Source: a virus. Taken from it: 54,384 nucleotides of DNA. The DNA lies in the IMG/VR virus record IMGVR_UViG_3300031951_000214, positions 1-54,384 of that record; one strand, 5' to 3'. Below, piece after piece: positions 1-54,384 of the stretch (its first letter is position 1; every line of letters starts with the position of its first letter). The notes under the pieces are model-generated. The model had not been told where the DNA came from, made no database searches, and was given only the letters and a program-made list of their open reading frames with translations. The position numbers and the translations under genes are program-made.

Positions 1-41
1 TGGACAGTGCCGCAGAGCTTGTAAGGAGTATGAAGAAATGA
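1..41 (+). CDS. C-terminal end of an upstream gene (partial)
   Basis: Frame 3 is open from the window edge and ends in AAELVRSMKK then TGA at 39-41. The stop overlaps the next start codon as ATGA, the same junction used by the following genes. The tail resembles the IREMKK end of the next protein, which hints at related small genes. Only 12 residues are visible, so no function can be given. Confidence 0.55.
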   Translation, partial: DSAAELVRSMKK

Positions 42-202
42 ACGATAAACCAATAGAGCAAGCCAAGACACAGCAAGAGTTCTATGACGAGCTACGCAAT
101 GGTGTTATCGAAGAAGTGGCAGTAGCCATTGAGAAGTTGACTGGCTTTGGTCAGGACACCATCAATTCGTTTGCAATCTACATTCGGGAGATGAAGAAAT
201 GA
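38..202 (+). CDS. Small phage protein, 54 aa, unknown function
   Basis: A 54-residue ORF begins MNDKPIEQAK and ends IYIREMKK. The start at 38 is chosen because AAGGAG lies at 22-27 and the ATG overlaps the previous TGA. The stop in turn overlaps the ATG at 199. The protein is acidic and helical-looking with no recognisable motif. It belongs to a chain of tiny translationally coupled genes at the head of the early region, typical of phage accessory or host-takeover genes. No function is assigned. Confidence 0.7.
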   Translation: MNDKPIEQAKTQQEFYDELRNGVIEEVAVAIEKLTGFGQDTINSFAIYIREMKK

Positions 203-402
203 ACAACCCACCAGCATTTCCATACTTTGGGCATACAGGATGGAGTCAAGGCAACGGCATGACCCTGCGTGACTACTTTGCGGCAAAGGCTATGCAGGGA
301 TATTGCTCAAACCAACAGCACACCAGCAGTTGCACGGTTGAACTTACCGCTGATTGCGCTTACGAAATGGCAGACGCAATGATGAAGGCAAGAGAGCAAT
401 GA
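199..402 (+). CDS. Small phage protein with GMTLRDYFAAKAMQ motif, 67 aa
   Basis: The 67-residue protein starts MNNPPAFP and carries GMTLRDYFAAKAMQG at about residues 21-35, followed by a helix rich in Ala and Met. I recognise this layout (Pro/aromatic N-terminus, then MTLRDYFAAKAM) from many short hypothetical proteins of phages and prophages of Proteobacteria, where it has no assigned role. It overlaps both neighbours by ATGA junctions, so it is co-translated with them. The family is known; the function is not. Confidence 0.8.
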   Translation: MNNPPAFPYFGHTGWSQGNGMTLRDYFAAKAMQGYCSNQQHTSSCTVELTADCAYEMADAMMKAREQ

Positions 403-620
403 GTTTCAGAACCACCACCGTCAAATACATCAAAGAAGTGTTGAGGGCTAGGACTATTCACGAAGTCATTGCCAATGAACTACGGGAAGCACACCTGCGC
501 AAGCTGGAAGCTGAGACTGCGGCTGAGTATGCCAATGCGGCTATTCAATACAACGAACAACGCATTGCACGACTGATGGCAAGACTGACTGAACACACAG
601 AAGAGGGAGATTACACATGA
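399..620 (+). CDS. Helical small phage protein, 73 aa
   Basis: Start at 399 (MSFRTTTVKY) is preferred over the in-frame ATG at 354 because it gives the ATGA overlap seen at every junction in this run. The protein is almost entirely charged helix (ELREAHLRKLEAETAAEYANAA), suggesting a short coiled coil or oligomerising helix. There are no cysteines and no enzyme motifs. Unknown function, probably an early accessory protein. Confidence 0.7.
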   Translation: MSFRTTTVKYIKEVLRARTIHEVIANELREAHLRKLEAETAAEYANAAIQYNEQRIARLMARLTEHTEEGDYT

Positions 621-958
621 CACAAGATGAAGTACTTAATCTGGCAAGAGAGGCTGATGGACAAGTGACGATGTGGGTCAATCACAGCACGATTCAAAAG
701 ACTACAACATTTACATTTGAGTCACCCATTGATTACCGTGTCAGCGGCGACTACCCCGAGATGTACCACATCAAATTCTTGGAAAGGTTTGCCAACCTTG
801 TAGCCGCCAAGGAAAAAGAAGCCTTGGCACAGCGCACATGGGTAGGGCTGACGGATGATGAAATTGCACAAGGCTGTAAAGAGTCTTGGGTAACTGAACA
901 GGCTTTTCAATCAGCAGTGTGGTGGGCAGAGGAAAAGCTGAAGGAGAAGAACACATGA
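617..958 (+). CDS. Modular small protein with C-terminal RTWVGLT module, 113 aa
   Basis: The first 75 residues are a unique domain (MTQDEVLNLAREADGQ). The last 40 form a module beginning QRTWVGLTDDEIAQG and ending WWAEEKLKEKNT, which is repeated almost exactly at the end of the next gene. I know the 'RTWVGLTDEEI' tail from assorted short phage proteins with unrelated N-termini, so it behaves like a mobile C-terminal cassette. ATGA overlaps join it to both neighbours. Function unknown. Confidence 0.75.
   Translation: MTQDEVLNLAREADGQVTMWVNHSTIQKTTTFTFESPIDYRVSGDYPEMYHIKFLERFANLVAAKEKEALAQRTWVGLTDDEIAQGCKESWVTEQAFQSAVWWAEEKLKEKNT
829..853 (+). repeat. 25-bp direct repeat, copy 1 (RTWVGLT coding module)
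   Basis: The 25 bases from ACAGCGCACATGGG to GCTGACG recur identically at 1353-1377. A second 18-bp identity (AAGGAGAAGAACACATGA) sits at 941-958 and 1465-1482, at the gene ends, where it supplies the Shine-Dalgarno sequence and start of the next gene. Confidence 0.9.
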
Positions 959-1482
959 ACACTTGTCCAAATTGCGGAAAGGTAGCAGGTCTTCACTCAA
1001 GCATATTGCAAGGGTGTATGTGTCAATACTCTATGCAAGCACCACCACAGCCAGAGCAAGAGCCTGTGGCGTGGCTTATTACAGATGAAAAAATCAACAG
1101 CCTTCAAGTGGATTCAATTCACCGCTTGGTTGACCGAGCAAGACACGCACACATGACTGACATCAAGTTGCGTATCAACGGTCAAGATGAGTGGCATCAG
1201 GCTGATTGGCTGAAGCATCTAACTCGCACCACCCCACCACAGCCAGAGCAAAAGCCTGTGGCGAAGGTTGACGCAAATGACGAAGGCTATTGGGCGGAAA
1301 TACTGCCAGACCGAAGCGTAAAGGTTGGTCAGCTTTTATACGCCACCCCACCACAGCGCACATGGGTAGGGCTGACGAATGAGGAGATACATGAAAGCAA
1401 ACCCCCCTTGTCTAATGACGCAGTGGTTTGGGAACTTGCTGTTGAATGGGCAGAAGCCAAACTCAAGGAGAAGAACACATGA
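955..1482 (+). CDS. Zinc-ribbon-like modular protein with RTWVGLT tail, 175 aa
   Basis: Starting at 955, the protein opens with MNTCPNCGKVAG and has further Cys at CMC, a possible small zinc ribbon (about residues 1-25). Two copies of a linker, PPQPEQxPVA, follow near residues 30 and 94, each introducing a different segment. A third PPQ then leads into the RTWVGLT module shared with the upstream gene. The build suggests assembly by recombination between short repeats. The start is set by the ATGA overlap and AAGGAG at 941-946. Role unknown; a DNA- or protein-binding adaptor is possible but not shown. Confidence 0.72.
   Translation: MNTCPNCGKVAGLHSSILQGCMCQYSMQAPPQPEQEPVAWLITDEKINSLQVDSIHRLVDRARHAHMTDIKLRINGQDEWHQADWLKHLTRTTPPQPEQKPVAKVDANDEGYWAEILPDRSVKVGQLLYATPPQRTWVGLTNEEIHESKPPLSNDAVVWELAVEWAEAKLKEKNT
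1042..1263 (+). repeat. Pair of about 30-bp repeats encoding PPQPEQ(E/K)PVA
   Basis: The segment 1042-1071 (CCACCACAGCCAGAGCAA and on to CCTGTGGCG) is repeated at 1234-1263 with a single mismatch. A third shorter copy (CCACCACAG) starts at 1349 and joins the RTWVGLT repeat. These in-frame repeats mark the domain borders of the 955-1482 gene. Confidence 0.85.
1353..1377 (+). repeat. 25-bp direct repeat, copy 2 (RTWVGLT coding module)
   Basis: Identical to 829-853. After this block the two genes diverge (GATGATG versus AATGAGG) and then reconverge at AAGGAGAAGAACACATGA, so the shared module has diverged internally but keeps both edges. Confidence 0.9.
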
Positions 1483-1688
1483 TTGATCGGCTCATACTCA
1501 GCGTGGCGCTTATGGCAACAGGGTGGAATGGCTTGTTCCCCGAACCCACGCCGCCAGTGGAAAAAACGCTGAAGCAAAAAGCAAAAGAACGACAGCTAAG
1601 TGAAATCTGTCTGAGAAAAGACAAAAGACACCAAACTGATACTGTAAAGCGTATGTGTAAACGATGGAAGGAGCAACAAGGTGCTTGA
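1479..1688 (+). CDS. Small basic protein with N-terminal hydrophobic segment, 69 aa
   Basis: The start at 1479 overlaps the previous stop (ATGA). Residues 1-20 (MIDRLILSVALMATGW) are hydrophobic, compatible with a signal-anchor or a cleavable signal. The rest is strongly basic with two Cys (EICLRKDK and KRMCKRWKEQ). It could be a small membrane or secreted phage peptide. No family is recognised. Confidence 0.65.
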   Translation: MIDRLILSVALMATGWNGLFPEPTPPVEKTLKQKAKERQLSEICLRKDKRHQTDTVKRMCKRWKEQQGA

Positions 1689-1863
1689 GGTACACGACAT
1701 CAACGGCAGACTCACGACACGCAATGTTTGGTACACGACCGATGACTATGGGACGTTATGGCGGTTCGTTGTAACAGAAGGCGGTGTTCGATTTTGGTGG
1801 GATGCAATTCATGAAACAGCGATGATGAAAATTCTTGGATACACAGATTGGAGTAGAACATGA
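1681..1863 (+). CDS. Small phage protein, GTG start, 60 aa
   Basis: A GTG start at 1681 is supported by AAGGAG about 7 bases upstream and an 8-base overlap with the previous gene. The protein (MLEVHDINGRLTTRNVWYTT) is rich in Trp and looks like a compact beta-rich fold. No motif is recognised. It belongs to the same chain of coupled early genes. Confidence 0.65.
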   Translation: MLEVHDINGRLTTRNVWYTTDDYGTLWRFVVTEGGVRFWWDAIHETAMMKILGYTDWSRT

Positions 1864-2018
1864 TGGATAAAGAAGCAATTCAAAAAGCATGGAACATGAT
1901 GTCCATGCACAACAGCGAACTATTGCTTGAGAACGAGCAGTTAAAGAAACAGCTTATGCGCCAGAGCTTTTGGTACGCAATCAAGCGAGCAATCAATATT
2001 TGGAGGGGGAAAGAATGA
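1860..2018 (+). CDS. Small helical protein, 52 aa
   Basis: A 52-residue ORF joined by ATGA overlaps on both sides, starting MMDKEAIQKAW. The central part (NSELLLENEQLKKQLMRQ) is a short leucine-zipper-like coiled coil, followed by a basic C-terminus. Size and position fit a phage accessory peptide. The second ATG at 1863 is an equally possible start. Function unknown. Confidence 0.6.
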   Translation: MMDKEAIQKAWNMMSMHNSELLLENEQLKKQLMRQSFWYAIKRAINIWRGKE

Positions 2019-2182
2019 TTGAAGCAATCAGAACATTTTTTGGTAAATCGCGTGGGGAACACGGGGAGCGCAGAACGGTCGTGCAAGAAGGTCTTGTATG
2101 GCGGTGCAGTAACTGCTACCTTATATTTTTAACCAAGTCCGCTGGAGATGACCACAAATGCCAAGACCCAAGAGTGAACTGA
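2015..2182 (+). CDS. Putative zinc-finger microprotein, 55 aa
   Basis: Start at 2015 (MIEAIRTFFGKSRG) is chosen from the TGGAGGGGG Shine-Dalgarno at 2001-2009 and the ATGA overlap. The C-terminal half contains WRCSNCYLIFLTK and DDHKC, giving C-x2-C-x12-H-x-C spacing that could hold one zinc ion. Such single-finger phage microproteins often bind nucleic acid or host proteins. The metal site is inferred from spacing only. Confidence 0.6.
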   Translation: MIEAIRTFFGKSRGEHGERRTVVQEGLVWRCSNCYLIFLTKSAGDDHKCQDPRVN

Positions 2183-2325
2183 CCACCAACCCAAAAATTG
2201 TTGGGGCGAGGTTAACAGAAGAACTTTTTAAAGAATGGCGCAAACTTGGAGGCAGTGTATGGTTAAGAAAGTATCTGATAGAACACAGAAAAAAAAGATT
2301 GACGATGGAGAACCAAAAATCCTGA
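2158..2325 (+). CDS. Small conserved phage protein (GARLTEELFKEW), 55 aa
   Basis: The ORF MPRPKSELTT continues GARLTEELFKEWRKLGGSVW and LRKYLIEHR. I recognise this from short phage and prophage proteins that resemble ribbon-helix-helix or Arc-like DNA binders (basic arm, RLTEEL helix, then a second helix). No function has been established that I know of. It overlaps the previous gene by 25 bases and the next by 67. DNA binding is an inference from the pattern. Confidence 0.6.
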   Translation: MPRPKSELTTNPKIVGARLTEELFKEWRKLGGSVWLRKYLIEHRKKRLTMENQKS

Positions 2326-2447
2326 GTCAAGAACAGCTACTTAAATGGTGGCCTTTTGATCGTGTGGACGGGCAATCACTTGAACGTCTATATAGAAAAA
2401 TAAAAAAAGAAGAAGTGCTCAAGCACTCAGAAGACGCGTTAGTTTAA
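2259..2447 (+). CDS. Small charged protein, 62 aa
   Basis: The start at 2259 (MVKKVSDRTQKKK) has GGAGG at 2248-2252 with a 6-base gap. The protein includes LSQEQLLKWWPFDRVDG and a basic helical tail. It runs for 67 bases in a second frame over the 3' end of the previous gene, which is a large overlap for this genome. A shorter product from a non-ATG start is possible. Unknown function. Confidence 0.5.
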   Translation: MVKKVSDRTQKKKIDDGEPKILSQEQLLKWWPFDRVDGQSLERLYRKIKKEEVLKHSEDALV

Positions 2448-2465
2448 TTAACCAAGGAGAGAGAA

Positions 2466-2945
2466 ATGACTACAACCAAAAAACCACGTGACACAGTGAA
2501 ATCAAGAAAAATCTTGTCGTACATGACATATCACCCAAATGCAACGACAGAACAAATTGCATCAAAATTTAACATCACTAAACAATACGTGTATGTGATG
2601 CGCCATAAGATACGCAAGATGGCAAACACCTTGACACCGAAGACCGCGATAACCCCAATTGTCAAACCCGCGATTGTTGAAAAACATTTTGGTATAGACA
2701 TCGACAAAGTGCATGACCCAGTGAATGAGCCACAACCCGACCCAGTGAACCATCCTTGGCATTACAAAGTAGGAGGAATCGAGACCATTGACTTTATTGA
2801 AGCCAAGGGATTGAATTACAACCTAGGTAACGCCATAAAGTACATCACACGAGCCGACCACAAGGGAAGCAAGGCGCAAGACCTAGCCAAAGCTATTTGG
2901 TATCTACGAAGAGAAATAACAAACAATGTCCCTAATAACTCTTGA
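2466..2945 (+). CDS. DUF3310 protein with N-terminal HTH, 159 aa
   Basis: The C-terminal half holds the DUF3310 signature: NHPWHYKVGGIETIDFIEAKG, then LGNAIKYITRADHKG and DLAKAIWYLRREI (about residues 93-150). DUF3310 is found in many phage proteins, including the T7 gp1.7 nucleotide kinase. Residues 15-50 (ATTEQIASKFNITKQYVYVM) look like a helix-turn-helix, so this is a two-part protein. Its position directly before the polymerase fits a role in nucleotide supply or early regulation. AAGGAGAG precedes the start. The biochemical activity of this copy is not shown. Confidence 0.85.
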   Translation: MTTTKKPRDTVKSRKILSYMTYHPNATTEQIASKFNITKQYVYVMRHKIRKMANTLTPKTAITPIVKPAIVEKHFGIDIDKVHDPVNEPQPDPVNHPWHYKVGGIETIDFIEAKGLNYNLGNAIKYITRADHKGSKAQDLAKAIWYLRREITNNVPNNS

Positions 2946-4797
2946 TTTTGAAACGTACTACACCGACACAGACCTTGGGTTCAAAAAGCAGACGACTGAA
3001 GAGTACGTGCGAGACCCTCGGTTTGAGGTCATAGGTGTAAGTGTTCAGGTGGATGCTGAAGACCCAGTTTGGTTTTCAGGGACACATGAACAGATACGTA
3101 AGTTTTTCAAGCAGTTTGACTGGAAGGGTAGTGCTGTCTTGGCGCACAACACGCTGTTCGATGGCGCTATCCTCAGTTGGATTTTTAACATCAAGCCGAT
3201 GGCATTGTTGGATACATTGTCAATGGCGAGAGCATTGCATGGGGTAGATGCAGGTGGTTCACTTGCCGCCCTTGCGAAGCGCTATGAGATTGGGGAGAAG
3301 GGCGATGAGGTTGTCAAAGCAATTAACAAGACACGCTTAGACTTTACAGAAGAAGAGTTGGCACTGTATGGTGAGTACTGTAGGAATGATGTACGCCTGA
3401 CATACAAACTATTCTTGTTGATGATGCCAAGCTTTGACCCTGACGAGTTGAAGTTAATAGACATGACGTTGCGCATGTTCACCGACCCGATGTTGTATGT
3501 GAATCAGGATACCCTGAAAGAGCGATTTGATGACTTGGCAAAAGAGAAATCAGATTTGCTTGCTTCACTGATGACTGACCTTGATTGCGCCACAGAAGAA
3601 GAGGTGCGTGAGAAGCTGTCGAGTAACGCCAAGTTTGCCAAGGTGTTGGAGAAGCTGGGTGTGCCTGTGCCGATGAAGATGAGCGAGAAGCAGAAGAAGG
3701 AAGTGCCAGCGCTTGCGAAGAAGGACGAGGGGTTCATCGCACTGACTGAGAGCGAAGATACTTTTATTCAACACCTGTGCGCTGTGCGTTTGGGGACGAA
3801 GTCTACGCTTGAAACCAAACGACTTGAACGATTCATGGGTATAGGGTTACGCAACAAGGGCAGACTGCCTATCCCGTTGAAGTATTACGGCGCACACACT
3901 GGGCGTTGGTCAGGCACAGACAAGGTGAACTTCCAGAACTTACCGAGCAGGGATGCCAAGAAGAAAGCGCTGAAGAAAGCCATCGTGCCACCTGAAGGCT
4001 ATGTGGTAATTAACTCTGACTCATCGCAGATTGAGGCTCGGGTACTTGCGTGGGTGTCTGGTCAGGAAGATGTTGTCAAGCAGTTTGCTGATGGCGAAGA
4101 TGTCTACTCAATATTTTCATCGTCGGTTTACAACAGGAAGATCACTAAAGCTGATGAGGTAGAACGATTCGTGGGTAAGACATGTATCTTGGGATTGGGC
4201 TTTGGTACAGGGGCGTTGAAGCTACAACACACATTGGCTACAGCTCAACCAGTAAGCGTGAAGCTCCCCGAAGAACAATGCAAAACCATTGTGGGTATTT
4301 ATCGGGAGAAGAATTACAAGATACCTGAACTATGGGGTGACGCTGACAGGATGCTTGACACCATGATGAATGGCAAGATCAAGAAACCAATACAACTTGG
4401 TGAGCATGGTTGTTTGTTCTACGACAACGACGGAGTGATTCTCCCCAATGGTCTGCGCATACGCTACGCCAACTTGAGGCGCATGGACAAGGACGGTAAG
4501 TCACAGATTGTTTACGATTCACGCAGGGGTGAAATCTCAACTTGGGGCGGTAGTATCACAGAAAACGTAGTGCAAGCCCTAGCAAGAATTATCGTGGGTA
4601 AGCAGATGCTTGCCATATCTGAAAGATACAGAGTAGCTTTGACAGTACATGATGCGGCAGTCGTTGTCGTGCAAGAAGACGACGTACCTGAAGCCGTAGC
4701 GTATATCAATAAAGTAATGTCTACCCCACCCGACTGGGCGACAGGCTTGCCAGTGGCATGTGAAACAAAAGTCGGTGCAACCTATGGAGACTGCTGA
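2926..4797 (+). CDS. Family A DNA polymerase with 3'-5' exonuclease, 623 aa
   Basis: Replicative polymerase of Pol I/T7 type. The exonuclease domain has all three motifs: D7-x-E9 (LDFETYY), H74-N75-x3-D79 and Y151-x3-D155. The polymerase domain shows TGRWSGTDKVNFQNLPS, motif A with D365 (NSDSSQIEAR), motif B R414-x3-K418 and motif C with H575-D576. Three positions are unusual: the residue equivalent to E. coli Phe762 is Leu422, Tyr766 is Phe426, and the Glu after the catalytic Asp of motif C is Ala577 (VHDAAV). There is no 5'-3' exonuclease domain, as expected for phage enzymes. The start overlaps DUF3310 by 20 bases and has only a weak Shine-Dalgarno sequence. Confidence 0.97.
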   Translation: MSLITLDFETYYTDTDLGFKKQTTEEYVRDPRFEVIGVSVQVDAEDPVWFSGTHEQIRKFFKQFDWKGSAVLAHNTLFDGAILSWIFNIKPMALLDTLSMARALHGVDAGGSLAALAKRYEIGEKGDEVVKAINKTRLDFTEEELALYGEYCRNDVRLTYKLFLLMMPSFDPDELKLIDMTLRMFTDPMLYVNQDTLKERFDDLAKEKSDLLASLMTDLDCATEEEVREKLSSNAKFAKVLEKLGVPVPMKMSEKQKKEVPALAKKDEGFIALTESEDTFIQHLCAVRLGTKSTLETKRLERFMGIGLRNKGRLPIPLKYYGAHTGRWSGTDKVNFQNLPSRDAKKKALKKAIVPPEGYVVINSDSSQIEARVLAWVSGQEDVVKQFADGEDVYSIFSSSVYNRKITKADEVERFVGKTCILGLGFGTGALKLQHTLATAQPVSVKLPEEQCKTIVGIYREKNYKIPELWGDADRMLDTMMNGKIKKPIQLGEHGCLFYDNDGVILPNGLRIRYANLRRMDKDGKSQIVYDSRRGEISTWGGSITENVVQALARIIVGKQMLAISERYRVALTVHDAAVVVVQEDDVPEAVAYINKVMSTPPDWATGLPVACETKVGATYGDC

Positions 4798-5855
4798 TGA
4801 GTGGAATAAATGCTAATCTAGAAAGAATACATAAACGTATAGACCCGAACCGTAGAAATACTGTTTCTACAAAAGAAGTGAATGAAAGATTCCGTGGCAA
4901 TTTAAAAATATTGTCTATGGGAAGAGTATCAGAAGGTATAACGTACCCATCAGTAAGAGACGCTTTTAAGTCTGACCCAAAGGTAAAAGACGGGATTAGA
5001 TATTTTCTTAGTCAGTTGTATGACACACTAAAAAGCAAGGACGGATTTTTTACAAAAGGTGTAGATGAAGAAGTTTGTCAAACAATTTTGAAGTATCCAA
5101 AAATAATTATTGAATCAGACTTTCAACCACCTGACAATGATTGGATTAGTTCTTTCATTGAAGAAGGCAAAATAAAATTACCCTTTCCAAAGATAGGTGT
5201 GATAGCTGGGTATTTACATGACGCCCCTAGCCAGTCTAATTTGCCATATTTTGGCAGGTCAGCCGCAGGAAGGGTAAATAGATTTAGTTTTTACACAGTG
5301 TCCCAAGACTACGACGGTATTTTAATAAGCGCGTTTCTTTCTTCTAGTGTAAATGCACCGTTGTATGTTGCGTCTATAAGGTTAGAAGTAACTCCAGATA
5401 GAGACAATCAAGTTTTGGGTATATACCCCGTTATCCCTCATAGTCAAGAGGGATGGCTAGACAGCGAAATGATACATGTCATATCAGATGCTGTATTACG
5501 CACAATCTATATGATGACTTACCACACAGGTGATGCGTACATATCTACACCCACCCCTAGAGAAATAGAAGTAAATCAGAAGAAGCTACGTAAAGGCAAA
5601 ACTCCGCTGATTGAGTTTCGACTGATTTCAATTACAGGGAAAGAACAACCCAAGACCCCCTCAACAACTCACGATACACATGCATCGCCTCGGCAGCACT
5701 GGAGGCGTGGTCACTGGAGATCATATAAATCTGGAAAGCGTACTTGGGTAGCGCCCATGCTTGTAGGCGATGAGGCCAATGGCAAGATCATTAAGGATTA
5801 CGCCATAGGTAATTACAAAGAAAAACGATATGATTGGGCTTCCCAAACCACGTGA
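4797..5855 (+). CDS. Unknown protein, AT-rich gene, C-terminal RxHxRRGHWR-type motif, 352 aa
   Basis: A 352-residue protein joined to the polymerase by a TGATG overlap. No domain is recognised in residues 1-280. Near the C-terminus is SPRQHWRRGHWRSYKSGK followed by TWVAPMLVGDE. I have seen this His/Arg-rich motif ending assorted phage and plasmid proteins of unknown function. The first 800 bases are visibly more AT-rich than the genes on either side, with AT-rich codon choice, suggesting later acquisition. The conserved tail is GC-richer, so the gene may be a fusion of a foreign body to a resident tail. Confidence 0.8.
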   Translation: MSGINANLERIHKRIDPNRRNTVSTKEVNERFRGNLKILSMGRVSEGITYPSVRDAFKSDPKVKDGIRYFLSQLYDTLKSKDGFFTKGVDEEVCQTILKYPKIIIESDFQPPDNDWISSFIEEGKIKLPFPKIGVIAGYLHDAPSQSNLPYFGRSAAGRVNRFSFYTVSQDYDGILISAFLSSSVNAPLYVASIRLEVTPDRDNQVLGIYPVIPHSQEGWLDSEMIHVISDAVLRTIYMMTYHTGDAYISTPTPREIEVNQKKLRKGKTPLIEFRLISITGKEQPKTPSTTHDTHASPRQHWRRGHWRSYKSGKRTWVAPMLVGDEANGKIIKDYAIGNYKEKRYDWASQTT

Positions 5856-5864
5856 AAATCAGTC

Positions 5865-6524
5865 ATGGAAGCACACGAAGTCAAATGGTCTTACTCCAGT
5901 CTTAAAGATTATCAAAACTGCCCACGGCAGTATCAAGAAATCAAAGTACTGAAGAACTACACCAAGTTCCCCACCGCAGAAATGCGATACGGGACAGAGG
6001 TACACAAAGCGGTAGAAGATTATGTGGGAGAGGGTAAGCCCCTTGCGCCTGACTACCAACGCTTTGCCAAACAACTCCAACCCCTGATTGAGATGGAAGG
6101 CGTCAAGCATCCCGAACTACGCATGGCGCTAGGGTTTGATCGCAAGCCGTCTAAGTGGGGCGACTACTGGGTGCGTGGTATTGCTGACTTGGTCGTCTTG
6201 AATGGCGACACTGCGTTTATCGTGGACTACAAGACAGGCAGTAGTAAATACCCTGACCCCAAACAGTTACAGCTGATGGCCTTGATGGTCTTTTCACACT
6301 ACCCTGAAATCGTAAATATCAAGGCAGGGCTTCTGTTTGTTATGCACGAACACTTCTTTCCCTCCGAATACCACAGAGAGGATGAGGAAAAACTTTGGGG
6401 CGACTTTTACCCCCATCTTGAACGCCTACGCCTTTCGTACGAGAATGGTGTCTGGCAAGAAAACCCTACGCCATTATGTGGTTGGTGTCCCGTGAAGCGA
6501 TGCCAGTTTCATAAGGAAAGATAA
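5865..6524 (+). CDS. PD-(D/E)XK exonuclease, Cas4/RecB-like, 219 aa
   Basis: The protein follows the Cas4/RecB nuclease pattern. It has an N-terminal SYSSLKDYQNCPRQY with the first Cys, then GTEVHKAVEDY (conserved His), GIADLVV and FIVDYKTG (the D and D-x-K catalytic core), the QLQLMALMVF helix, and a C-terminal cluster CGWCPVKRCQFH. One Cys near the N-terminus plus three at the end is the layout of an iron-sulfur cluster in Cas4 and AddB nucleases. It probably trims DNA ends in phage replication or recombination, next to polymerase and helicase. No clear Shine-Dalgarno sequence precedes 5865. Confidence 0.88.
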   Translation: MEAHEVKWSYSSLKDYQNCPRQYQEIKVLKNYTKFPTAEMRYGTEVHKAVEDYVGEGKPLAPDYQRFAKQLQPLIEMEGVKHPELRMALGFDRKPSKWGDYWVRGIADLVVLNGDTAFIVDYKTGSSKYPDPKQLQLMALMVFSHYPEIVNIKAGLLFVMHEHFFPSEYHREDEEKLWGDFYPHLERLRLSYENGVWQENPTPLCGWCPVKRCQFHKER

Positions 6525-6533
6525 ATGAAAGAC

Positions 6534-6558
6534 GATAGATTGATAGGCGTAATCTATC
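6534..6558 (+). other. Intergenic hairpin
   Basis: GATAGATT (6534-6541) pairs perfectly with AATCTATC (6551-6558) around a 9-base loop, in the short gap between the nuclease and the next gene. It lacks a T-tract, so it is not an intrinsic terminator. It may be an mRNA-stability or processing element, or an operator. A 22-codon ORF (6524-6592) covers it but seems too short to call. Confidence 0.5.
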
Positions 6559-6580
6559 AAGCCCATGAAGGAGAAACAAC

Positions 6581-6898
6581 ATGCCTTACGTGAACAAACC
6601 TAGACCGTACAAAAAAGAATATCAACAGCAGAAAGCCCGTGGTGAATTGGCTAACCGCATGGAGCGTCAACGTGCGCGTCGCGCGATGGACAAGAAGGGC
6701 AGGGATGCTAATGGTGATGGAACAGCTGATGCTCGTGAGGGTAAAGACATTGCGCATCGCAAGGCGCTGTCAAGAGGCGGCTCAAACGGTGATGGTGTAC
6801 GTGTCGAAAGCCCTGCTTTGAATCGTTCATTCAAACGTAATTCATCGGGTGCTTTGGTATCGGAAACCAGCAAACGTGAAAAAAAGTTGAAAAAATAA
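6581..6898 (+). CDS. HNH-like small basic protein, 105 aa
   Basis: Strongly basic. Residues 55-85 read DIAHRKALSRGGSNGDG and ESPALNRSFKRN. This matches the layout of phage HNH proteins (D-H-K-PLSKGGSN followed by NLRxxxxxxNRSF), but the usual D-H pair is spaced here as D-I-A-H and the central Asn is unclear. It may be a weak or degenerate HNH nuclease, or a DNA-binding relative. GAAGGAG lies upstream of the ATG. It closes the first early transcription block, since a strong promoter follows directly. Confidence 0.7.
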   Translation: MPYVNKPRPYKKEYQQQKARGELANRMERQRARRAMDKKGRDANGDGTADAREGKDIAHRKALSRGGSNGDGVRVESPALNRSFKRNSSGALVSETSKREKKLKK

Positions 6899-6899
6899 C

Positions 6900-6927
6900 T
6901 TGACAAATAAAAAACTGACTCCATAAT
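6900..6927 (+). promoter_or_regulatory. Sigma-70 type promoter TTGACA-N16-CATAAT
   Basis: TTGACA at 6900-6905 is a perfect -35 box. CATAAT at 6922-6927 is a 5/6 match to -10, with 16 bases between. It begins two bases after the upstream stop codon. The predicted start near 6934 lies one base before the first stem of the leader, which supports both calls. It is the best sigma-70 promoter seen in the window. Confidence 0.75.
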
Positions 6928-6933
6928 TCAATA

Positions 6934-7144
6934 CATCAAGCGTTGTGAGTCGAGAAGAGGTGAATGAAGCTTGATCGGGCGTAAGGCATGAGTGGCTCGT
7001 AGACTTAATTGCATAGTCATAACCATTGTCAGTTGATCGGCAGGTCCATGAGCGTTAGTCCGCTTCATGCTCCACTGCGACAGGGTCAATCGTGCGGGGC
7101 GTTCCCCGCACGTAAAGCAGTTTGAATTCAGTCAAGGGGAATAA
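6934..7144 (+). ncRNA. Structured leader RNA / candidate riboregulator
   Basis: This 210-base gap has no convincing gene but three clear stems: ATCAAGC/GCTTGAT (6935-6941 with 6969-6975), CATGAGCG/CGC-T-TCATG (7047-7054 with 7061-7069, one bulge) and a perfect 9-bp CGTGCGGGG/CCCCGCACG with loop CGTT (7091-7112). An imperfect direct repeat, TTGATCGG then CATGAG, occurs at 6971-6992 and 7033-7052. No T-tract follows the last stem. The helicase start lies 33 bases downstream, so this may be a cis-acting leader or an independent small RNA. A 25-codon reading frame (7048-7125) overlaps it. I match it to no known RNA family. Confidence 0.55.
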
Positions 7145-8722
7145 GTGGAAATCGTGAACAACATAGCTGTGCGTTTTGAATGTCCTAGCGACATTGCACA
7201 GACAATAAAAAGCTACATCGAACGTAGCGAAGTGCTGGATGAAAAAGACGGCATTGCTGATGTCGTAGTGCATTGGGGTCTTGATGAGATGCAACGTCTC
7301 TCGTACCTTACCCCGCCCACCATAAAAGTTCCATCGCCCATTGAGCGTGACTATGCATGGCCGGGAATGTTTCAACCGTTCAATCACCAAAAAGATACTT
7401 CACGATTCCTAACTCTGAACAAACGTTCGTTTTGTTTCAATGAGGCTGGTACAGGTAAAACATCAGCGGCTATATGGGCGGCTGACTATTTAATGAATCA
7501 GGGATTGGTGAAACGTGTGTTAGTCGTCTGCCCTCTGTCAATCATGCAGTCCGCATGGCAAGCAGATTTGTTTAAGACTGCAATGCACAGGACATGTGGT
7601 ATTGCACACGGCACAACATCAAAGCGCAAAAAGATCATCAATGGACTCTATGACTTTGTCATCATCAACTACGACGGTGTTGGTGTCATGGAGAAAGAGA
7701 TTGCTGGCAAGTTTGATTTAATCATCATTGACGAAGCCAACGCATACAAAACCGTATCCACAAAGCGCTGGCGCACCCTTGCAAGGATACTGACCAAGGA
7801 CACGTATCTTTGGATGATGACAGGCACACCTGCATCGCAGTCGCCAGAGGATGCGTTTGGGCTTGCCAAGCTCATAAACCCCAACGGAGTGCCACGCTAT
7901 GCCACGGCATGGAAAGACTCTGTGATGCGCCAAGTAACCAAGTTTAAGTGGGTTCCGAAACCCGACGCGCAGGACACAGTGTTCAAGGCGCTTCAGCCAG
8001 CCATTAGATACGAGAAGGCGCAGTGTCTTGATCTACCAGAAGTTACTTATCAGACACGGGTTGTACCGCTCACACCGCAAGCGATGAAGTATTACAGAGA
8101 ACTTTTAAAAGAGATGCAGATACAAGCAGCTGGAGAAACAATCAGCACAGTCAATGCCGCCGCCGCACTGAGCCGCTTGCTTCAATTATCAGGCGGGGCT
8201 GTGTACACAGATGATGGCAACGTGGTTGAGTTTGATGTTCAGCCTAGATTGTCAGTGTTGCATGAGGTACTTGATGAGTCGCCCCATAAAGTAATTGTGT
8301 TCGTGCCGTACAAACACACACTATATCTAGTAAAAAATTATTTAGAGAAGAATGGCATCACCAATGAAATTATTTCTGGAGACGTAAGCGCAAGCAAAAG
8401 GTCAGCCATATTTAATTCATTCCAAACCATAGCGCACCCACGAGTACTATTGATTCAACCGCAAGCCGCATCGCATGGGGTAACGCTTACAGCGGCTGAC
8501 ACAGTTGTATTTTGGTCTCCAGTAATGTCTGTAGAGACATACTTACAGTGTATTGCTCGGATTGATCGCGTAGGACAAAAAAACAAAATGACGGTAATTC
8601 ACCTCCAAGGGTCTGAGGTGGAGCGGCGCATGTACACAATGCTTCAGAACAAAGTAGACATGCACGAACAATTAGTAGACCTGTACAGAGTGGAAATTGA
8701 AGAAGGAGAAATCAATGAGTGA
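7145..8722 (+). CDS. SNF2/DEAD-type DNA helicase, 525 aa
   Basis: Superfamily 2 helicase. Walker A is EAGTGKT (K105), the DEAH-equivalent is IIIDEAN (D196-E197), motif III is TGTP (226-229), motif IV lies near VIVFVPYKHT and motif VI is QCIARIDRVGQ with R472 and R475. The layout is that of compact phage SNF2-like helicases. It probably unwinds or remodels DNA in replication or recombination alongside the Cas4-like nuclease. The GTG start at 7145 is supported by AAGGGG at 7134-7139. The N-terminal 80 residues are phage-specific. Confidence 0.92.
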   Translation: MEIVNNIAVRFECPSDIAQTIKSYIERSEVLDEKDGIADVVVHWGLDEMQRLSYLTPPTIKVPSPIERDYAWPGMFQPFNHQKDTSRFLTLNKRSFCFNEAGTGKTSAAIWAADYLMNQGLVKRVLVVCPLSIMQSAWQADLFKTAMHRTCGIAHGTTSKRKKIINGLYDFVIINYDGVGVMEKEIAGKFDLIIIDEANAYKTVSTKRWRTLARILTKDTYLWMMTGTPASQSPEDAFGLAKLINPNGVPRYATAWKDSVMRQVTKFKWVPKPDAQDTVFKALQPAIRYEKAQCLDLPEVTYQTRVVPLTPQAMKYYRELLKEMQIQAAGETISTVNAAAALSRLLQLSGGAVYTDDGNVVEFDVQPRLSVLHEVLDESPHKVIVFVPYKHTLYLVKNYLEKNGITNEIISGDVSASKRSAIFNSFQTIAHPRVLLIQPQAASHGVTLTAADTVVFWSPVMSVETYLQCIARIDRVGQKNKMTVIHLQGSEVERRMYTMLQNKVDMHEQLVDLYRVEIEEGEINE

Positions 8723-9128
8723 CACAGATGTGTTAGTAGAAACCTATTTGACAATCAGACGCAAACGTGAGAACCTAAAAGCTGAGTACGACTCGGCAGA
8801 TGCGGAACTCAAAGAAGATATGACGCGCTTGGAACAAGCGTTGCTGGCAGTTTGTAATGAGGCGAATTTGAATGGATTTAAAACAGTACACGGCACTGTC
8901 ACTAGGACAGTCAAAGAAAGATTTTTTTGCACTGATTGGGATTACTTCAGGAAGTTTGTCGAGACAGAAGGCTCGATTGATTTGCTTGAACGCCGCATCC
9001 ATCAACGCAATTTCAAAGAATTCATGAACGGTCGGGAATCTAAAGGGTTACCTCCCGGAGTGAATGCCTTGCGCGAGTTTGACATAACAGTGCGCAAGGC
9101 CAGTACAACCAGTGAAACTTCAGTTTAA
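8715..9128 (+). CDS. Conserved phage protein next to helicase, 137 aa
   Basis: Start at 8715 (MSDTDVLVETYL) has AAGGAG at 8703-8708 and overlaps the helicase stop by 8 bases. Residues 10-50 form a charged coiled coil, and the rest reads like a compact alpha/beta domain (GFKTVHGTVTRTVKERF, LLERRIHQRNFKEF, LPPGVN). I recognise the type as a conserved hypothetical protein beside phage helicases; the function is unknown. Co-translation suggests it assists the helicase. Confidence 0.75.
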   Translation: MSDTDVLVETYLTIRRKRENLKAEYDSADAELKEDMTRLEQALLAVCNEANLNGFKTVHGTVTRTVKERFFCTDWDYFRKFVETEGSIDLLERRIHQRNFKEFMNGRESKGLPPGVNALREFDITVRKASTTSETSV

Positions 9129-9141
9129 GGAAAAATAAATC

Positions 9142-9981
9142 ATGAGTAATGATCTCGCAACCATCATGCAGTCGTCCGACATCGTTGAGCTTGGACTTGA
9201 TGAAGATACCCTTGCCGTTGCAGGGGGAGCAACAAAAGGTAACAAACGTATTTCGATTGAAGGGCGCGTGTTTCGCAAAATTGTTGGCGGTAAGGAGCAG
9301 AGTGTCAACACTGACATTTCTATGAATGTGATTTTTGTGAAGATGGCGCATGAAGCTTCACGCACATACTACAGCCAGACATACAAGAAGGGTGTGAAGA
9401 TTGCCCCCTCTTGCTGGTCAAGTGACTCCAAGACTCCTGACCCAGATGTAAAAGAAGCACCCGCTTCAGCCTGCGCTGACTGCCCCAACTCTGTAAAGGG
9501 TTCAGGTCAAGGCGGTACAGGTACAGCTTGCCGCTTGTCTTGGCGCACTGCCGTGGTGTTGCCTAATGACCCTGCTGGTGATGTCTATCAGTTGGTGTTA
9601 CCTGCTACATCAGCGTTTGGTAAAGAAGAAAACGGTCGTTGGCCTTTCCGTCCGTACATTCAGATGCTTGCCAACAACAACGTGTCTGCTGGGCGCATCG
9701 TGACCAAGATGGAGTTTGATACCAACTCTTCTACACCAAAGTTGTTGTTCTCTCCACAAGCCGCAGTGCCAACTGATGCACGTGAAATCATTGCACGTCA
9801 GAGCAAATCGTCTGCCGCTGAGAACGCAGTGAAATTGACTGTGTTCAAGATGGACGAGACTGCTGAAGCCGAAGCACCTGCACAGGCCACACCCGAACCT
9901 ACGAAGCGCGAGACTGCGAAAGCCGCCCCCGCCAAGGTAGAGGAAGTCAACGACGTTTTGAAGAAATGGTCTAAGAAGTAA
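9142..9981 (+). CDS. Replication-region protein with cysteine cluster, possible ssDNA-binding protein, 279 aa
   Basis: Residues 1-215 form one domain with Cys at SCWSSD, ACADCP and TACRLSW (about 90-130), a likely zinc-stabilised loop. A low-complexity Ala/Pro/Glu linker follows, ending in EEVNDVLKKWSKK. The beta-rich core, position between helicase and primase and short flexible tail would suit a single-stranded DNA-binding protein, but I cannot match it to SSB or T7 gp2.5, and the very end is basic rather than acidic. The role is therefore a guess from context. AAGGAAAA precedes the ATG. Confidence 0.7.
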   Translation: MSNDLATIMQSSDIVELGLDEDTLAVAGGATKGNKRISIEGRVFRKIVGGKEQSVNTDISMNVIFVKMAHEASRTYYSQTYKKGVKIAPSCWSSDSKTPDPDVKEAPASACADCPNSVKGSGQGGTGTACRLSWRTAVVLPNDPAGDVYQLVLPATSAFGKEENGRWPFRPYIQMLANNNVSAGRIVTKMEFDTNSSTPKLLFSPQAAVPTDAREIIARQSKSSAAENAVKLTVFKMDETAEAEAPAQATPEPTKRETAKAAPAKVEEVNDVLKKWSKK

Positions 9982-10319
9982 TGAGCAGAGGATATAGCCC
10001 TGAGTTGTTGGACTTGATTGATAACACGAACGTATATCGGTTAGGGGTTGATCTTGCGAAGGTTTGTGTCAAAGCAAATCTTCCGTCTGCCTACATAGCG
10101 CAAGTGTTTGATGTCACCCGAGCAACCACCCACACGTGGTTTAGAGGCGGGGCTATACGTCCTAAGAAGCGGCAACGTATAGAAACATTCATCGCTTTAG
10201 TCGAGGAGGATTTAAAAAAAGGTATCTTGCCGTGCAAGAACCTACGCGATGCAAAAGCATATTTGAGGGACATGATCGGACGTCCTATCAAGCCTGCTTC
10301 TGATAGCAAAACGGGCTGA
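9981..10319 (+). CDS. HTH DNA-binding regulator, 112 aa
   Basis: Residues 30-70 (ANLPSAYIAQVFDVTRATTH then TWFRGGAIRPKKRQRI) show a Cro/CI-type helix-turn-helix with a recognition helix near TRATTHTW. The remainder is helical. It is the only convincing transcription-factor-like protein in the window, so it could control the early or late promoters. The start overlaps the upstream stop as TAATG, and the gene is followed directly by an intrinsic terminator. No ligand-binding or cleavage domain is present. Confidence 0.75.
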   Translation: MSRGYSPELLDLIDNTNVYRLGVDLAKVCVKANLPSAYIAQVFDVTRATTHTWFRGGAIRPKKRQRIETFIALVEEDLKKGILPCKNLRDAKAYLRDMIGRPIKPASDSKTG

Positions 10320-10338
10320 ATAAGCTATTTCATTTGTT

Positions 10339-10362
10339 GGCGGGGTAACTCCCGCCGTTTTT
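10339..10362 (+). terminator. Intrinsic terminator after HTH gene
   Basis: GGCGGG (10339-10344) pairs with CCCGCC (10351-10356) around GTAACT and is followed by GTTTTTG. It lies between the HTH gene and the primase-helicase, so part of the early transcript would stop here and primase expression would depend on read-through or antitermination. Confidence 0.8.
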
Positions 10363-10374
10363 GTCTCTGCGATC

Positions 10375-13224
10375 ATGAATAAACAATTTTTTGAGAAAGT
10401 ATTGCCAGCGCAGGGCAACATTTGTGTAGTAGGTATCAAAGATAAGAGCGTAAAGCCACGGTTTGTTGATGACATTGATAGCGCCATTGAACAGATGGTT
10501 GCTTTTGACAAAGACGACTACAACACATTCTTTGCACTGGGGACATTTGAGGGGTACGAACGTAAGGCGGCAGGTTGTATTTTCATGCGCGCCTTCTTCG
10601 TTGATTTGGATTGCGGTGAGGGGAAGCCGTATACGGAGTGGGCAGATGGGTTAATTGCAATACACAAGTTTGTACAGACCACTGATCTGCCAAAACCAAT
10701 CATCGTCAATTCTGGGCGCGGTATACACGCATACTGGCCTTTTGATGATGAAATACCTGCTGAGGATTGGAAGCCCTACGCTGAAAAGTTCAAGGCATTC
10801 TGTCTAGACAACGATTTGCACATTGACGAAACAGTCACAGCAGACTTAGCACGAGTCCTCAGAGTACCGGGGTCTCGCAATCTCAAGGGCGAGCCGTTGC
10901 CTGTTGAAGTCATACAAGATGCTGAGCCAACATCATTCGAGTACTGGACTGAACGTCTTGGCACAGTTGAGCTGCCGTTTGATCTGAAGAAGGTTGAAAA
11001 GGGTCTTGACCCTGACACCAAAGCAATTTACGAAAAACGTAACGACAATTTTGAATATGACTTCATGCGCATCGCGCAAATGAGTATAGAAGGGAACGGT
11101 TGTGGGCAAATTAAATATATCCTCGAAAACGCCGCTAGTTGTCCAGAGCCGATCTGGTACGCTGGAATATCTGTCGCCGCTCGGTGTCGTGATGGCAGTA
11201 CTGCCATACATCTCATGTCAGAAGACCACCCAAAATATTCTTGGGAAGAGACTGAGCGAAAAGCCGCCCAATCCCTTGAAGTCGACTGGTCATTTAGTTG
11301 CGATGCCTTTGAACGATCCAATTCAGGAGGATGCAAAGGATGCGCCTATGCAGGTAAGTTTGGAAAACGTGGGCCTATCGAACTTGGCAAAACCCTTAGA
11401 ACCCCACAACAGCCCATTGACAGAGAGCTTGATGAACCCCAAACAAATACGCAGGAATCAATTCGGGTCGAAGCGCATACCGAAAAAATTCCTTTCTTCC
11501 CCGATGCCCTCTATCCATTTTCCAGAGGAATTAATGGAGGAATCTATTTCCAACCAGCTCCCAGAGCAACAAAAAAAGGAATGGTTCAAGACCCCCCAGA
11601 AATGATTTCTGCTGTGGACTTCTTTCCAACGCAACGGGTATTTAGTCCACATGATGGGGAATGTTTGGTAATGAGGGCGGTGTTACCAATAGACCCAACC
11701 CGTGAATTTTTACTGCCACTAAAAGATGTTGGTGCAGTCGATAGATTGAAGTCGGCGCTTTTGTTTCAAGGTATTAACTTTGACCAGCGCCACGCTCCAA
11801 TGGTATCAAGCTACATCACTAAGTGGATGGATTTTTTAATGCAAACACAAAGGGCAAGCATCATGAGAATACAACAAGGATGGACAGAAAACAACGAGTC
11901 ATTTGTATTGGGTACAACAGAGTACATGGCAGACGGCGAAGAGCGATACTGCCCGCCATCCCCGATAGCAAAGAACGTGGTGAAGAACATTCAAGAGAAA
12001 GGTACATTCGATGAATGGAAGAAAGCCATTCAAATGTTTAATGACCCTGGCTATGAATACCACGCTTTTGCTGTGCTGTGCGGTTTGGCTTCCCCGTTGA
12101 TGCAGTTCACCAACGTCAACGGTGCTATTTATTCTTTGTTTGGTGAAGCTGGCAACGGAAAGACTGGCGCACTAAATGGCGCTTTGAGTGTATGGGGTAA
12201 CTGCGAGAACTTGGCGGTCTTTGACGCCACGCAAAACGCCCTGATGCAACGGATGATTACCTGCAAAAACATTTTGTTTGGTATGGATGAGCAGTCAAAC
12301 ACAGACGGTAAGGTCGTATCTCATATAGCCTACAACGTGTCGTCTGGTGCGCCCAAGCTACGGCTTCAGGCATCCGTGAACCAAGAACGAGAGATGTCAT
12401 TTGTCACAAACCTGTTGGCAATCATTACTACAAACACGCCACTCAAGGACATCATTGCGCTATACAAAGCAAACACAAACCCAGAGGATGTACGGATTAT
12501 TGAACCAGAAGTCCCACGCCCATCAGAGCCGGGCTACGAGTTGAACATGGCGCGGGGTCTGTTGATGTTTGAACCGTTGAAGTTTAATTACGGCTTTGCT
12601 GGCCCTGTCTACGTCAAGGACTTGTATCAACAAACTCTACCTGAAGTTAAAAAGCGCATCCGTAACGAGTACCTTGATTACAGCCGCGCCTATACAGACA
12701 ATGCTGAGTACCGATTCATTGCCAACGTGCTGGCAGTGACAAGGGTGGCGGGAGAGGATGGCAACAGACTCGGCCTGTTTAACTTTGATCTAGACCGCAT
12801 CATTGGCGTGGTGGGGCAGGGCATCATGGACACAATCAACGGCAAGTCCAAAGACAAGACCAGCGCTTACGAAGACATCCTTGGTGACTTCATCAATAAA
12901 TACATTCAATCTGCGTTGGTCATCAAAGACGGTCGTACATCAACCGAACCAAAGCAAGCGCTATACATCCGTGCTGAAGTCGATGAGGGCAAGATATACA
13001 TCTCCACCTCTGCCATGAAGACATACCTCAAAGACATCAAGCTGGGTGTCAGGGAATTTGAATCCAATCTTCAACGTCGAGGGACACTCAAGAACAAAAT
13101 TCGCAAGCAGATGGCTTCAGGGTGGAAGGATGCATTTGGCACAACAAACATCCAAGCCTACGAGTTTGAAATGGACATGACTCACCTCTTCCCTGTAAAT
13201 GAAGAAGCTGTCGTCAGCGAGTAA
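10375..13224 (+). CDS. AEP primase / DUF927 helicase fusion, 949 aa
   Basis: The N-terminal primase domain (about 1-200) shows the archaeo-eukaryotic primase signature: FFVDLDCGEG with D77 and D79, SGRGIHAYW with H118, and RVLRVPGSRNLKG. The middle section (240-345) has a C-x2-C site (GGCKGCAYAG). From about residue 500 a DUF927-type superfamily 3 helicase follows, with Walker A GEAGNGKT (K596) and an ILFGMDEQ Walker B (D638-E639). It would lay primers and unwind the fork for the family A polymerase. No clear Shine-Dalgarno sequence is visible before the ATG, and the terminator 13 bases upstream suggests regulated expression. Confidence 0.93.
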   Translation: MNKQFFEKVLPAQGNICVVGIKDKSVKPRFVDDIDSAIEQMVAFDKDDYNTFFALGTFEGYERKAAGCIFMRAFFVDLDCGEGKPYTEWADGLIAIHKFVQTTDLPKPIIVNSGRGIHAYWPFDDEIPAEDWKPYAEKFKAFCLDNDLHIDETVTADLARVLRVPGSRNLKGEPLPVEVIQDAEPTSFEYWTERLGTVELPFDLKKVEKGLDPDTKAIYEKRNDNFEYDFMRIAQMSIEGNGCGQIKYILENAASCPEPIWYAGISVAARCRDGSTAIHLMSEDHPKYSWEETERKAAQSLEVDWSFSCDAFERSNSGGCKGCAYAGKFGKRGPIELGKTLRTPQQPIDRELDEPQTNTQESIRVEAHTEKIPFFPDALYPFSRGINGGIYFQPAPRATKKGMVQDPPEMISAVDFFPTQRVFSPHDGECLVMRAVLPIDPTREFLLPLKDVGAVDRLKSALLFQGINFDQRHAPMVSSYITKWMDFLMQTQRASIMRIQQGWTENNESFVLGTTEYMADGEERYCPPSPIAKNVVKNIQEKGTFDEWKKAIQMFNDPGYEYHAFAVLCGLASPLMQFTNVNGAIYSLFGEAGNGKTGALNGALSVWGNCENLAVFDATQNALMQRMITCKNILFGMDEQSNTDGKVVSHIAYNVSSGAPKLRLQASVNQEREMSFVTNLLAIITTNTPLKDIIALYKANTNPEDVRIIEPEVPRPSEPGYELNMARGLLMFEPLKFNYGFAGPVYVKDLYQQTLPEVKKRIRNEYLDYSRAYTDNAEYRFIANVLAVTRVAGEDGNRLGLFNFDLDRIIGVVGQGIMDTINGKSKDKTSAYEDILGDFINKYIQSALVIKDGRTSTEPKQALYIRAEVDEGKIYISTSAMKTYLKDIKLGVREFESNLQRRGTLKNKIRKQMASGWKDAFGTTNIQAYEFEMDMTHLFPVNEEAVVSE

Positions 13225-13420
13225 GCCCTACGATGAACCCGTCTGGTTGTTTCCCTATCCAGCCATGCTGGTGGGGGACAGCTTCTTTATACCGACTATG
13301 AAGCCCGCGTACTTGACGTATGCGGCTGATAACGCGGCAAAGAAAAGCGATGTAAAAGTAAAAATACACACCGTCACTGAAGACGGTGTTCTTGGCATAC
13401 GTGTTTGGCGCGTGTCTTAG
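13199..13420 (+). CDS. Small conserved phage protein after primase, 73 aa
   Basis: The ORF overlaps the end of the primase by 26 bases and starts MKKLSSASKPYDEP. The core VWLFPYPAMLVGDSFFIPT and the end EDGVLGIRVWRVS look like a small beta-barrel. I have seen similar short proteins directly after phage primases, without a function. Its stop overlaps the stop of the convergent 2029-residue gene by 4 bases, so the early and late transcription units meet here. Confidence 0.7.
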   Translation: MKKLSSASKPYDEPVWLFPYPAMLVGDSFFIPTMKPAYLTYAADNAAKKSDVKVKIHTVTEDGVLGIRVWRVS

Positions 13421-16400
13421 GGCTTGACGTCAAGCATATCGAAGGCTTCAACCAACCTGTGCTTGACCAAGCTTGACATGTCGTTGAGTTGCTTGAGCTG
13501 CTCTTTGCGTTCCATGATGGTTAAATCTTTGTTTGCGCGAACTTGGTTTGCCATAGTGCGGATGTTGCGCAGCGTTCCATTTACTTGCGTGTTGTAAAAC
13601 TGTACGGCAGGATAAGCAGTGGGGTTGTCTTCCATAAATTTTTCCAACTGCTCTGGGCGGTCTTTAAGCGAATTAATGCGCTGCTCCATCTGTTTGACCT
13701 GCTTCTCAATGCTACTGAATTCACGGGCATCAATGTTTGATCTAGAGCCAATAAAACTACTGAGGAACACCATGTCATTCTTTGGATCAAATTCTTTTGC
13801 CCCAGCCACAGTCAATCCAACATTCGTTGCGCTTGAGGCCATCTTTGCCATACCATCAAAATAGTTGTTGGCAAAGAAGTACATGGTGTTTGGACTCCAG
13901 TCCACTGCGCCATTTGTTGCATCAAACAATTCTCTGGCAGCTTTCTTGTACATCTCTGGAATGTTGTCGCCACCTGTATAGGCATCGCCAAACCGTGATT
14001 GACGGTTGTTGTATATCTCACGCCCCAGACCATCCAAGTTCATCACATACTCAAAGAACGGACGGAACATAGATGGCGTTACTGAGTCCATAGCAAACGC
14101 TGGGAAATTGTCTATCGGACTGATACGCGATACCGGCAAGGGCAGGAATGAATCAACTCCAGTAACCAAGATGTTCCCAAACGCATCAAGTAGGGATGTC
14201 CTGCCAGATGCAATAGAAGCTATCTGCGCACCAGCAGATGCAAACGCGCCAAGACCGAAGCCCCAAGGGATTTGAATAATCAAGTCTGTGCCGGGTATGT
14301 GGAAGCGAGCGTTCCGAGTCCAGCGTGCCATGTCATCTGTAACAACTTTGTTACGACCTTGGTCATCGTCTTCTGCCATCATCAGCGCCATGTAATACAT
14401 AGCCACGCCTGTACCGATCAAACCTGTAGCCATGTACCGTGCATTAGTTTGACGTTGTTTGAGTTCTTTTACCGCGCTCTCAATCTGTTCTTCAGTGCGG
14501 CCCTGTGCAGCAGCCTCTTCTCTAAAGTTTGCTTCATTAAAACCAAACGCTGGAGCCAACGCCTCAATAGCTCTGACTGCACCTGTGGCAGCTGGACGGA
14601 AGAACATGAACAATGCGCCAGCACCCCTGCCCCAACGCCCTACCTGTTCAAAGTTGGCTAGGTTCTTGGCGTACTCAACTGCCTGAGCCTTAGCATCAGT
14701 TAGCGCATCAGCGTCGTTTTTAAACTTGCCACTTGACTTGTTCTCAGCAAAGAACTGATCCTTCAACATGCGGTATGTAGCGGCACGGCTAGACAATTCA
14801 AACATGTCGTTATAGATATCAATGAACTTATCTACCTGATCTTTCTTTTGCAAGATGCCACTGCGACCGATCTCTTTCATCAGTCCATCAAGCGCACCCT
14901 TGGCAGCAAGCCCTTGGAGATACGACACGCGACCACCCAACTGTACGTACTCAAGCAGGTCGGCATAGTATTGATCTTTAGCGGCAAGCTCTCTTAGCTT
15001 ATCGAACTTACCGTTTGCGTAAAGATTTGAGAACCGCACAGACTTAGCCATGCCACCACCAGCCACATCCGCAGCAACAGCAGTCAGCAATTGACCTGCC
15101 TTGACTGGGCCAAGTTCAGCGCCAAGCGTAAAGGCGTTAGTCAGCGCATCACGCACAAAGTTCATTGGTGCAAACGCTGGGTTATACCGTGTATGCATCT
15201 GCCCGATACCACTTGTAATAGAGTTAGCGATATCAATCAACGGTTGCGTTGTTCTGTATGAACGACGAATGGCTTCGCGTTGTTTTTCATCGTTTAGTTC
15301 AATGACGTCAATTGTTCCATCGGCGTTGTAGTGAAATATCTTGTTGCTTCCACCAATATCTTTTTTATCAAGATTACCCAAGAAGCGGTCTTCAAACTTG
15401 ATAGTGTCCTTAACTTTACCCATGAGTAATCTGTTCTTGGGGTCAACGGCATTCTTAATTGCCAGAGTCAAGTCTTTACGTCCAGCACGCATAGCAGCAG
15501 ACGCGCCATCCGCAAGGGATTGAAGTAATGGGTTCTCAGATTCAGACTCTCGCCCACCAAAAGGATTCTGGCCTTCTTGCAAGTCACCACCAATACGACG
15601 TGAGTCGATGTTGAACTCTTCGTCAATTTGCCTTAACCCCGGACGTCCTTTGAACGGCACATAGTCTTTAAAGTCATAGAAGTCAATCACGTTTGACGCG
15701 GGTTGTGAATGGTAGTTCGCCATCTTGTTCAGCGTTTGTGTCATTTGATTGACCTTACGCAAGGCTTCTACCACTGCCCCAACTTCTTTTTCTGTTTCAG
15801 GCGTTACACGTTCTTTAAGGATTGCAGCAATCTGTCGCGGCGTACGGTTTGCAATGACGTTGTACATCGCATTGTTTTGGTTAAACATTTCAGGCGTAGT
15901 GGGCTTCTTGTTTATTTGCTTTGCGTGAAATGTTTTATCGTCAACAACCTTATCCAACATGGCGCGTAGGTCAAGCGCGCGCTCTTTGCGTTTTTGATCC
16001 AGCTCGTTGATCTGATCCTGCGTCATCTCAGGCGTAACTTGGTAAGAAGGCTGCGCCAATTCACGCATCACCGCTTCCCTGAACCCTTCAGCAGAATATT
16101 CCTTGCCTTCAAACTTGATGCGCTTGCTTTCATTTTCAAGCGGCACAGTCTTTATGTACTTGACACGGCGGCGCTCAGGCTCGTGGCGCGCTTCCAAAAT
16201 AATGTGTAGACGTGCAAGCGCCTCATTGATAGTCAATCCAGATTTCTTTGCGTATGCTTCTACAGCTGCATGGGTTTCTTCAGTTGCGTTGCGTAAATAC
16301 TCGTCATACAGATTGACAGCCATACCAGCAGAACGTGTAATCTGCCCATATACATTGTTTAGATCAGGCCCAATACGTTTGAGCATCCCGAACAACCGCG

Positions 16401-19400
16401 CACGGTCTTCTACCACTTTAATTGGGTAGCGTTCGTTCTGGAACATAGTGGCCGCCCAATGGCCGCCCTTCTTGGTAAACAAATTACGCAAAAATGATTT
16501 GGCAGTCCGTTCTTTTAGCTGAACTTCAGACTCAGCTTGTGCTGCAAGTTGTTCATCAGACAGCTTTGACTCGTCGTAGGTTTCTGCCTGTTTCGTTTCA
16601 GTGGGCAGGGGAGCCATCTTGATAGCGTCTTTGGGGGCAGCCATGACGTATTCAAACGCGCCAAAGGTTTCAATCAACGCATTACGCGACTCAACAGTGT
16701 CTGGAATGCCAAGCACTTGGGCAACTGCTTTTACAAAGTTAGACCATGCGTTTTTAACTTGACCCCACAGTGAATTACTAGCAGGAATTTGAATGCGCTG
16801 TAATTCTTTTTGGAATGCGCGGTCAGTCACGGCGTAGGATACAAACTCGTAAATGTTTTCGTACGCAGCTGGATACTTTGCCTTAAGCTCCTTGCTAGTC
16901 TCTTTCATCAAGTAGTCAAGATGCACTGCGCCGTCTTCTTGCTTTTGAGACAGTTTGACTTCGCTTTCTTCAAACCCATACAGTACACGTAGGGTCCCGG
17001 CGTGCGCAAACTCATGCAGTAAGACAGTCTCTGTCTGTCCTTCTTTAGTCACTCGGACCGTATCAGTTTGAGGGTCGTACTCAGCGGGGCGGTTGTTTGG
17101 TAGACTTTTTACAACTTCAACTTTTGTCTTGAGCTTGAGCTTGTAAAGCGCCTGTGCAACAGCCCTATGCACTGGGTCTTGCGCAGAAGTGCGCAAGTAG
17201 TTTAGGAATGCCGTGGCGTTGTTATTGTCCAGTTGTTCTTCAACAAACTTAGGCAACGGTTTAGTTTTAGGCACGCCTTCAGGCTCAATGCCTTGCTTCT
17301 CGGCCAAGTACGCTGACAGTTTTTCAGCAGCTATATCGTGTTCAGGCTGGTTATTAGTCGCTAAACCTTCAAAGTAAACCTGTTTTTCTTCAGGTGACAA
17401 CGCGCCAAACTCAGGTAGATGTAACCGCGCATCGGGTTCAATACCGTTGTGGTATTCCCGTGTGTCTTCGTACATCTGTTGTTCTTCAGGAGTTACCTCT
17501 ACTGTTGGTTCGGCAATGGGCGCTTCTTGTCCTTGCGTTTCTGTTTCGACGGCTTCAGGGGTTTCAGTGCCAACTTGGTCTCCTTGTTGTTCGGTGGTAG
17601 CTTCTGCTTGTTTAGCCGCGCTTTCTTGTATGTCAAGCTGCGCCCATTCACTAAATAAATTAGTGCGTTGTTTGTCAAGGGCTTCCCACTGTTTGAATTT
17701 TTCTGTACCCCTCTTTGGAGCACGCCCATCTTTAGACAATAGCGCGCGTTGCTGTTCATCAATAGCACTAATTTCGTTTTGCACCATATCTTTGGTGCGA
17801 GTTTCTAGGTCTGATTTACCTTGCTGCGTAATTTCTTCAACAGGCGCTTCAAAACTTGGTACGTCTTCAAGTTCTATTTTTTCCCCTGTAATAGGATGTA
17901 CAGAAGGAAAATCTTCTATGTCTGCGTCAATAGGAAGCTGATTTACTGTAATGGGTGGCTGTTTTTCTCCTGCAATAGGCTGCACAGCATCCGGTCCAGC
18001 AGGAACCACTCCAAGTCCGTCAGGTTCTGCAAGTCCTTCGGTGGGTACGACTGTATCGGGCTGTCCAGCCACTGGAACGCTTGTTCCACCTGCTGTGGTG
18101 TCAGTTGGTCCAACATCTGGCGTTCCTTTCTGAGCTGTTTGTAGAGTCTTAATCTTGTATTCGACGCTTCGCTGTTTGTTTCTTTTTCCACTTAATAAAC
18201 CTTGTTCTCTTGGCGTAATAGTGCCGTCTCGTTGTTTTTGCTCAAGTGCTTTAATTTCAGCAGCTCTTTTATCAAAATCAGCAATCAATACATCAAGCTG
18301 AGTAGCTGGCGCTCCAGTAGGCACAACGGCAGGGGCTATACCTTCAGGCGCAATCTCAAACCCAGACACATCACGCTGCACTGTAGTAGGCGCAAGTTCA
18401 GGCTCTACACCTAACTCAGCATCAGCAGGCACTTCAACATCTGCCAAACCTTTGGTCTGAATCTTCTGTGCTTCAGCCGCAGCTTCAGGCCCCTTGCCAA
18501 GCACTACGTCTGCAACGCCAGTAATGCCAGCACCACCAAGCCCGCCCTTGAGTCCAGCGTTGATGAATCGTTCAAAATTCTGCGGTGTGAAGAACCCAAG
18601 GTTCTGGTCAACAAAATTCTCAGCAGCCGCGCTTGATACTTCTTGCAACGCTTCAGTGCCGCCTTCAGTTACAAAGCCTTTGGCTACGCCCGTGCCTGCA
18701 CGTTTGTACCAAGCCGCGCCTAATTCTTCAGGACCGATACCAGACAGCTTGGCTTTGCGTAATAGACTTATAGGTAACGCAGCGTCCAGCACAGCGTTAA
18801 AGCTACCAAACGCAATCGCTGTACCAAGGTCTTGTTGCCCTGTGGCTTCGTAAATGTTCTGGTAAACATCAGGTATGTTCTGTGCCGCAGAGCCAGCCAA
18901 CGCGCCACCTGCTTCATACTTGAGTGCGGTCTGCCGCGCAGCTTGGATTCCCGCTTGCGTCGCAGCTTGCTTTAATTCTTCACCAGCCAAACCTTTGGCG
19001 GCTTGTGCCAAAACAGCTTTCTCCGCTGTAGCCTGCGCAGCAGCTACTGCACCACGCCCTAGGATAGCTGCTGTGCCACCAGTAAACAAACTTGGTATGA
19101 GAGAGGGCAGAGCTTCGCCAACTGCTTCCTTGGCATACACCAGCGCATCGCTAACATCTTTAATGTCAGTGTATGACGGTACTTCAGCTGGATATTTTTT
19201 GGCGATTTCTTCCTGAGACTTTGCAGCCTCCTGCATCTGCTGCGCAGCATACTCATCTGCGCCAACTGCTCTACCAGCCATAGCAGGCAAGATGTCACCC
19301 AACAACACACCGGTTTGCGCAGCGCCACGTTTGATGGACGGAATGAAGCCAGTTTCCGGTTTTTTTACCGGGGTAGGAGGAGCCTCGGGTTCTTGCATCA

Positions 19401-19506
19401 AATTAAAATAATCTGACGCCAACATTTTTACGGCATCTACTGGTAGGCCATCAGGCCCTTCAAAGTTATAAACCTTCCCGCCGGAACGTACTTTGTAGGT
19501 TGCCAT
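13417..19506 (-). CDS. Giant internal virion / polyvalent protein with zincin motif, 2029 aa
   Basis: The largest gene, last in the late operon, where podoviruses keep ejected internal proteins. Residues 130-330 are Ala/Gly-rich with hydrophobic stretches (PSLIPSLFTGGTAAILG), suited to membrane insertion. A Pro/Glu-rich linker (350-750) precedes a zincin site HEFAH (H831, E832, H835). Further on, YNPAFAPMNFVRD near 1440 resembles LPD38-type domains of phage polyvalent proteins, and a hydrophobic segment (GLIGTGVAMYYMALMM) lies near 1700. It may be ejected with DNA and cleave or cross envelope barriers. Domain assignments beyond the zincin motif are from memory. The start is 3 bases after the upstream stop. 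Confidence 0.85.
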   Translation of the reverse strand: MATYKVRSGGKVYNFEGPDGLPVDAVKMLASDYFNLMQEPEAPPTPVKKPETGFIPSIKRGAAQTGVLLGDILPAMAGRAVGADEYAAQQMQEAAKSQEEIAKKYPAEVPSYTDIKDVSDALVYAKEAVGEALPSLIPSLFTGGTAAILGRGAVAAAQATAEKAVLAQAAKGLAGEELKQAATQAGIQAARQTALKYEAGGALAGSAAQNIPDVYQNIYEATGQQDLGTAIAFGSFNAVLDAALPISLLRKAKLSGIGPEELGAAWYKRAGTGVAKGFVTEGGTEALQEVSSAAAENFVDQNLGFFTPQNFERFINAGLKGGLGGAGITGVADVVLGKGPEAAAEAQKIQTKGLADVEVPADAELGVEPELAPTTVQRDVSGFEIAPEGIAPAVVPTGAPATQLDVLIADFDKRAAEIKALEQKQRDGTITPREQGLLSGKRNKQRSVEYKIKTLQTAQKGTPDVGPTDTTAGGTSVPVAGQPDTVVPTEGLAEPDGLGVVPAGPDAVQPIAGEKQPPITVNQLPIDADIEDFPSVHPITGEKIELEDVPSFEAPVEEITQQGKSDLETRTKDMVQNEISAIDEQQRALLSKDGRAPKRGTEKFKQWEALDKQRTNLFSEWAQLDIQESAAKQAEATTEQQGDQVGTETPEAVETETQGQEAPIAEPTVEVTPEEQQMYEDTREYHNGIEPDARLHLPEFGALSPEEKQVYFEGLATNNQPEHDIAAEKLSAYLAEKQGIEPEGVPKTKPLPKFVEEQLDNNNATAFLNYLRTSAQDPVHRAVAQALYKLKLKTKVEVVKSLPNNRPAEYDPQTDTVRVTKEGQTETVLLHEFAHAGTLRVLYGFEESEVKLSQKQEDGAVHLDYLMKETSKELKAKYPAAYENIYEFVSYAVTDRAFQKELQRIQIPASNSLWGQVKNAWSNFVKAVAQVLGIPDTVESRNALIETFGAFEYVMAAPKDAIKMAPLPTETKQAETYDESKLSDEQLAAQAESEVQLKERTAKSFLRNLFTKKGGHWAATMFQNERYPIKVVEDRARLFGMLKRIGPDLNNVYGQITRSAGMAVNLYDEYLRNATEETHAAVEAYAKKSGLTINEALARLHIILEARHEPERRRVKYIKTVPLENESKRIKFEGKEYSAEGFREAVMRELAQPSYQVTPEMTQDQINELDQKRKERALDLRAMLDKVVDDKTFHAKQINKKPTTPEMFNQNNAMYNVIANRTPRQIAAILKERVTPETEKEVGAVVEALRKVNQMTQTLNKMANYHSQPASNVIDFYDFKDYVPFKGRPGLRQIDEEFNIDSRRIGGDLQEGQNPFGGRESESENPLLQSLADGASAAMRAGRKDLTLAIKNAVDPKNRLLMGKVKDTIKFEDRFLGNLDKKDIGGSNKIFHYNADGTIDVIELNDEKQREAIRRSYRTTQPLIDIANSITSGIGQMHTRYNPAFAPMNFVRDALTNAFTLGAELGPVKAGQLLTAVAADVAGGGMAKSVRFSNLYANGKFDKLRELAAKDQYYADLLEYVQLGGRVSYLQGLAAKGALDGLMKEIGRSGILQKKDQVDKFIDIYNDMFELSSRAATYRMLKDQFFAENKSSGKFKNDADALTDAKAQAVEYAKNLANFEQVGRWGRGAGALFMFFRPAATGAVRAIEALAPAFGFNEANFREEAAAQGRTEEQIESAVKELKQRQTNARYMATGLIGTGVAMYYMALMMAEDDDQGRNKVVTDDMARWTRNARFHIPGTDLIIQIPWGFGLGAFASAGAQIASIASGRTSLLDAFGNILVTGVDSFLPLPVSRISPIDNFPAFAMDSVTPSMFRPFFEYVMNLDGLGREIYNNRQSRFGDAYTGGDNIPEMYKKAARELFDATNGAVDWSPNTMYFFANNYFDGMAKMASSATNVGLTVAGAKEFDPKNDMVFLSSFIGSRSNIDAREFSSIEKQVKQMEQRINSLKDRPEQLEKFMEDNPTAYPAVQFYNTQVNGTLRNIRTMANQVRANKDLTIMERKEQLKQLNDMSSLVKHRLVEAFDMLDVKP
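13422..13435. repeat. 14-bp perfect palindrome at the convergence point
   Basis: GCTTGACGTCAAGC is its own reverse complement and covers the last codons of the 2029-residue gene, just past the + strand stop. A partial copy, GCTTGACC then AAGCTTGAC, lies at about 13462-13478. With no loop and no T-tract it is not a standard terminator. It could be a protein-binding site or a weak cruciform where the two transcripts collide. Confidence 0.6.
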
Positions 19507-19509
19507 GTT

Positions 19510-21972
19510 TTAATCCAGATCAATTATGTCGTCATCGTCTTTTGAAGAGGATATCCCAGTCATACCAAACCCAGTTGTGATTGGTAAATATTTTTTCATG
19601 GCTTGGTTTAGCATACGGTCATAGTCTTCTGGTTTCACCGTTCCCATACCGCCTCTGATCTTTGAATCAACTTCTTTTTGCGCCAACTTCATAGCTTCAG
19701 CTCTACTTCTTGCTACGTATTGCATACCACGCAGACCAGCAGTGCCAGACCTAGCAGCAATTTGCTGCCTTTGTAAGTTTTCTCTGGCTTGATTTGCGCG
19801 AATGGTTTCATCAAGCTGTCGTTGTGCCTGTTTGATAGTCTCTTGTTGTTGCTGCAAAATACGCATGTTTTGTGCGGCGCTCATTGCAGTTGCAGAGTCA
19901 TTCTTACGTGTGGCGATGTTAAATTTACGCATCTCCATTTGCAGCTTCATGTCGTTAGCATCTGCGGCAGCAGCAAGTTTTTCGCTCTCAGCAAAAGATG
20001 CAGCCAACGTAGGTGCAGCTGCTGAAGCGCTCCCAAGTAGACCAGCGATACCTTGACCTTTACTTTCTCTACCAGTCTTGGAAGCCTGAGCAGCCATATT
20101 AAAACCAAACTCAGCCAAGGCTTTACCCAAGGCTTTCTCTTTGATTTCTTTTGACTTGCCTGATTGTTTGTCTATTAGTTCTTGCAACCCCTTGAGGTCT
20201 TCTTTGCTTTCATTTTGTAACTTTTCCCGCACTTTATCGTACATGGCCATAAAGTCTTCTTTGGGCACACCCTGCTCTTCAGCCATCTTTGTGACGGCTT
20301 TATCTAGGGCAGGGCTAAGTTTTTTCTGTTTTGGCGCAGGCGCAACTTTTTTGTCATTTGTTTTTACTTGAGCGGCACGAGACGCATTTCTCATTGCATC
20401 AGTTTTATTTGATGCATCAACAGCAGAAGCGCTTGCTGCTGTTTTAGGTTTTTCAGTAGTTGCTTTTGCTTTCCATGCGGGTTCGTTTGTAATACGCTGA
20501 AGAAAACTTAATGAGTTTGGGTTGACTGGCGCATCGTATATTTCGCTTGCTCCAGTTCCCATTGGGTCAGAAACCATGTCCCCATCAGCAAACGCAACGA
20601 TACCGCCGCCAGCCATCATTTCTTCTTGGCGCTCTTGTGGAATTTGGTCAAACGCTGAACCCAGTCCGTAATTTATAGAAGCTGACTGCGCTTGTATTGC
20701 ATTCAATTGAGCAATGCGTTCATCAATCGCTGCTACGGTGTCCATGTCACGACGGTTCAAAGCAGCTTCTTTGGCTATCTGCAAACCTTCAATGCTATAC
20801 ATGTCATCAACGATAGCGTCTTTGTTGCCTTGACTTGTTACCTCTCCTCCGTCAGCGTACCCAGCTAAACCGCCGCCTGCTTTACCCGGAGTGGGGGAAT
20901 CAAACATCCCCATTTTGCTTAAACCGTAAGCGCCCATACCGATACCACCAAGCTGGCCCATCAAGTTGGGCGGGGCTGCGTAAACCGACTGAGTTGATTG
21001 TTGACCCAACGGCAAGCCACGGATCATGTCGGACATGAAGCCCAACTGTTTATACGGATAGTTCTGTTGGTTTAGGAAATCCTGATACGCCATGTCCAGC
21101 GGACGCTGGGCTTGCTGCTGTTGCTGTGCGCCCAATTGACTTTGCAACTGAGTGATACCCATTCTTTGACCATACTCGGTTTGACCAAGTTGACCTAACT
21201 GACCTGCGGCTTGCAATCCAGTTTGGAGACCCTGCATACCCAAACCAGCGCCGTACTGGCGTGACTGCTCACCCATGCCTTGAGCTTGTAAACGCCGAGC
21301 CTGATCACGTTCAAATTGCTGCTGGGCGTTTTGAAACGCAGCTTGCCGACCTGTAGCCTCAATGCCTTGAAGCTGAGAATTTAAAGAACGCTGTGCTTCA
21401 GCATCTATGATTGCCGACCTGCTGCCACCAAACGCACCTTGTTTTACTGCTTGGGCTTGACGCATCGGTTGAGCGATTTGAAAATCCCGTAAAGCCTGAG
21501 CTTTCTGGTAATCCACCACATTTTTAGCGTATGGATCCATGTAATCTTGAGCGGCTTGTTCGTTAAATTGACCGCCATAAAATCTACCACCTTGGTAATT
21601 TGTACCGAGCGCACCAAGACCCGCCATGCCAGCAATGCTAGAACCAAGCCCTACTTGTTGGGATGGCTGCATCTGTTCTGCTGTCTCAAATGTTCTTTGT
21701 TGCAAAGGCTGAAACCCAGCAATCCGCTCACCACCGTACTGTTGGTATGGGTTTTTACTTATATCGGTAAGCGCCGCGCCTTTTGCCAGCGTATCTTTGG
21801 CATAGCCTTTGGCCCAGTCAGGCAGTTCAACAACTTGTGTGGTTTTCTCGGGCGTGCTTGGAGAGCCACCCATGTCGTACAGCCTTATTTTTCCGCCTTC
21901 TTTTTTAAACGCACGTAGATCGCCAGCGGGCGTATCCAATAAAGCCAATTGACGTTGATAATTGCGACTCAT
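19510..21972 (-). CDS. Internal virion protein, Gln-rich, with GGG-ADGG motifs, 820 aa
   Basis: The N-terminal 340 residues are rich in Gln/Gly/Ala with long helices (QAQAVKQGAFGGSRSA, QQQFERDQARRLQAQG). Two short motifs, AGGGLAGYADGGEV (near 360) and AGGGIVAFADGD (near 451), are of a type I know from structural proteins of freshwater phages. Residues 560-780 are charged coiled coil. It sits between the acetyltransferase-like gene and the giant polyvalent protein, so it is probably a second internal (ejected) protein. No catalytic motif is seen. Confidence 0.75.
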   Translation of the reverse strand: MSRNYQRQLALLDTPAGDLRAFKKEGGKIRLYDMGGSPSTPEKTTQVVELPDWAKGYAKDTLAKGAALTDISKNPYQQYGGERIAGFQPLQQRTFETAEQMQPSQQVGLGSSIAGMAGLGALGTNYQGGRFYGGQFNEQAAQDYMDPYAKNVVDYQKAQALRDFQIAQPMRQAQAVKQGAFGGSRSAIIDAEAQRSLNSQLQGIEATGRQAAFQNAQQQFERDQARRLQAQGMGEQSRQYGAGLGMQGLQTGLQAAGQLGQLGQTEYGQRMGITQLQSQLGAQQQQQAQRPLDMAYQDFLNQQNYPYKQLGFMSDMIRGLPLGQQSTQSVYAAPPNLMGQLGGIGMGAYGLSKMGMFDSPTPGKAGGGLAGYADGGEVTSQGNKDAIVDDMYSIEGLQIAKEAALNRRDMDTVAAIDERIAQLNAIQAQSASINYGLGSAFDQIPQERQEEMMAGGGIVAFADGDMVSDPMGTGASEIYDAPVNPNSLSFLQRITNEPAWKAKATTEKPKTAASASAVDASNKTDAMRNASRAAQVKTNDKKVAPAPKQKKLSPALDKAVTKMAEEQGVPKEDFMAMYDKVREKLQNESKEDLKGLQELIDKQSGKSKEIKEKALGKALAEFGFNMAAQASKTGRESKGQGIAGLLGSASAAAPTLAASFAESEKLAAAADANDMKLQMEMRKFNIATRKNDSATAMSAAQNMRILQQQQETIKQAQRQLDETIRANQARENLQRQQIAARSGTAGLRGMQYVARSRAEAMKLAQKEVDSKIRGGMGTVKPEDYDRMLNQAMKKYLPITTGFGMTGISSSKDDDDIIDLD

Positions 21973-22397
21973 GTTTCTTCCTTAAAGAATTTTTGGTACA
22001 CTACACTCTGCACCTCAAACCCATACTTATCAGCCTGTTTACGCCAGCCGGGACGACCAACGAACTCAATGCCGGAACAACCAGCATCTCTAGCAAACCT
22101 GTTGAGCAGGTCGAATATTTCATCATCCATATACTGCATATGGCTTGGCTCCATTGCGCAGTACTGAACAACCAGCATTCTGCGCCGTGGGTAATCTTTT
22201 ACTTCCGTAATCACATGACCGTAGATTTTGCCTTCTTCATGCCCAATCCACAACTGCATCTGACCATTAAAAACAAACCGTAAGATGTCGTCTACCGTTG
22301 CCCTGCCTCTTGTCCATTCTTGGGATTTTGTTAAAAGAGGGAGCAACCCCGGTATCGTTTGAGCCACCATGCCCGGTGGTATCAAAGACACCATCAT
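21969..22397 (-). CDS. GNAT-like acetyltransferase fold protein, internal virion region, 142 aa
   Basis: Length and pattern match phage GNAT-like proteins found among internal virion genes: QMQLWIGHEEGKIYGHVITEV (beta strands 2-4), RRMLVVQYCAM, IFDLLNRFARDAGCSGIEFV and a final GRPGWRKQADKYGFEVQ with the typical GF-aromatic ending. A clear acetyl-CoA loop (Q/R-x2-G-x-G/A) is not obvious, so it may be a structural, non-catalytic version. The start overlaps the upstream stop (ATGA), and a second ATG follows immediately. Confidence 0.75.
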   Translation of the reverse strand: MMVSLIPPGMVAQTIPGLLPLLTKSQEWTRGRATVDDILRFVFNGQMQLWIGHEEGKIYGHVITEVKDYPRRRMLVVQYCAMEPSHMQYMDDEIFDLLNRFARDAGCSGIEFVGRPGWRKQADKYGFEVQSVVYQKFFKEET

Positions 22398-23650
22398 GCC
22401 GGTAGATACTTCTCGGAGCGGCTGTTCTTGGCGACCTTGCCCTTGCCCACAGTCTTGCCGCGAGCTTTCTGAATCCTGTCCATCATGGCGTACAGCTTAC
22501 GTGCGCCAGCCTCAGTCGAGCCGTTGCCCAACTCGGACACGATACGTGCAGGTACGACAAACTCGCCGTCGGCTAAACGCGCAGGTTGCTTCTTTCCAAT
22601 GACCGCAGGGATGGAATCAGATACACCATCGCCCGGGCCACGCAGCAACCGACCGCCGTCTGAGTAATCGCCAAGATGAGAGATGCCGCCGGAAGCCATC
22701 ATGCCGCCAGCCGCCGCCCTTGGCGTGTATGCTGGGCTAAAGTATCGACGCTCGCGCCCATACGGATCAGGTTCTGGGAATGGGTTAGCTGGGTTTGCAG
22801 CGTATGTGTATTGCTGACCGGGGTCAGAATCAGTCTTTGTTTCTTCTTGTTTTTTCGGCTCCATTGCGTAAGCAAGAGCAGGCGCGGCGGCAGCAGCCAG
22901 TGTGGTTTTGGGGCCGTATGTGTATTCCACGTTCCCAAGATTTTTCATAAAAGCCGTGCGACCTTCCGGCGAAGTAAGCGTTTTAGCGCCCTCAATCATT
23001 TGGTTGCCAGATGTTTTCGCTGCATCCATAGAAAATTGCGCTGGTTGGGCAATATTTGGATTAAGAGGTGCTACTTGTTGACCGGTAAGTGCTGGCGATT
23101 TAAGCACGTTTGCTTGCGTAGTTGCCAAGTTAGGAGTGGCACTCAATGGAGCGTTGGTAAGAGCATCAACCGGTACAGTCGCAGGTTGTGGGACGTAACC
23201 CATGCCGCCCATAAAATTACCTGTTGGCACAACAGGCGCTGCTGGAGTTGCCGCCGCTGCTGTCCCCGCTGTCCCTGCTGCCGCACCACCAGAAGTTGCC
23301 AATGCACTGCCAATACCAGCGCCACCATAAGCGCCCAAGCCAGCCATCAAGCCCTTCTTGATGTCTCCAGTTGCTACCGTTGTTCCGCCGCCTATCAACA
23401 ATCCTGCGGTCAGCGGGTTAATTGCTCCGCCAGAGACTGCCATCAATCCTGCGCCAGCAATCATTGGGAGTAGGCTTTTTAGAAAACCAGCTTCAGGCAG
23501 GCCAGTCTGCGGATTAATGGTTAACTGCCCGCCATGCGCCATAGCGATGTCGTTCAGGCTTTTTACTTCCCCTTTGGACATGTGAACGAGCATGTCGTCG
23601 CCGTTGCGTCCATGCCTTTCAAGATGTTTTGCAGCTTGCTGTAGACTCAT
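22394..23650 (-). CDS. Structural protein, Gly/Ala-rich core and conserved C-terminal GPGDGVSDSIPA motif, 418 aa
   Basis: Start at 23650 (MSLQQAAKHLERHG) is preferred over the in-frame ATG at 23707 because GAGG precedes it and the longer form would overlap the previous gene. The N-terminus has DDMLVHMSKGEVKSLN and GGQLTINPQTGLPEAGF. The centre is a hydrophobic Gly/Ala region (70-135), perhaps membrane-active. The C-terminus has MASGGISHLGDYSDGG, GPGDGVSDSIPAVIG and LADGEFVVPARIVSELGNG. I recognise these blocks from virion proteins of uncultured aquatic podoviruses. Probably an internal or tail-proximal protein. Confidence 0.75.
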   Translation of the reverse strand: MSLQQAAKHLERHGRNGDDMLVHMSKGEVKSLNDIAMAHGGQLTINPQTGLPEAGFLKSLLPMIAGAGLMAVSGGAINPLTAGLLIGGGTTVATGDIKKGLMAGLGAYGGAGIGSALATSGGAAAGTAGTAAAATPAAPVVPTGNFMGGMGYVPQPATVPVDALTNAPLSATPNLATTQANVLKSPALTGQQVAPLNPNIAQPAQFSMDAAKTSGNQMIEGAKTLTSPEGRTAFMKNLGNVEYTYGPKTTLAAAAAPALAYAMEPKKQEETKTDSDPGQQYTYAANPANPFPEPDPYGRERRYFSPAYTPRAAAGGMMASGGISHLGDYSDGGRLLRGPGDGVSDSIPAVIGKKQPARLADGEFVVPARIVSELGNGSTEAGARKLYAMMDRIQKARGKTVGKGKVAKNSRSEKYLPA

Positions 23651-23684
23651 ATTAGCCTCGTGTAAACAGGGGTGGTTGATCGTA

Positions 23685-24329
23685 TCATGTTGAGAGTGCC
23701 GAGACAAACGAAAGTGTGGCTACCACAGACTGGGTAGACGGCTTGGTTGGCGTACCAGAAGCGTTTAAATGCTGGATGGTTACAGCGGCATCGGTTGGCG
23801 ACCAGTAAATTTCTACATAGTCATTTGCATCCATTTCCAAGAAATAATTCCAGCCAATGATTGAGTGACCGGGTGTACCACCGTGGCTGTTGGGGATTGA
23901 GACAAATCCGGTTGAGCCTGTGATGTCTACGTTATTCTGTTTCAGCCAAATATAAACATCGTGCAGTTGCACGGCTGTGTTCTGGAACTGCGCACTAAAC
24001 TGAAGGTTGTATATACCTGAATTGGCTACTGTAATCTTGGATGTAGCAATCGACACCTCATTGGCAAAATCCGTGGTGTTGAGTGTCATCAGCGTGGCTG
24101 TGTTTGCCGTGGTTGCCTGATCTTGGTCGCTGGAGAATGCCCCGTACGGGAAGCGAATAAACCGCCCGCCGGACTCACCCAAAAGCGCCCCGGTCAGGTT
24201 GTCAAGCTGGTTGAAATACAGGCGCAGGATGTTTGAGTACTGCTCAATAAACTCGGCGTTGTACTCGTTCGGAGCCGCTGGCAGTCGTGGCTGGACGACT
24301 GGGCGATATCGGTTGATGATGGTTGCCAT
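23685..24329 (-). CDS. Tail-associated protein with C1q/TNF-like jelly roll, 214 aa
   Basis: Residues 75-214 look like a C1q/TNF-type beta sandwich: SGIYNLQFSAQFQNT, VYIWLKQNNVDITGS, YFLEMDANDYVEIYW and QSVVATLSFV. Such domains form trimers in phage fibres and baseplates. The N-terminus (YNAEFIEQYSNILRLYFNQL) is a helical attachment segment. It is linked by a TGATG overlap to the nozzle-like gene upstream. The fold is inferred from pattern, not proven. Confidence 0.7.
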   Translation of the reverse strand: MATIINRYRPVVQPRLPAAPNEYNAEFIEQYSNILRLYFNQLDNLTGALLGESGGRFIRFPYGAFSSDQDQATTANTATLMTLNTTDFANEVSIATSKITVANSGIYNLQFSAQFQNTAVQLHDVYIWLKQNNVDITGSTGFVSIPNSHGGTPGHSIIGWNYFLEMDANDYVEIYWSPTDAAVTIQHLNASGTPTKPSTQSVVATLSFVSALST

Positions 24330-26566
24330 CAGCGCCTGCCGTCTGGTCTGATGTCAATCCGAGGCACACCCAACTGCCACTGAACACCAAGCTCGTCTGA
24401 ACTTACCTTAAACGCCATCTGACGACCACGAATCCGCACATACACCTGTTGGGTGAACTCTTGGATGGCATAGGTTCTGGTGTTCTGGTAGTTCTGCGTA
24501 CTGACCACATCAGGGTTGTTTGAGTTGCCATACGGCGCACCTGAGTTGGCGCGAGGCAGTACCGTGAACATGGCGGTCGGCTGGTTCACATTCGATCCGT
24601 CAAACGTCAAGTCAGGGATCAATCTCCAGACAAACCCAAAGTTGTGTCCATCCCCAATATCAAAATCAGAAGAAGTCACCTGCGCCACAATTGGCACGGA
24701 CGGGTTCACTGTGCCGTCATCCACTCCGCTCTCATGGTACAGAAGCTGTGCGTTTGAGTTACCACCTGCCACGCCGTATGTGGTTGCCATTGGGAATGAG
24801 CGAAGGGAACTATCCAACCATGCTGTGCGGCCTTGGTTTAGATTCTGGTAGTTGTCCCAGTCGCCGTAATACCAAGTGTTTTCCAAGTGGTTGTAGATCA
24901 CATAGCGGTTAACCACGGATGAGTTGGCAGAACAATACTGCCACCATACTTCACTGTAGCCCTCGTTTGTTCCCGCACAGAACTGAAACGCTTGCTCAAG
25001 GTTGATGTCGTTAAACACGTATTCCCGCAAGGTAGACGGCAAGGTCTGCACCCGACCAGAGTACATGTAAAACTTGTCTGTACCCATCCAGTAGGTGATG
25101 TTGTTAGCGGTTGCTATCGCATTTGGCCCAGCAATAGATATGTTGTCGCCCATGATCTGGAAACTCCAGACATACGGTGGGCCAAGGTACTGCATGGAAT
25201 AAATGGCTGAATCCGTCAACACCAAAATCTCTTGGCGGGTCTGCATGGCGGTCACAATTTGTGAACCGTGACTCAGTCGGTAGCTACCCGCTTGGTTTGT
25301 TACAGCCGGAATCCATGTGGCAAAACTTTCTTGGTCAGACCAACGTATCAGCAAGGGGTCTTGGACGGTAGTGCCGTAATCGTTTACACCAAACGCAAGA
25401 ACAAACCTTGAGGCATCCGACACCATGACAAAGTTGGCAACCGTTGGGCAAGATGAGTCAGTGGTAATCGTCCCGGACTTTGTAACAACAGCGGTGCTTG
25501 GGCCAAGGTATTGGCCTCGGTTAAATGTGCTGGCAGATGCTGCGTTTGCCCAGTAGTACAACGCACCGCCACGGGGGTTGAAGATCAGGTCTTCGCCAAA
25601 GTTTGACTGGCTCCACAAACGAAGCTGAATGCCAATCCCTGTAGCCGCAGGAGAACCCCAGCCAGTGAATGTGGTGGACTGCGTCACTATTGCATTGTCG
25701 GCGTGGGAGGCGGCTGCGCCTGAACCCGTCCCACTCAACCCACGGGTACACCCCAAGAATTGCGTTGAATTTTTACTTGTGTAAGAGATGTTCTCTGAGT
25801 CAATCAGAATGTTTCCGGCTGCTGAAAACGCTGCTGTTGAATCAACTGTGATTGTGGTGACAGAGTTGTTTATTGAGCCGTCAAGTTGGTTTGTTGCTGT
25901 ACCAAAAACGATACCGCCCCAAGTACCTGCGCCCCAGCCCACATTCAGAGAGTAAATATCTACACCCGTTGTAATCTGATATGCGGCAACCACTGATGCT
26001 CCGCCGTTGCCCGAGTCCCCTGCGGCTGCATTGACTGAAGCTGTGATGGTGTATGAGTTTGAACTGACGTAGCTGGTGATCTGGAACTCTGCGTTCAAGA
26101 TGGCGGCAGTGATGTTGCCACCCAAAGATACCGCGCCGCTAAACGTAACGAAGTCCCCTGCCTGCGCACCGTGGGCGATATCCGTGACTGTGATGATTGG
26201 CAACCCAGTGGTTGCGGCAAAGGTGACTTCGCCTGCGGTGGTGGTAGAGCGCAATGGGGTAACGTCGTACACCAAGCCGTTTGGCCCGTTCTGGATGTAG
26301 TACTTGAGGTTTGTGCCTATCGCCAACAGGTTGTAGCCCGTCAAATTAAGCCAGTTCCACATACCCCTAGCAACACCCCAAAGCGTACCCGTTGGGGGTT
26401 TTAACGCAGATACAGTTGTTCCCGTGTCGGCTGCCCACCCGCCAATCTTTTCTGGCTGACCTGAGCGGAACCGAATTTTGTTGGAGGCGTAATAACCACC
26501 CTCGTTAGAGTAGGAGGTGTTTTCTCTGTTTACACCGGGGCGGAAGGCGAGCTTTTGGAGTGGCAT
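24329..26566 (-). CDS. Tail nozzle / tail stabilisation-like protein, 745 aa
   Basis: A beta-rich protein starting MPLQKLAFRPGVNRENTSYS and GGYYASNKIRFRSGQPEKIG, an opening I associate with the large tail tubular or stabilisation proteins of P22/T7-like phages. Residues about 225-292 are an inserted Ig-like module (INNSVTTITVDSTAAF through CTRGLSG to SHADNAIV) also found in the 308-residue adaptor of this genome. The C-terminus (VYVRIRGRQMAFKVSSDELG) completes a propeller-like build. It likely forms the distal tail tube. Confidence 0.78.
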   Translation of the reverse strand: MPLQKLAFRPGVNRENTSYSNEGGYYASNKIRFRSGQPEKIGGWAADTGTTVSALKPPTGTLWGVARGMWNWLNLTGYNLLAIGTNLKYYIQNGPNGLVYDVTPLRSTTTAGEVTFAATTGLPIITVTDIAHGAQAGDFVTFSGAVSLGGNITAAILNAEFQITSYVSSNSYTITASVNAAAGDSGNGGASVVAAYQITTGVDIYSLNVGWGAGTWGGIVFGTATNQLDGSINNSVTTITVDSTAAFSAAGNILIDSENISYTSKNSTQFLGCTRGLSGTGSGAAASHADNAIVTQSTTFTGWGSPAATGIGIQLRLWSQSNFGEDLIFNPRGGALYYWANAASASTFNRGQYLGPSTAVVTKSGTITTDSSCPTVANFVMVSDASRFVLAFGVNDYGTTVQDPLLIRWSDQESFATWIPAVTNQAGSYRLSHGSQIVTAMQTRQEILVLTDSAIYSMQYLGPPYVWSFQIMGDNISIAGPNAIATANNITYWMGTDKFYMYSGRVQTLPSTLREYVFNDINLEQAFQFCAGTNEGYSEVWWQYCSANSSVVNRYVIYNHLENTWYYGDWDNYQNLNQGRTAWLDSSLRSFPMATTYGVAGGNSNAQLLYHESGVDDGTVNPSVPIVAQVTSSDFDIGDGHNFGFVWRLIPDLTFDGSNVNQPTAMFTVLPRANSGAPYGNSNNPDVVSTQNYQNTRTYAIQEFTQQVYVRIRGRQMAFKVSSDELGVQWQLGVPRIDIRPDGRR

Positions 26567-26568
26567 GA

Positions 26569-27033
26569 TTAAGCTACAAGTCCGGGAACATATTGCGTTT
26601 TACCAGCGACTTTCATGGCGGTCAACTCCTGCTTCTTTAAGTTGTCTGGGTTGTAACTTACATGCACCCAACCACTGTCAGGAATGCCGGGGGTGTAAAA
26701 CTCCAGAATCAACTGGGTATAGTCCAGATTATCCATGATCCACTGCGCCAATTCCGCATTTGGTACGCCGGGAATCTCTATATCGGCTGCTTGGCCCTTG
26801 CAATGGTCTGAGGTACGACTTCCGCCCACTGCTGCATTTGAGTCAGGAGAGCGATACCCAGAGTTCACCTTGACACCTTTTTGAAAGTGATCGCGGATCG
26901 GCTGGAGAACACGTTCAGCCAAGATTTTGAGGTACTCGGTTTCAACTGGCCCGGGAGTGTTGTCTAAGCCCATGCGCAGGGCTGTCTCGGATTTGGTCAG
27001 TTCGTGCAGGGAGAAATTGGCGGTCAGGTTCAT
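26569..27033 (-). CDS. Endolysin, peptidase M15 type, 154 aa
   Basis: M15 zinc peptidase that cuts peptide crosslinks in peptidoglycan. The zinc ligands are in SDHCKGQAADIE (H77, D84) and WVHVSY (H124), with the typical VNSGYRSPDSNAAVGG before them and FSLHELTKSETA at the N-terminus. No signal peptide is seen, so release depends on the holin. It directly follows the spanin gene in the lysis cassette with an ATGA overlap. Confidence 0.93.
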   Translation of the reverse strand: MNLTANFSLHELTKSETALRMGLDNTPGPVETEYLKILAERVLQPIRDHFQKGVKVNSGYRSPDSNAAVGGSRTSDHCKGQAADIEIPGVPNAELAQWIMDNLDYTQLILEFYTPGIPDSGWVHVSYNPDNLKKQELTAMKVAGKTQYVPGLVA

Positions 27034-27497
27034 TTCATGCTCCTCACTTGGTTGTACTGGTCGATGCAGGTGTTGAGTTGCCGGATGGCTTGGTCGCCTC
27101 GGGCGGTGAGATCGACAAGAGCTTGAGCAACTCGTCCGTCAAGCTCGGCTCTTGTTTCTGTATCTCCACTGGCAGCGGTGGATGGCTCGGACACTGACAC
27201 GGGGCAGTCGGGCGCTTTGACAGGAATGAACAACTTGCGCTCGCCAGAGGCAAGATCAGTACGAAGCTTAATTTCTTTAATCCGTGCAACATCGTTGGCT
27301 TTCTTCAAGGTCTGGGCGTAGGTCTGGGCAACCTCTGCCATGCGTTGTTCTGTTTCCCGTGCCTGCTCGTTTAAACGGGCGATCTCCACCTGCTGGCGCT
27401 CATATTCGTCTTGCTCTCCACTGTAATACCCAGCCCCAAAACTGCCAAGTAGGGCAAGTACGATGCCAAGCAAGACATATGGGTTGAGCAAAGTCAT
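27030..27497 (-). CDS. Rz: Inner-membrane spanin (Rz-like), 155 aa
   Basis: The N-terminal transmembrane segment LLGIVLALLGSFGAGYYSG (about 8-26) is followed by a long periplasmic coiled coil (VEIARLNEQARETEQRMAEV and onwards), the classic i-spanin layout. Two Cys (PDCPVSV and NTCIDQ) could crosslink subunits. It would bridge to the outer-membrane lipoprotein encoded inside it in the +1 frame and fuse the membranes at lysis. Overlaps with holin and endolysin confirm the cassette. Confidence 0.85.
   Translation of the reverse strand: MTLLNPYVLLGIVLALLGSFGAGYYSGEQDEYERQQVEIARLNEQARETEQRMAEVAQTYAQTLKKANDVARIKEIKLRTDLASGERKLFIPVKAPDCPVSVSEPSTAASGDTETRAELDGRVAQALVDLTARGDQAIRQLNTCIDQYNQVRSMK
27044..27292 (-). 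CDS. Rz1: Outer-membrane lipoprotein spanin (Rz1-like), nested in Rz, 82 aa
   Basis: In the +1 frame entirely inside the i-spanin gene lies a protein beginning MLHGLKKLSFVLILPL then ASASC. The Lys pair, hydrophobic stretch and Cys21 make a lipoprotein signal, although the residue at -3 is Ser rather than Leu. After the Cys comes a Pro-rich stretch (KRPTAPCQCPSHPPLP), the hallmark of Rz1. Full nesting is the lambda-type arrangement. The Shine-Dalgarno sequence is weak. Confidence 0.75.
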   Translation of the reverse strand: MLHGLKKLSFVLILPLASASCSFLSKRPTAPCQCPSHPPLPVEIQKQEPSLTDELLKLLSISPPEATKPSGNSTPASTSTTK

Positions 27498-27820
27498 TCG
27501 TTGGTCTTTCCACGGACGTAGGCAGTTGCCGCCATGAACGCCACCACAATCGTACCCATTGCAGCGCAGTAGGTGGTCACCAAACCATTCAGGGCATTGA
27601 CCTTCTCCAGTGCAACCAGTTCAGATGCCAAGTAAGCAATGAGTACAGGCGGTGCAACCAATGCCGCCCAAGCCATGATCCTCTGTTGGTCAGCCATCTT
27701 GTCCATGTTCTCAATGACAATCATGCGCTCAGAGCGAGCTAACTCCGTGTCCGTCACCACGCCGTCGTGGTCGGTATCGAATTCGTTGTAGGTTGAGTCT
27801 TTCTCAAGTTGCTTACTCAT
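27494..27820 (-). CDS. EF-hand holin, 108 aa
   Basis: Start at 27820 (MSKQLEKDST) is chosen from GGAGGAAG just upstream. The N-terminus holds a textbook EF-hand loop, DTDHDGVVTDTE (D15 to E26, with D15, D17, D19, T23 and E26 in the ligand positions). Two transmembrane segments follow, about 44-67 (AWAALVAPPVLIAYLA) and 73-100. Two membrane spans beside endolysin and spanins make it the holin candidate. A calcium-binding cytoplasmic or periplasmic head is unusual; I know of EF-hand holin-like proteins in aquatic phages but not of tested calcium control. Confidence 0.8.
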   Translation of the reverse strand: MSKQLEKDSTYNEFDTDHDGVVTDTELARSERMIVIENMDKMADQQRIMAWAALVAPPVLIAYLASELVALEKVNALNGLVTTYCAAMGTIVVAFMAATAYVRGKTNE

Positions 27821-28031
27821 GTTTCTTCCTCCGGTCAAAAATGGGGTTGTCCTCAAACTCTTTTGGACTGTCCCGATTCTTTCTTTCGATTTCTTGTCTC
27901 AGCTTCTCCACCTTCTCCAACTGCTGTTTGGCATCGTTCCTTGTCTCCAGTATGTCCAGATACATGAACGCCAACAACGGCAGCATCAAGGCCACCAACA
28001 AAACCGCCACCACCCAGCCCACCATTCCCAT
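27813..28031 (-). CDS. Small membrane protein with coiled coil, lysis region, 72 aa
   Basis: I take the start at 28031 (MGMVGWVVAVLLVALM), which overlaps the upstream stop as TGATG and has GAGGAG 9 bases upstream. An alternative ATG at 28154 would add a Pro-rich N-terminus and a 124-base overlap. One transmembrane segment (about 5-26) is followed by a charged coiled coil (DAKQQLEKVEKLRQEIERK). It could be a second holin, an antiholin or a spanin-like part. It ends 8 bases inside the EF-hand holin gene. Confidence 0.65.
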   Translation of the reverse strand: MGMVGWVVAVLLVALMLPLLAFMYLDILETRNDAKQQLEKVEKLRQEIERKNRDSPKEFEDNPIFDRRKKHE

Positions 28032-28726
28032 CACAAGCTCCTCAGTTGTTTCAACCACAGGAACCACGTCCACAGGTACAGGATAAGAATAAGGGCTAGG
28101 ACGGCTGCTCCCGCTCGCAGGTTTTGGCTTCTTTCCCTTTGGTGTCGTTGCCATCTCAATCTTCGCTCCCGTTGTTCCTGTGCAAGTCTGGCAGCTTCTT
28201 GTTCAGCGGCTATGACATCCCGCATCTCAAACACTTTGCTGTACAGCGCACCCATTTCGGGAGGGCTTTGATACACCATCGTTTCCCTTATTGTCTTCTC
28301 CAACTCCGCCATCTGATCCTGCGCCATGACCCGCTTCAGTGCGGCTTCCATTTGATTCTGGTCAGGTTCGTAGACGTTTCTGGACTTCTCCTCCTCTTCC
28401 CGAATGTGTGCAGCTAACTGCTCTTGAATCTTGAAGAACTCGGTAAGCTGCTTGACAACCCCCACCATGACTTCGGTTTCGTCAACGGCAACGAACTTGT
28501 CTTTCTTTTTCGCCACAGGCTTGGGCGTTGACTGTTTTGCCTTGGGTTTAAAGAAGTTACTAAAGTTACTCCAAAATCCAGTAACTTCCCTATAAACGCC
28601 AACAGCCTCGTCAACAGTGCTTTTGACCTCCATGAAAGAAGTCTTCGCCTGCTTGTATAGCTCACAACCTTCCTTGATGGCGGCGACACAAGCATTAGCG
28701 GCAAAGAGAAGGCTGATCGGATCAAT
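28031..28726 (-). CDS. Tail-anchored membrane protein, probable ATT start, 231 aa
   Basis: An ATG-started form begins at 28633 (MEVKSTVDEAVG, 200 aa), leaving a 101-base hole upstream. In frame from an ATT at 28726 the ORF reads IDPISLLFAANACVAAIKEG, joining smoothly to MEVKSTV. The ATT is preceded by TTGAGG at 6-base spacing, and an in-frame TAG lies just before it. I recognise 'DPIS(L)..A...AxxxIKxG' N-termini from this phage family. The body has a basic linker, acidic helices and a C-terminal membrane anchor (AGAAVLALILILYLWTWFLW). Probably part of the lysis set. The start is inferred. Confidence 0.7.
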   Translation of the reverse strand: MDPISLLFAANACVAAIKEGCELYKQAKTSFMEVKSTVDEAVGVYREVTGFWSNFSNFFKPKAKQSTPKPVAKKKDKFVAVDETEVMVGVVKQLTEFFKIQEQLAAHIREEEEKSRNVYEPDQNQMEAALKRVMAQDQMAELEKTIRETMVYQSPPEMGALYSKVFEMRDVIAAEQEAARLAQEQRERRLRWQRHQRERSQNLRAGAAVLALILILYLWTWFLWLKQLRSL

Positions 28727-28734
28727 TTTCTACC

Positions 28735-29802
28735 TCAAGCGGTGCGTTCCCACATATACACAACAATATATGGTTGAAGGTTTGCGTCTGTACCAGAAGA
28801 ACCTGTTGTGCTATTTGCCACGGTAATGCCTGTGGTTGCGGTACTAGTTGTATCAGTTATGTTTGCAGGAACAAAACAGTTTGTTGAACTGCCTGATTGC
28901 GGTAAGGCGCTACTTGGTCTGAGATAAGTGTGGTTGTGTCCGGGGTCTGTGACTGATGCAGTGTGGGTGTGGCTAACAACAATTGCATCTTTGCTGCCGC
29001 CTGTTGCGCCTGCGGTGTATGTTCCGCCTCCGCCTGTACCCGCGCCAATCATCACTCGGCCAGCACCAAACGCAGTCCATGTACCAAAACCAAGCAATGT
29101 AGCTGGGTTGGTTGACACTGTTGCAGTGTAAAGAGAACCAACAGGGTATAAAGCAGCCGCAATTGCCGCCTTAACAAATGCTGTTGTAGCGATTGACGTA
29201 TCGTTATCCGAAGTGGATTGCGTCGGCGCTGTGGGGTTGCCAGTAAACGCAGGGGAAGCAATTGCAGCCACATCCGTGCCAATCACCAAGCCAAGGTTTG
29301 TTCTTGCGGCAGACGCTGATGTGGCTCCTGTACCGCCCTTGGCAATAGCCAATGTGCCTGTCAAGTTTGCTGCTTGTACTTCGTAGAAGTTTGTGCCGTC
29401 AGACCAGACAAGGACTTTGTCGCCGTCTGCAATTGCAACCCCAGTACCTGCGGCTGTTGTGTTGCCGATGACCGTAGAGTTGTAGATGGTAATGGTGTAG
29501 CCAGAGTTGTTCCAGATGATGTACTGTTTAGACACTGGCGGGGCGTAGATGGCTGAGGCTGCTGCCGCGCTGTTGAACTTCAACATGGCGTACACCGATT
29601 GGTTCAGCGATGCGCTGGAGGATGGCCCGTTGACATAGGTCAGGGCTTGGGCGGCAGAGGACACCGTGACAGCTTGATACCCTGCGATGGCTGTGTCCAA
29701 AACGTAGGCAAGGTTGCTGTCGGTGGTTGCACCCCACGCACCGGCTTGGTCGCCAGAACCAATCAACTCGATACGCAGGCTTGAGGAATAGGTACTGCTC
29801 AT
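28735..29802 (-). CDS. Tail fibre / collar-like protein, 355 aa
   Basis: The N-terminus (YSSSLRIELIGSGDQAGAWG, then TTDSNLAYVLDTAIAGYQ) is the conserved attachment region of many phage fibres. LAIAKGGTGATSASAARTNL near 165 is the common fibre shaft motif. The C-terminus has YPVGSLYTAT, GFGTWTAFGAGRVMIGAG and HTHTASVTDPGHNH, as in short-tail-fibre collar domains that bind metal through His pairs, and ends PYIVVYMWER. It recognises the host surface. ATGA overlap with the next fibre gene upstream. Confidence 0.85.
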   Translation of the reverse strand: MSSTYSSSLRIELIGSGDQAGAWGATTDSNLAYVLDTAIAGYQAVTVSSAAQALTYVNGPSSSASLNQSVYAMLKFNSAAAASAIYAPPVSKQYIIWNNSGYTITIYNSTVIGNTTAAGTGVAIADGDKVLVWSDGTNFYEVQAANLTGTLAIAKGGTGATSASAARTNLGLVIGTDVAAIASPAFTGNPTAPTQSTSDNDTSIATTAFVKAAIAAALYPVGSLYTATVSTNPATLLGFGTWTAFGAGRVMIGAGTGGGGTYTAGATGGSKDAIVVSHTHTASVTDPGHNHTYLRPSSALPQSGSSTNCFVPANITDTTSTATTGITVANSTTGSSGTDANLQPYIVVYMWERTA

Positions 29803-31022
29803 GGTGTTTCTCCTTGTGGGGGATTATCCGCGCTTTGTGTTTCTAACGCTGTGATTCGTGCTGTCAGGTCTGTGATGAGGGCTTGCTGTTCTTGGATGGC
29901 TGCTGTTAGGGTTGTTATTAAAAATGAGGTATCTATAGACTGATATCTTGGGCGGGAATGTTCGGCTCCTTCTTCATCTTTATAAATTTCTATTTCATCC
30001 TTTGTTCCAATAACTGCTTGTGGAATAATTGCCTGTAATTCATGGGCAATAAACCCTTCGCTTGTTTTATTTGGTTCAGATTTCCATGTGTAAGTAACTG
30101 GTTTAAGCGCAGCAACTTTTGCCAATGCCCCAGTCATAGGTGCAATGTTTTCTTTTAATCTGTAATCAGATGATGTTGTATAACTAATAGAATTAGAAGA
30201 AGAATAATAAATTCCACCGCCTGTATAAGCATTGTTAAAATCAATAAATCTTATTGCCGCACCATTTTGACTATTTGCACTATTTTTAATGCACATACCT
30301 TGTTGTGAAAAACCATCAAAAGTAAATTGTATGGTTCCAGTCAAAACAGTGGCACTTTGAGCCACCAGCAAGTTACCGCTGGAGTCGATACGCATACGTT
30401 CTGCAAGAGTGTCACTAATTCTTGTTTGAAACACCATTGCCCCACCAGTACCATTGGTGGTTGTGTTTACAGCATCAATTTCAGCAATTGTCCGAACGCT
30501 TGTATCTCTAGCTTGGAACAACAAAGATGCCGCATTGTTACCAGAAACAACCGTATCCCCTGTGCCATCGTGAATGCTTAATTGACCCGCAGTAGCCGCT
30601 GGCCCTTTTACTTCAAGACGATAACTTGGCGCAACACCAATCCCCACATTACCGCTGGAGTCGATACGCATACGTTCTGTGCCGTTTGTTGTAAACACCA
30701 TTGGCGTATTTGACTCATTATGCAGAATGTATGAATCTACATTAGAGCCAACAAACCATGATGACCCAGCAGACGCTGTGTTTCTAATAGTAGAGCCAGA
30801 CCCCCCAGCAACATGAAGTTTAGAACTCGGTGAAGCAGTACCAATCCCCAAGTTACCTGAGCTATCAAACCTTGCAATCTCCGCACCACCTTCAGCAAAA
30901 GCAATGGTGTCAGCGGCAGGGAAGAATATACCTGTGTTTGTATCTGTTCCCCTGACAGCAGGGGTTGCGGCAGAACCGTCGATGTCGGACAAACCGTCCG
31001 TGCCTGAAAGAATTAAACTCAT
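29799..31022 (-). CDS. Tail fibre with C-terminal S74 self-cleaving chaperone, 407 aa
   Basis: The N-terminal part carries repeated shaft units (AEIARFDSSGNLGIGTASP, ERMRIDSSGN several times). The C-terminal domain starts SSDYRLKENIAPMTGALAKV. S285 and K290 match the Ser-Lys dyad of peptidase S74 intramolecular chaperones, which trimerise the fibre and then cut themselves off before the Ser. The last 35 residues are a coiled coil (ITTLTAAIQEQQALITDLTA). The S74-coding stretch is visibly AT-richer than its neighbours, fitting domain swapping. Confidence 0.9.
   Translation of the reverse strand: MSLILSGTDGLSDIDGSAATPAVRGTDTNTGIFFPAADTIAFAEGGAEIARFDSSGNLGIGTASPSSKLHVAGGSGSTIRNTASAGSSWFVGSNVDSYILHNESNTPMVFTTNGTERMRIDSSGNVGIGVAPSYRLEVKGPAATAGQLSIHDGTGDTVVSGNNAASLLFQARDTSVRTIAEIDAVNTTTNGTGGAMVFQTRISDTLAERMRIDSSGNLLVAQSATVLTGTIQFTFDGFSQQGMCIKNSANSQNGAAIRFIDFNNAYTGGGIYYSSSNSISYTTSSDYRLKENIAPMTGALAKVAALKPVTYTWKSEPNKTSEGFIAHELQAIIPQAVIGTKDEIEIYKDEEGAEHSRPRYQSIDTSFLITTLTAAIQEQQALITDLTARITALETQSADNPPQGETP
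30373..30403 (-). repeat. 31-bp direct repeat in fibre gene (copy 1; copy 2 at 30649-30679)
   Basis: The 31 bases starting TTACCGCTGGAGTCGATACG are identical at 30373-30403 and 30649-30679. They encode the ERMRIDSSGN shaft unit on the - strand. Perfect DNA identity in a protein whose other repeats have drifted points to recent duplication or ongoing recombination. Confidence 0.9.
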
Positions 31023-31495
31023 GGTTTTACCTCAACGACCGCTTCAGGTTCTTGTGGGGTGGTTTCTACTGGAGTCTCAACTACCGCTTCAGGCTCCACA
31101 ACGGGACTATCCACTGGTGCAGGCTCCACAACAGGCTCCACAACAACCACAGGGCGCAAGTCGCCTTTGTCCCATGCTGTAGTCTCTTGATTCCATGTGT
31201 AGAAGTATTCATCCACAGGCATAGCAATAGGTGGGTTCCACAGCCATGTGGCAGTGTCCAGCACCCAGTTATCAAAAGGCTTGGGGGCAATGAAGACATC
31301 GTTTGTCTCGTCATAGGTGTAGCCAATGCCAGCGTAGTTGCCACGCAATGGGCGACCTTGTGGGTGCTGGTTACCGAGCGTGTTGTAGCTGGTCTGAATC
31401 CAGCCGTGACCAACTGCACCAGTGTCGATGAAGTCTTGTTCAGCAACAATCACCTGAGTGACCATACCGTTTTCTACTCGGGCAAAGTGTGACAA
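31019..31495 (-). CDS. Tail-fibre-associated structural protein, TTG start, 158 aa
   Basis: The start is TTG at 31495 with AAGGAG 7 bases upstream; no ATG fits as well. The protein begins MSHFARVENGMVTQVIVAEQ and has LRGNYAGIGYTYDETNDVFI and PKPFDNWVLD, a recurring module in aquatic phage structural proteins. The last 45 residues are a Pro/Val/Glu repeat (VVEPVVEPAPVDSPVVEPE), an extended acidic spacer. Probably a fibre accessory or hinge. Confidence 0.75.
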   Translation of the reverse strand: MSHFARVENGMVTQVIVAEQDFIDTGAVGHGWIQTSYNTLGNQHPQGRPLRGNYAGIGYTYDETNDVFIAPKPFDNWVLDTATWLWNPPIAMPVDEYFYTWNQETTAWDKGDLRPVVVVEPVVEPAPVDSPVVEPEAVVETPVETTPQEPEAVVEVKP

Positions 31496-31534
31496 TTTAA
31501 TTCTCCTTGAATGTGATGGGCGTTAGTTTATTCG

Positions 31535-32611
31535 TCATCGGGCATTTGCAAATTTCGTTGGATTTTCGCCGAAGGCGGCGTAAATGTATGTGCCACCGCT
31601 GCCGTTAATGTCGTCATCTGCTGTTCTGCACTTGAAGCCGTTGGACAAAACATCGATAGACACAAGCACATTGTTTGCTTCAGCGGCTGAACTGTTTGGC
31701 AAAAGATAATCTTGCATTTGGTTGTATGTTGACCTTGAGGTATCCCAAACAATCCAATTTCCTACAGCGTTTGTCTGCTTGACCATAACGAACCTCGGTC
31801 TAAATCCTAAATATACAAACACACCATCAGTAGAGCCATTGCCTGTGTATTTACCAAACGCAGAGTATCCAGCTACTGCGGCAAAGCAGTATGCGACATA
31901 GGTTGAACCATTTACATTTAAGTCAGTACCCGTGTTAGCGGCAGAACCAATACTAAACACAGAAGATGTTGGTGCAGTAGAGTTAAAATATAACGGCAGG
32001 TTTTGTTGAGCCGCTGTTGTTTGTAGTGTTAGCAAGTTTGTTGGACTGATTGAACTGTGATACACAATCCAAGAAGTGCTTGCAGTCGGCCTGCTCTTAA
32101 TAATCATCATAGATGGTGCAACACCAAGTCCATGCCCTATGGTTGCGGCTGTACCTGTACCTGTATAAGTCACCACGCTAAAGCCAGCAGTTGCATTTGC
32201 TCTTACTTGTGATGAGATTGTCCCGCTGGTGTTTGTTACTGTTGAGCCGCCAGCGTTCCATTGCCAGCCAACGTAGGTTGAGCCAGATAAATTGCTATTT
32301 GTTGCGCTTCCAGTAGTGTTGTTTCCTAGATTGAATCCGTTTGAATTGAAGGCAATTACGTCCCCGCCAGCGCCAGTCCCGTTGTTTCTTTCGGCATCAG
32401 TAAGATTACTAGCCAATGCAATTCCAGCACCCCTGACAGAATCAATTAAACCGTGGGTAGCCGCACTGCTTCGCACCTTAACCCACACCAAATCAGGAGC
32501 AAATGAAACACCATTTGCAGAGTTATTGATTGTTTGCGTTGACCCATTACCCGTGTACAGCGTAGCCGCCATCACAGTACGACCATCAGGAATTGCATAT
32601 GTTGTTGGCAT
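31535..32611 (-). CDS. Tail fibre / receptor-binding-like protein, 358 aa
   Basis: Beta-rich with two similar halves, each containing a GTGxxxTIGHGLGVAPSMMI- or GNGSTDGVFVYLGFRPRFVM-type unit, followed by IVYH or IVWDTSRS and a hydrophobic strand ending in AFGKY or AFGEN. I know this layout (it resembles DUF7483-type domains) from tail fibre regions of marine and freshwater phages, often next to SPRY or LamG proteins as here. A function in host binding is inferred. Confidence 0.72.
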   Translation of the reverse strand: MPTTYAIPDGRTVMAATLYTGNGSTQTINNSANGVSFAPDLVWVKVRSSAATHGLIDSVRGAGIALASNLTDAERNNGTGAGGDVIAFNSNGFNLGNNTTGSATNSNLSGSTYVGWQWNAGGSTVTNTSGTISSQVRANATAGFSVVTYTGTGTAATIGHGLGVAPSMMIIKSRPTASTSWIVYHSSISPTNLLTLQTTAAQQNLPLYFNSTAPTSSVFSIGSAANTGTDLNVNGSTYVAYCFAAVAGYSAFGKYTGNGSTDGVFVYLGFRPRFVMVKQTNAVGNWIVWDTSRSTYNQMQDYLLPNSSAAEANNVLVSIDVLSNGFKCRTADDDINGSGGTYIYAAFGENPTKFANAR

Positions 32612-32620
32612 GGTTGTTCC

Positions 32621-35590
32621 TTATAGGTTGAATGTGTTGAGGGCTACAAAGCCGCTTGGTGGGGTGTAGGTGAATGGACGTTGACCAGCGTTGACAGAAC
32701 CAGCAACTGTCCTTGATGTACCGCCCAGATGATTGCAAATCAATTGCATATACGAGGAAGTTAATCCAGTGAAGGCTGTTCCTTGGCTTACATTGTTTTT
32801 ATAAAAAACCAATGTTCCTGCGGTCAAATCTAGAGCAACCCCAATAACGTCATTGTTCGTGTAAGTCGCTCCATACGCCACACCAGTTGCGCCACCAGCG
32901 CCACTATACTTATTTCCATCACAATGGTACACATAACCATCAGTAACCAAATTAATTGTGGTGGTGTTTGTTTGTGTATTTGAGGACAAGATAATACCTA
33001 TCGAAATATTTGACCCAGCACCGACATTGGTGGGTGTAACTTCCCAATAGTATTTGTCAGATGAAACAGCCAAGGTTCCTTTTAAGTACCAAACTCCACT
33101 TGTACTATTTGTATAAGTGAAATCCATGTTACCAGCCGTGACTGTGAATAAAGTTGAAAGTGGGTTTGCAACTGAATAATTAGCCGCTGTCGCACTTGTC
33201 AGTGTAGGCACATCGGTCATGCTGTCGTAGGTTGTGCCAGCAGTCAAAGAGATGTTGTTGGTTGTCCAGTTGTTTCCGTTAGGGCTGAAGTCATACCCCA
33301 AGGTTGTTGTGCTTGTGGTGTTGGTAAACGGCAAGTAAAAACCATTTGTGCCATACGAGCCACCATAGGTGATGGGTTGCCATACACCATAGGAGTTGAA
33401 TGTTCCAAAACTGTTTGGTGTCAGGGCTTGACCGTCAATGAAGTTTATTTCGGTTAAGTAGCCGTCTAGATACCATTGACTTACATTTGAACGCCTACCA
33501 ATATACAAAGGCATTGAAGCAACATTTATATTTGGCACAGTATTTTGTGCTGGGTATGTTGCTGTTGCATACGAACATTCAACACCATTTACATAAATTC
33601 TAACTCTATTGGCGGCTGTTGCTTGTGTTGTATCAACAGACAAAATAACATGATAATAAGCAGATGGGTCACGATAAACGGCATTAGTTTGAATTTTCCA
33701 TGCGGCTGTTTGACCATCATAAAACTCAAGAGTATCAGCGGCAATAGATGAATTTCCATACCCAAAATAATGTATTGCTGTTGAATTATCTCCAGCCAAA
33801 AGTGATGAGGTTACTCCAAAAGAACCTCTTTTAACCCATAAACTGTAAGTAAAAATTTTGTTATTTGTTACAGAACTTGAATTTGTCCTATTCAAATAAG
33901 CAGTCGCACTTGAACGGAAACGCAAAGAGTTGTTCACATACTTCAATGGAGCCAAGTATCCAGTTGATGTGAATGTGTGGATGACATTACCACCAGTGAT
34001 GGTGACAGTACCACCAGCCATTTGCTGAGTTGAGCCGGGGTAGCTGATGATGACCACGCCGGAGCCGCCTGAGCCACCAGCAACGGCTGTACTGCTAGAA
34101 CCTGAACCGCCGCCACCACCGCCAGTATTTGCTGTGCCTGCTGTGCCAGCGGCATTTACACCGCCGTTACCGCCGCCTCCCGCACCACCAGTTCCCGCCG
34201 TCCCAGATGGATATTTAGCACCGCCACCTCCGCCAGCATAAGTGACCGAGGAGCCGCTTATGGATGAGGCAGTACCTGCACCTCCATTACCACCAGCCGC
34301 CGCACCAGCAGTACCCGCCGCAGTTGCGCCACCGCCACCGCCTCCAGAATCATTACCTACTCCGCCAGCGCCTCCATTATTTCCTTGGCTTGGGCTTGTA
34401 GATGGCGTATTTCCTGTTCCGTTTGTTGCCGCACCAGAATAATTACCACCACCACCAGAGCCGCCGTTTTTTCCGTTATAAAAAGAACCTGTATAACCGC
34501 CGCCGCCGCCGCCACCCGTAGAAGTTGTTGAACTAAATGCGGAGTCTGAGCCATTTGCAGATTGTGAACCGCTAACTCCGCCAGCGCCGCCAGCGCCTAC
34601 AGTAACTGTATAAATTGAGTTAGTGTCTAATACGGCTGAACTTGTTCTAAAGCCGCCAGCACCGCCACCGCCAGAACCTGTATATTGACCACCGCCACCG
34701 CCACCAGCAACAACCAAATAGGATGCGCTCAAAGGTGTAATTGGAACAAGAGTGCCAGAAGTTGTAAATGTGTGAATGGTGTTACCACCACTTGAAGTGA
34801 CGACACCGCCACCAAATTGTTGTGCGCCTACATAGGAAATGATGACGATGCCTGAGCCGCCTGATGAACCATTATTGTTAGGCCCACCACCACCACCACC
34901 ACCAGTGTTGGCTGTGCCTGCTGTTCCAACAGAACTAGAAATACCGCCTGTTCCACCGCCACCGCTACCTCCAGCGCCACCACTGTTAAAACCACCACCG
35001 CCACCACCGCCAGCATAGGTAACGCTAGAGCCTGTAATTGAAGATGCTGTGCCAGCACCGCCAGCACCAGATACAGTATTGCCAGTTCCACCAGCCGCAG
35101 TAGCGCCGCCACCGCCGCCACCATAATTTACAAATCCGCTTGTACTGCCACCGTTGTTACCTTGTGATGGAGATGTTGCTGGAGTATTTCCTGTGCCTCC
35201 AGATGCTGCGGCAGATGGAGAACCTGCACCGCCACCACTGCCTCCGTTAGCACCATCACCACTACCTAAAGAACCACCACCACCGCCGCCAGTAGATGTT
35301 ATTGAGGAAAATACAGAATCAGTTCCATTAGTTCCCTTATTGGAAGTTGATGTAGAACCAGCACCACCAGCACCCACAGTAATTGTGTATGACTGAGTTG
35401 GGTTTAAAGATAATGTGCTTGTTCTAAAACCACCCGCACCACCTCCGCCACCAGCGTAGCTGGTTATATTGTTACCTCTGCCACCACCACCACCACCAGC
35501 CACTACAAGGTAGGTTGCAGTAACCGATTGCAGTCCTGTCCACCCAAAGGCGGCAAGTGCGGCGGCTCCAATTTTTGATAGACGGGGCAT
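32621..35590 (-). CDS. Glycine-rich adhesin with LamG and SPRY-like domains, 989 aa
   Basis: Residues 20-530 are two glycine-rich blocks, each opening YLVVAGGGGGG and containing YTITVGAGGAG (or YTVTVGAGGAG), SGSSVTYAGGGGG and GSGIVIISY units. A LamG-type lectin-like domain follows (FTYSLWVKRGSFG, MPLYIGRRSNVSQWYLDGYL, about 560-760), then a SPRY-like domain (WYLKGTLAVSSDKYYWEV and VIGVALDLTAGTLVFYKNN, about 830-960). It is probably the main receptor-binding adhesin. The glycine blocks resemble polyglycine-helix sandwiches of some fibre tips. The LamG stretch is AT-rich. Confidence 0.8.
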   Translation of the reverse strand: MPRLSKIGAAALAAFGWTGLQSVTATYLVVAGGGGGGRGNNITSYAGGGGGAGGFRTSTLSLNPTQSYTITVGAGGAGSTSTSNKGTNGTDSVFSSITSTGGGGGGSLGSGDGANGGSGGGAGSPSAAASGGTGNTPATSPSQGNNGGSTSGFVNYGGGGGGATAAGGTGNTVSGAGGAGTASSITGSSVTYAGGGGGGGFNSGGAGGSGGGGTGGISSSVGTAGTANTGGGGGGGPNNNGSSGGSGIVIISYVGAQQFGGGVVTSSGGNTIHTFTTSGTLVPITPLSASYLVVAGGGGGGQYTGSGGGGAGGFRTSSAVLDTNSIYTVTVGAGGAGGVSGSQSANGSDSAFSSTTSTGGGGGGGYTGSFYNGKNGGSGGGGNYSGAATNGTGNTPSTSPSQGNNGGAGGVGNDSGGGGGGATAAGTAGAAAGGNGGAGTASSISGSSVTYAGGGGGAKYPSGTAGTGGAGGGGNGGVNAAGTAGTANTGGGGGGSGSSSTAVAGGSGGSGVVIISYPGSTQQMAGGTVTITGGNVIHTFTSTGYLAPLKYVNNSLRFRSSATAYLNRTNSSSVTNNKIFTYSLWVKRGSFGVTSSLLAGDNSTAIHYFGYGNSSIAADTLEFYDGQTAAWKIQTNAVYRDPSAYYHVILSVDTTQATAANRVRIYVNGVECSYATATYPAQNTVPNINVASMPLYIGRRSNVSQWYLDGYLTEINFIDGQALTPNSFGTFNSYGVWQPITYGGSYGTNGFYLPFTNTTSTTTLGYDFSPNGNNWTTNNISLTAGTTYDSMTDVPTLTSATAANYSVANPLSTLFTVTAGNMDFTYTNSTSGVWYLKGTLAVSSDKYYWEVTPTNVGAGSNISIGIILSSNTQTNTTTINLVTDGYVYHCDGNKYSGAGGATGVAYGATYTNNDVIGVALDLTAGTLVFYKNNVSQGTAFTGLTSSYMQLICNHLGGTSRTVAGSVNAGQRPFTYTPPSGFVALNTFNL

Positions 35591-35600
35591 CTGCGTGTCC

Positions 35601-36164
35601 TTATGCGAACTTGGTTTGTGATGCCAACACGGTAAAAGCGGCGCTTCCTGTTTTGATGATTACATAGGTGTAACTATCAATTGAGCTTGCATTGCCTGAT
35701 GTCGGTGCAGTACCGCCTTGCCACTTGGGAGTGACGGACGAGCCGTCCACCTGTACAGCAGAGTTGTAGTAAGCCGTAGCACCATTGGTCACCAAGAAAG
35801 TCACAGACAAGGATTCGCCTGTTGCCATGATGGTGTTCAATGATGTGCCGCTTGAGCCTCTGAAGTTGACCGTGAAGTTACCAGACGCATTGGTGGTGTA
35901 GTACAAAACAACCTGAGTCAGCGCATCGTAGGCAATCGTGCCTGTTGCAGCAGTAGCAGAAATAGTCGTTGTTTCTCGGATTGTTGTGGCTAATTCATTG
36001 GTGATTGTTGGGCTTGTTAAGGTTTTGTTTGTCAACGTCTGCGTCAGGTCATTACCTGTCATTGTGAAGTCAGAGTCAGGCACAGTAACAGCACGGTTAG
36101 CCGCAGGGGAAGCCGTAAAGGTTGAAGTGAAATTGGTGGAGCCACCACTAAAAGCTATTGCCAT
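35601..36164 (-). CDS. Fibre-region structural protein, 187 aa
   Basis: Begins MAIAFSGGSTNFTSTFTASP and contains GNDLTQTLTNKTLTSPTITN, the 'NKTLTSPT' shaft element common in phage fibres. A beta-rich C-terminal domain follows (QVVLYYTTNASGNFTVNFRG, ESLSVTFLVTNGATAYYN). AAGGAAAA precedes the ATG. Likely a short fibre or a fibre-base part. Confidence 0.75.
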   Translation of the reverse strand: MAIAFSGGSTNFTSTFTASPAANRAVTVPDSDFTMTGNDLTQTLTNKTLTSPTITNELATTIRETTTISATAATGTIAYDALTQVVLYYTTNASGNFTVNFRGSSGTSLNTIMATGESLSVTFLVTNGATAYYNSAVQVDGSSVTPKWQGGTAPTSGNASSIDSYTYVIIKTGSAAFTVLASQTKFA

Positions 36165-36173
36165 GTTTTTTCC

Positions 36174-36644
36174 TTAGAAGACGACCAAGCGTTGACCGCT
36201 GGTAACAGTAATAGTAACGCCGCTGGCAACAGTGAGAGGGCCAACAGCAAATCCGTTCTGCCCGGCAGCAATAGTGCCACTTACCGTCACAGTGTCAGCA
36301 TTTAACTGCACCGCGCCAATACCACCACCAATAGCGTTAGATGTAAATTCTGCGGGATAGGTGACAAACACATCCTTTGTACCGGCACTGAAGTTAACCA
36401 ATGCGCCTGCGTTACTGGATGAAATAACTGTGGTTCTGGCAAGCGTTGTACCGGATGAATTGTATGTACCAATACCAACTTCCCATTCCGAGCTACTTTG
36501 CCCAGCAATGGTGTAATAGGTGGTGTTTGAGTTTCCTATGACGGCAAAGGACTGATACCCAGTTGATGCCCCGAGCAGAGTCACTGTCCCCGTACCCGCC
36601 GTGGTGGTGGTCTCTTTAACTCGGTCTGCAAGTACAAAAGCCAT
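36174..36644 (-). CDS. Structural protein with DRVKETTTT N-terminus, 156 aa
   Basis: MAFVLADRVKETTTTAGTGT is followed by GYQSFAVIGNSNTTYYTIAG and EWEVGIGTYNSSGTTLART, a virion protein type I know from many aquatic phages. The C-terminal 40 residues (LNADTVTVSGTIAAGQNGFA) resemble a fibre attachment strand. It probably sits at the fibre-tail junction. No enzymatic motif. Confidence 0.78.
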   Translation of the reverse strand: MAFVLADRVKETTTTAGTGTVTLLGASTGYQSFAVIGNSNTTYYTIAGQSSSEWEVGIGTYNSSGTTLARTTVISSSNAGALVNFSAGTKDVFVTYPAEFTSNAIGGGIGAVQLNADTVTVSGTIAAGQNGFAVGPLTVASGVTITVTSGQRLVVF

Positions 36645-36652
36645 GTGCGTCC

Positions 36653-37495
36653 TTAATCCGTCTCAACCAACGTCCAGTCAGGGGTTTCTGAGTTGTCTAC
36701 CAGCGCCCAGCCAGCAGTTTGAGAATTGTTGACATTTTGCCAGTTTGCGGTCTGGCTGTCATCTACCAATTTCCAGTAGATTGCAATTACAGACCCAACA
36801 GAACCTGTAGCCTGAACCCCAGTTAAAGCAAACGATTTGTTTAAACCAACCGTACCAACCAGCCCAGCAGCACCACTGCCTGTTATAGGGCCACCTTGAG
36901 AAAAGACAACAGTGTTAACTGCACCCGAAGCCACAACGCCGGTCAATGCTATAGAAATAGCGGGGCTTACTGTTCCAACTGAACCTATAGCTTCGTCGCC
37001 AAATGTTGCGTCAGACTCGTTGTATATGACCGTACCAGCAAGACCAGAAGCCCCAACTCCTGTTAACGCAACTTCTTGGCTTTGTGTAACAGTCCCGACC
37101 GCTCCTGCGGCTGACACCCCTGTTATGGCAAATATCTTTTCTGGGGTCAGCGTACCCGCAAACCCACTGGCGTGAACTCCGGCTATTAACGGGAAATTTG
37201 TCTCATCTACAGCACCAACATCTGCGTTGGACAAAACACCAGTCAAAGCAACAGATATGCTTTGTACAACCGTCCCAGCACTGCCCGATGCTTCTACGCC
37301 TGTTACTGCTTGAGAATTTACGGCGACAACCGTACCTACACTACCTGTCGCCAATACACCTGACAGAGCAAATTCTTTACCTGCTACAACTGTTCCAACA
37401 TCCCCAGTCGCGGCTACGCCCGTCAGGGCAACGACGACTACATTTTCGCCAAGAGCGGCATAAGGTGACTGGGCGTATGCGGATATACCAAACAT
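36653..37495 (-). CDS. Repeat protein, about ten LTGVxASGxVGTV units, 280 aa
   Basis: After MFGISAYAQSPYAALGENV come about ten imperfect repeats of roughly 20 residues, each with ALTGV-x-A-(S/T)-G-x-(V/A)-GTV. The repeats should stack as a beta solenoid or a series of hairpins. The last 40 residues contain three W-x-x-V-(D/N)-(D/N)-SQT units (WQNVNNSQTAGW). I have seen this combination in virion proteins of aquatic phages. It may be a fibre shaft. The Shine-Dalgarno sequence is weak. Confidence 0.75.
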   Translation of the reverse strand: MFGISAYAQSPYAALGENVVVVALTGVAATGDVGTVVAGKEFALSGVLATGSVGTVVAVNSQAVTGVEASGSAGTVVQSISVALTGVLSNADVGAVDETNFPLIAGVHASGFAGTLTPEKIFAITGVSAAGAVGTVTQSQEVALTGVGASGLAGTVIYNESDATFGDEAIGSVGTVSPAISIALTGVVASGAVNTVVFSQGGPITGSGAAGLVGTVGLNKSFALTGVQATGSVGSVIAIYWKLVDDSQTANWQNVNNSQTAGWALVDNSETPDWTLVETD

Positions 37496-37520
37496 GGTCT
37501 ACGGCCTGCGCCGCCTCCGC

Positions 37521-37997
37521 TTAGGTTGTGGCTAAACGCAACAAAGCCGTTGAAGTTGTGTCTGCTGGCATGGTCAAGGTAAAAGTTCCGGCACTGATAG
37601 TTTGTGAACCAAACGTATGGACAGAAACCGCCTTGTTACTCTGAGAGGAGTTGTAAATCAACACCGCATCAAACGCTGTGGTCAAAGTCACAGAGGTGTA
37701 GACCAAGCTAGCAGAAGGCGTAAAAAACGCCACGCCCGCCGTAGCAGATGCGTTTGTTGCCGTAGGAGGGTTTGCTATTGTTACCGTTATGCCACCTGCG
37801 GTGTACCCAGCACCAGAGACTTCTCCGGTTGTAGTGTATGCAGTGGTCGATGCGTTAATGGTAGCTGACGCCAAAAACAAAGCTGCTTTAAACGTATCAG
37901 CGGCAGATGTGCCACGGGTTGGCGCAGTGCCGAAGTTGTGAGTTGCTGTCATCAACTCGCCCATGAACGAGGTACACATTGATTGGGTATTTGCCAC
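37521..37997 (-). CDS. Structural protein, paralogue A, 158 aa
   Basis: The core shared with the gene at 38200-38622 runs from DTFKAALFLASAT through TTAYTTTGEVSGAGY to FTLTMPADTTSTALLRLA. The N-terminus (QSMCTSFMGELMTATHNFG) is different. The pair probably arose by tandem duplication. The domain looks like a beta sandwich and is placed among tail genes, so a tail-fibre or tail-decoration role is likely. Confidence 0.75.
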   Translation of the reverse strand: MANTQSMCTSFMGELMTATHNFGTAPTRGTSAADTFKAALFLASATINASTTAYTTTGEVSGAGYTAGGITVTIANPPTATNASATAGVAFFTPSASLVYTSVTLTTAFDAVLIYNSSQSNKAVSVHTFGSQTISAGTFTLTMPADTTSTALLRLATT

Positions 37998-38008
37998 TTG
38001 GATTCTCC

Positions 38009-38200
38009 TTAAAACGAAGCTGCTCTGCCGCCAGCAAATGTTGGGGGCTTTTTCAAAGTTACATGCGCGGAACGGTGGACAAGTTCTCCGTCCAACCAGT
38101 ACTCAACCCATGTGGTGTGTTCATTGTCATTATCGACTGTACCTTCCCGCTTTTCAAGCAGAGAATCGTCCATTTCGCCTTTGGTTGTAGTTACTAGCAT
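38009..38200 (-). CDS. Small conserved phage protein, 63 aa
   Basis: The ORF MLVTTTKGEMDDSLLEKREG continues DNDNEHTTWVEYWLDGELVH and fills the space between the two paralogues. I recognise the E-KREGTVDNDNEHTTWVEYW block from short proteins in the same setting in other phages. The start overlaps the neighbour's stop by one base. Function unknown; perhaps a chaperone or minor virion part. Confidence 0.72.
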   Translation of the reverse strand: MLVTTTKGEMDDSLLEKREGTVDNDNEHTTWVEYWLDGELVHRSAHVTLKKPPTFAGGRAASF

Positions 38201-38622
38201 TACACGATCCTTATGAGTGCTGACGTGCTGGTGTTTGCAGGCATCGTCACGGTGAATGAGGTGGTTGATGTTTTGTTGTTGCCAAAGTCAAGGACACAGA
38301 CTGCGCCATTGTCTCCGGCTTTGTAGATCAACGCGCCACGGGCTGTGATCGCGCCTGTCCATGACGGAGAAGAAAAAGTCACGTATGTCACGCTGCCGGA
38401 CGCTGTTGTTTGAGAAGACACTGTAGTGGTGACGATCTCTCCGCCTGCCACGTAGTTACCGCCTGATGCCTCACCAGTGGTTGTGTAGGCTGTGGTTGTC
38501 TCGTCCAATGTTGCATCGTTGGTGTACAGAGCCAGTCGGAACGTATCCGAGGTCAAGTTAATTGACCCGTTTGCCAGCCCTGCCCGCAGCGTATTGCAAG
38601 AGAAGTTGCCTTGAAAAGCCAT
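38200..38622 (-). CDS. Structural protein, paralogue B, 140 aa
   Basis: MAFQGNFSCNTLRAGLANGS is followed by DTFRLALYTNDATLDETTTA, YTTTGEASGGNYVAGG and FTVTMPANTSTSALIRIV, clearly related to the gene at 37521-37997. A TGATG overlap joins it to the adaptor-like gene. The ALY-x(n)-YTTTGE pattern is common in phage structural proteins. Tail or neck role inferred. Confidence 0.78.
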   Translation of the reverse strand: MAFQGNFSCNTLRAGLANGSINLTSDTFRLALYTNDATLDETTTAYTTTGEASGGNYVAGGEIVTTTVSSQTTASGSVTYVTFSSPSWTGAITARGALIYKAGDNGAVCVLDFGNNKTSTTSFTVTMPANTSTSALIRIV

Positions 38623-39338
38623 CAGGTCACCGCCTGTCTAAACTGTCCTGACCTGTAAGCGTCTTGACGCTCCATGCCATCGCCCAGACGTTTCGCCAAC
38701 GCAAGTGCTTCTTTGAACTTGGTGTCGTACAACGTGATGATGTCTTGCTCACCTTTCATAAAAGTGTAAGCCTCTACCAATGAGCCATACAGCAAAACGG
38801 AATCAAAGTTGTCCCCCAACCATGTTGTGGTCGCGGTGGTGATGGATTCTGGGTAGTAATAGTAGTGAAGCTCAACGTAATACGCCGCATCAGGCGTTGG
38901 GCCAAGGATAATTGACAATTCGTTGGTGATCGCAGAACTGACAATCGTCGGGCCAAACAACGCGTAGTATTTTGGAACACCTTTGTCGTTTGGCGCAGGG
39001 TACGCCTGACGGATGAAATTCACATCCTTGTTGAGTAAATACTCAAACGTGCCAGTGTCCAAATCACCACCAACAACACCTGTCACCAATGCCAACGAAT
39101 ACACAGACAAAAAGTCATTTGGCAAAGACACGTACTTATTGCTTGACGTGATCGCTGTGTACTGATTCTTGCGAAGCGACGGGAACTGAACCGAGTTGTA
39201 AATGCGCTGCTCAGCCTGCTGAATGAACCGATTGATCTGAGCGGTTGAATTCTCAGTCGATCCATCAGCAAGGTATACAGGGGGAAACTGATTCTCCGTG
39301 TATGACTGAATTGCAATTACAAGCTGGCTGTAGTTCAC
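38622..39338 (-). CDS. Neck/adaptor-type protein, 238 aa
   Basis: The first half reads like phage adaptor proteins: NRFIQQAEQRIYNSVQFPSL, then a beta region (YVSLPNDFLSVYSLAL) and, at the end, DSVLLYGSLVEAYTFMKGEQ followed by YDTKFKEALALAKRLG. This helix-beta-helix pattern occurs in connectors of P22/T7-like phages. It likely sits between portal and tail tube. A second adaptor candidate is at 40140-41066. Confidence 0.75.
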   Translation of the reverse strand: MNYSQLVIAIQSYTENQFPPVYLADGSTENSTAQINRFIQQAEQRIYNSVQFPSLRKNQYTAITSSNKYVSLPNDFLSVYSLALVTGVVGGDLDTGTFEYLLNKDVNFIRQAYPAPNDKGVPKYYALFGPTIVSSAITNELSIILGPTPDAAYYVELHYYYYPESITTATTTWLGDNFDSVLLYGSLVEAYTFMKGEQDIITLYDTKFKEALALAKRLGDGMERQDAYRSGQFRQAVT

Positions 39339-39535
39339 GCCATTGGCCCCCGCGCCATCACGCCTTTAGTAGCCGCGCCAGTGCCACGGATTTTGATACC
39401 AGTGGTTTTGGTGGGCTTGTAGTCATTGCTGTGAGCATTTGCCTCAGAGACGTTTAGGTCTTTCATGTATTTTTTATTGTCAGCCTCACCAACAACAACG
39501 CTTGGAACTATTTTTGGTTTTTTGTAATCAACCAT
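39335..39535 (-). CDS. Small basic protein with RGTGAATKG motif, 66 aa
   Basis: MVDYKKPKIVPSVVVGEADN ends in IKIRGTGAATKGVMARGPMA. I know the GTGAATKGxxARGPMA tail as a recurring C-terminal element in tiny proteins of aquatic phages. ATGA overlap with the adaptor. It begins the island of small Lys/Gly-rich proteins. Function unknown. Confidence 0.72.
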   Translation of the reverse strand: MVDYKKPKIVPSVVVGEADNKKYMKDLNVSEANAHSNDYKPTKTTGIKIRGTGAATKGVMARGPMA

Positions 39536-39536
39536 C

Positions 39537-39701
39537 TTAGCCTCCGCGACCAGAAGAGCGTTGGTTCATGACCTTCGCCATGTTGCGACCATACTTGAGC
39601 ATGTTGGCGTTTGTTTTGCCGCCAGCCGCCATTTTGTGCATACGCTTTTCGTGGGACTTAACTGCTTTGCCCGCGATCTTTTTTACCTGCTTCGTGTCCA
39701 T
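39537..39701 (-). CDS. Small basic protein, 54 aa
   Basis: The ORF encodes MDTKQVKKIAGKAVKSHEKR, a short AAGGKTNANMLKYGRN block and ends in NQRSSGRGG. AGGAG lies just upstream of the ATG. The protein is highly basic, and I recognise the GGKTNxxMxKYGRNMAK core from other phages. It fits exactly between its neighbours. Possibly DNA-bound in the capsid; this is inferred from charge only. Confidence 0.75.
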   Translation of the reverse strand: MDTKQVKKIAGKAVKSHEKRMHKMAAGGKTNANMLKYGRNMAKVMNQRSSGRGG

Positions 39702-39711
39702 GTTTAAACTC

Positions 39712-40137
39712 CTAAGTTACGCTTACCGTGACTGTACCAAGTTCCACCGCTAAAACCAAATTATTTGGAGTCAAAGCAGCATCAAAAAACGCTGCCCCAC
39801 CCACTGGGTTCCAGCCCCACTGAAAGATTCGACTACCACCCTCCACTGTCCCAGTACCCAATGGGCCTGTACCAGTTGGGACAATCTGCAACCCGCTTGT
39901 TCCTGACAACACATAGCTGCGGTCAGGACGAGGATTCCTTAAAGCCTGTGGGTCGTCCACCGGGAACATACCCAACTGCAACTGCGGTTGATCAGGATCC
40001 CAGCAAGCCGGGCAAACCAACAGGTTGTAGTTCTTGGTCTTGATGATCTCCGTCTTCAAGATGTTGAGCTTGAACCGCTGATCGCAGCGATCACACTGCG
40101 CAATCGCGTGCTTACCACTGGCAAACCTGTTGCCCAC
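39712..40137 (-). CDS. Zinc-ribbon virion protein, 141 aa
   Basis: FASGKHAIAQCDRCDQRF and LLVCPACWDPDQPQ form a four-Cys zinc ribbon (about residues 15-46), with the conserved KTK between. The C-terminal 60 residues are a beta-rich domain (FFDAALTPNNLVLAVELGTV). The ribbon with a CWDPDxPQ ending is frequent in phage head-tail regions. It is probably a minor structural protein near the neck. Confidence 0.8.
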   Translation of the reverse strand: MGNRFASGKHAIAQCDRCDQRFKLNILKTEIIKTKNYNLLVCPACWDPDQPQLQLGMFPVDDPQALRNPRPDRSYVLSGTSGLQIVPTGTGPLGTGTVEGGSRIFQWGWNPVGGAAFFDAALTPNNLVLAVELGTVTVSVT

Positions 40138-40139
40138 TG

Positions 40140-41066
40140 TTACCTCCCAATGTAGGTTTGGCGGGGAACAAGCCTCAAGGCAGCTTTCTCATGGTCTTCG
40201 TACGCCGCAAGCTCCCAAGCCTCGTCATACTGCTGTTTCAGGAAGCCAAGACGTTCTGCGCCAGTGGGGATCTTTCCGGCGATGTAATACGACAACCCCG
40301 CTGCCATACAAGGCAGGAAGCGGAAAGGAACGTCCATGACGTTTACACCCCCACCAGCGTCTTGGGTGCGGCGTAGACGCCAATACACCAATTGGTAGGT
40401 CTGTGCGTTGTCCGGTGTGGGCCAGACGGTTACAGCGGGAACCTGCTCCCAATACACGGTCGCATTGTCCGCATGGCTTGCCGCCGTGGTGTTTTGCTGC
40501 CCACGGAAGCAGTTGTACAGGACATTCCCGTCAATGTATCCATAGTTGATGATCTCATTGTCAATCTTGACAAACCCGGCGGCTGGAAGCCCCACCACGG
40601 AGTCCAACGTAATCTGGGTAACTGTGCTGTTAATTGCACCGTCTAGGGTTAACCCTGTCGTTGATGTTTGTCCGTTGTAGCGTTGAATCCAAATCTGGAT
40701 TGGTCTGGCTTGCGTGATCTTGTTGGGGATCGTCGCATAAGTAGAAACGCTGATGCGGGTGATGGTCAGATCAGCCTGAGTTGAGGCGATGTTTCCGCCA
40801 GTACGGATGACATGCTCCAACAGGTCAATGGTGTCGTTGGGTAGAGGGTAGGTGTTCTGACCCTGAACCAAGTCAATTGTGCCAGTCTCAATTGTCCACA
40901 GATTGATGCCACGGTTGGCCCAATCAGCAAACATGATGTTTAAACTGCGTCTGGCTGTACGTAGGTCATACCCGGTACGCAACTCACCACCGGCGCGTTC
41001 AAACGCTTCCTCGACCAACTCGGTGAGGTCTAGGTTAAAGCTTGATGCACCAGAGGTATTTGCCAT
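40140..41066 (-). CDS. Tail tubular protein A / adaptor-like protein, 308 aa
   Basis: The N-terminus (ELVEEAFERAGGELRTGYDL, ARRSLNIMFADWANRGINLW) matches the helical hairpin of T7 gp11-type adaptors that dock on the portal. Residues about 139-204 are an Ig-like module (INSTVTQITLDSVVGLPAAG through YNCFRGQQ to SHADNATVYW) shared with the nozzle-like protein. The C-terminal helix (LGFLKQQYDEAWELAAYEDH) packs back on the hairpin. The start overlaps the next gene's stop (TAATG). Confidence 0.82.
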   Translation of the reverse strand: MANTSGASSFNLDLTELVEEAFERAGGELRTGYDLRTARRSLNIMFADWANRGINLWTIETGTIDLVQGQNTYPLPNDTIDLLEHVIRTGGNIASTQADLTITRISVSTYATIPNKITQARPIQIWIQRYNGQTSTTGLTLDGAINSTVTQITLDSVVGLPAAGFVKIDNEIINYGYIDGNVLYNCFRGQQNTTAASHADNATVYWEQVPAVTVWPTPDNAQTYQLVYWRLRRTQDAGGGVNVMDVPFRFLPCMAAGLSYYIAGKIPTGAERLGFLKQQYDEAWELAAYEDHEKAALRLVPRQTYIGR

Positions 41067-41305
41067 TATCTAAACCCTGCCGTTTTCTTTGCAATGTTCT
41101 TTGGTTGTGCCACAAACTGTTTGCCCTTGGCTTTGCCCGCCCGCTTTGCACGGGTTGTAGCGGCATACTCCGCTGGGCTTAGACTTTTGATCGCGGCCTC
41201 TGGGAGATACCGCTCACCCGTTTTGGATGAGGGTTTACCCGACTTGGTTCGCCATTTCTGGTCGCCCCAAGATTTAAGGGATTGTTGCGGTGCTTTAAGA
41301 GACAT
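41066..41305 (-). CDS. DUF5872-like small basic protein, 79 aa
   Basis: LKSWGDQKWRTKSGKPSSKT and GERYLPEAAIKSLSPAEYAA with TRAKRAGKAKGKQ match the DUF5872 pattern, a short basic domain found in phages and large DNA viruses, with no known role. High Lys/Arg content suggests nucleic-acid binding or packaging with the genome. It overlaps the endonuclease gene by 11 bases. Confidence 0.8.
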   Translation of the reverse strand: MSLKAPQQSLKSWGDQKWRTKSGKPSSKTGERYLPEAAIKSLSPAEYAATTRAKRAGKAKGKQFVAQPKNIAKKTAGFR

Positions 41306-41762
41306 TTTCTACCTCTTGTATTTTGGCAGAGATTAAATAGTCTTTTGCTTTTTGTAGCAAATGCTCACTGTCCCCCAATAACCCAAGCCCACGATTGCAA
41401 TTTGGGCAAAGTAGCCCACGAACTCTTCCTGTAACATGGTCATGGTCAATACACAACCAGCTAAATTTTTCTTCTGGCTCACTGCAAATTGCGCAGCAGC
41501 CATGTTGGGCTTCATACAAAACATCGTACATTTCTTGAGTTGCCCCTCGACGTTTGAGTCGTCGATTTGCTACCACCCAATTTTTTCTACGCCAATCATT
41601 GATATGGTCTCTATTTTGTACAGCCCATTCTTGCCGTTTGGCCTGCATACACAGCTTACATTGCGACTTATGTAGATGTGACAATTTACCGCCACGGCTA
41701 AAAAACTCCGTCAAAGGTTTTTCTTGTTTACATCCAGTACAAGTTTTAATCACGATAGCCAC
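41295..41762 (-). CDS. Endonuclease VII-type HNH nuclease, 155 aa
   Basis: Two zinc pairs and an His-Me finger: CAICSEPEE, LCIDHDHVTGRVRGLLC and CPNCNRGLGLLGDSEHLLQK are diagnostic for the recombination endonuclease VII family (T4 gp49 type), which resolves branched DNA. The N-terminus adds KTCTGCKQEKPLTEFF with a third Cys pair. The start may be GTG at 41762 or GTG at 41753, the latter with GGTGG upstream. It lies inside the structural operon, so it may debranch DNA before packaging or be a free-standing homing nuclease. Confidence 0.9.
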   Translation of the reverse strand: MAIVIKTCTGCKQEKPLTEFFSRGGKLSHLHKSQCKLCMQAKRQEWAVQNRDHINDWRRKNWVVANRRLKRRGATQEMYDVLYEAQHGCCAICSEPEEKFSWLCIDHDHVTGRVRGLLCPNCNRGLGLLGDSEHLLQKAKDYLISAKIQEVENVS

Positions 41763-42024
41763 CGCCTGCTGCTTTATATTTTTTAGCTACAAGTTGACTT
41801 TTTCTTGCCGACCACTGACCTGCGCCAGTACCATGTGTTGCTGCTGATTTGACCTGAGCCACGATCCGCTTGCGCAGGCTAGGCTTGGTGTAGTTGCCAG
41901 CGGCGTTGACCTTACCGCCCTCTGCATACATGTCTACGTCTTGCGGCTTGTCTTTACGACGGACAGCCTTCTTCCCCGGCATCTTCTTCGGGTTGATTGC
42001 GCCCATACCGCGAGAGGCCATCAT
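41746..42024 (-). CDS. Small basic phage protein (YAEGGKVNxxGNYTKP), 92 aa
   Basis: MASRGMGAINPKKMPGKKAV precedes MYAEGGKVNAAGNYTKPSLR and ends QWSARKSQLVAKKYKAAGGG with YRD. I recognise this protein as widespread among aquatic phage genomes with no function. It is strongly basic. A TGATG overlap links it to the previous tagged protein, and the nuclease overlaps its end by 17 bases. A DNA-associated minor virion role is possible. Confidence 0.8.
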   Translation of the reverse strand: MMASRGMGAINPKKMPGKKAVRRKDKPQDVDMYAEGGKVNAAGNYTKPSLRKRIVAQVKSAATHGTGAGQWSARKSQLVAKKYKAAGGGYRD

Positions 42025-42437
42025 CAGATCATCTTCCCACGGGTTTTGCCTTTGACAGCGCAGCCATCAGCACGGCTGGAAGCAGTCATACCGCCCTTGG
42101 CGAATCCTTTACCCATCTCCGTCTTGGTGGTGGGTGCAGTCTTCATCTTCTTGCGCATCTCTTCATCTTTTGCTTCTTCCATAGACTGCTTTTGACCGGG
42201 GGTCATTGAGTCTTCTTTGCCGCGAGATTCGCGCTTTATTTCAGCGGCGGCTTCACGTCTATCTTTGTTACCAGCTTCTTGAGCTATTTCAATTTGTTTT
42301 TTCTTTATAAAACCCATACCCCCCAAACCCACCGCTGGGGGTATATAAGCTAGTGGAGATAACTTACCACTACCGCCGCCAGACCCACCACCCTCAAGTG
42401 GGTTCAAGTCGGTGTAGTGCCTTGAATGTTTTCCCAT
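42024..42437 (-). CDS. Tagged small protein 1 (C-terminal RADGCAVKGKTRGKMI), 137 aa
   Basis: The N-terminus has a Gly-rich turn (EGGGSGGGSGKL). The centre is a charged helix (REAAAEIKRESRGKEDSMTP). The last 28 residues, FAKGGMTASSRADGCAVKG then KTRGKMI, form the tag also seen at the ends of the genes at 42446-43564 and 44305-44628, and in variant form in 43575-44066. No enzyme motif. The shared tag suggests a common binding partner or sorting route in the virion. Confidence 0.75.
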   Translation of the reverse strand: MGKHSRHYTDLNPLEGGGSGGGSGKLSPLAYIPPAVGLGGMGFIKKKQIEIAQEAGNKDRREAAAEIKRESRGKEDSMTPGQKQSMEEAKDEEMRKKMKTAPTTKTEMGKGFAKGGMTASSRADGCAVKGKTRGKMI

Positions 42438-42445
42438 GATTTACC

Positions 42446-43564
42446 TCAATACATTTTGCAACGGGTTTTGCCGCGAGATGCAATACCATCACCACGACGA
42501 GAAGCGGTCATGCCGCCAGAAGCCATTTTGACTGCGCCACCACGCTTAAAGTCTGAACCCGGTTTAAAATTCATAAAAGGGTCTTTAGAATTACGTTTTG
42601 CTTCAGCGGCAGCGGCGCGGGCTTCAGCGGCGGCGGCGCGGGCTTCAGCTTGTGCAATTTTATCCATACCCTTGGGGCCAGCAGCCCAAGCGTTTGGATT
42701 GGTCACAGTCGCATTTCTGCCGGGAAAAGCAACATTACGAACTTCTTCCATGTCTTTTATACGCTGACCTGCGGCACTCAAAACGTCTTCACCCTTGCCT
42801 GCTTGTTTAGCAGTAGTACGATTGGCTAAGTTTTTTGCTAGGCTTGCAGCTGTTTTGTAGCCACCGCCGGGAGTTAAGAGCTGTTCTGGGTATACAGGTT
42901 CAGCGGCTTGCAACTCTGGGTTAGCTTTTAACCTTTTCATCTTGGCGTCATAAGCTGCCTGAGCACGGGAACGGTTCTTCATCTCATCTGTAGAAATTGA
43001 AGCTTTGCGGGCATCTGTTTTTCTAGCTTGCGATTCTGCCTTTGATTTAAGGTTAGCTACTTTTGCCGCATCAAGATTTCGTTGATACGCTCGAAAATCA
43101 GCTTTGTTACTAGCTATATCTTTTTTATCTTTTGCTGCTTGCTTGGCTTTATCTTCAGGAGTTTGATTTAATATTGTTTTTGCTTCAGCTTGAGTCATAT
43201 CTTTATCTGAGCGTAGTACACCCTTAGACTGACTAGGGTCACCATGTTTAACTTCTTTAGCAGGTTCATCAGCTTTTGGAAGGTCTTCAGCCTTTACTTC
43301 CCGTTTATCTACCGGAGCAGGTTTAGGTTCAATTTTAATTTCTGGCTTTTTGTAGCCTTCATTACTGTAATCTTCGTCTTTTGCAGCTTCAGCTTTTTTA
43401 GCACCAGACACGGCTTCTCTTTGCGCGTCTGTTCGGGCTTTAGACGATTTTTCTTCGTCATCAGTTGCAGAGGGGCCTTTTGCGTCCTTACCTTTGGACA
43501 TCATGTAGGCCGCAGCACCCAGTGCAGCAAGCCCAGCTAACCTTCCAGCGCTTTTCTTTGCCAT
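42446..43564 (-). CDS. Tagged protein 2, long charged helical protein, 372 aa
   Basis: It begins with a possible short membrane segment (AGLAALGAAAYMMSKG), then runs as Lys/Ala/Glu-rich helix and linker (residues 30-320, including AEARAAAAEARAAAAEAK). It ends GGAVKMASGGMTASRRGD then GIASRGKTRCKMY, a tag copy with Cys replacing the usual Gly. Composition resembles internal or scaffold-like proteins. The body matches no family I know. Confidence 0.7.
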   Translation of the reverse strand: MAKKSAGRLAGLAALGAAAYMMSKGKDAKGPSATDDEEKSSKARTDAQREAVSGAKKAEAAKDEDYSNEGYKKPEIKIEPKPAPVDKREVKAEDLPKADEPAKEVKHGDPSQSKGVLRSDKDMTQAEAKTILNQTPEDKAKQAAKDKKDIASNKADFRAYQRNLDAAKVANLKSKAESQARKTDARKASISTDEMKNRSRAQAAYDAKMKRLKANPELQAAEPVYPEQLLTPGGGYKTAASLAKNLANRTTAKQAGKGEDVLSAAGQRIKDMEEVRNVAFPGRNATVTNPNAWAAGPKGMDKIAQAEARAAAAEARAAAAEAKRNSKDPFMNFKPGSDFKRGGAVKMASGGMTASRRGDGIASRGKTRCKMY

Positions 43565-43574
43565 GATTTACTCC

Positions 43575-44066
43575 TTAGCAGGTTTTGCCGCCCATTTTCA
43601 TGCCCAGTGGCTTAGAACCAGACATCTTGACTTGTGCGCCCTTGGTTTTGCCTTTGGCAGCGACACCATCGCGGCTTGGAGCGGCGGTCTTTACAGTACC
43701 CATTTTGGCTTTGGTGATACCACCGTTGGCCATTTTTTTCATACCAGCTTCTTTCATCTCATGCTTGACCATAGACTTAGGTGCGCCCTTAGCCTTCATG
43801 AAGCTGACCTCTTTTTTGACCATCGCTTTAGATTCTTTCATTTCGCCACCCTTGTTAAAAAGTTCGCTCTTACCTTGATTAGTCTTTGGCTTGTTGACCG
43901 CTTGCGCGTCAGCACGGCTTTTTGTGCCTTTGCCAAATTTCATACCCTTGCTGGCTTCGCTGAAATCCTTGCCCACTGATTTGGGGACTCCAACCTTCTT
44001 CGCAAACGCTGGGTTGTGAGCCACAGCATCCATGAATTTCTTTTGTTTAAGACTTGTTGCTGGCAT
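43575..44066 (-). CDS. Tagged protein 3, Lys/Gly-rich, DUF3008-like N-terminus, 163 aa
   Basis: Start at the ATG at 44066 gives a TGATG overlap (a GTG lies just before it). MPATSLKQKKFMDAVAHNPA, then FAKKVGVPKSVGKDF, is a recurrent phage motif resembling DUF3008. The central part is a run of KxGGEM, KEV and KAKGAPK units. The tag is present as APSRDGVAAKGKTKGAQ, followed by an extra GSKPLGMKMGGKTC. Very basic. Likely capsid- or DNA-associated; inferred. Confidence 0.72.
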   Translation of the reverse strand: MPATSLKQKKFMDAVAHNPAFAKKVGVPKSVGKDFSEASKGMKFGKGTKSRADAQAVNKPKTNQGKSELFNKGGEMKESKAMVKKEVSFMKAKGAPKSMVKHEMKEAGMKKMANGGITKAKMGTVKTAAPSRDGVAAKGKTKGAQVKMSGSKPLGMKMGGKTC

Positions 44067-44305
44067 CACTTCCCCGCTTGAATAAGCTGGTCAATTTTTG
44101 CTTCAAGGCGGTTAAACCGCTGGTCAATGTGGTCAGTAATTCTCTGAACCTCTGCGTTAGTTGCGTAATCACGGGCAATCTCCTCGCGTGTGATGTTGAG
44201 CAGGCGCTCAATACGTTTGACATCTTCGAACTTTTCGCGGATAAAAAACCACAATGCCCCCATGATGAGGGACAGTGCGGCAGACCAGATTGTTGCGATG
44301 TCCAT
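44066..44305 (-). CDS. Small membrane-anchored coiled-coil protein, 79 aa
   Basis: An N-terminal transmembrane segment (IWSAALSLIMGALWFFI, about 6-22) is followed by EKFEDVKRIERLLNITREEI and a second helix (RITDHIDQRFNRLEAKIDQL). I know this design from short proteins in many phages, sometimes placed near lysis or superinfection genes. Here it is sandwiched between two tagged proteins, with TGATG overlap downstream. Role unknown. Confidence 0.75.
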   Translation of the reverse strand: MDIATIWSAALSLIMGALWFFIREKFEDVKRIERLLNITREEIARDYATNAEVQRITDHIDQRFNRLEAKIDQLIQAGK

Positions 44306-44628
44306 CAGATCATCCTACCCTTGGTCTTACCTTTGACGGCACAGCCATCAGCACTGCTGACGTATCCACCATCTGCGCAGTTCCACGCACGAAGGCTCTT
44401 GTTAATCCTTGAATCCGGATCGTTTGCGGTCTTGGCGCTGGTCAACTTCGCTTTCATGCCTTTCATACGGGCGCAGAAAGAGTCGCGGCGACTGCCGCCG
44501 TGTGGCTGAGGCGGTTTTAATCCGGGTTTCCCCGGATTTGCTGCGTTGTAGGAAGCTCGTCCTTTGGCGTTCAAGCCGCCCTTCTCGGACTTTCCTTCCT
44601 TCCTCTGCCATGCGGGGGACTTAGCCAT
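44305..44628 (-). CDS. Tagged protein 4, DUF6321-like, 107 aa
   Basis: Start at 44628 (MAKSPAWQRKEG) overlaps the upstream gene by 8 bases. GGLNAKGRASYNAANPGKPG, DSFCARMKGMKAKLTSAKTA and NDPDSRINKSLRAWNC match the DUF6321 pattern, a short basic phage protein of unknown role. The tag follows directly as ADGGYVSSADGCAVKGKTKG then RMI. The DUF is also found without the tag, so the tag appears to be an add-on. Confidence 0.82.
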   Translation of the reverse strand: MAKSPAWQRKEGKSEKGGLNAKGRASYNAANPGKPGLKPPQPHGGSRRDSFCARMKGMKAKLTSAKTANDPDSRINKSLRAWNCADGGYVSSADGCAVKGKTKGRMI

Positions 44629-44902
44629 ACACAATCGTCACGCCTGTGATATTAGTCACATCAACGTAAACGCCTGTGGCAAACAAAATTCCTTCGCCGG
44701 GGATGGGTAGAAGAAACGTGTTTGCCGTGCCTGCGGGGGTGTCAATTTCAAGCTTCAGTGTGCCTGAAGTACTCGTTCCATCATAGAACTTAACCGACCC
44801 TGCGCTTGCCCCCGCAAGACCATATACAGCTTTTACACGGACACGGTAGTCAACCGCTTGTCCGTCTGCCGTTAGTCGCGTTGACTGGACATCATATTGC
44901 AT
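44621..44902 (-). CDS. Small virion protein, beta-rich, 93 aa
   Basis: MQYDVQSTRLTADGQAVDYR is followed by VKAVYGLAGASAGSVKFYDG and LLPIPGEGILFATGVYVDVT. The strand pattern and size match short capsid or neck decoration proteins of aquatic phages. It overlaps the DUF6321-like gene by 8 bases. Structural role inferred. Confidence 0.75.
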   Translation of the reverse strand: MQYDVQSTRLTADGQAVDYRVRVKAVYGLAGASAGSVKFYDGTSTSGTLKLEIDTPAGTANTFLLPIPGEGILFATGVYVDVTNITGVTIVYG

Positions 44903-44915
44903 GAGCCGCTCCTAA

Positions 44916-45449
44916 TTAGGAATTTGCAAACGGTGTGGCAACAGTACCAGAACCAAGCAAAACACCTGTGACATAGTACTTCAAAGAAGCCAAAACAGTC
45001 ACGGTAATCCAAGAACCTGCTGCTCCACCAGTGGTAGTGCCGTCCAAGTTAATGACATCATTTGCTGCTGCGGGAGCATAACCAGTGGTTGCACCAGAAG
45101 CATCGGTTGCTACCAATAGCAGCGAGCCAACAAATTTATCTGTGCCGTCAGTTTTGATAGCCACGGCAGTTGCGGCGGTTTCTACAAAAAATGTGTAGGT
45201 CGTGCCAACATTGTTCAGAGTATTAGGGTCTTGACCGGGGCCGCTAGAAGTAGGGTTTGCTGTTGCGTTGATGGTTGGCAGGGTAATAATCAAAGTCGCA
45301 TCGTTGGTGCGAATTACCTTACCTGCGTATGTGGCAACATCAAGCGTAACGGTGTTTGTGCCGTTGGCAAGATTAACAACTGTATTTGGGCCTTGGGAAT
45401 AGAAGCCAGCCATTGAACGGACTGGGCCTTGAAACGTAGTGCGAGCCAT
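44916..45449 (-). CDS. Head decoration-like protein, 177 aa
   Basis: Start at 45449 (MARTTFQGPVRSMAGFYSQG) is supported by TAAGGA upstream and by the known FxGPVRSxxGF opening of such proteins; the longer in-frame ATG at 45569 runs over the terminator and is rejected. Beta-rich (YTFFVETAATAVAIKTDGTD, DVINLDGTTTGGAAGSWITV). It follows the capsid gene after an intrinsic terminator, so it could be expressed at a lower level. Capsid decoration is likely. Confidence 0.78.
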   Translation of the reverse strand: MARTTFQGPVRSMAGFYSQGPNTVVNLANGTNTVTLDVATYAGKVIRTNDATLIITLPTINATANPTSSGPGQDPNTLNNVGTTYTFFVETAATAVAIKTDGTDKFVGSLLLVATDASGATTGYAPAAANDVINLDGTTTGGAAGSWITVTVLASLKYYVTGVLLGSGTVATPFANS

Positions 45450-45474
45450 GTTTTTTTCCTTACATGCAAGTGGA

Positions 45475-45519
45475 GGTGTATCAATCTGCATGTCGTCAGC
45501 CGGGACTGTTTGATACACC
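45475..45519. repeat. 10-bp inverted repeat between capsid terminator and next gene
   Basis: GGTGTATCAA (45475-45484) and TTGATACACC (45510-45519) are perfect complements with a 25-base spacer. A related GGTGTAT occurs on the - strand near 45544-45550. The element lies between the terminator and the decoration-like gene and may be an operator, an RNA stem in the leader, or a processing site. Confidence 0.6.
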
Positions 45520-45550
45520 GGAGAACCCCGGAATGGTTGCAATATACACC

Positions 45551-45579
45551 AAAAGAAAAGGGGGCACAAGGCCCCCTTT
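45551..45579 (-). terminator. Intrinsic terminator after major capsid gene
   Basis: On the - strand AAAGGGGGC pairs with GCCCCCTTT around CTTGT (45557-45579) and is followed by TTCTTTT. It begins 9 bases past the capsid stop. Such a terminator after the capsid gene sets a step-down in expression of the genes beyond it. Confidence 0.88.
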
Positions 45580-45587
45580 CCGGTTTA

Positions 45588-46499
45588 TCAGGCAGTGCCT
45601 GAAGAACCAAACATACCCAGAGGGTCAGACCAGCCGAAGCTGTAACGCTCACGGGCCTTGTAACGCACGTTGCCGGTATCGAAGTCGCCGTCCATGCTGT
45701 TAGACAGCGGAGTACGAACGAAGTGCTTCAGACCGTTTGGCACGTCTGTAGTCAAGAACCAAGCGTTGGTGTCTGTCAAGAAGTGGTTGACAGTGTAGCC
45801 GCCGGGAATTGCGCCCATTTGCTTGATGGCGTTGATGTCGTTGTCCGCTGTAGACACACGCAGTTCGGTGTCTAACAAACGTTTAGCGACAAACATCAAG
45901 TTTGGAGGAACAATCATCTTGACAGGCTTGGCTGCAATCAACAAACCACGCTCATCAGTCCAAGCAGCGATCTGGATAACGGCGGCTTCCAAAGAAGTCT
46001 CGTTCAAATCAACTTGGGTAGAGGGAGTGTTGCTGTTGACACCGCCAGTAATCAAGGGGTGGCTGGTATTAAACAAAGACACGCCGTCGCCACCGGGGTA
46101 GCTAGAGCTAAAGCCATTGTTCAGGACGGCAGCAGCCTTGACCTGTTTGGTGTAAGCCATAGCGCGAGCCAATGACTTGGTGTAACGAGACGACAAGCTG
46201 TCGTACAAGTTATCTTCAATCGCTTCTTCAGTGATTGAGAAACCCAAGGCGATGGTTTCGTGCGTATAGCGGGTTGACCATGCCTCTTGTGCATTGTCAT
46301 AAGCGATGGCAGAACCTTCGTTTTTGACTGGTGCAGCAGAAAAGCCGGACAGTTTGGTTTCTTCTTCAAAAGAACGCTCAGAAGTCTCAGTTTCGTAGAT
46401 TTCTTTGTGTTCTTCACCGTAGCGAGCATACTCCATACCGAACAAAGCGTTCAATCCGGGGAGCAACTCTTTCAGCAGTTGTGCGCGTGAAATAGCCAT
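45588..46499 (-). CDS. Major capsid protein, Mu gpT-like, 303 aa
   Basis: HK97-fold capsid subunit. The sequence (LLKELLPGLNALFGMEYARY, ETKLSGFSAAPVKNEGSAIA, YTHETIALGFSITEEAIEDN, SLARAMAYTKQVKAAAVLNN, LFNTSHPLITGGVNSNT) matches the Mu gpT-like family of major head subunits. Length and position after scaffold and two small head genes fit. There is no obvious N-terminal scaffold or protease domain. A strong terminator follows. Confidence 0.93.
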   Translation of the reverse strand: MAISRAQLLKELLPGLNALFGMEYARYGEEHKEIYETETSERSFEEETKLSGFSAAPVKNEGSAIAYDNAQEAWSTRYTHETIALGFSITEEAIEDNLYDSLSSRYTKSLARAMAYTKQVKAAAVLNNGFSSSYPGGDGVSLFNTSHPLITGGVNSNTPSTQVDLNETSLEAAVIQIAAWTDERGLLIAAKPVKMIVPPNLMFVAKRLLDTELRVSTADNDINAIKQMGAIPGGYTVNHFLTDTNAWFLTTDVPNGLKHFVRTPLSNSMDGDFDTGNVRYKARERYSFGWSDPLGMFGSSGTA

Positions 46500-46514
46500 G
46501 ATTTAAGCTCCTGT

Positions 46515-47171
46515 TTAAACGCCAGAGGCGATAGTGGTTGTATGAATCTCAAAGTTCCAACGAACGATGAGTTCGGGGAACACCACGTTGCCAGAACCAT
46601 TGACATAAGATGTCTCAGGCACAACGTCAACGACGTTCATGGGCAGTGTTCCTGTGGTTGCAGACGCTGCAACGGCTACTCGGCTGTCGCCTGTAGCTGT
46701 CAAACCAGTGTTCTGAACCAATTCCACGTTTGTACCAATAACGGTAAATTGCGTGGTAGATGACGGCAACAAACCAGAAGTTGCATCATCAGCAGTAGTA
46801 CCTGTAGCAATCACAGCCTTGAACAAGGTGTCAGGGTCATTACACACATAAGCGGTAATAACTGTACCTGTTGGAGCAGTAGTGTTTGCAGGATAGTACT
46901 GAGAGAAAATGACCTGACCTTGCGCGTTAACGTAAGAGCAGCCCATGAAAACGCCCATGATTTGTGAAGTTGTCACAGTTGCACGAGCGGACGTGATGGC
47001 AGATTTGATAATCGTGCCGGTGTTTACCATTTCTACAGCATCACCAAAAAAGATGGAGGTGTTGTAGGCCGAGGCAATCCGATACTGACGAGTAGCGCCC
47101 GCGAAGGGTGTACCGCCGTATAGATTGATCGGCTTCAAACCATAAGGTTTATCTACCGTTGGGTAAGCCAT
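46515..47171 (-). CDS. Head protein adjacent to major capsid, 218 aa
   Basis: MAYPTVDKPYGLKPINLYGG and FAGATRQYRIASAYNTSIFF with GDAVEMVNTG match virion proteins that accompany gpT-like capsids in aquatic podoviruses. It is beta-rich throughout. I take it as a decoration or minor head protein. Function inferred from position. Confidence 0.8.
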   Translation of the reverse strand: MAYPTVDKPYGLKPINLYGGTPFAGATRQYRIASAYNTSIFFGDAVEMVNTGTIIKSAITSARATVTTSQIMGVFMGCSYVNAQGQVIFSQYYPANTTAPTGTVITAYVCNDPDTLFKAVIATGTTADDATSGLLPSSTTQFTVIGTNVELVQNTGLTATGDSRVAVAASATTGTLPMNVVDVVPETSYVNGSGNVVFPELIVRWNFEIHTTTIASGV

Positions 47172-47186
47172 TTTAGACTCCTAAAT

Positions 47187-47663
47187 TTAAGAACCAGAAC
47201 CGAAAGTGACATTCGACTTCTTATCAGCGAATAACGCCATATTGGATCGAGAGTCTCTTTCCCGAAGGAAATTGTTGTCAACCGATTCCATTTGTGACTT
47301 GTTCAGGTTGTCAAAGTGCTTAGCACGTTGCTCCATAAACTCAGCCGGAATGCGACATAACAACAGTCCACCAATTTCAATACCGCCTTTAAAGCGGCCT
47401 TCAGTGGCAGCGTGCATCATGAGTTCAGGATATTCTTCCGCTTTTACGGGTTCGTATCCCTCACGTAACTTAGAAGAGATATTGCTAGGATCAGCAGCAC
47501 CCAAAGTACTTAAACGGATATAACGATGTTTCCAACCGGGGCGGTCATCGGGCATAGGTAACGCTTCGGGAGCTCGCCAAGACGTTGGTCTATAGCTGTT
47601 AGCTCGGGTTTCCAATGCTCTGTCTAGACGAGCTTGCGGTTTTTTTGTTTCGACGTTTTCCAT
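47187..47663 (-). CDS. Head-region protein, 158 aa
   Basis: The core GWKHRYIRLSTLGAADPSNI, LREGYEPVKAEEYPELMM and IEIGGLLLCRIPAEFMEQRA is a conserved pattern in proteins found between scaffold and capsid genes of related phages. The C-terminus is a Asn/Arg-rich helix (VDNNFLRERDSRSNMA). It probably aids assembly or is a minor head protein. No enzyme motif. Confidence 0.78.
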   Translation of the reverse strand: MENVETKKPQARLDRALETRANSYRPTSWRAPEALPMPDDRPGWKHRYIRLSTLGAADPSNISSKLREGYEPVKAEEYPELMMHAATEGRFKGGIEIGGLLLCRIPAEFMEQRAKHFDNLNKSQMESVDNNFLRERDSRSNMALFADKKSNVTFGSGS

Positions 47664-47665
47664 GA

Positions 47666-48667
47666 TTAAGCACCTTTTCTAAGTAAAGCAACCTGTCTTG
47701 CATATTCTTCAATAGGCACCCCAAGACGTCGCGCTTGCGCGGCTTCTGATGCCTTTAACCGAATACGGTTAGGTGGTGTACTCCGCGAGGCTGGAGCCAC
47801 TGGCGAAGTAATTCGTGTTGCACGGCGCGGCGGATCGTAATCATCCTCGTCAACCGGTTCTGACGTTCTTTTCTTTGGAGGCGGTTCGTCATCCTCATAG
47901 CTCTGTTCACTCTCAAAGTGCTCAGGAAATCGTTTGCGCATCGTTTTGTCGATGGTTTTGAAGTACTCTTCAGTACCTACATAGTCCGCACCATACTCTT
48001 TCTGCAACTTTCTGTCAATACCCATTGCAGCCATAGTCATCTCGTCGTCTACGCCCCACCAATCGCTGTTGTTTTCCACCCATTTTTTAGTACGGGGAGA
48101 TACTCTTGGAGCCTCATCAACTTCGCGTGCGGGAGCCTGAAACTCTCTGTCCTCATTCTTGATTGGCTTCATGCTCTCGGCACGATCAATCTTCAAAGTG
48201 GCCCTAGCAATTGCCTCTTGTGCCTGTACAATTGCATCAGGATCAGCAGCTTCGTACGCTTTCTTGTACTTCTCTTTGGCGGCGTCCAATTCAATTTGAG
48301 CAGACGATTTTGACTGCTCAATATAGGCTTCGCTGCCTGTAGAAAGTTGTTGCTGAAGTCGCTTGTTTTCTTCAAGAATTTGTTTTGCGTAGGCTTCAGT
48401 TGCTTCGCGTTCCCGCAGAGCCTGCTCCTTCGCACGGCGTTCATCGTGATAGCCACGGGTGAACTTCTTAATACGTTTTTGAACCTTCTCGTCGTAGGAG
48501 GCTAACTCTTCGTCAGTTACTTCTTCGACTGGTTCTTTCATGGGTTTACGCCCACGGTCTTCAGGAGGAGTATCGTCTTCGATCTCGATCTCAAGTTTCT
48601 CTTCAGCAGTTTTCTTGCCTTCTACTTCATCTGGAAACTCGTATGTGTCGTCAAATTTTGTTGCCAT
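47666..48667 (-). CDS. Scaffolding protein, 333 aa
   Basis: Highly charged, mostly helical protein with an acidic N-terminus (EKLEIEIEDDTPPEDRG), a long coiled coil (YHDERRAKEQALREREATEA to QIELDAAKEKYKKAYEAADP), a Pro-rich linker and a basic C-terminal helix (KASEAAQARRLGVPIEEYAR, QVALLRKG). This is the usual build of phage scaffolds, with the C-terminal helix contacting capsid. Position between portal and capsid agrees. Confidence 0.85.
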   Translation of the reverse strand: MATKFDDTYEFPDEVEGKKTAEEKLEIEIEDDTPPEDRGRKPMKEPVEEVTDEELASYDEKVQKRIKKFTRGYHDERRAKEQALREREATEAYAKQILEENKRLQQQLSTGSEAYIEQSKSSAQIELDAAKEKYKKAYEAADPDAIVQAQEAIARATLKIDRAESMKPIKNEDREFQAPAREVDEAPRVSPRTKKWVENNSDWWGVDDEMTMAAMGIDRKLQKEYGADYVGTEEYFKTIDKTMRKRFPEHFESEQSYEDDEPPPKKRTSEPVDEDDYDPPRRATRITSPVAPASRSTPPNRIRLKASEAAQARRLGVPIEEYARQVALLRKGA

Positions 48668-48677
48668 GTGTTACTCC

Positions 48678-49088
48678 TTATGCAGCTCGTGTAATGCCAC
48701 GGGGGTCTTCTACAACCGCTTCCACACTGTCATCGTTGATGATGCGGAACTCACGGCCATGAATCTTCAGACGGGTGCCTGAATTGGGTCGGACGATGAC
48801 AAAGTCACCTTCCTTGCACGACGGCCCACTGGGGAACCGGGTGGTGTCTTTATACGCATCAGGCCCAAGCTTGATAACGAACAGGACTGGGGTCAGCACT
48901 TCTTCATAGTGCATGGTCTTTGAGTCTTTTATAAGACCTACTTCACTGTCTTGGTATTCCTCCATTGCTTCGGGAACAACGCACAAGAGGCGAAAGGTTT
49001 TGGGGTCGGGCAACTGCTTGGCTTTTTCTTCAGCAGTCTTATTCAGAATGCCAGACAGATCAACGGCAGCGACATCAAATTCACTCAT
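48678..49088 (-). CDS. GroES-like head-assembly cochaperone, 136 aa
   Basis: Start at 49088 (MSEFDVAAVDLSGILN) has GGAG upstream and an 8-base overlap. Residues 85-130 (SCKEGDFVIVRPNSGTRLKI, HGREFRIINDDSVEAVVEDP) fit the GroES/T4 gp31 barrel: Gly-Asp turn, SGT loop, then E-x-I-x-AV ending. The region before could hold the mobile loop. Placement between portal and scaffold suits a chaperonin partner for capsid folding. Fold assignment is from pattern and not proven. Confidence 0.68.
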   Translation of the reverse strand: MSEFDVAAVDLSGILNKTAEEKAKQLPDPKTFRLLCVVPEAMEEYQDSEVGLIKDSKTMHYEEVLTPVLFVIKLGPDAYKDTTRFPSGPSCKEGDFVIVRPNSGTRLKIHGREFRIINDDSVEAVVEDPRGITRAA

Positions 49089-49278
49089 CAGCTTTCTCCA
49101 TTTTTTGCACAAGGTCTTCAATGATGTTTTCTGCAAAGTTCAAACCTTGGATAACTCCGCAGATTCTTCGGTACTCTTCAAAAGTGTCGCATCGACCAGC
49201 AGCTGCGTAAGCTTCACGCTCTTGTTTCAGCTTTTGAATCTCTTTGACTATGAGAGCCAACAGTTTGTAGTCGCTCAA
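49081..49278 (-). CDS. Small helical protein, 65 aa
   Basis: MSDYKLLALIVKEIQKLKQE and FEEYRRICGVIQGLNFAENI with IEDLVQKMEK form two helices. I recognise the EEYRRxCGVIQGLxFAExxIxDLVQ pattern from small proteins next to portal genes in related phages. It is linked to the portal by ATGA. Possibly an assembly factor; function unknown. Confidence 0.78.
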   Translation of the reverse strand: MSDYKLLALIVKEIQKLKQEREAYAAAGRCDTFEEYRRICGVIQGLNFAENIIEDLVQKMEKADE

Positions 49279-51791
49279 TCTTTCTCCTTCTTAGGTGGTT
49301 GCTGAGATTTTTGACCGGTGTTTTGAGCAGCGCGATGAGCTGCTTGTTGCACGGCCATTTGCGCCTTGTGTTTTGCAACATCAATGCCCAAACGTGCACC
49401 CTCAATTTCTGATTGACGAGTGGCTTTGTCTTTTGCAGCGGCTGCTGTAGCCGCGACCTGCATAGCAGCGATCTCTTTTTGAGCCGCGATACGTGCTTCC
49501 TCGACGCGAATCTGATCTGCTTTGGCGGCAGCATCAATTTGTTGCTTTTGTTGTTTCAACTGCAACTCGCCCTGTTTAATCTGCAACTCTTGCATCTGCA
49601 TCTGAACAATCGGGTCCTGCATCTGCTGTTGGGCTTTCTGTTGTTGAGCCTCTTGTTGGTTCTGCTGCAACAACTGCGTAGACGCTTGAGCCGCCATCAC
49701 AGCAATTTTGTCAGCCAACTCTGGAGCAACTTGTTTGTTTTGCTCTTCCGAAGGCAGTGTTACGCCCATCGTCATCTCAACTTGTTTACGATACTCAAAC
49801 GCAATGTGTTCGTTGATGTGAGCCATCGCTGAGGCCATGATCTGCTGCGCCATCGGATTCATCGCCATCAACTGCTGAATCTTCGGGTCTTGTATCGCGG
49901 CCATGTGTACAGCGATATGCGCCTGATGGTTCTGCTCCATGAACGCTTTGACCGGCTTCATAGTCAGCAACGCTTGGTTCTCAGACACGGGGTCAACAGG
50001 TATGGCGTCGTCTTCTGTTTTGACCAACTTGTTCGCGTTCTTCACACCCAAGACCTCAATCATCTGACGGTGTAAGAGAGATAAGTCATACAACTGGGGA
50101 GCCTGTTGCGCCAACTGCATCACTGCTTGGTACTGCACAATCTTTTGTGCCATTGTTGCTGCGTTGGGGTCACTCACAGGAATGACGTCCACTTTCTCGT
50201 AGTCTGATTTACGAGCAGCGCGGCTACCTTCTTCTGGTTCGTAATCGTAGTCTTCTGGGGCGTAGTCAGCGATGATGACCTTGAGGAGTTTGAACTCCTG
50301 TTTCATGGTGAAGTGCATACGAGCCTGCACAGCACCCATCACTTTAAGAGTACGCTCAAGCAGAGCCAATGTTGTACCCACTGGAGCTTGTGCCGACATG
50401 TCGGACACATTCATATCTCCTGATGAGGCAAACGCTCTGCCTTCTTCTACGATGTTTTGGAACAGGCCAAACAGAACCTGACTTGGCTCTTTGTATGGCA
50501 GAGGGAGAATGTTGTCCCTGATTGAACCACTTGGGACGTCTACGTCTCTGAACTCTCCGGGTTGGATGGGCGTGTCGTCGCCTTTGATGCGAAGACCGCG
50601 AGACTTGAGGCCCCCGGGTAGGTTTGAAAGTGTTCCCGCATCCACGAGCTGGCGGATGAGCATCGTCGCGCTCTTTGCGTATCCTCCGATAAGGTGGATA
50701 AGACCATAACCATAGAATCCAAAACCGGGGATGTATTGGTAGTGAACGAAGTGTTGGCGTTTGAGTTGGAGTTCATCGTCTTCATACCAATTTCTCCTGA
50801 TGGCCAACACTGTACCAGTCTGTTTTTCAAGCGTGACAACATAAGGCAGAGCAATACCTGTTGGCTTACCCTTCTTATCAGTGTGTTCAAAGCCGGGCAA
50901 ATCTAAGTCAACATGCATCTCAAGGATACGATATCTGTCGTCTTGAGTAGCTGACATCCCGTTCTCTTCGGCTTTTTGCTTCTCAATGTCGTCCAACTCA
51001 TAGCCGGGTTCACCCAACTCTACATCAGCGTAAAAACCTGCATTCTGGAGTCGAAGAATCTCGTTCTCAGTCTTACGCATCACATGAGTAACACGTTCTG
51101 CTGTCTCTAAACTTGTGGCTCCATAAGGCACTACGATGTCTTCAGCAGGAATAAATACTGCTGCTTGACGACCTCTGCTTGGGTCGTAATAAACTTTTTT
51201 GAACGCAGAACCAGCCAAAGGTAGATTCCACAACATCTTCTCATGCTCTGGTCGGTACTCGACCATCACCTCAGTCAGCTGGTAGTTCATGTCCTCCTGC
51301 ACGCGCGCGGCTGCGTCTTCTGCTTCAGGGGTGTCTCTGCCAATAATTTTCGTCTTCACAGGCCCCATCGCGGGGAACGTCTCGGTGATGCCTTCTGACT
51401 GAAACCGCACTACTGACTCTGTGAGCATCGGGTGAAACACACCACACGCCCCCTGCCAAGGCTCTGTTCTTTCCTCATACTTCAAGCCCAACAGCTTTAG
51501 TCCATCAACGTATGTTTTGATCCAGTCTTTGCGGTCTTGGGTGTCTTTATCAAAGTCATCAATCAATTCAGAACTGAGCATGGCCAAATCTTTGTCGTCC
51601 ATATACTCAGCAAGATTGGCATCAAACGTATCGGCTGTTTCTTTTTGTGGTTTGAGATCAATCTCAATGTCACCCATGCCGATACTCACCGACTCAGGGT
51701 CTTCGATCTCAATCTCAATGTCCGGCGCACCCTCTGGAATGAGTTCTTCAAGTCCTTGAGGAGCTGCGTATAAGCCTTTACTGATCGCCAT
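49275..51791 (-). CDS. Portal protein, P22 gp1-like, 838 aa
   Basis: Dodecameric portal at the capsid vertex. The clip/wing region shows WQGACGVFHPMLTESVVRFQ, EYRPEHEKMLWNLPLAGSAF and KKVYYDPSRGR. The stem and crown follow (FVHYQYIPGFGFYGYGLIHL, LIRQLVDAGTLSNLPGGLKS). The last 200 residues are Gln-rich coiled coil (QQAQQQKAQQQMQDPIVQMQ), a barrel-like extension as in P22. An acidic N-terminus (IEIEIEDPESVS) precedes the fold. Length is normal for the family. Confidence 0.94.
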   Translation of the reverse strand: MAISKGLYAAPQGLEELIPEGAPDIEIEIEDPESVSIGMGDIEIDLKPQKETADTFDANLAEYMDDKDLAMLSSELIDDFDKDTQDRKDWIKTYVDGLKLLGLKYEERTEPWQGACGVFHPMLTESVVRFQSEGITETFPAMGPVKTKIIGRDTPEAEDAAARVQEDMNYQLTEVMVEYRPEHEKMLWNLPLAGSAFKKVYYDPSRGRQAAVFIPAEDIVVPYGATSLETAERVTHVMRKTENEILRLQNAGFYADVELGEPGYELDDIEKQKAEENGMSATQDDRYRILEMHVDLDLPGFEHTDKKGKPTGIALPYVVTLEKQTGTVLAIRRNWYEDDELQLKRQHFVHYQYIPGFGFYGYGLIHLIGGYAKSATMLIRQLVDAGTLSNLPGGLKSRGLRIKGDDTPIQPGEFRDVDVPSGSIRDNILPLPYKEPSQVLFGLFQNIVEEGRAFASSGDMNVSDMSAQAPVGTTLALLERTLKVMGAVQARMHFTMKQEFKLLKVIIADYAPEDYDYEPEEGSRAARKSDYEKVDVIPVSDPNAATMAQKIVQYQAVMQLAQQAPQLYDLSLLHRQMIEVLGVKNANKLVKTEDDAIPVDPVSENQALLTMKPVKAFMEQNHQAHIAVHMAAIQDPKIQQLMAMNPMAQQIMASAMAHINEHIAFEYRKQVEMTMGVTLPSEEQNKQVAPELADKIAVMAAQASTQLLQQNQQEAQQQKAQQQMQDPIVQMQMQELQIKQGELQLKQQKQQIDAAAKADQIRVEEARIAAQKEIAAMQVAATAAAAKDKATRQSEIEGARLGIDVAKHKAQMAVQQAAHRAAQNTGQKSQQPPKKEKD

Positions 51792-51800
51792 TTTGTGTCC

Positions 51801-53318
51801 TTACACCGTGTAGTACCGCTCAGCGCGGCGACTTTTAAAATACTGAATATCATCAGGTTCGTCGTTTGGCAACCTGATGAAACCTCCCTGACGGAATCTC
51901 GCAAGGGCTTGTGTAGTTGAGTCAACCAAGTCGTCGTTTGTGCCGCTTGGAAAGTCGTTGCACTCCTCAATAACCTCTTGCGCCCATCTGCGGTCCGGTG
52001 CCCATACTATCCCTGAAGAAAACAAGTCAGAGACAGCATTTACACGGGCGATCTTATCCTGTCCTTTACCCGGCGTAAACTCCCCAACAGGCACTCCCAT
52101 GCGTCTAAATTCTTGATACAGAGCTGCTCCGTTGGACTTCTTCTCCACCACAAACGCATCTGGCCCCCACTCTTTGTACTCCTCCAGCACCATCTTCTTC
52201 AGTTCTGGAAACTCCATGCGTTTTTTGATGGCGTTGAGCAATATGATGTTGTAATTGTTCGTGTTCTCATTGAAGAACACGCCCCATGTGGTCAGGGCGT
52301 TGTAGTCAGCGCGGGTGTTGGCTTCTTGTGCGGCGTCCAGACTCATAATAATGAACTCGCAGTTGGGTGGTGGGGCATCTTGATCCCATATCTGCCACCA
52401 CTCCCTTTTTATCAGCGCACCTTCCTCTGATACGGGGTTCTGCATGTACTGGGCTTCCCAGTACCGCACGTCCATGCCAGCCTTTTTGGACAACAACTCC
52501 TCAATCGACCAGAACTCGCCCCACAACGGCTTGTCATTCAATATGGCAGGGAACTCAACGACCTCCCAGTCGTCTACACCCTCTTCTCGACCCATCTGGC
52601 TGATGATCTGGCCTGTCAAATCTAGTTTTGACCACCGAGTCATCACAATGATAATAGCGCCTCCCGGCATAAGACGCTGCAAAGGGCCAGACTGGAACCA
52701 CTCCCAAGCAGGGAGAAAAACATCGGGGCGTCCAGTTTTTGCGTCTTGTTCAGAATGAGGGTCATCAATGATGAAAAGGTCCGCACCACGGCCAGCCAAA
52801 GCGCCGCCAACACCAATTGCAAAGTATTCACCTTGGGCATTTGTTCCCCATCTTGAAGCTGATTTACTGTCAGATTGCAGTTCTACGCCCGGAAAAATGT
52901 CTTTGTAGTTATCTGAACCTACAAGATTACGAACGCGGCGACCAAAATTAACAGCCAAATCTGCTGTGTGAGACGCCATAATGACCTTCTTATGGGGGAA
53001 TTTGCCCAAAAACCATGCTGGCGCAAGATAGGAAATGAGTTCAGATTTGCCATGTCGAGGCGCAATATTAACAATGACACGCTTTTTCTTTCCGTTGGCG
53101 ATGTCTTCGAAGATTTTAGCGAGCCTGCGATGATGCGGGCCAACTTTATAGCCGGGGTAGACGTGATCCGCGAACTCCAAAAGCAAATCTTTGCCCAAAT
53201 TCTGCACAGATTGGGCATCCCAGACCTTGATAAGTTCAAGAATTTTGCGTTTTTCATCATTTGACGCTGTTGGCAACAGGTTTTTCAGAGTTTCTATCTG
53301 TTCCCGTGTAACTTTCAC
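51801..53318 (-). CDS. terL: Terminase large subunit, 505 aa
   Basis: Packaging ATPase-nuclease. Walker A is APRHGKSE (K91) and Walker B is LFIIDDPH (D185-D186), followed by coupling motif MTRW. The RNase H-like nuclease shows SLDAA (D328), VVEKKSNG and DDLVDST (D462, D463, D466). The N-terminal YPGYKVGPHHRRLA is typical of the P22/T4-related branch. It overlaps the small subunit by ATGA. Confidence 0.96.
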   Translation of the reverse strand: MKVTREQIETLKNLLPTASNDEKRKILELIKVWDAQSVQNLGKDLLLEFADHVYPGYKVGPHHRRLAKIFEDIANGKKKRVIVNIAPRHGKSELISYLAPAWFLGKFPHKKVIMASHTADLAVNFGRRVRNLVGSDNYKDIFPGVELQSDSKSASRWGTNAQGEYFAIGVGGALAGRGADLFIIDDPHSEQDAKTGRPDVFLPAWEWFQSGPLQRLMPGGAIIIVMTRWSKLDLTGQIISQMGREEGVDDWEVVEFPAILNDKPLWGEFWSIEELLSKKAGMDVRYWEAQYMQNPVSEEGALIKREWWQIWDQDAPPPNCEFIIMSLDAAQEANTRADYNALTTWGVFFNENTNNYNIILLNAIKKRMEFPELKKMVLEEYKEWGPDAFVVEKKSNGAALYQEFRRMGVPVGEFTPGKGQDKIARVNAVSDLFSSGIVWAPDRRWAQEVIEECNDFPSGTNDDLVDSTTQALARFRQGGFIRLPNDEPDDIQYFKSRRAERYYTV

Positions 53319-53863
53319 CGTACAACCTCAATCATCTCTACGTCTACAGTGCGTTTTTCAAGTTTGGCAAGGGTTTCAAGCAGTTCTTTCTCAACTTCTT
53401 CAATAGACTGCTGTTTGTGCGTGACTTCAGAGCGGCGTTTGAAGGCGTCGACCCCGTCAACTTCCCCTAAAGCGCGCAGTGCAGTGAGCCGAATCTTGGC
53501 GTCGGGGTGGTCTGTCTCGGCCACCAGCTTGTTCACCACAAATTTCTTCAAATCAGCGAGTTCTTTGACCACCAAGGTGTCATGCTGCGCGACCATCCCA
53601 GCCAAATACGCAATTGTGGCGTTTGAGTAGGCGGATAAAGTGGGTACTTGCTTTTGATCGCCCATCATGCTTTGGGCAATTTCGACCGCCTGCTGGCGTT
53701 CTTCGTCATTTGGGTCAATTGGCTCGCCTTTTAAGTCAGCTATGAGCTTGACTGTTCTGGCGCGCATGTCCAACTCTTCGCGTGGAGACAGTTCGGGCAT
53801 CGCATCAGTGGCAGATGCGGGGAGCGGGATATGAGAATCTATCTCTGGAATCAAGTCTTGCAT
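53315..53863 (-). CDS. Terminase small subunit-like protein, 182 aa
   Basis: First gene of the late operon, directly before the large terminase. It is helical throughout, with a central hydrophobic segment (SNATIAYLAGMVAQHDTLVV) and a C-terminal coiled coil (SIEEVEKELLETLAKLEKRT). I assign it from position and type. No clear HTH is visible. There is no Shine-Dalgarno sequence before the ATG at 53863 (the bases there are CCTTCCTCCC on this strand), so the start is uncertain. Confidence 0.72.
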   Translation of the reverse strand: MQDLIPEIDSHIPLPASATDAMPELSPREELDMRARTVKLIADLKGEPIDPNDEERQQAVEIAQSMMGDQKQVPTLSAYSNATIAYLAGMVAQHDTLVVKELADLKKFVVNKLVAETDHPDAKIRLTALRALGEVDGVDAFKRRSEVTHKQQSIEEVEKELLETLAKLEKRTVDVEMIEVVR

Positions 53864-53894
53864 TGGGAGGAAGGTGGCACTCCAAAGTTGACGG

Positions 53895-53903
53895 AATATA
53901 CCA
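53895..53903 (-). promoter_or_regulatory. Candidate extended -10 promoter (TGGTATATT) for terminase operon
   Basis: On the - strand TGG followed by TATATT fits an extended -10 box. It lies downstream of the - strand terminator and about 32 bases before the small-terminase ATG. No -35 box is seen. It could give basal late transcription independent of read-through. Confidence 0.35.
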
Positions 53904-53919
53904 CGTATTTCGACGAGGA

Positions 53920-53960
53920 GGTAGGATTCCTACCCGGGGGGTATTAGGATAAACCCTAAT
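53920..53960. other. Two short hairpins ahead of the late operon
   Basis: GGTAGG/CCTACC (53920-53934, loop ATT) and ATTAGG/CCTAAT (53943-53960, loop ATAAAC) lie side by side between the terminator and the candidate promoter. They may be operator half-sites or RNA stems in the late leader. The arms share AGG/CCT ends. Confidence 0.5.
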
Positions 53961-53976
53961 AGACAAGGAGACGAGC

Positions 53977-54002
53977 AAAAAAAGACCCCCGGGGAGGGGG
54001 TC
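53977..54002 (-). terminator. Intrinsic terminator upstream of late operon
   Basis: On the - strand GACCCCC pairs with GGGGGTC around TCCCC and is followed by seven T. It is the strongest terminator in the window. It lies 114 bases before the small-terminase start and after the candidate late promoter at 54196-54204, so it either insulates the operon or acts as an attenuator. Confidence 0.88.
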
Positions 54003-54065
54003 GAAGGAGAGAGGCAACTGAGAAGGTTGTTGATTGGATACTTATCCAGCAAGACTGTAAACTTA

Positions 54066-54141
54066 ACCAACACGGCTGGGGACTTGTCGTGCGTCCTTCA
54101 ATTAGCGTGGCAACATCAGCCACATCCCCATGCGTGTTGGT
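54066..54141. other. Large stem-loop (structured leader or control element)
   Basis: ACCAACACG (54066-54074) pairs with CGTGTTGGT (54133-54141) and TGGGGA (54077-54082) with TCCCCA (54125-54130), separated by a 2x2 internal loop. Inside, GTGGC/GCCAC (54107-54123) makes a second hairpin with a 7-base loop. The total is 15 outer and 5 inner base pairs. In a - strand transcript from 54196 it would form just before the terminator. Confidence 0.6.
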
Positions 54142-54195
54142 ACACCGTTCCCTTTCGAGCTTTTCATGTTACGTGGTGTCTCCGCGACTTTGGGA

Positions 54196-54204
54196 AGTAT
54201 ATCA
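54196..54204 (-). promoter_or_regulatory. Extended -10 promoter TGATATACT driving late operon (candidate)
   Basis: On the - strand TGA plus TATACT matches an extended -10 and has the same form as the + strand TGCTATACT at 54301. No good -35 is found, consistent with the extended type or with an activator. Predicted start is near 54189, giving a leader of about 326 bases with the stem-loop and terminator. Confidence 0.5.
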
Positions 54205-54234
54205 GTTATTTGTGCGAGTCATGGTGTAGGAGGC

Positions 54235-54271
54235 GGGAGGGGGACCCATTTGGGAATCTGGGGGGTGGGGG
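54235..54271 (+). other. G-rich tract, potential G-quadruplex
   Basis: Five G runs of three or more (54235-54237, 54239-54243, 54252-54254, 54260-54265, 54267-54271) fall within 37 bases between the two divergent promoters. Loops are 1, 8, 5 and 1 bases. A quadruplex on the + strand is plausible and could affect melting or transcription. Nothing else is coded here. Confidence 0.5.
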
Positions 54272-54284
54272 TATGCCTACCCCC
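54267..54284. promoter_or_regulatory. Inverted repeat over the -35 region of the + strand promoter
   Basis: GGGGGTA and TACCCCC form a 7-bp inverted repeat around TGCC. It abuts the place where the -35 box of the 54301 promoter would lie and has no T-tract on either side. The position suits an operator for a dimeric regulator, such as the HTH protein at 9981-10319; this link is a guess. Confidence 0.5.
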
Positions 54285-54300
54285 GTATATGTCAAGTTTG

Positions 54301-54309
54301 TGCTATACT
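54301..54309 (+). promoter_or_regulatory. Extended -10 promoter TGCTATACT (early, + strand)
   Basis: TGC followed by TATACT is an extended -10 box with predicted start near 54316, 40 bases before the next ATG. If the genome is circular it would transcribe the early half beginning at position 1. Confidence 0.6.
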
Positions 54310-54355
54310 AACCCCAATGCGATGCAATAGTGCAAAGCAGATAAGGAGAATGCAA

Positions 54356-54384
54356 ATGGACGGAATGCTCACAATCAAGATGGT
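54356..54384 (+). CDS. First early gene, cut by window end (partial)
   Basis: AAGGAG at 54343-54348 lies 7 bases before ATG at 54356, which opens MDGMLTIKM and runs off the window. The ATG at 54350 is too close to the Shine-Dalgarno sequence. With promoter and leader just upstream it is the first gene of the + strand unit. Too short to identify. Confidence 0.6.

Follow-up and report, generated by a model that had tools for sequence, protein, structure and literature searches.

Layout of the control region

The DNA analysed here (the window) is a linear IMG/VR virus record of 54,384 bases, and the features of its control region and of the adjoining terminase genes are collected in Table 1.

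Table 1. Features of the control region and the terminase genes in the window.
Feature	Positions	Strand	Basis
Divergent early promoter, extended -10 TGCTATACT	54301..54309	+	motif match
Promoter A, extended -10 TGATATACT	54196..54204	-	sequence and relatives
Module S, first of the transcript	54140..54188	-	sequence; compensated hairpin changes
Module Y, scaffold ACCAACACGCATGGGGAT…AGTCCCCAGCCGTGTTGGT surrounding a payload	54066..54141	-	pairing and folding
Module M3, GTTGGTTAAGTTTACAG…GGATAAGTATCC…AATCAAC	54029..54071	-	recurrence elsewhere
CAGTTGCC motif upstream of the terminator	54013..54020	-	recurrence near terminators
Intrinsic terminator, GACCCCCTCCCCGGGGGTC + T7, 7-bp stem	53977..54002	-	shuffle test
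Palindrome GGTAGGAATCCTACC	53920..53934	-	conserved in relatives
Promoter B, TACGTGGTATATT	53895..53907	-	conserved in relatives
GGAG…CTCC, putative small hairpin with the Shine-Dalgarno, before the TerS start codon	53864..53883	-	sequence
First late gene, presumed small terminase (TerS)	53315..53863	-	position
Large terminase (TerL)	51801..53318	-	phrog_38, 341 bits; Terminase_6C

Promoter A, an extended -10 element that an earlier note on this DNA had proposed, is indeed there. The pattern TGNTATAMT occurs twice in the window, at promoter A and at the divergent early promoter, both within one control region; since this count alone is not above chance (2 seen against 1.74 expected) and is weak as a statistic, the support for promoter A is comparative, the -10 being kept at this position in relatives, even amid differing flanks, and reading TGATATAAT in several of them. 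No -35 element was recognised for promoter A, and its transcript is predicted to start at about 54190-54188. The terminator described in the same note is likewise real: 1000 dinucleotide shuffles of that region produced no equal of its stem (54002-53984) with the seven T that follow.

The motif upstream of the terminator has the general form (C/A)GTTGCC, often GCAGTTGCC. Of 168 strong terminators, 24 have it no more than 32 nt upstream (loci include window 54020-54013, L189, L236, L261, L265, L271, L335, L372, L379 and L380), and it accompanies terminators also where no array of the kind described below is nearby. A conserved C-rich block (54264-54205, ending in CACAAATAAC) lies between the early promoter and promoter A; it is found in relatives too, with modules present or absent, and is possibly a packaging or replication site.

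A second promoter ahead of the terminase operon

Relatives were gathered by the large terminase (phrog_38), and 62 of their loci extend far enough upstream for comparison. Of these, 57, corresponding to 52 distinct regions, carry a palindrome with AGGAnTCC at its centre (the remaining 5 loci were left out), and a TATATT-type -10 follows 12-42 nt past the palindrome in every one of the 52, 51 of them perfect. The upstream terminator is present in only 18 of these regions. Promoter B, which had no place in the earlier note, sits past the terminator and directly upstream of the presumed small terminase, and is probably the promoter of the terminase operon. The terminator is likelier to act as an insulator, with terminase transcripts arising from downstream of 53977. 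The presumed small terminase itself gave a weak HEAT-repeat match and no match to PHROG.

The palindrome is perfect in the window, with its centre near -39 of promoter B, and its conservation ahead of terminase genes extends beyond close relatives; it is a possible site of a late activator of promoter B, or a packaging signal. The Shine-Dalgarno GGAG is able to pair with CTCC (53883-53864), and a hairpin before the TerS start is apparently kept in relatives with other sequences, e.g., L102 and L139.

Modules between promoter A and the terminator

In module S, CACC (54178-54175) and GGTG (54146-54143) close a GNRA-capped hairpin (CTC-GAAA-GGG, 54159-54150), for which compensated changes were found in L003, L014 and L098. 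The arms of the Y stem-loop (54141-54125 and 54082-54066) pair at 15 of 17 positions, and folded alone it reaches -34.1 kcal/mol (z = -3.67; equalled by 0 of 200 shuffles). The stem-loop previously reported thus stands, but it is better described as a long stem, interrupted and carrying inner branches, than as a simple 15-bp hairpin. The GTTGG of M3 overlaps the 3' arm of Y, and M3 occurs again in other contexts (L325/L393 and L392), with GGATA/TATCC replaced by GAATA/TATTC, a compensated stem change. Searches with Rfam 15 at curated and loose thresholds (window, L056 and L098) returned tRNA and chance matches only, the Y payload of L098 being a weak tRNA-Sec look-alike below the Rfam threshold. 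A search of the window for tRNAs found none, and the model of the sister module class C gave only a chance-level match there.

Comparison of the relatives indicates that the leader region is a cassette site, at which they differ by whole modules. Between promoter A and the terminator, L003 and L014 hold S only, L004 holds K, L006 holds N and L098 holds S, Y and K, and the close relatives L007 and L008 keep promoter A and the terminator with no module between; yet the TerS-TerL DNA of L003, L004, L006, L007 and L098 is 93-98% mutually identical. In L005, whose TerS-TerL DNA is 99.4% identical to that of the window, a different first module is followed by the window's Y and M3. Other relatives carry a second module site, between promoter B and the Shine-Dalgarno, with up to five tandem modules (L056) and, in L029 and L033, a tRNA-Met. 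At both sites the modules begin about 7 nt past the -10, at the predicted starts. Modularity and swapping are evident from these sequence comparisons.

In L035 the terminator comes first and the module after it, and about 20 relatives have a module but no terminator. Modules and terminator are thus not coupled in the way that an attenuator requires. Upstream of TerS in CRP-901, among the nearest phages in the phage collection, we found an ordinary terminator and, by eye, no module. The joint conservation of stem and terminator in relatives to which the earlier note had looked was not found, the terminator being limited to the 18 regions and close relatives without the stem-loop keeping both promoter and terminator.

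Spread of the modules

Module Y (AACACGCATGGGGAT…AGTCCCCAGCCGTGTTGG), with different payloads, was found in at least 120 IMG/VR stretches, and class C (GGTTAGCGCC…CTGCTTTATGTGA) in at least 120 viral stretches, where Y was found around the matches in alternation with other modules, forming arrays. The viral and the cellular counts for Y were both obtained with its 3' half; among 84,980 cellular genomes, its single occurrence is on a short contig of a Burkholderiales MAG. The 171 sense Y elements, at 133 loci, fall into about 90 payload clusters, several with conserved loops of their own. Of the modules seen in relatives of the window, K, N and J were found again in L163, L155, L185 and others; together, Y and the other classes form tandem, reshuffled arrays ahead of terminase, Cro/YdaS and other genes. 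In records of 30-70 kb, the Y matches fall at one place, or at two close together.

Against the phage collection, BLAST with the module set gave no match, and BLAST with one array gave a 40-base match to a metagenome-assembled phage. No description of such arrays was found in Rfam or in the searched literature, nor did a text search for the module sequences and such arrays return anything relevant, preprints and most subscription journals lying outside the scope of both. The mix-and-match RNA arrays of aquatic phages apparently form a large, undescribed set.

Evidence for structure at the RNA level

In class C, P1 and P2 show strong covariation: 84.5% of cells are paired against 66.5% after shuffling, and double-changed cells number 206 against 82 in shuffles, a value reached by 0 of 500; slid structures all score far lower. 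The invariance of P4 and of the loops is imposed by the search pattern, and in looser relatives found with the model (L134, L230 and L309) P4 pairs are changed. The Y scaffold consists of a conserved outer stem, a C-C/A-G internal loop and a variable payload. As the Y elements were picked by pairing, their paired percentages are inflated; the kinds of change are less affected by this bias, and they alone count as evidence: inner pairs show exchanges such as G-C to A-T, and a T-G pair near the inner end, present in 152 of 171 elements, would read C-A on the other strand, so that the structure appears to have been selected on the sense-strand RNA. At the level of sequence comparison, sense-strand RNA structure is thereby established for both class C and Y. 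About a quarter of the Y elements lie inside some ORF of at least 110 aa.

Placement of the arrays and their tRNA company

Among class C modules that stand first in their array, 26 of 76 begin 6-7 nt past a -10 hexamer (about 0.6 expected per offset), so these modules probably begin at the transcription start (+1); the promoters in question are of the sigma70 type. The longest ORF downstream shares the strand of the array in 99 of 117 loci, at a median of 153 nt, and lies on the opposite strand in 18. The first downstream proteins (66 distinct) are most often Sf6-type small terminases (13), followed by DUF5856 proteins (6) and YdaS/Cro-type regulators (4-5). Clear terminators follow 8 of 128 arrays, several within 25 nt and some in related contexts (window, L098, L294, L306, L308, L331, L372 and L384). 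Most arrays therefore read straight into a gene, and the stand-alone form is the minority.

A canonical tRNA lies within 350 nt of 12 of the 133 arrays, and each time tRNA-Met(CAT) is included, many of these with the 1x72 mismatch of initiator tRNAs; in 79 control regions no canonical tRNA was found. Two further arrays, L098 (614-686) and L336, share a Y payload with a canonical T arm, called by ARAGORN as a tRNA of odd or unknown kind, the inner Y stem serving as acceptor stem. Array modules of L325 and L372 have tRNA-like D and T arms, with a long insert replacing the anticodon arm.

Interpretation

At a probability of about 0.6, we read the stretch 54204-53977 (minus strand) as a stand-alone RNA array unit, with the terminase transcribed from promoter B, and as a member of a widespread phage system. 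Promoter A would drive a three-module structured RNA, S-Y-M3, that runs into the intrinsic terminator, and promoter B, downstream, would transcribe the terminase operon separately. Across the system, a common Y stem scaffold with many payloads would alternate with other conserved RNA modules, exchanged as cassettes that stand downstream of a promoter and ahead of the operon's first gene, or run into a terminator of their own. This structural part of the reading is likely to hold and is much surer than the function. The array RNAs, we infer, would be made, be stable and act in trans, and they may be counter-defence or host-takeover RNAs, i.e., decoys, mimics or replacements of host RNAs. Such a role, argued by analogy, is put forward tentatively; it would explain the dispensability of the modules, their diversity and the company of initiator-like tRNAs, and it is preferred mainly because of the tRNA link and the analogy with phage tRNAs acting against anticodon nucleases.

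The best rival is put-like processive antitermination: modules folding as the transcript emerges would bind RNA polymerase and carry it through terminators, that at 54002-53984 among them. The putL and putR RNAs of HK022, of about 70 nt with two stem-loops, act as antiterminators with no protein needed, putL adjoining its promoter on the downstream side (PMC9378689). The modules are likewise structured phage RNAs of about that size, those of class C often lie at +1, and terminase and Cro/YdaS operons have arrays at their start. The earlier note, in proposing a novel antiterminator or put-like RNA, was right that an unrecognised RNA element is involved, and the frequent +1 position leaves a put-like activity some chance. 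Nevertheless, we consider it unlikely: promoter A and the terminator persist in close relatives that have no module, most module-bearing relatives have no terminator to pass or have it before the module, promoter B bypasses it, and up to five different modules in a row, from dozens of classes, are beyond what antitermination needs. Furthermore, HK022 has one element per operon, made of two adjacent stem-loops, whereas Y and class C have one outer stem with inner branches, and the modules, of many classes with multi-branched folds, stand in tandem arrays.

Protection of the 5' end or control of translation, by stable 5'-terminal structures that slow mRNA decay, is somewhat less likely still. 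The +1 start with a paired 5' end and the same-strand gene after most arrays would suit it, but the loops of classes C and X are strongly conserved, unlike those of a simple cap, inner modules lie far from the 5' end, and in the window a terminator separates array from gene.

A late-operon attenuator relieved by a phage protein, as the earlier note proposed, is very improbable. Promoter, structured leader and terminator do stand in line, and the note was right that the leader is structured and ends at a genuine terminator; the conserved promoter is promoter B, in 52 of 52 regions, L007 and L008 keep the terminator without any leader structure, and no alternative antiterminator pairing has been shown. 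Late attenuation is therefore set aside. Self-spreading DNA cassettes, of the kind seen in integron attC arrays or in MITE-like hairpins, are marginally less probable again. The inverted-repeat ends (CCAAC…GTTGG) and the tandem, reshuffled order would fit them, but strand-specific wobble pairs and compensatory changes point to selection on RNA, placement at +1 also speaks against them, and no recombinase happened to be noticed. A packaging RNA like the phi29 pRNA was rejected, because modules are missing altogether from some close relatives and number as many as five, all different, in others.

Comparison with known phage RNAs and significance

Small stable RNAs, T4 RNA C and RNA D for example, occur within phage tRNA clusters. 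Like these, the array modules are small structured RNAs from one transcript, some adjoining true tRNAs; unlike them, they are mostly not tRNAs, their stem ends can be exchanged, and they share a Y scaffold that takes many payloads. GOLLD and ROOL, often found near tRNAs, are single long RNAs with Rfam models, and are similarly large structured RNAs of phages and environmental DNA, whereas the modules have no Rfam match. The structures of these ornate RNAs have been described (PMC12286853). Resistance to host anticodon nucleases has been proposed as a role of phage tRNAs, in a study which found that phages generally avoid tRNA-fMet, where VapC-LT2 cuts the anticodon (PMC10264068). There too, small phage RNAs are proposed to act against a host RNA-targeting defence, and some arrays hold an initiator-like tRNA-Met, but the nuclease-resisting RNAs of that study are true tRNAs only.

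At somewhat less than even odds, the locus may be a new kind of phage accessory locus, one of combinatorial structured-RNA arrays, with a shared scaffold and interchangeable payloads, starting from the +1 of an operon and serving as a toolkit against RNA-targeting defence or for host takeover. Phages are well known to swap protein cassettes against their hosts; an extensive repertoire of swappable elements consisting of folded RNA alone would be new. The arrays occur commonly among uncultivated aquatic phages but in almost no cellular genome, and Rfam has none of them; they thus offer many concrete RNA families to be tested for binding partners, so that the question of what the small stable RNAs of phages do becomes directly testable.
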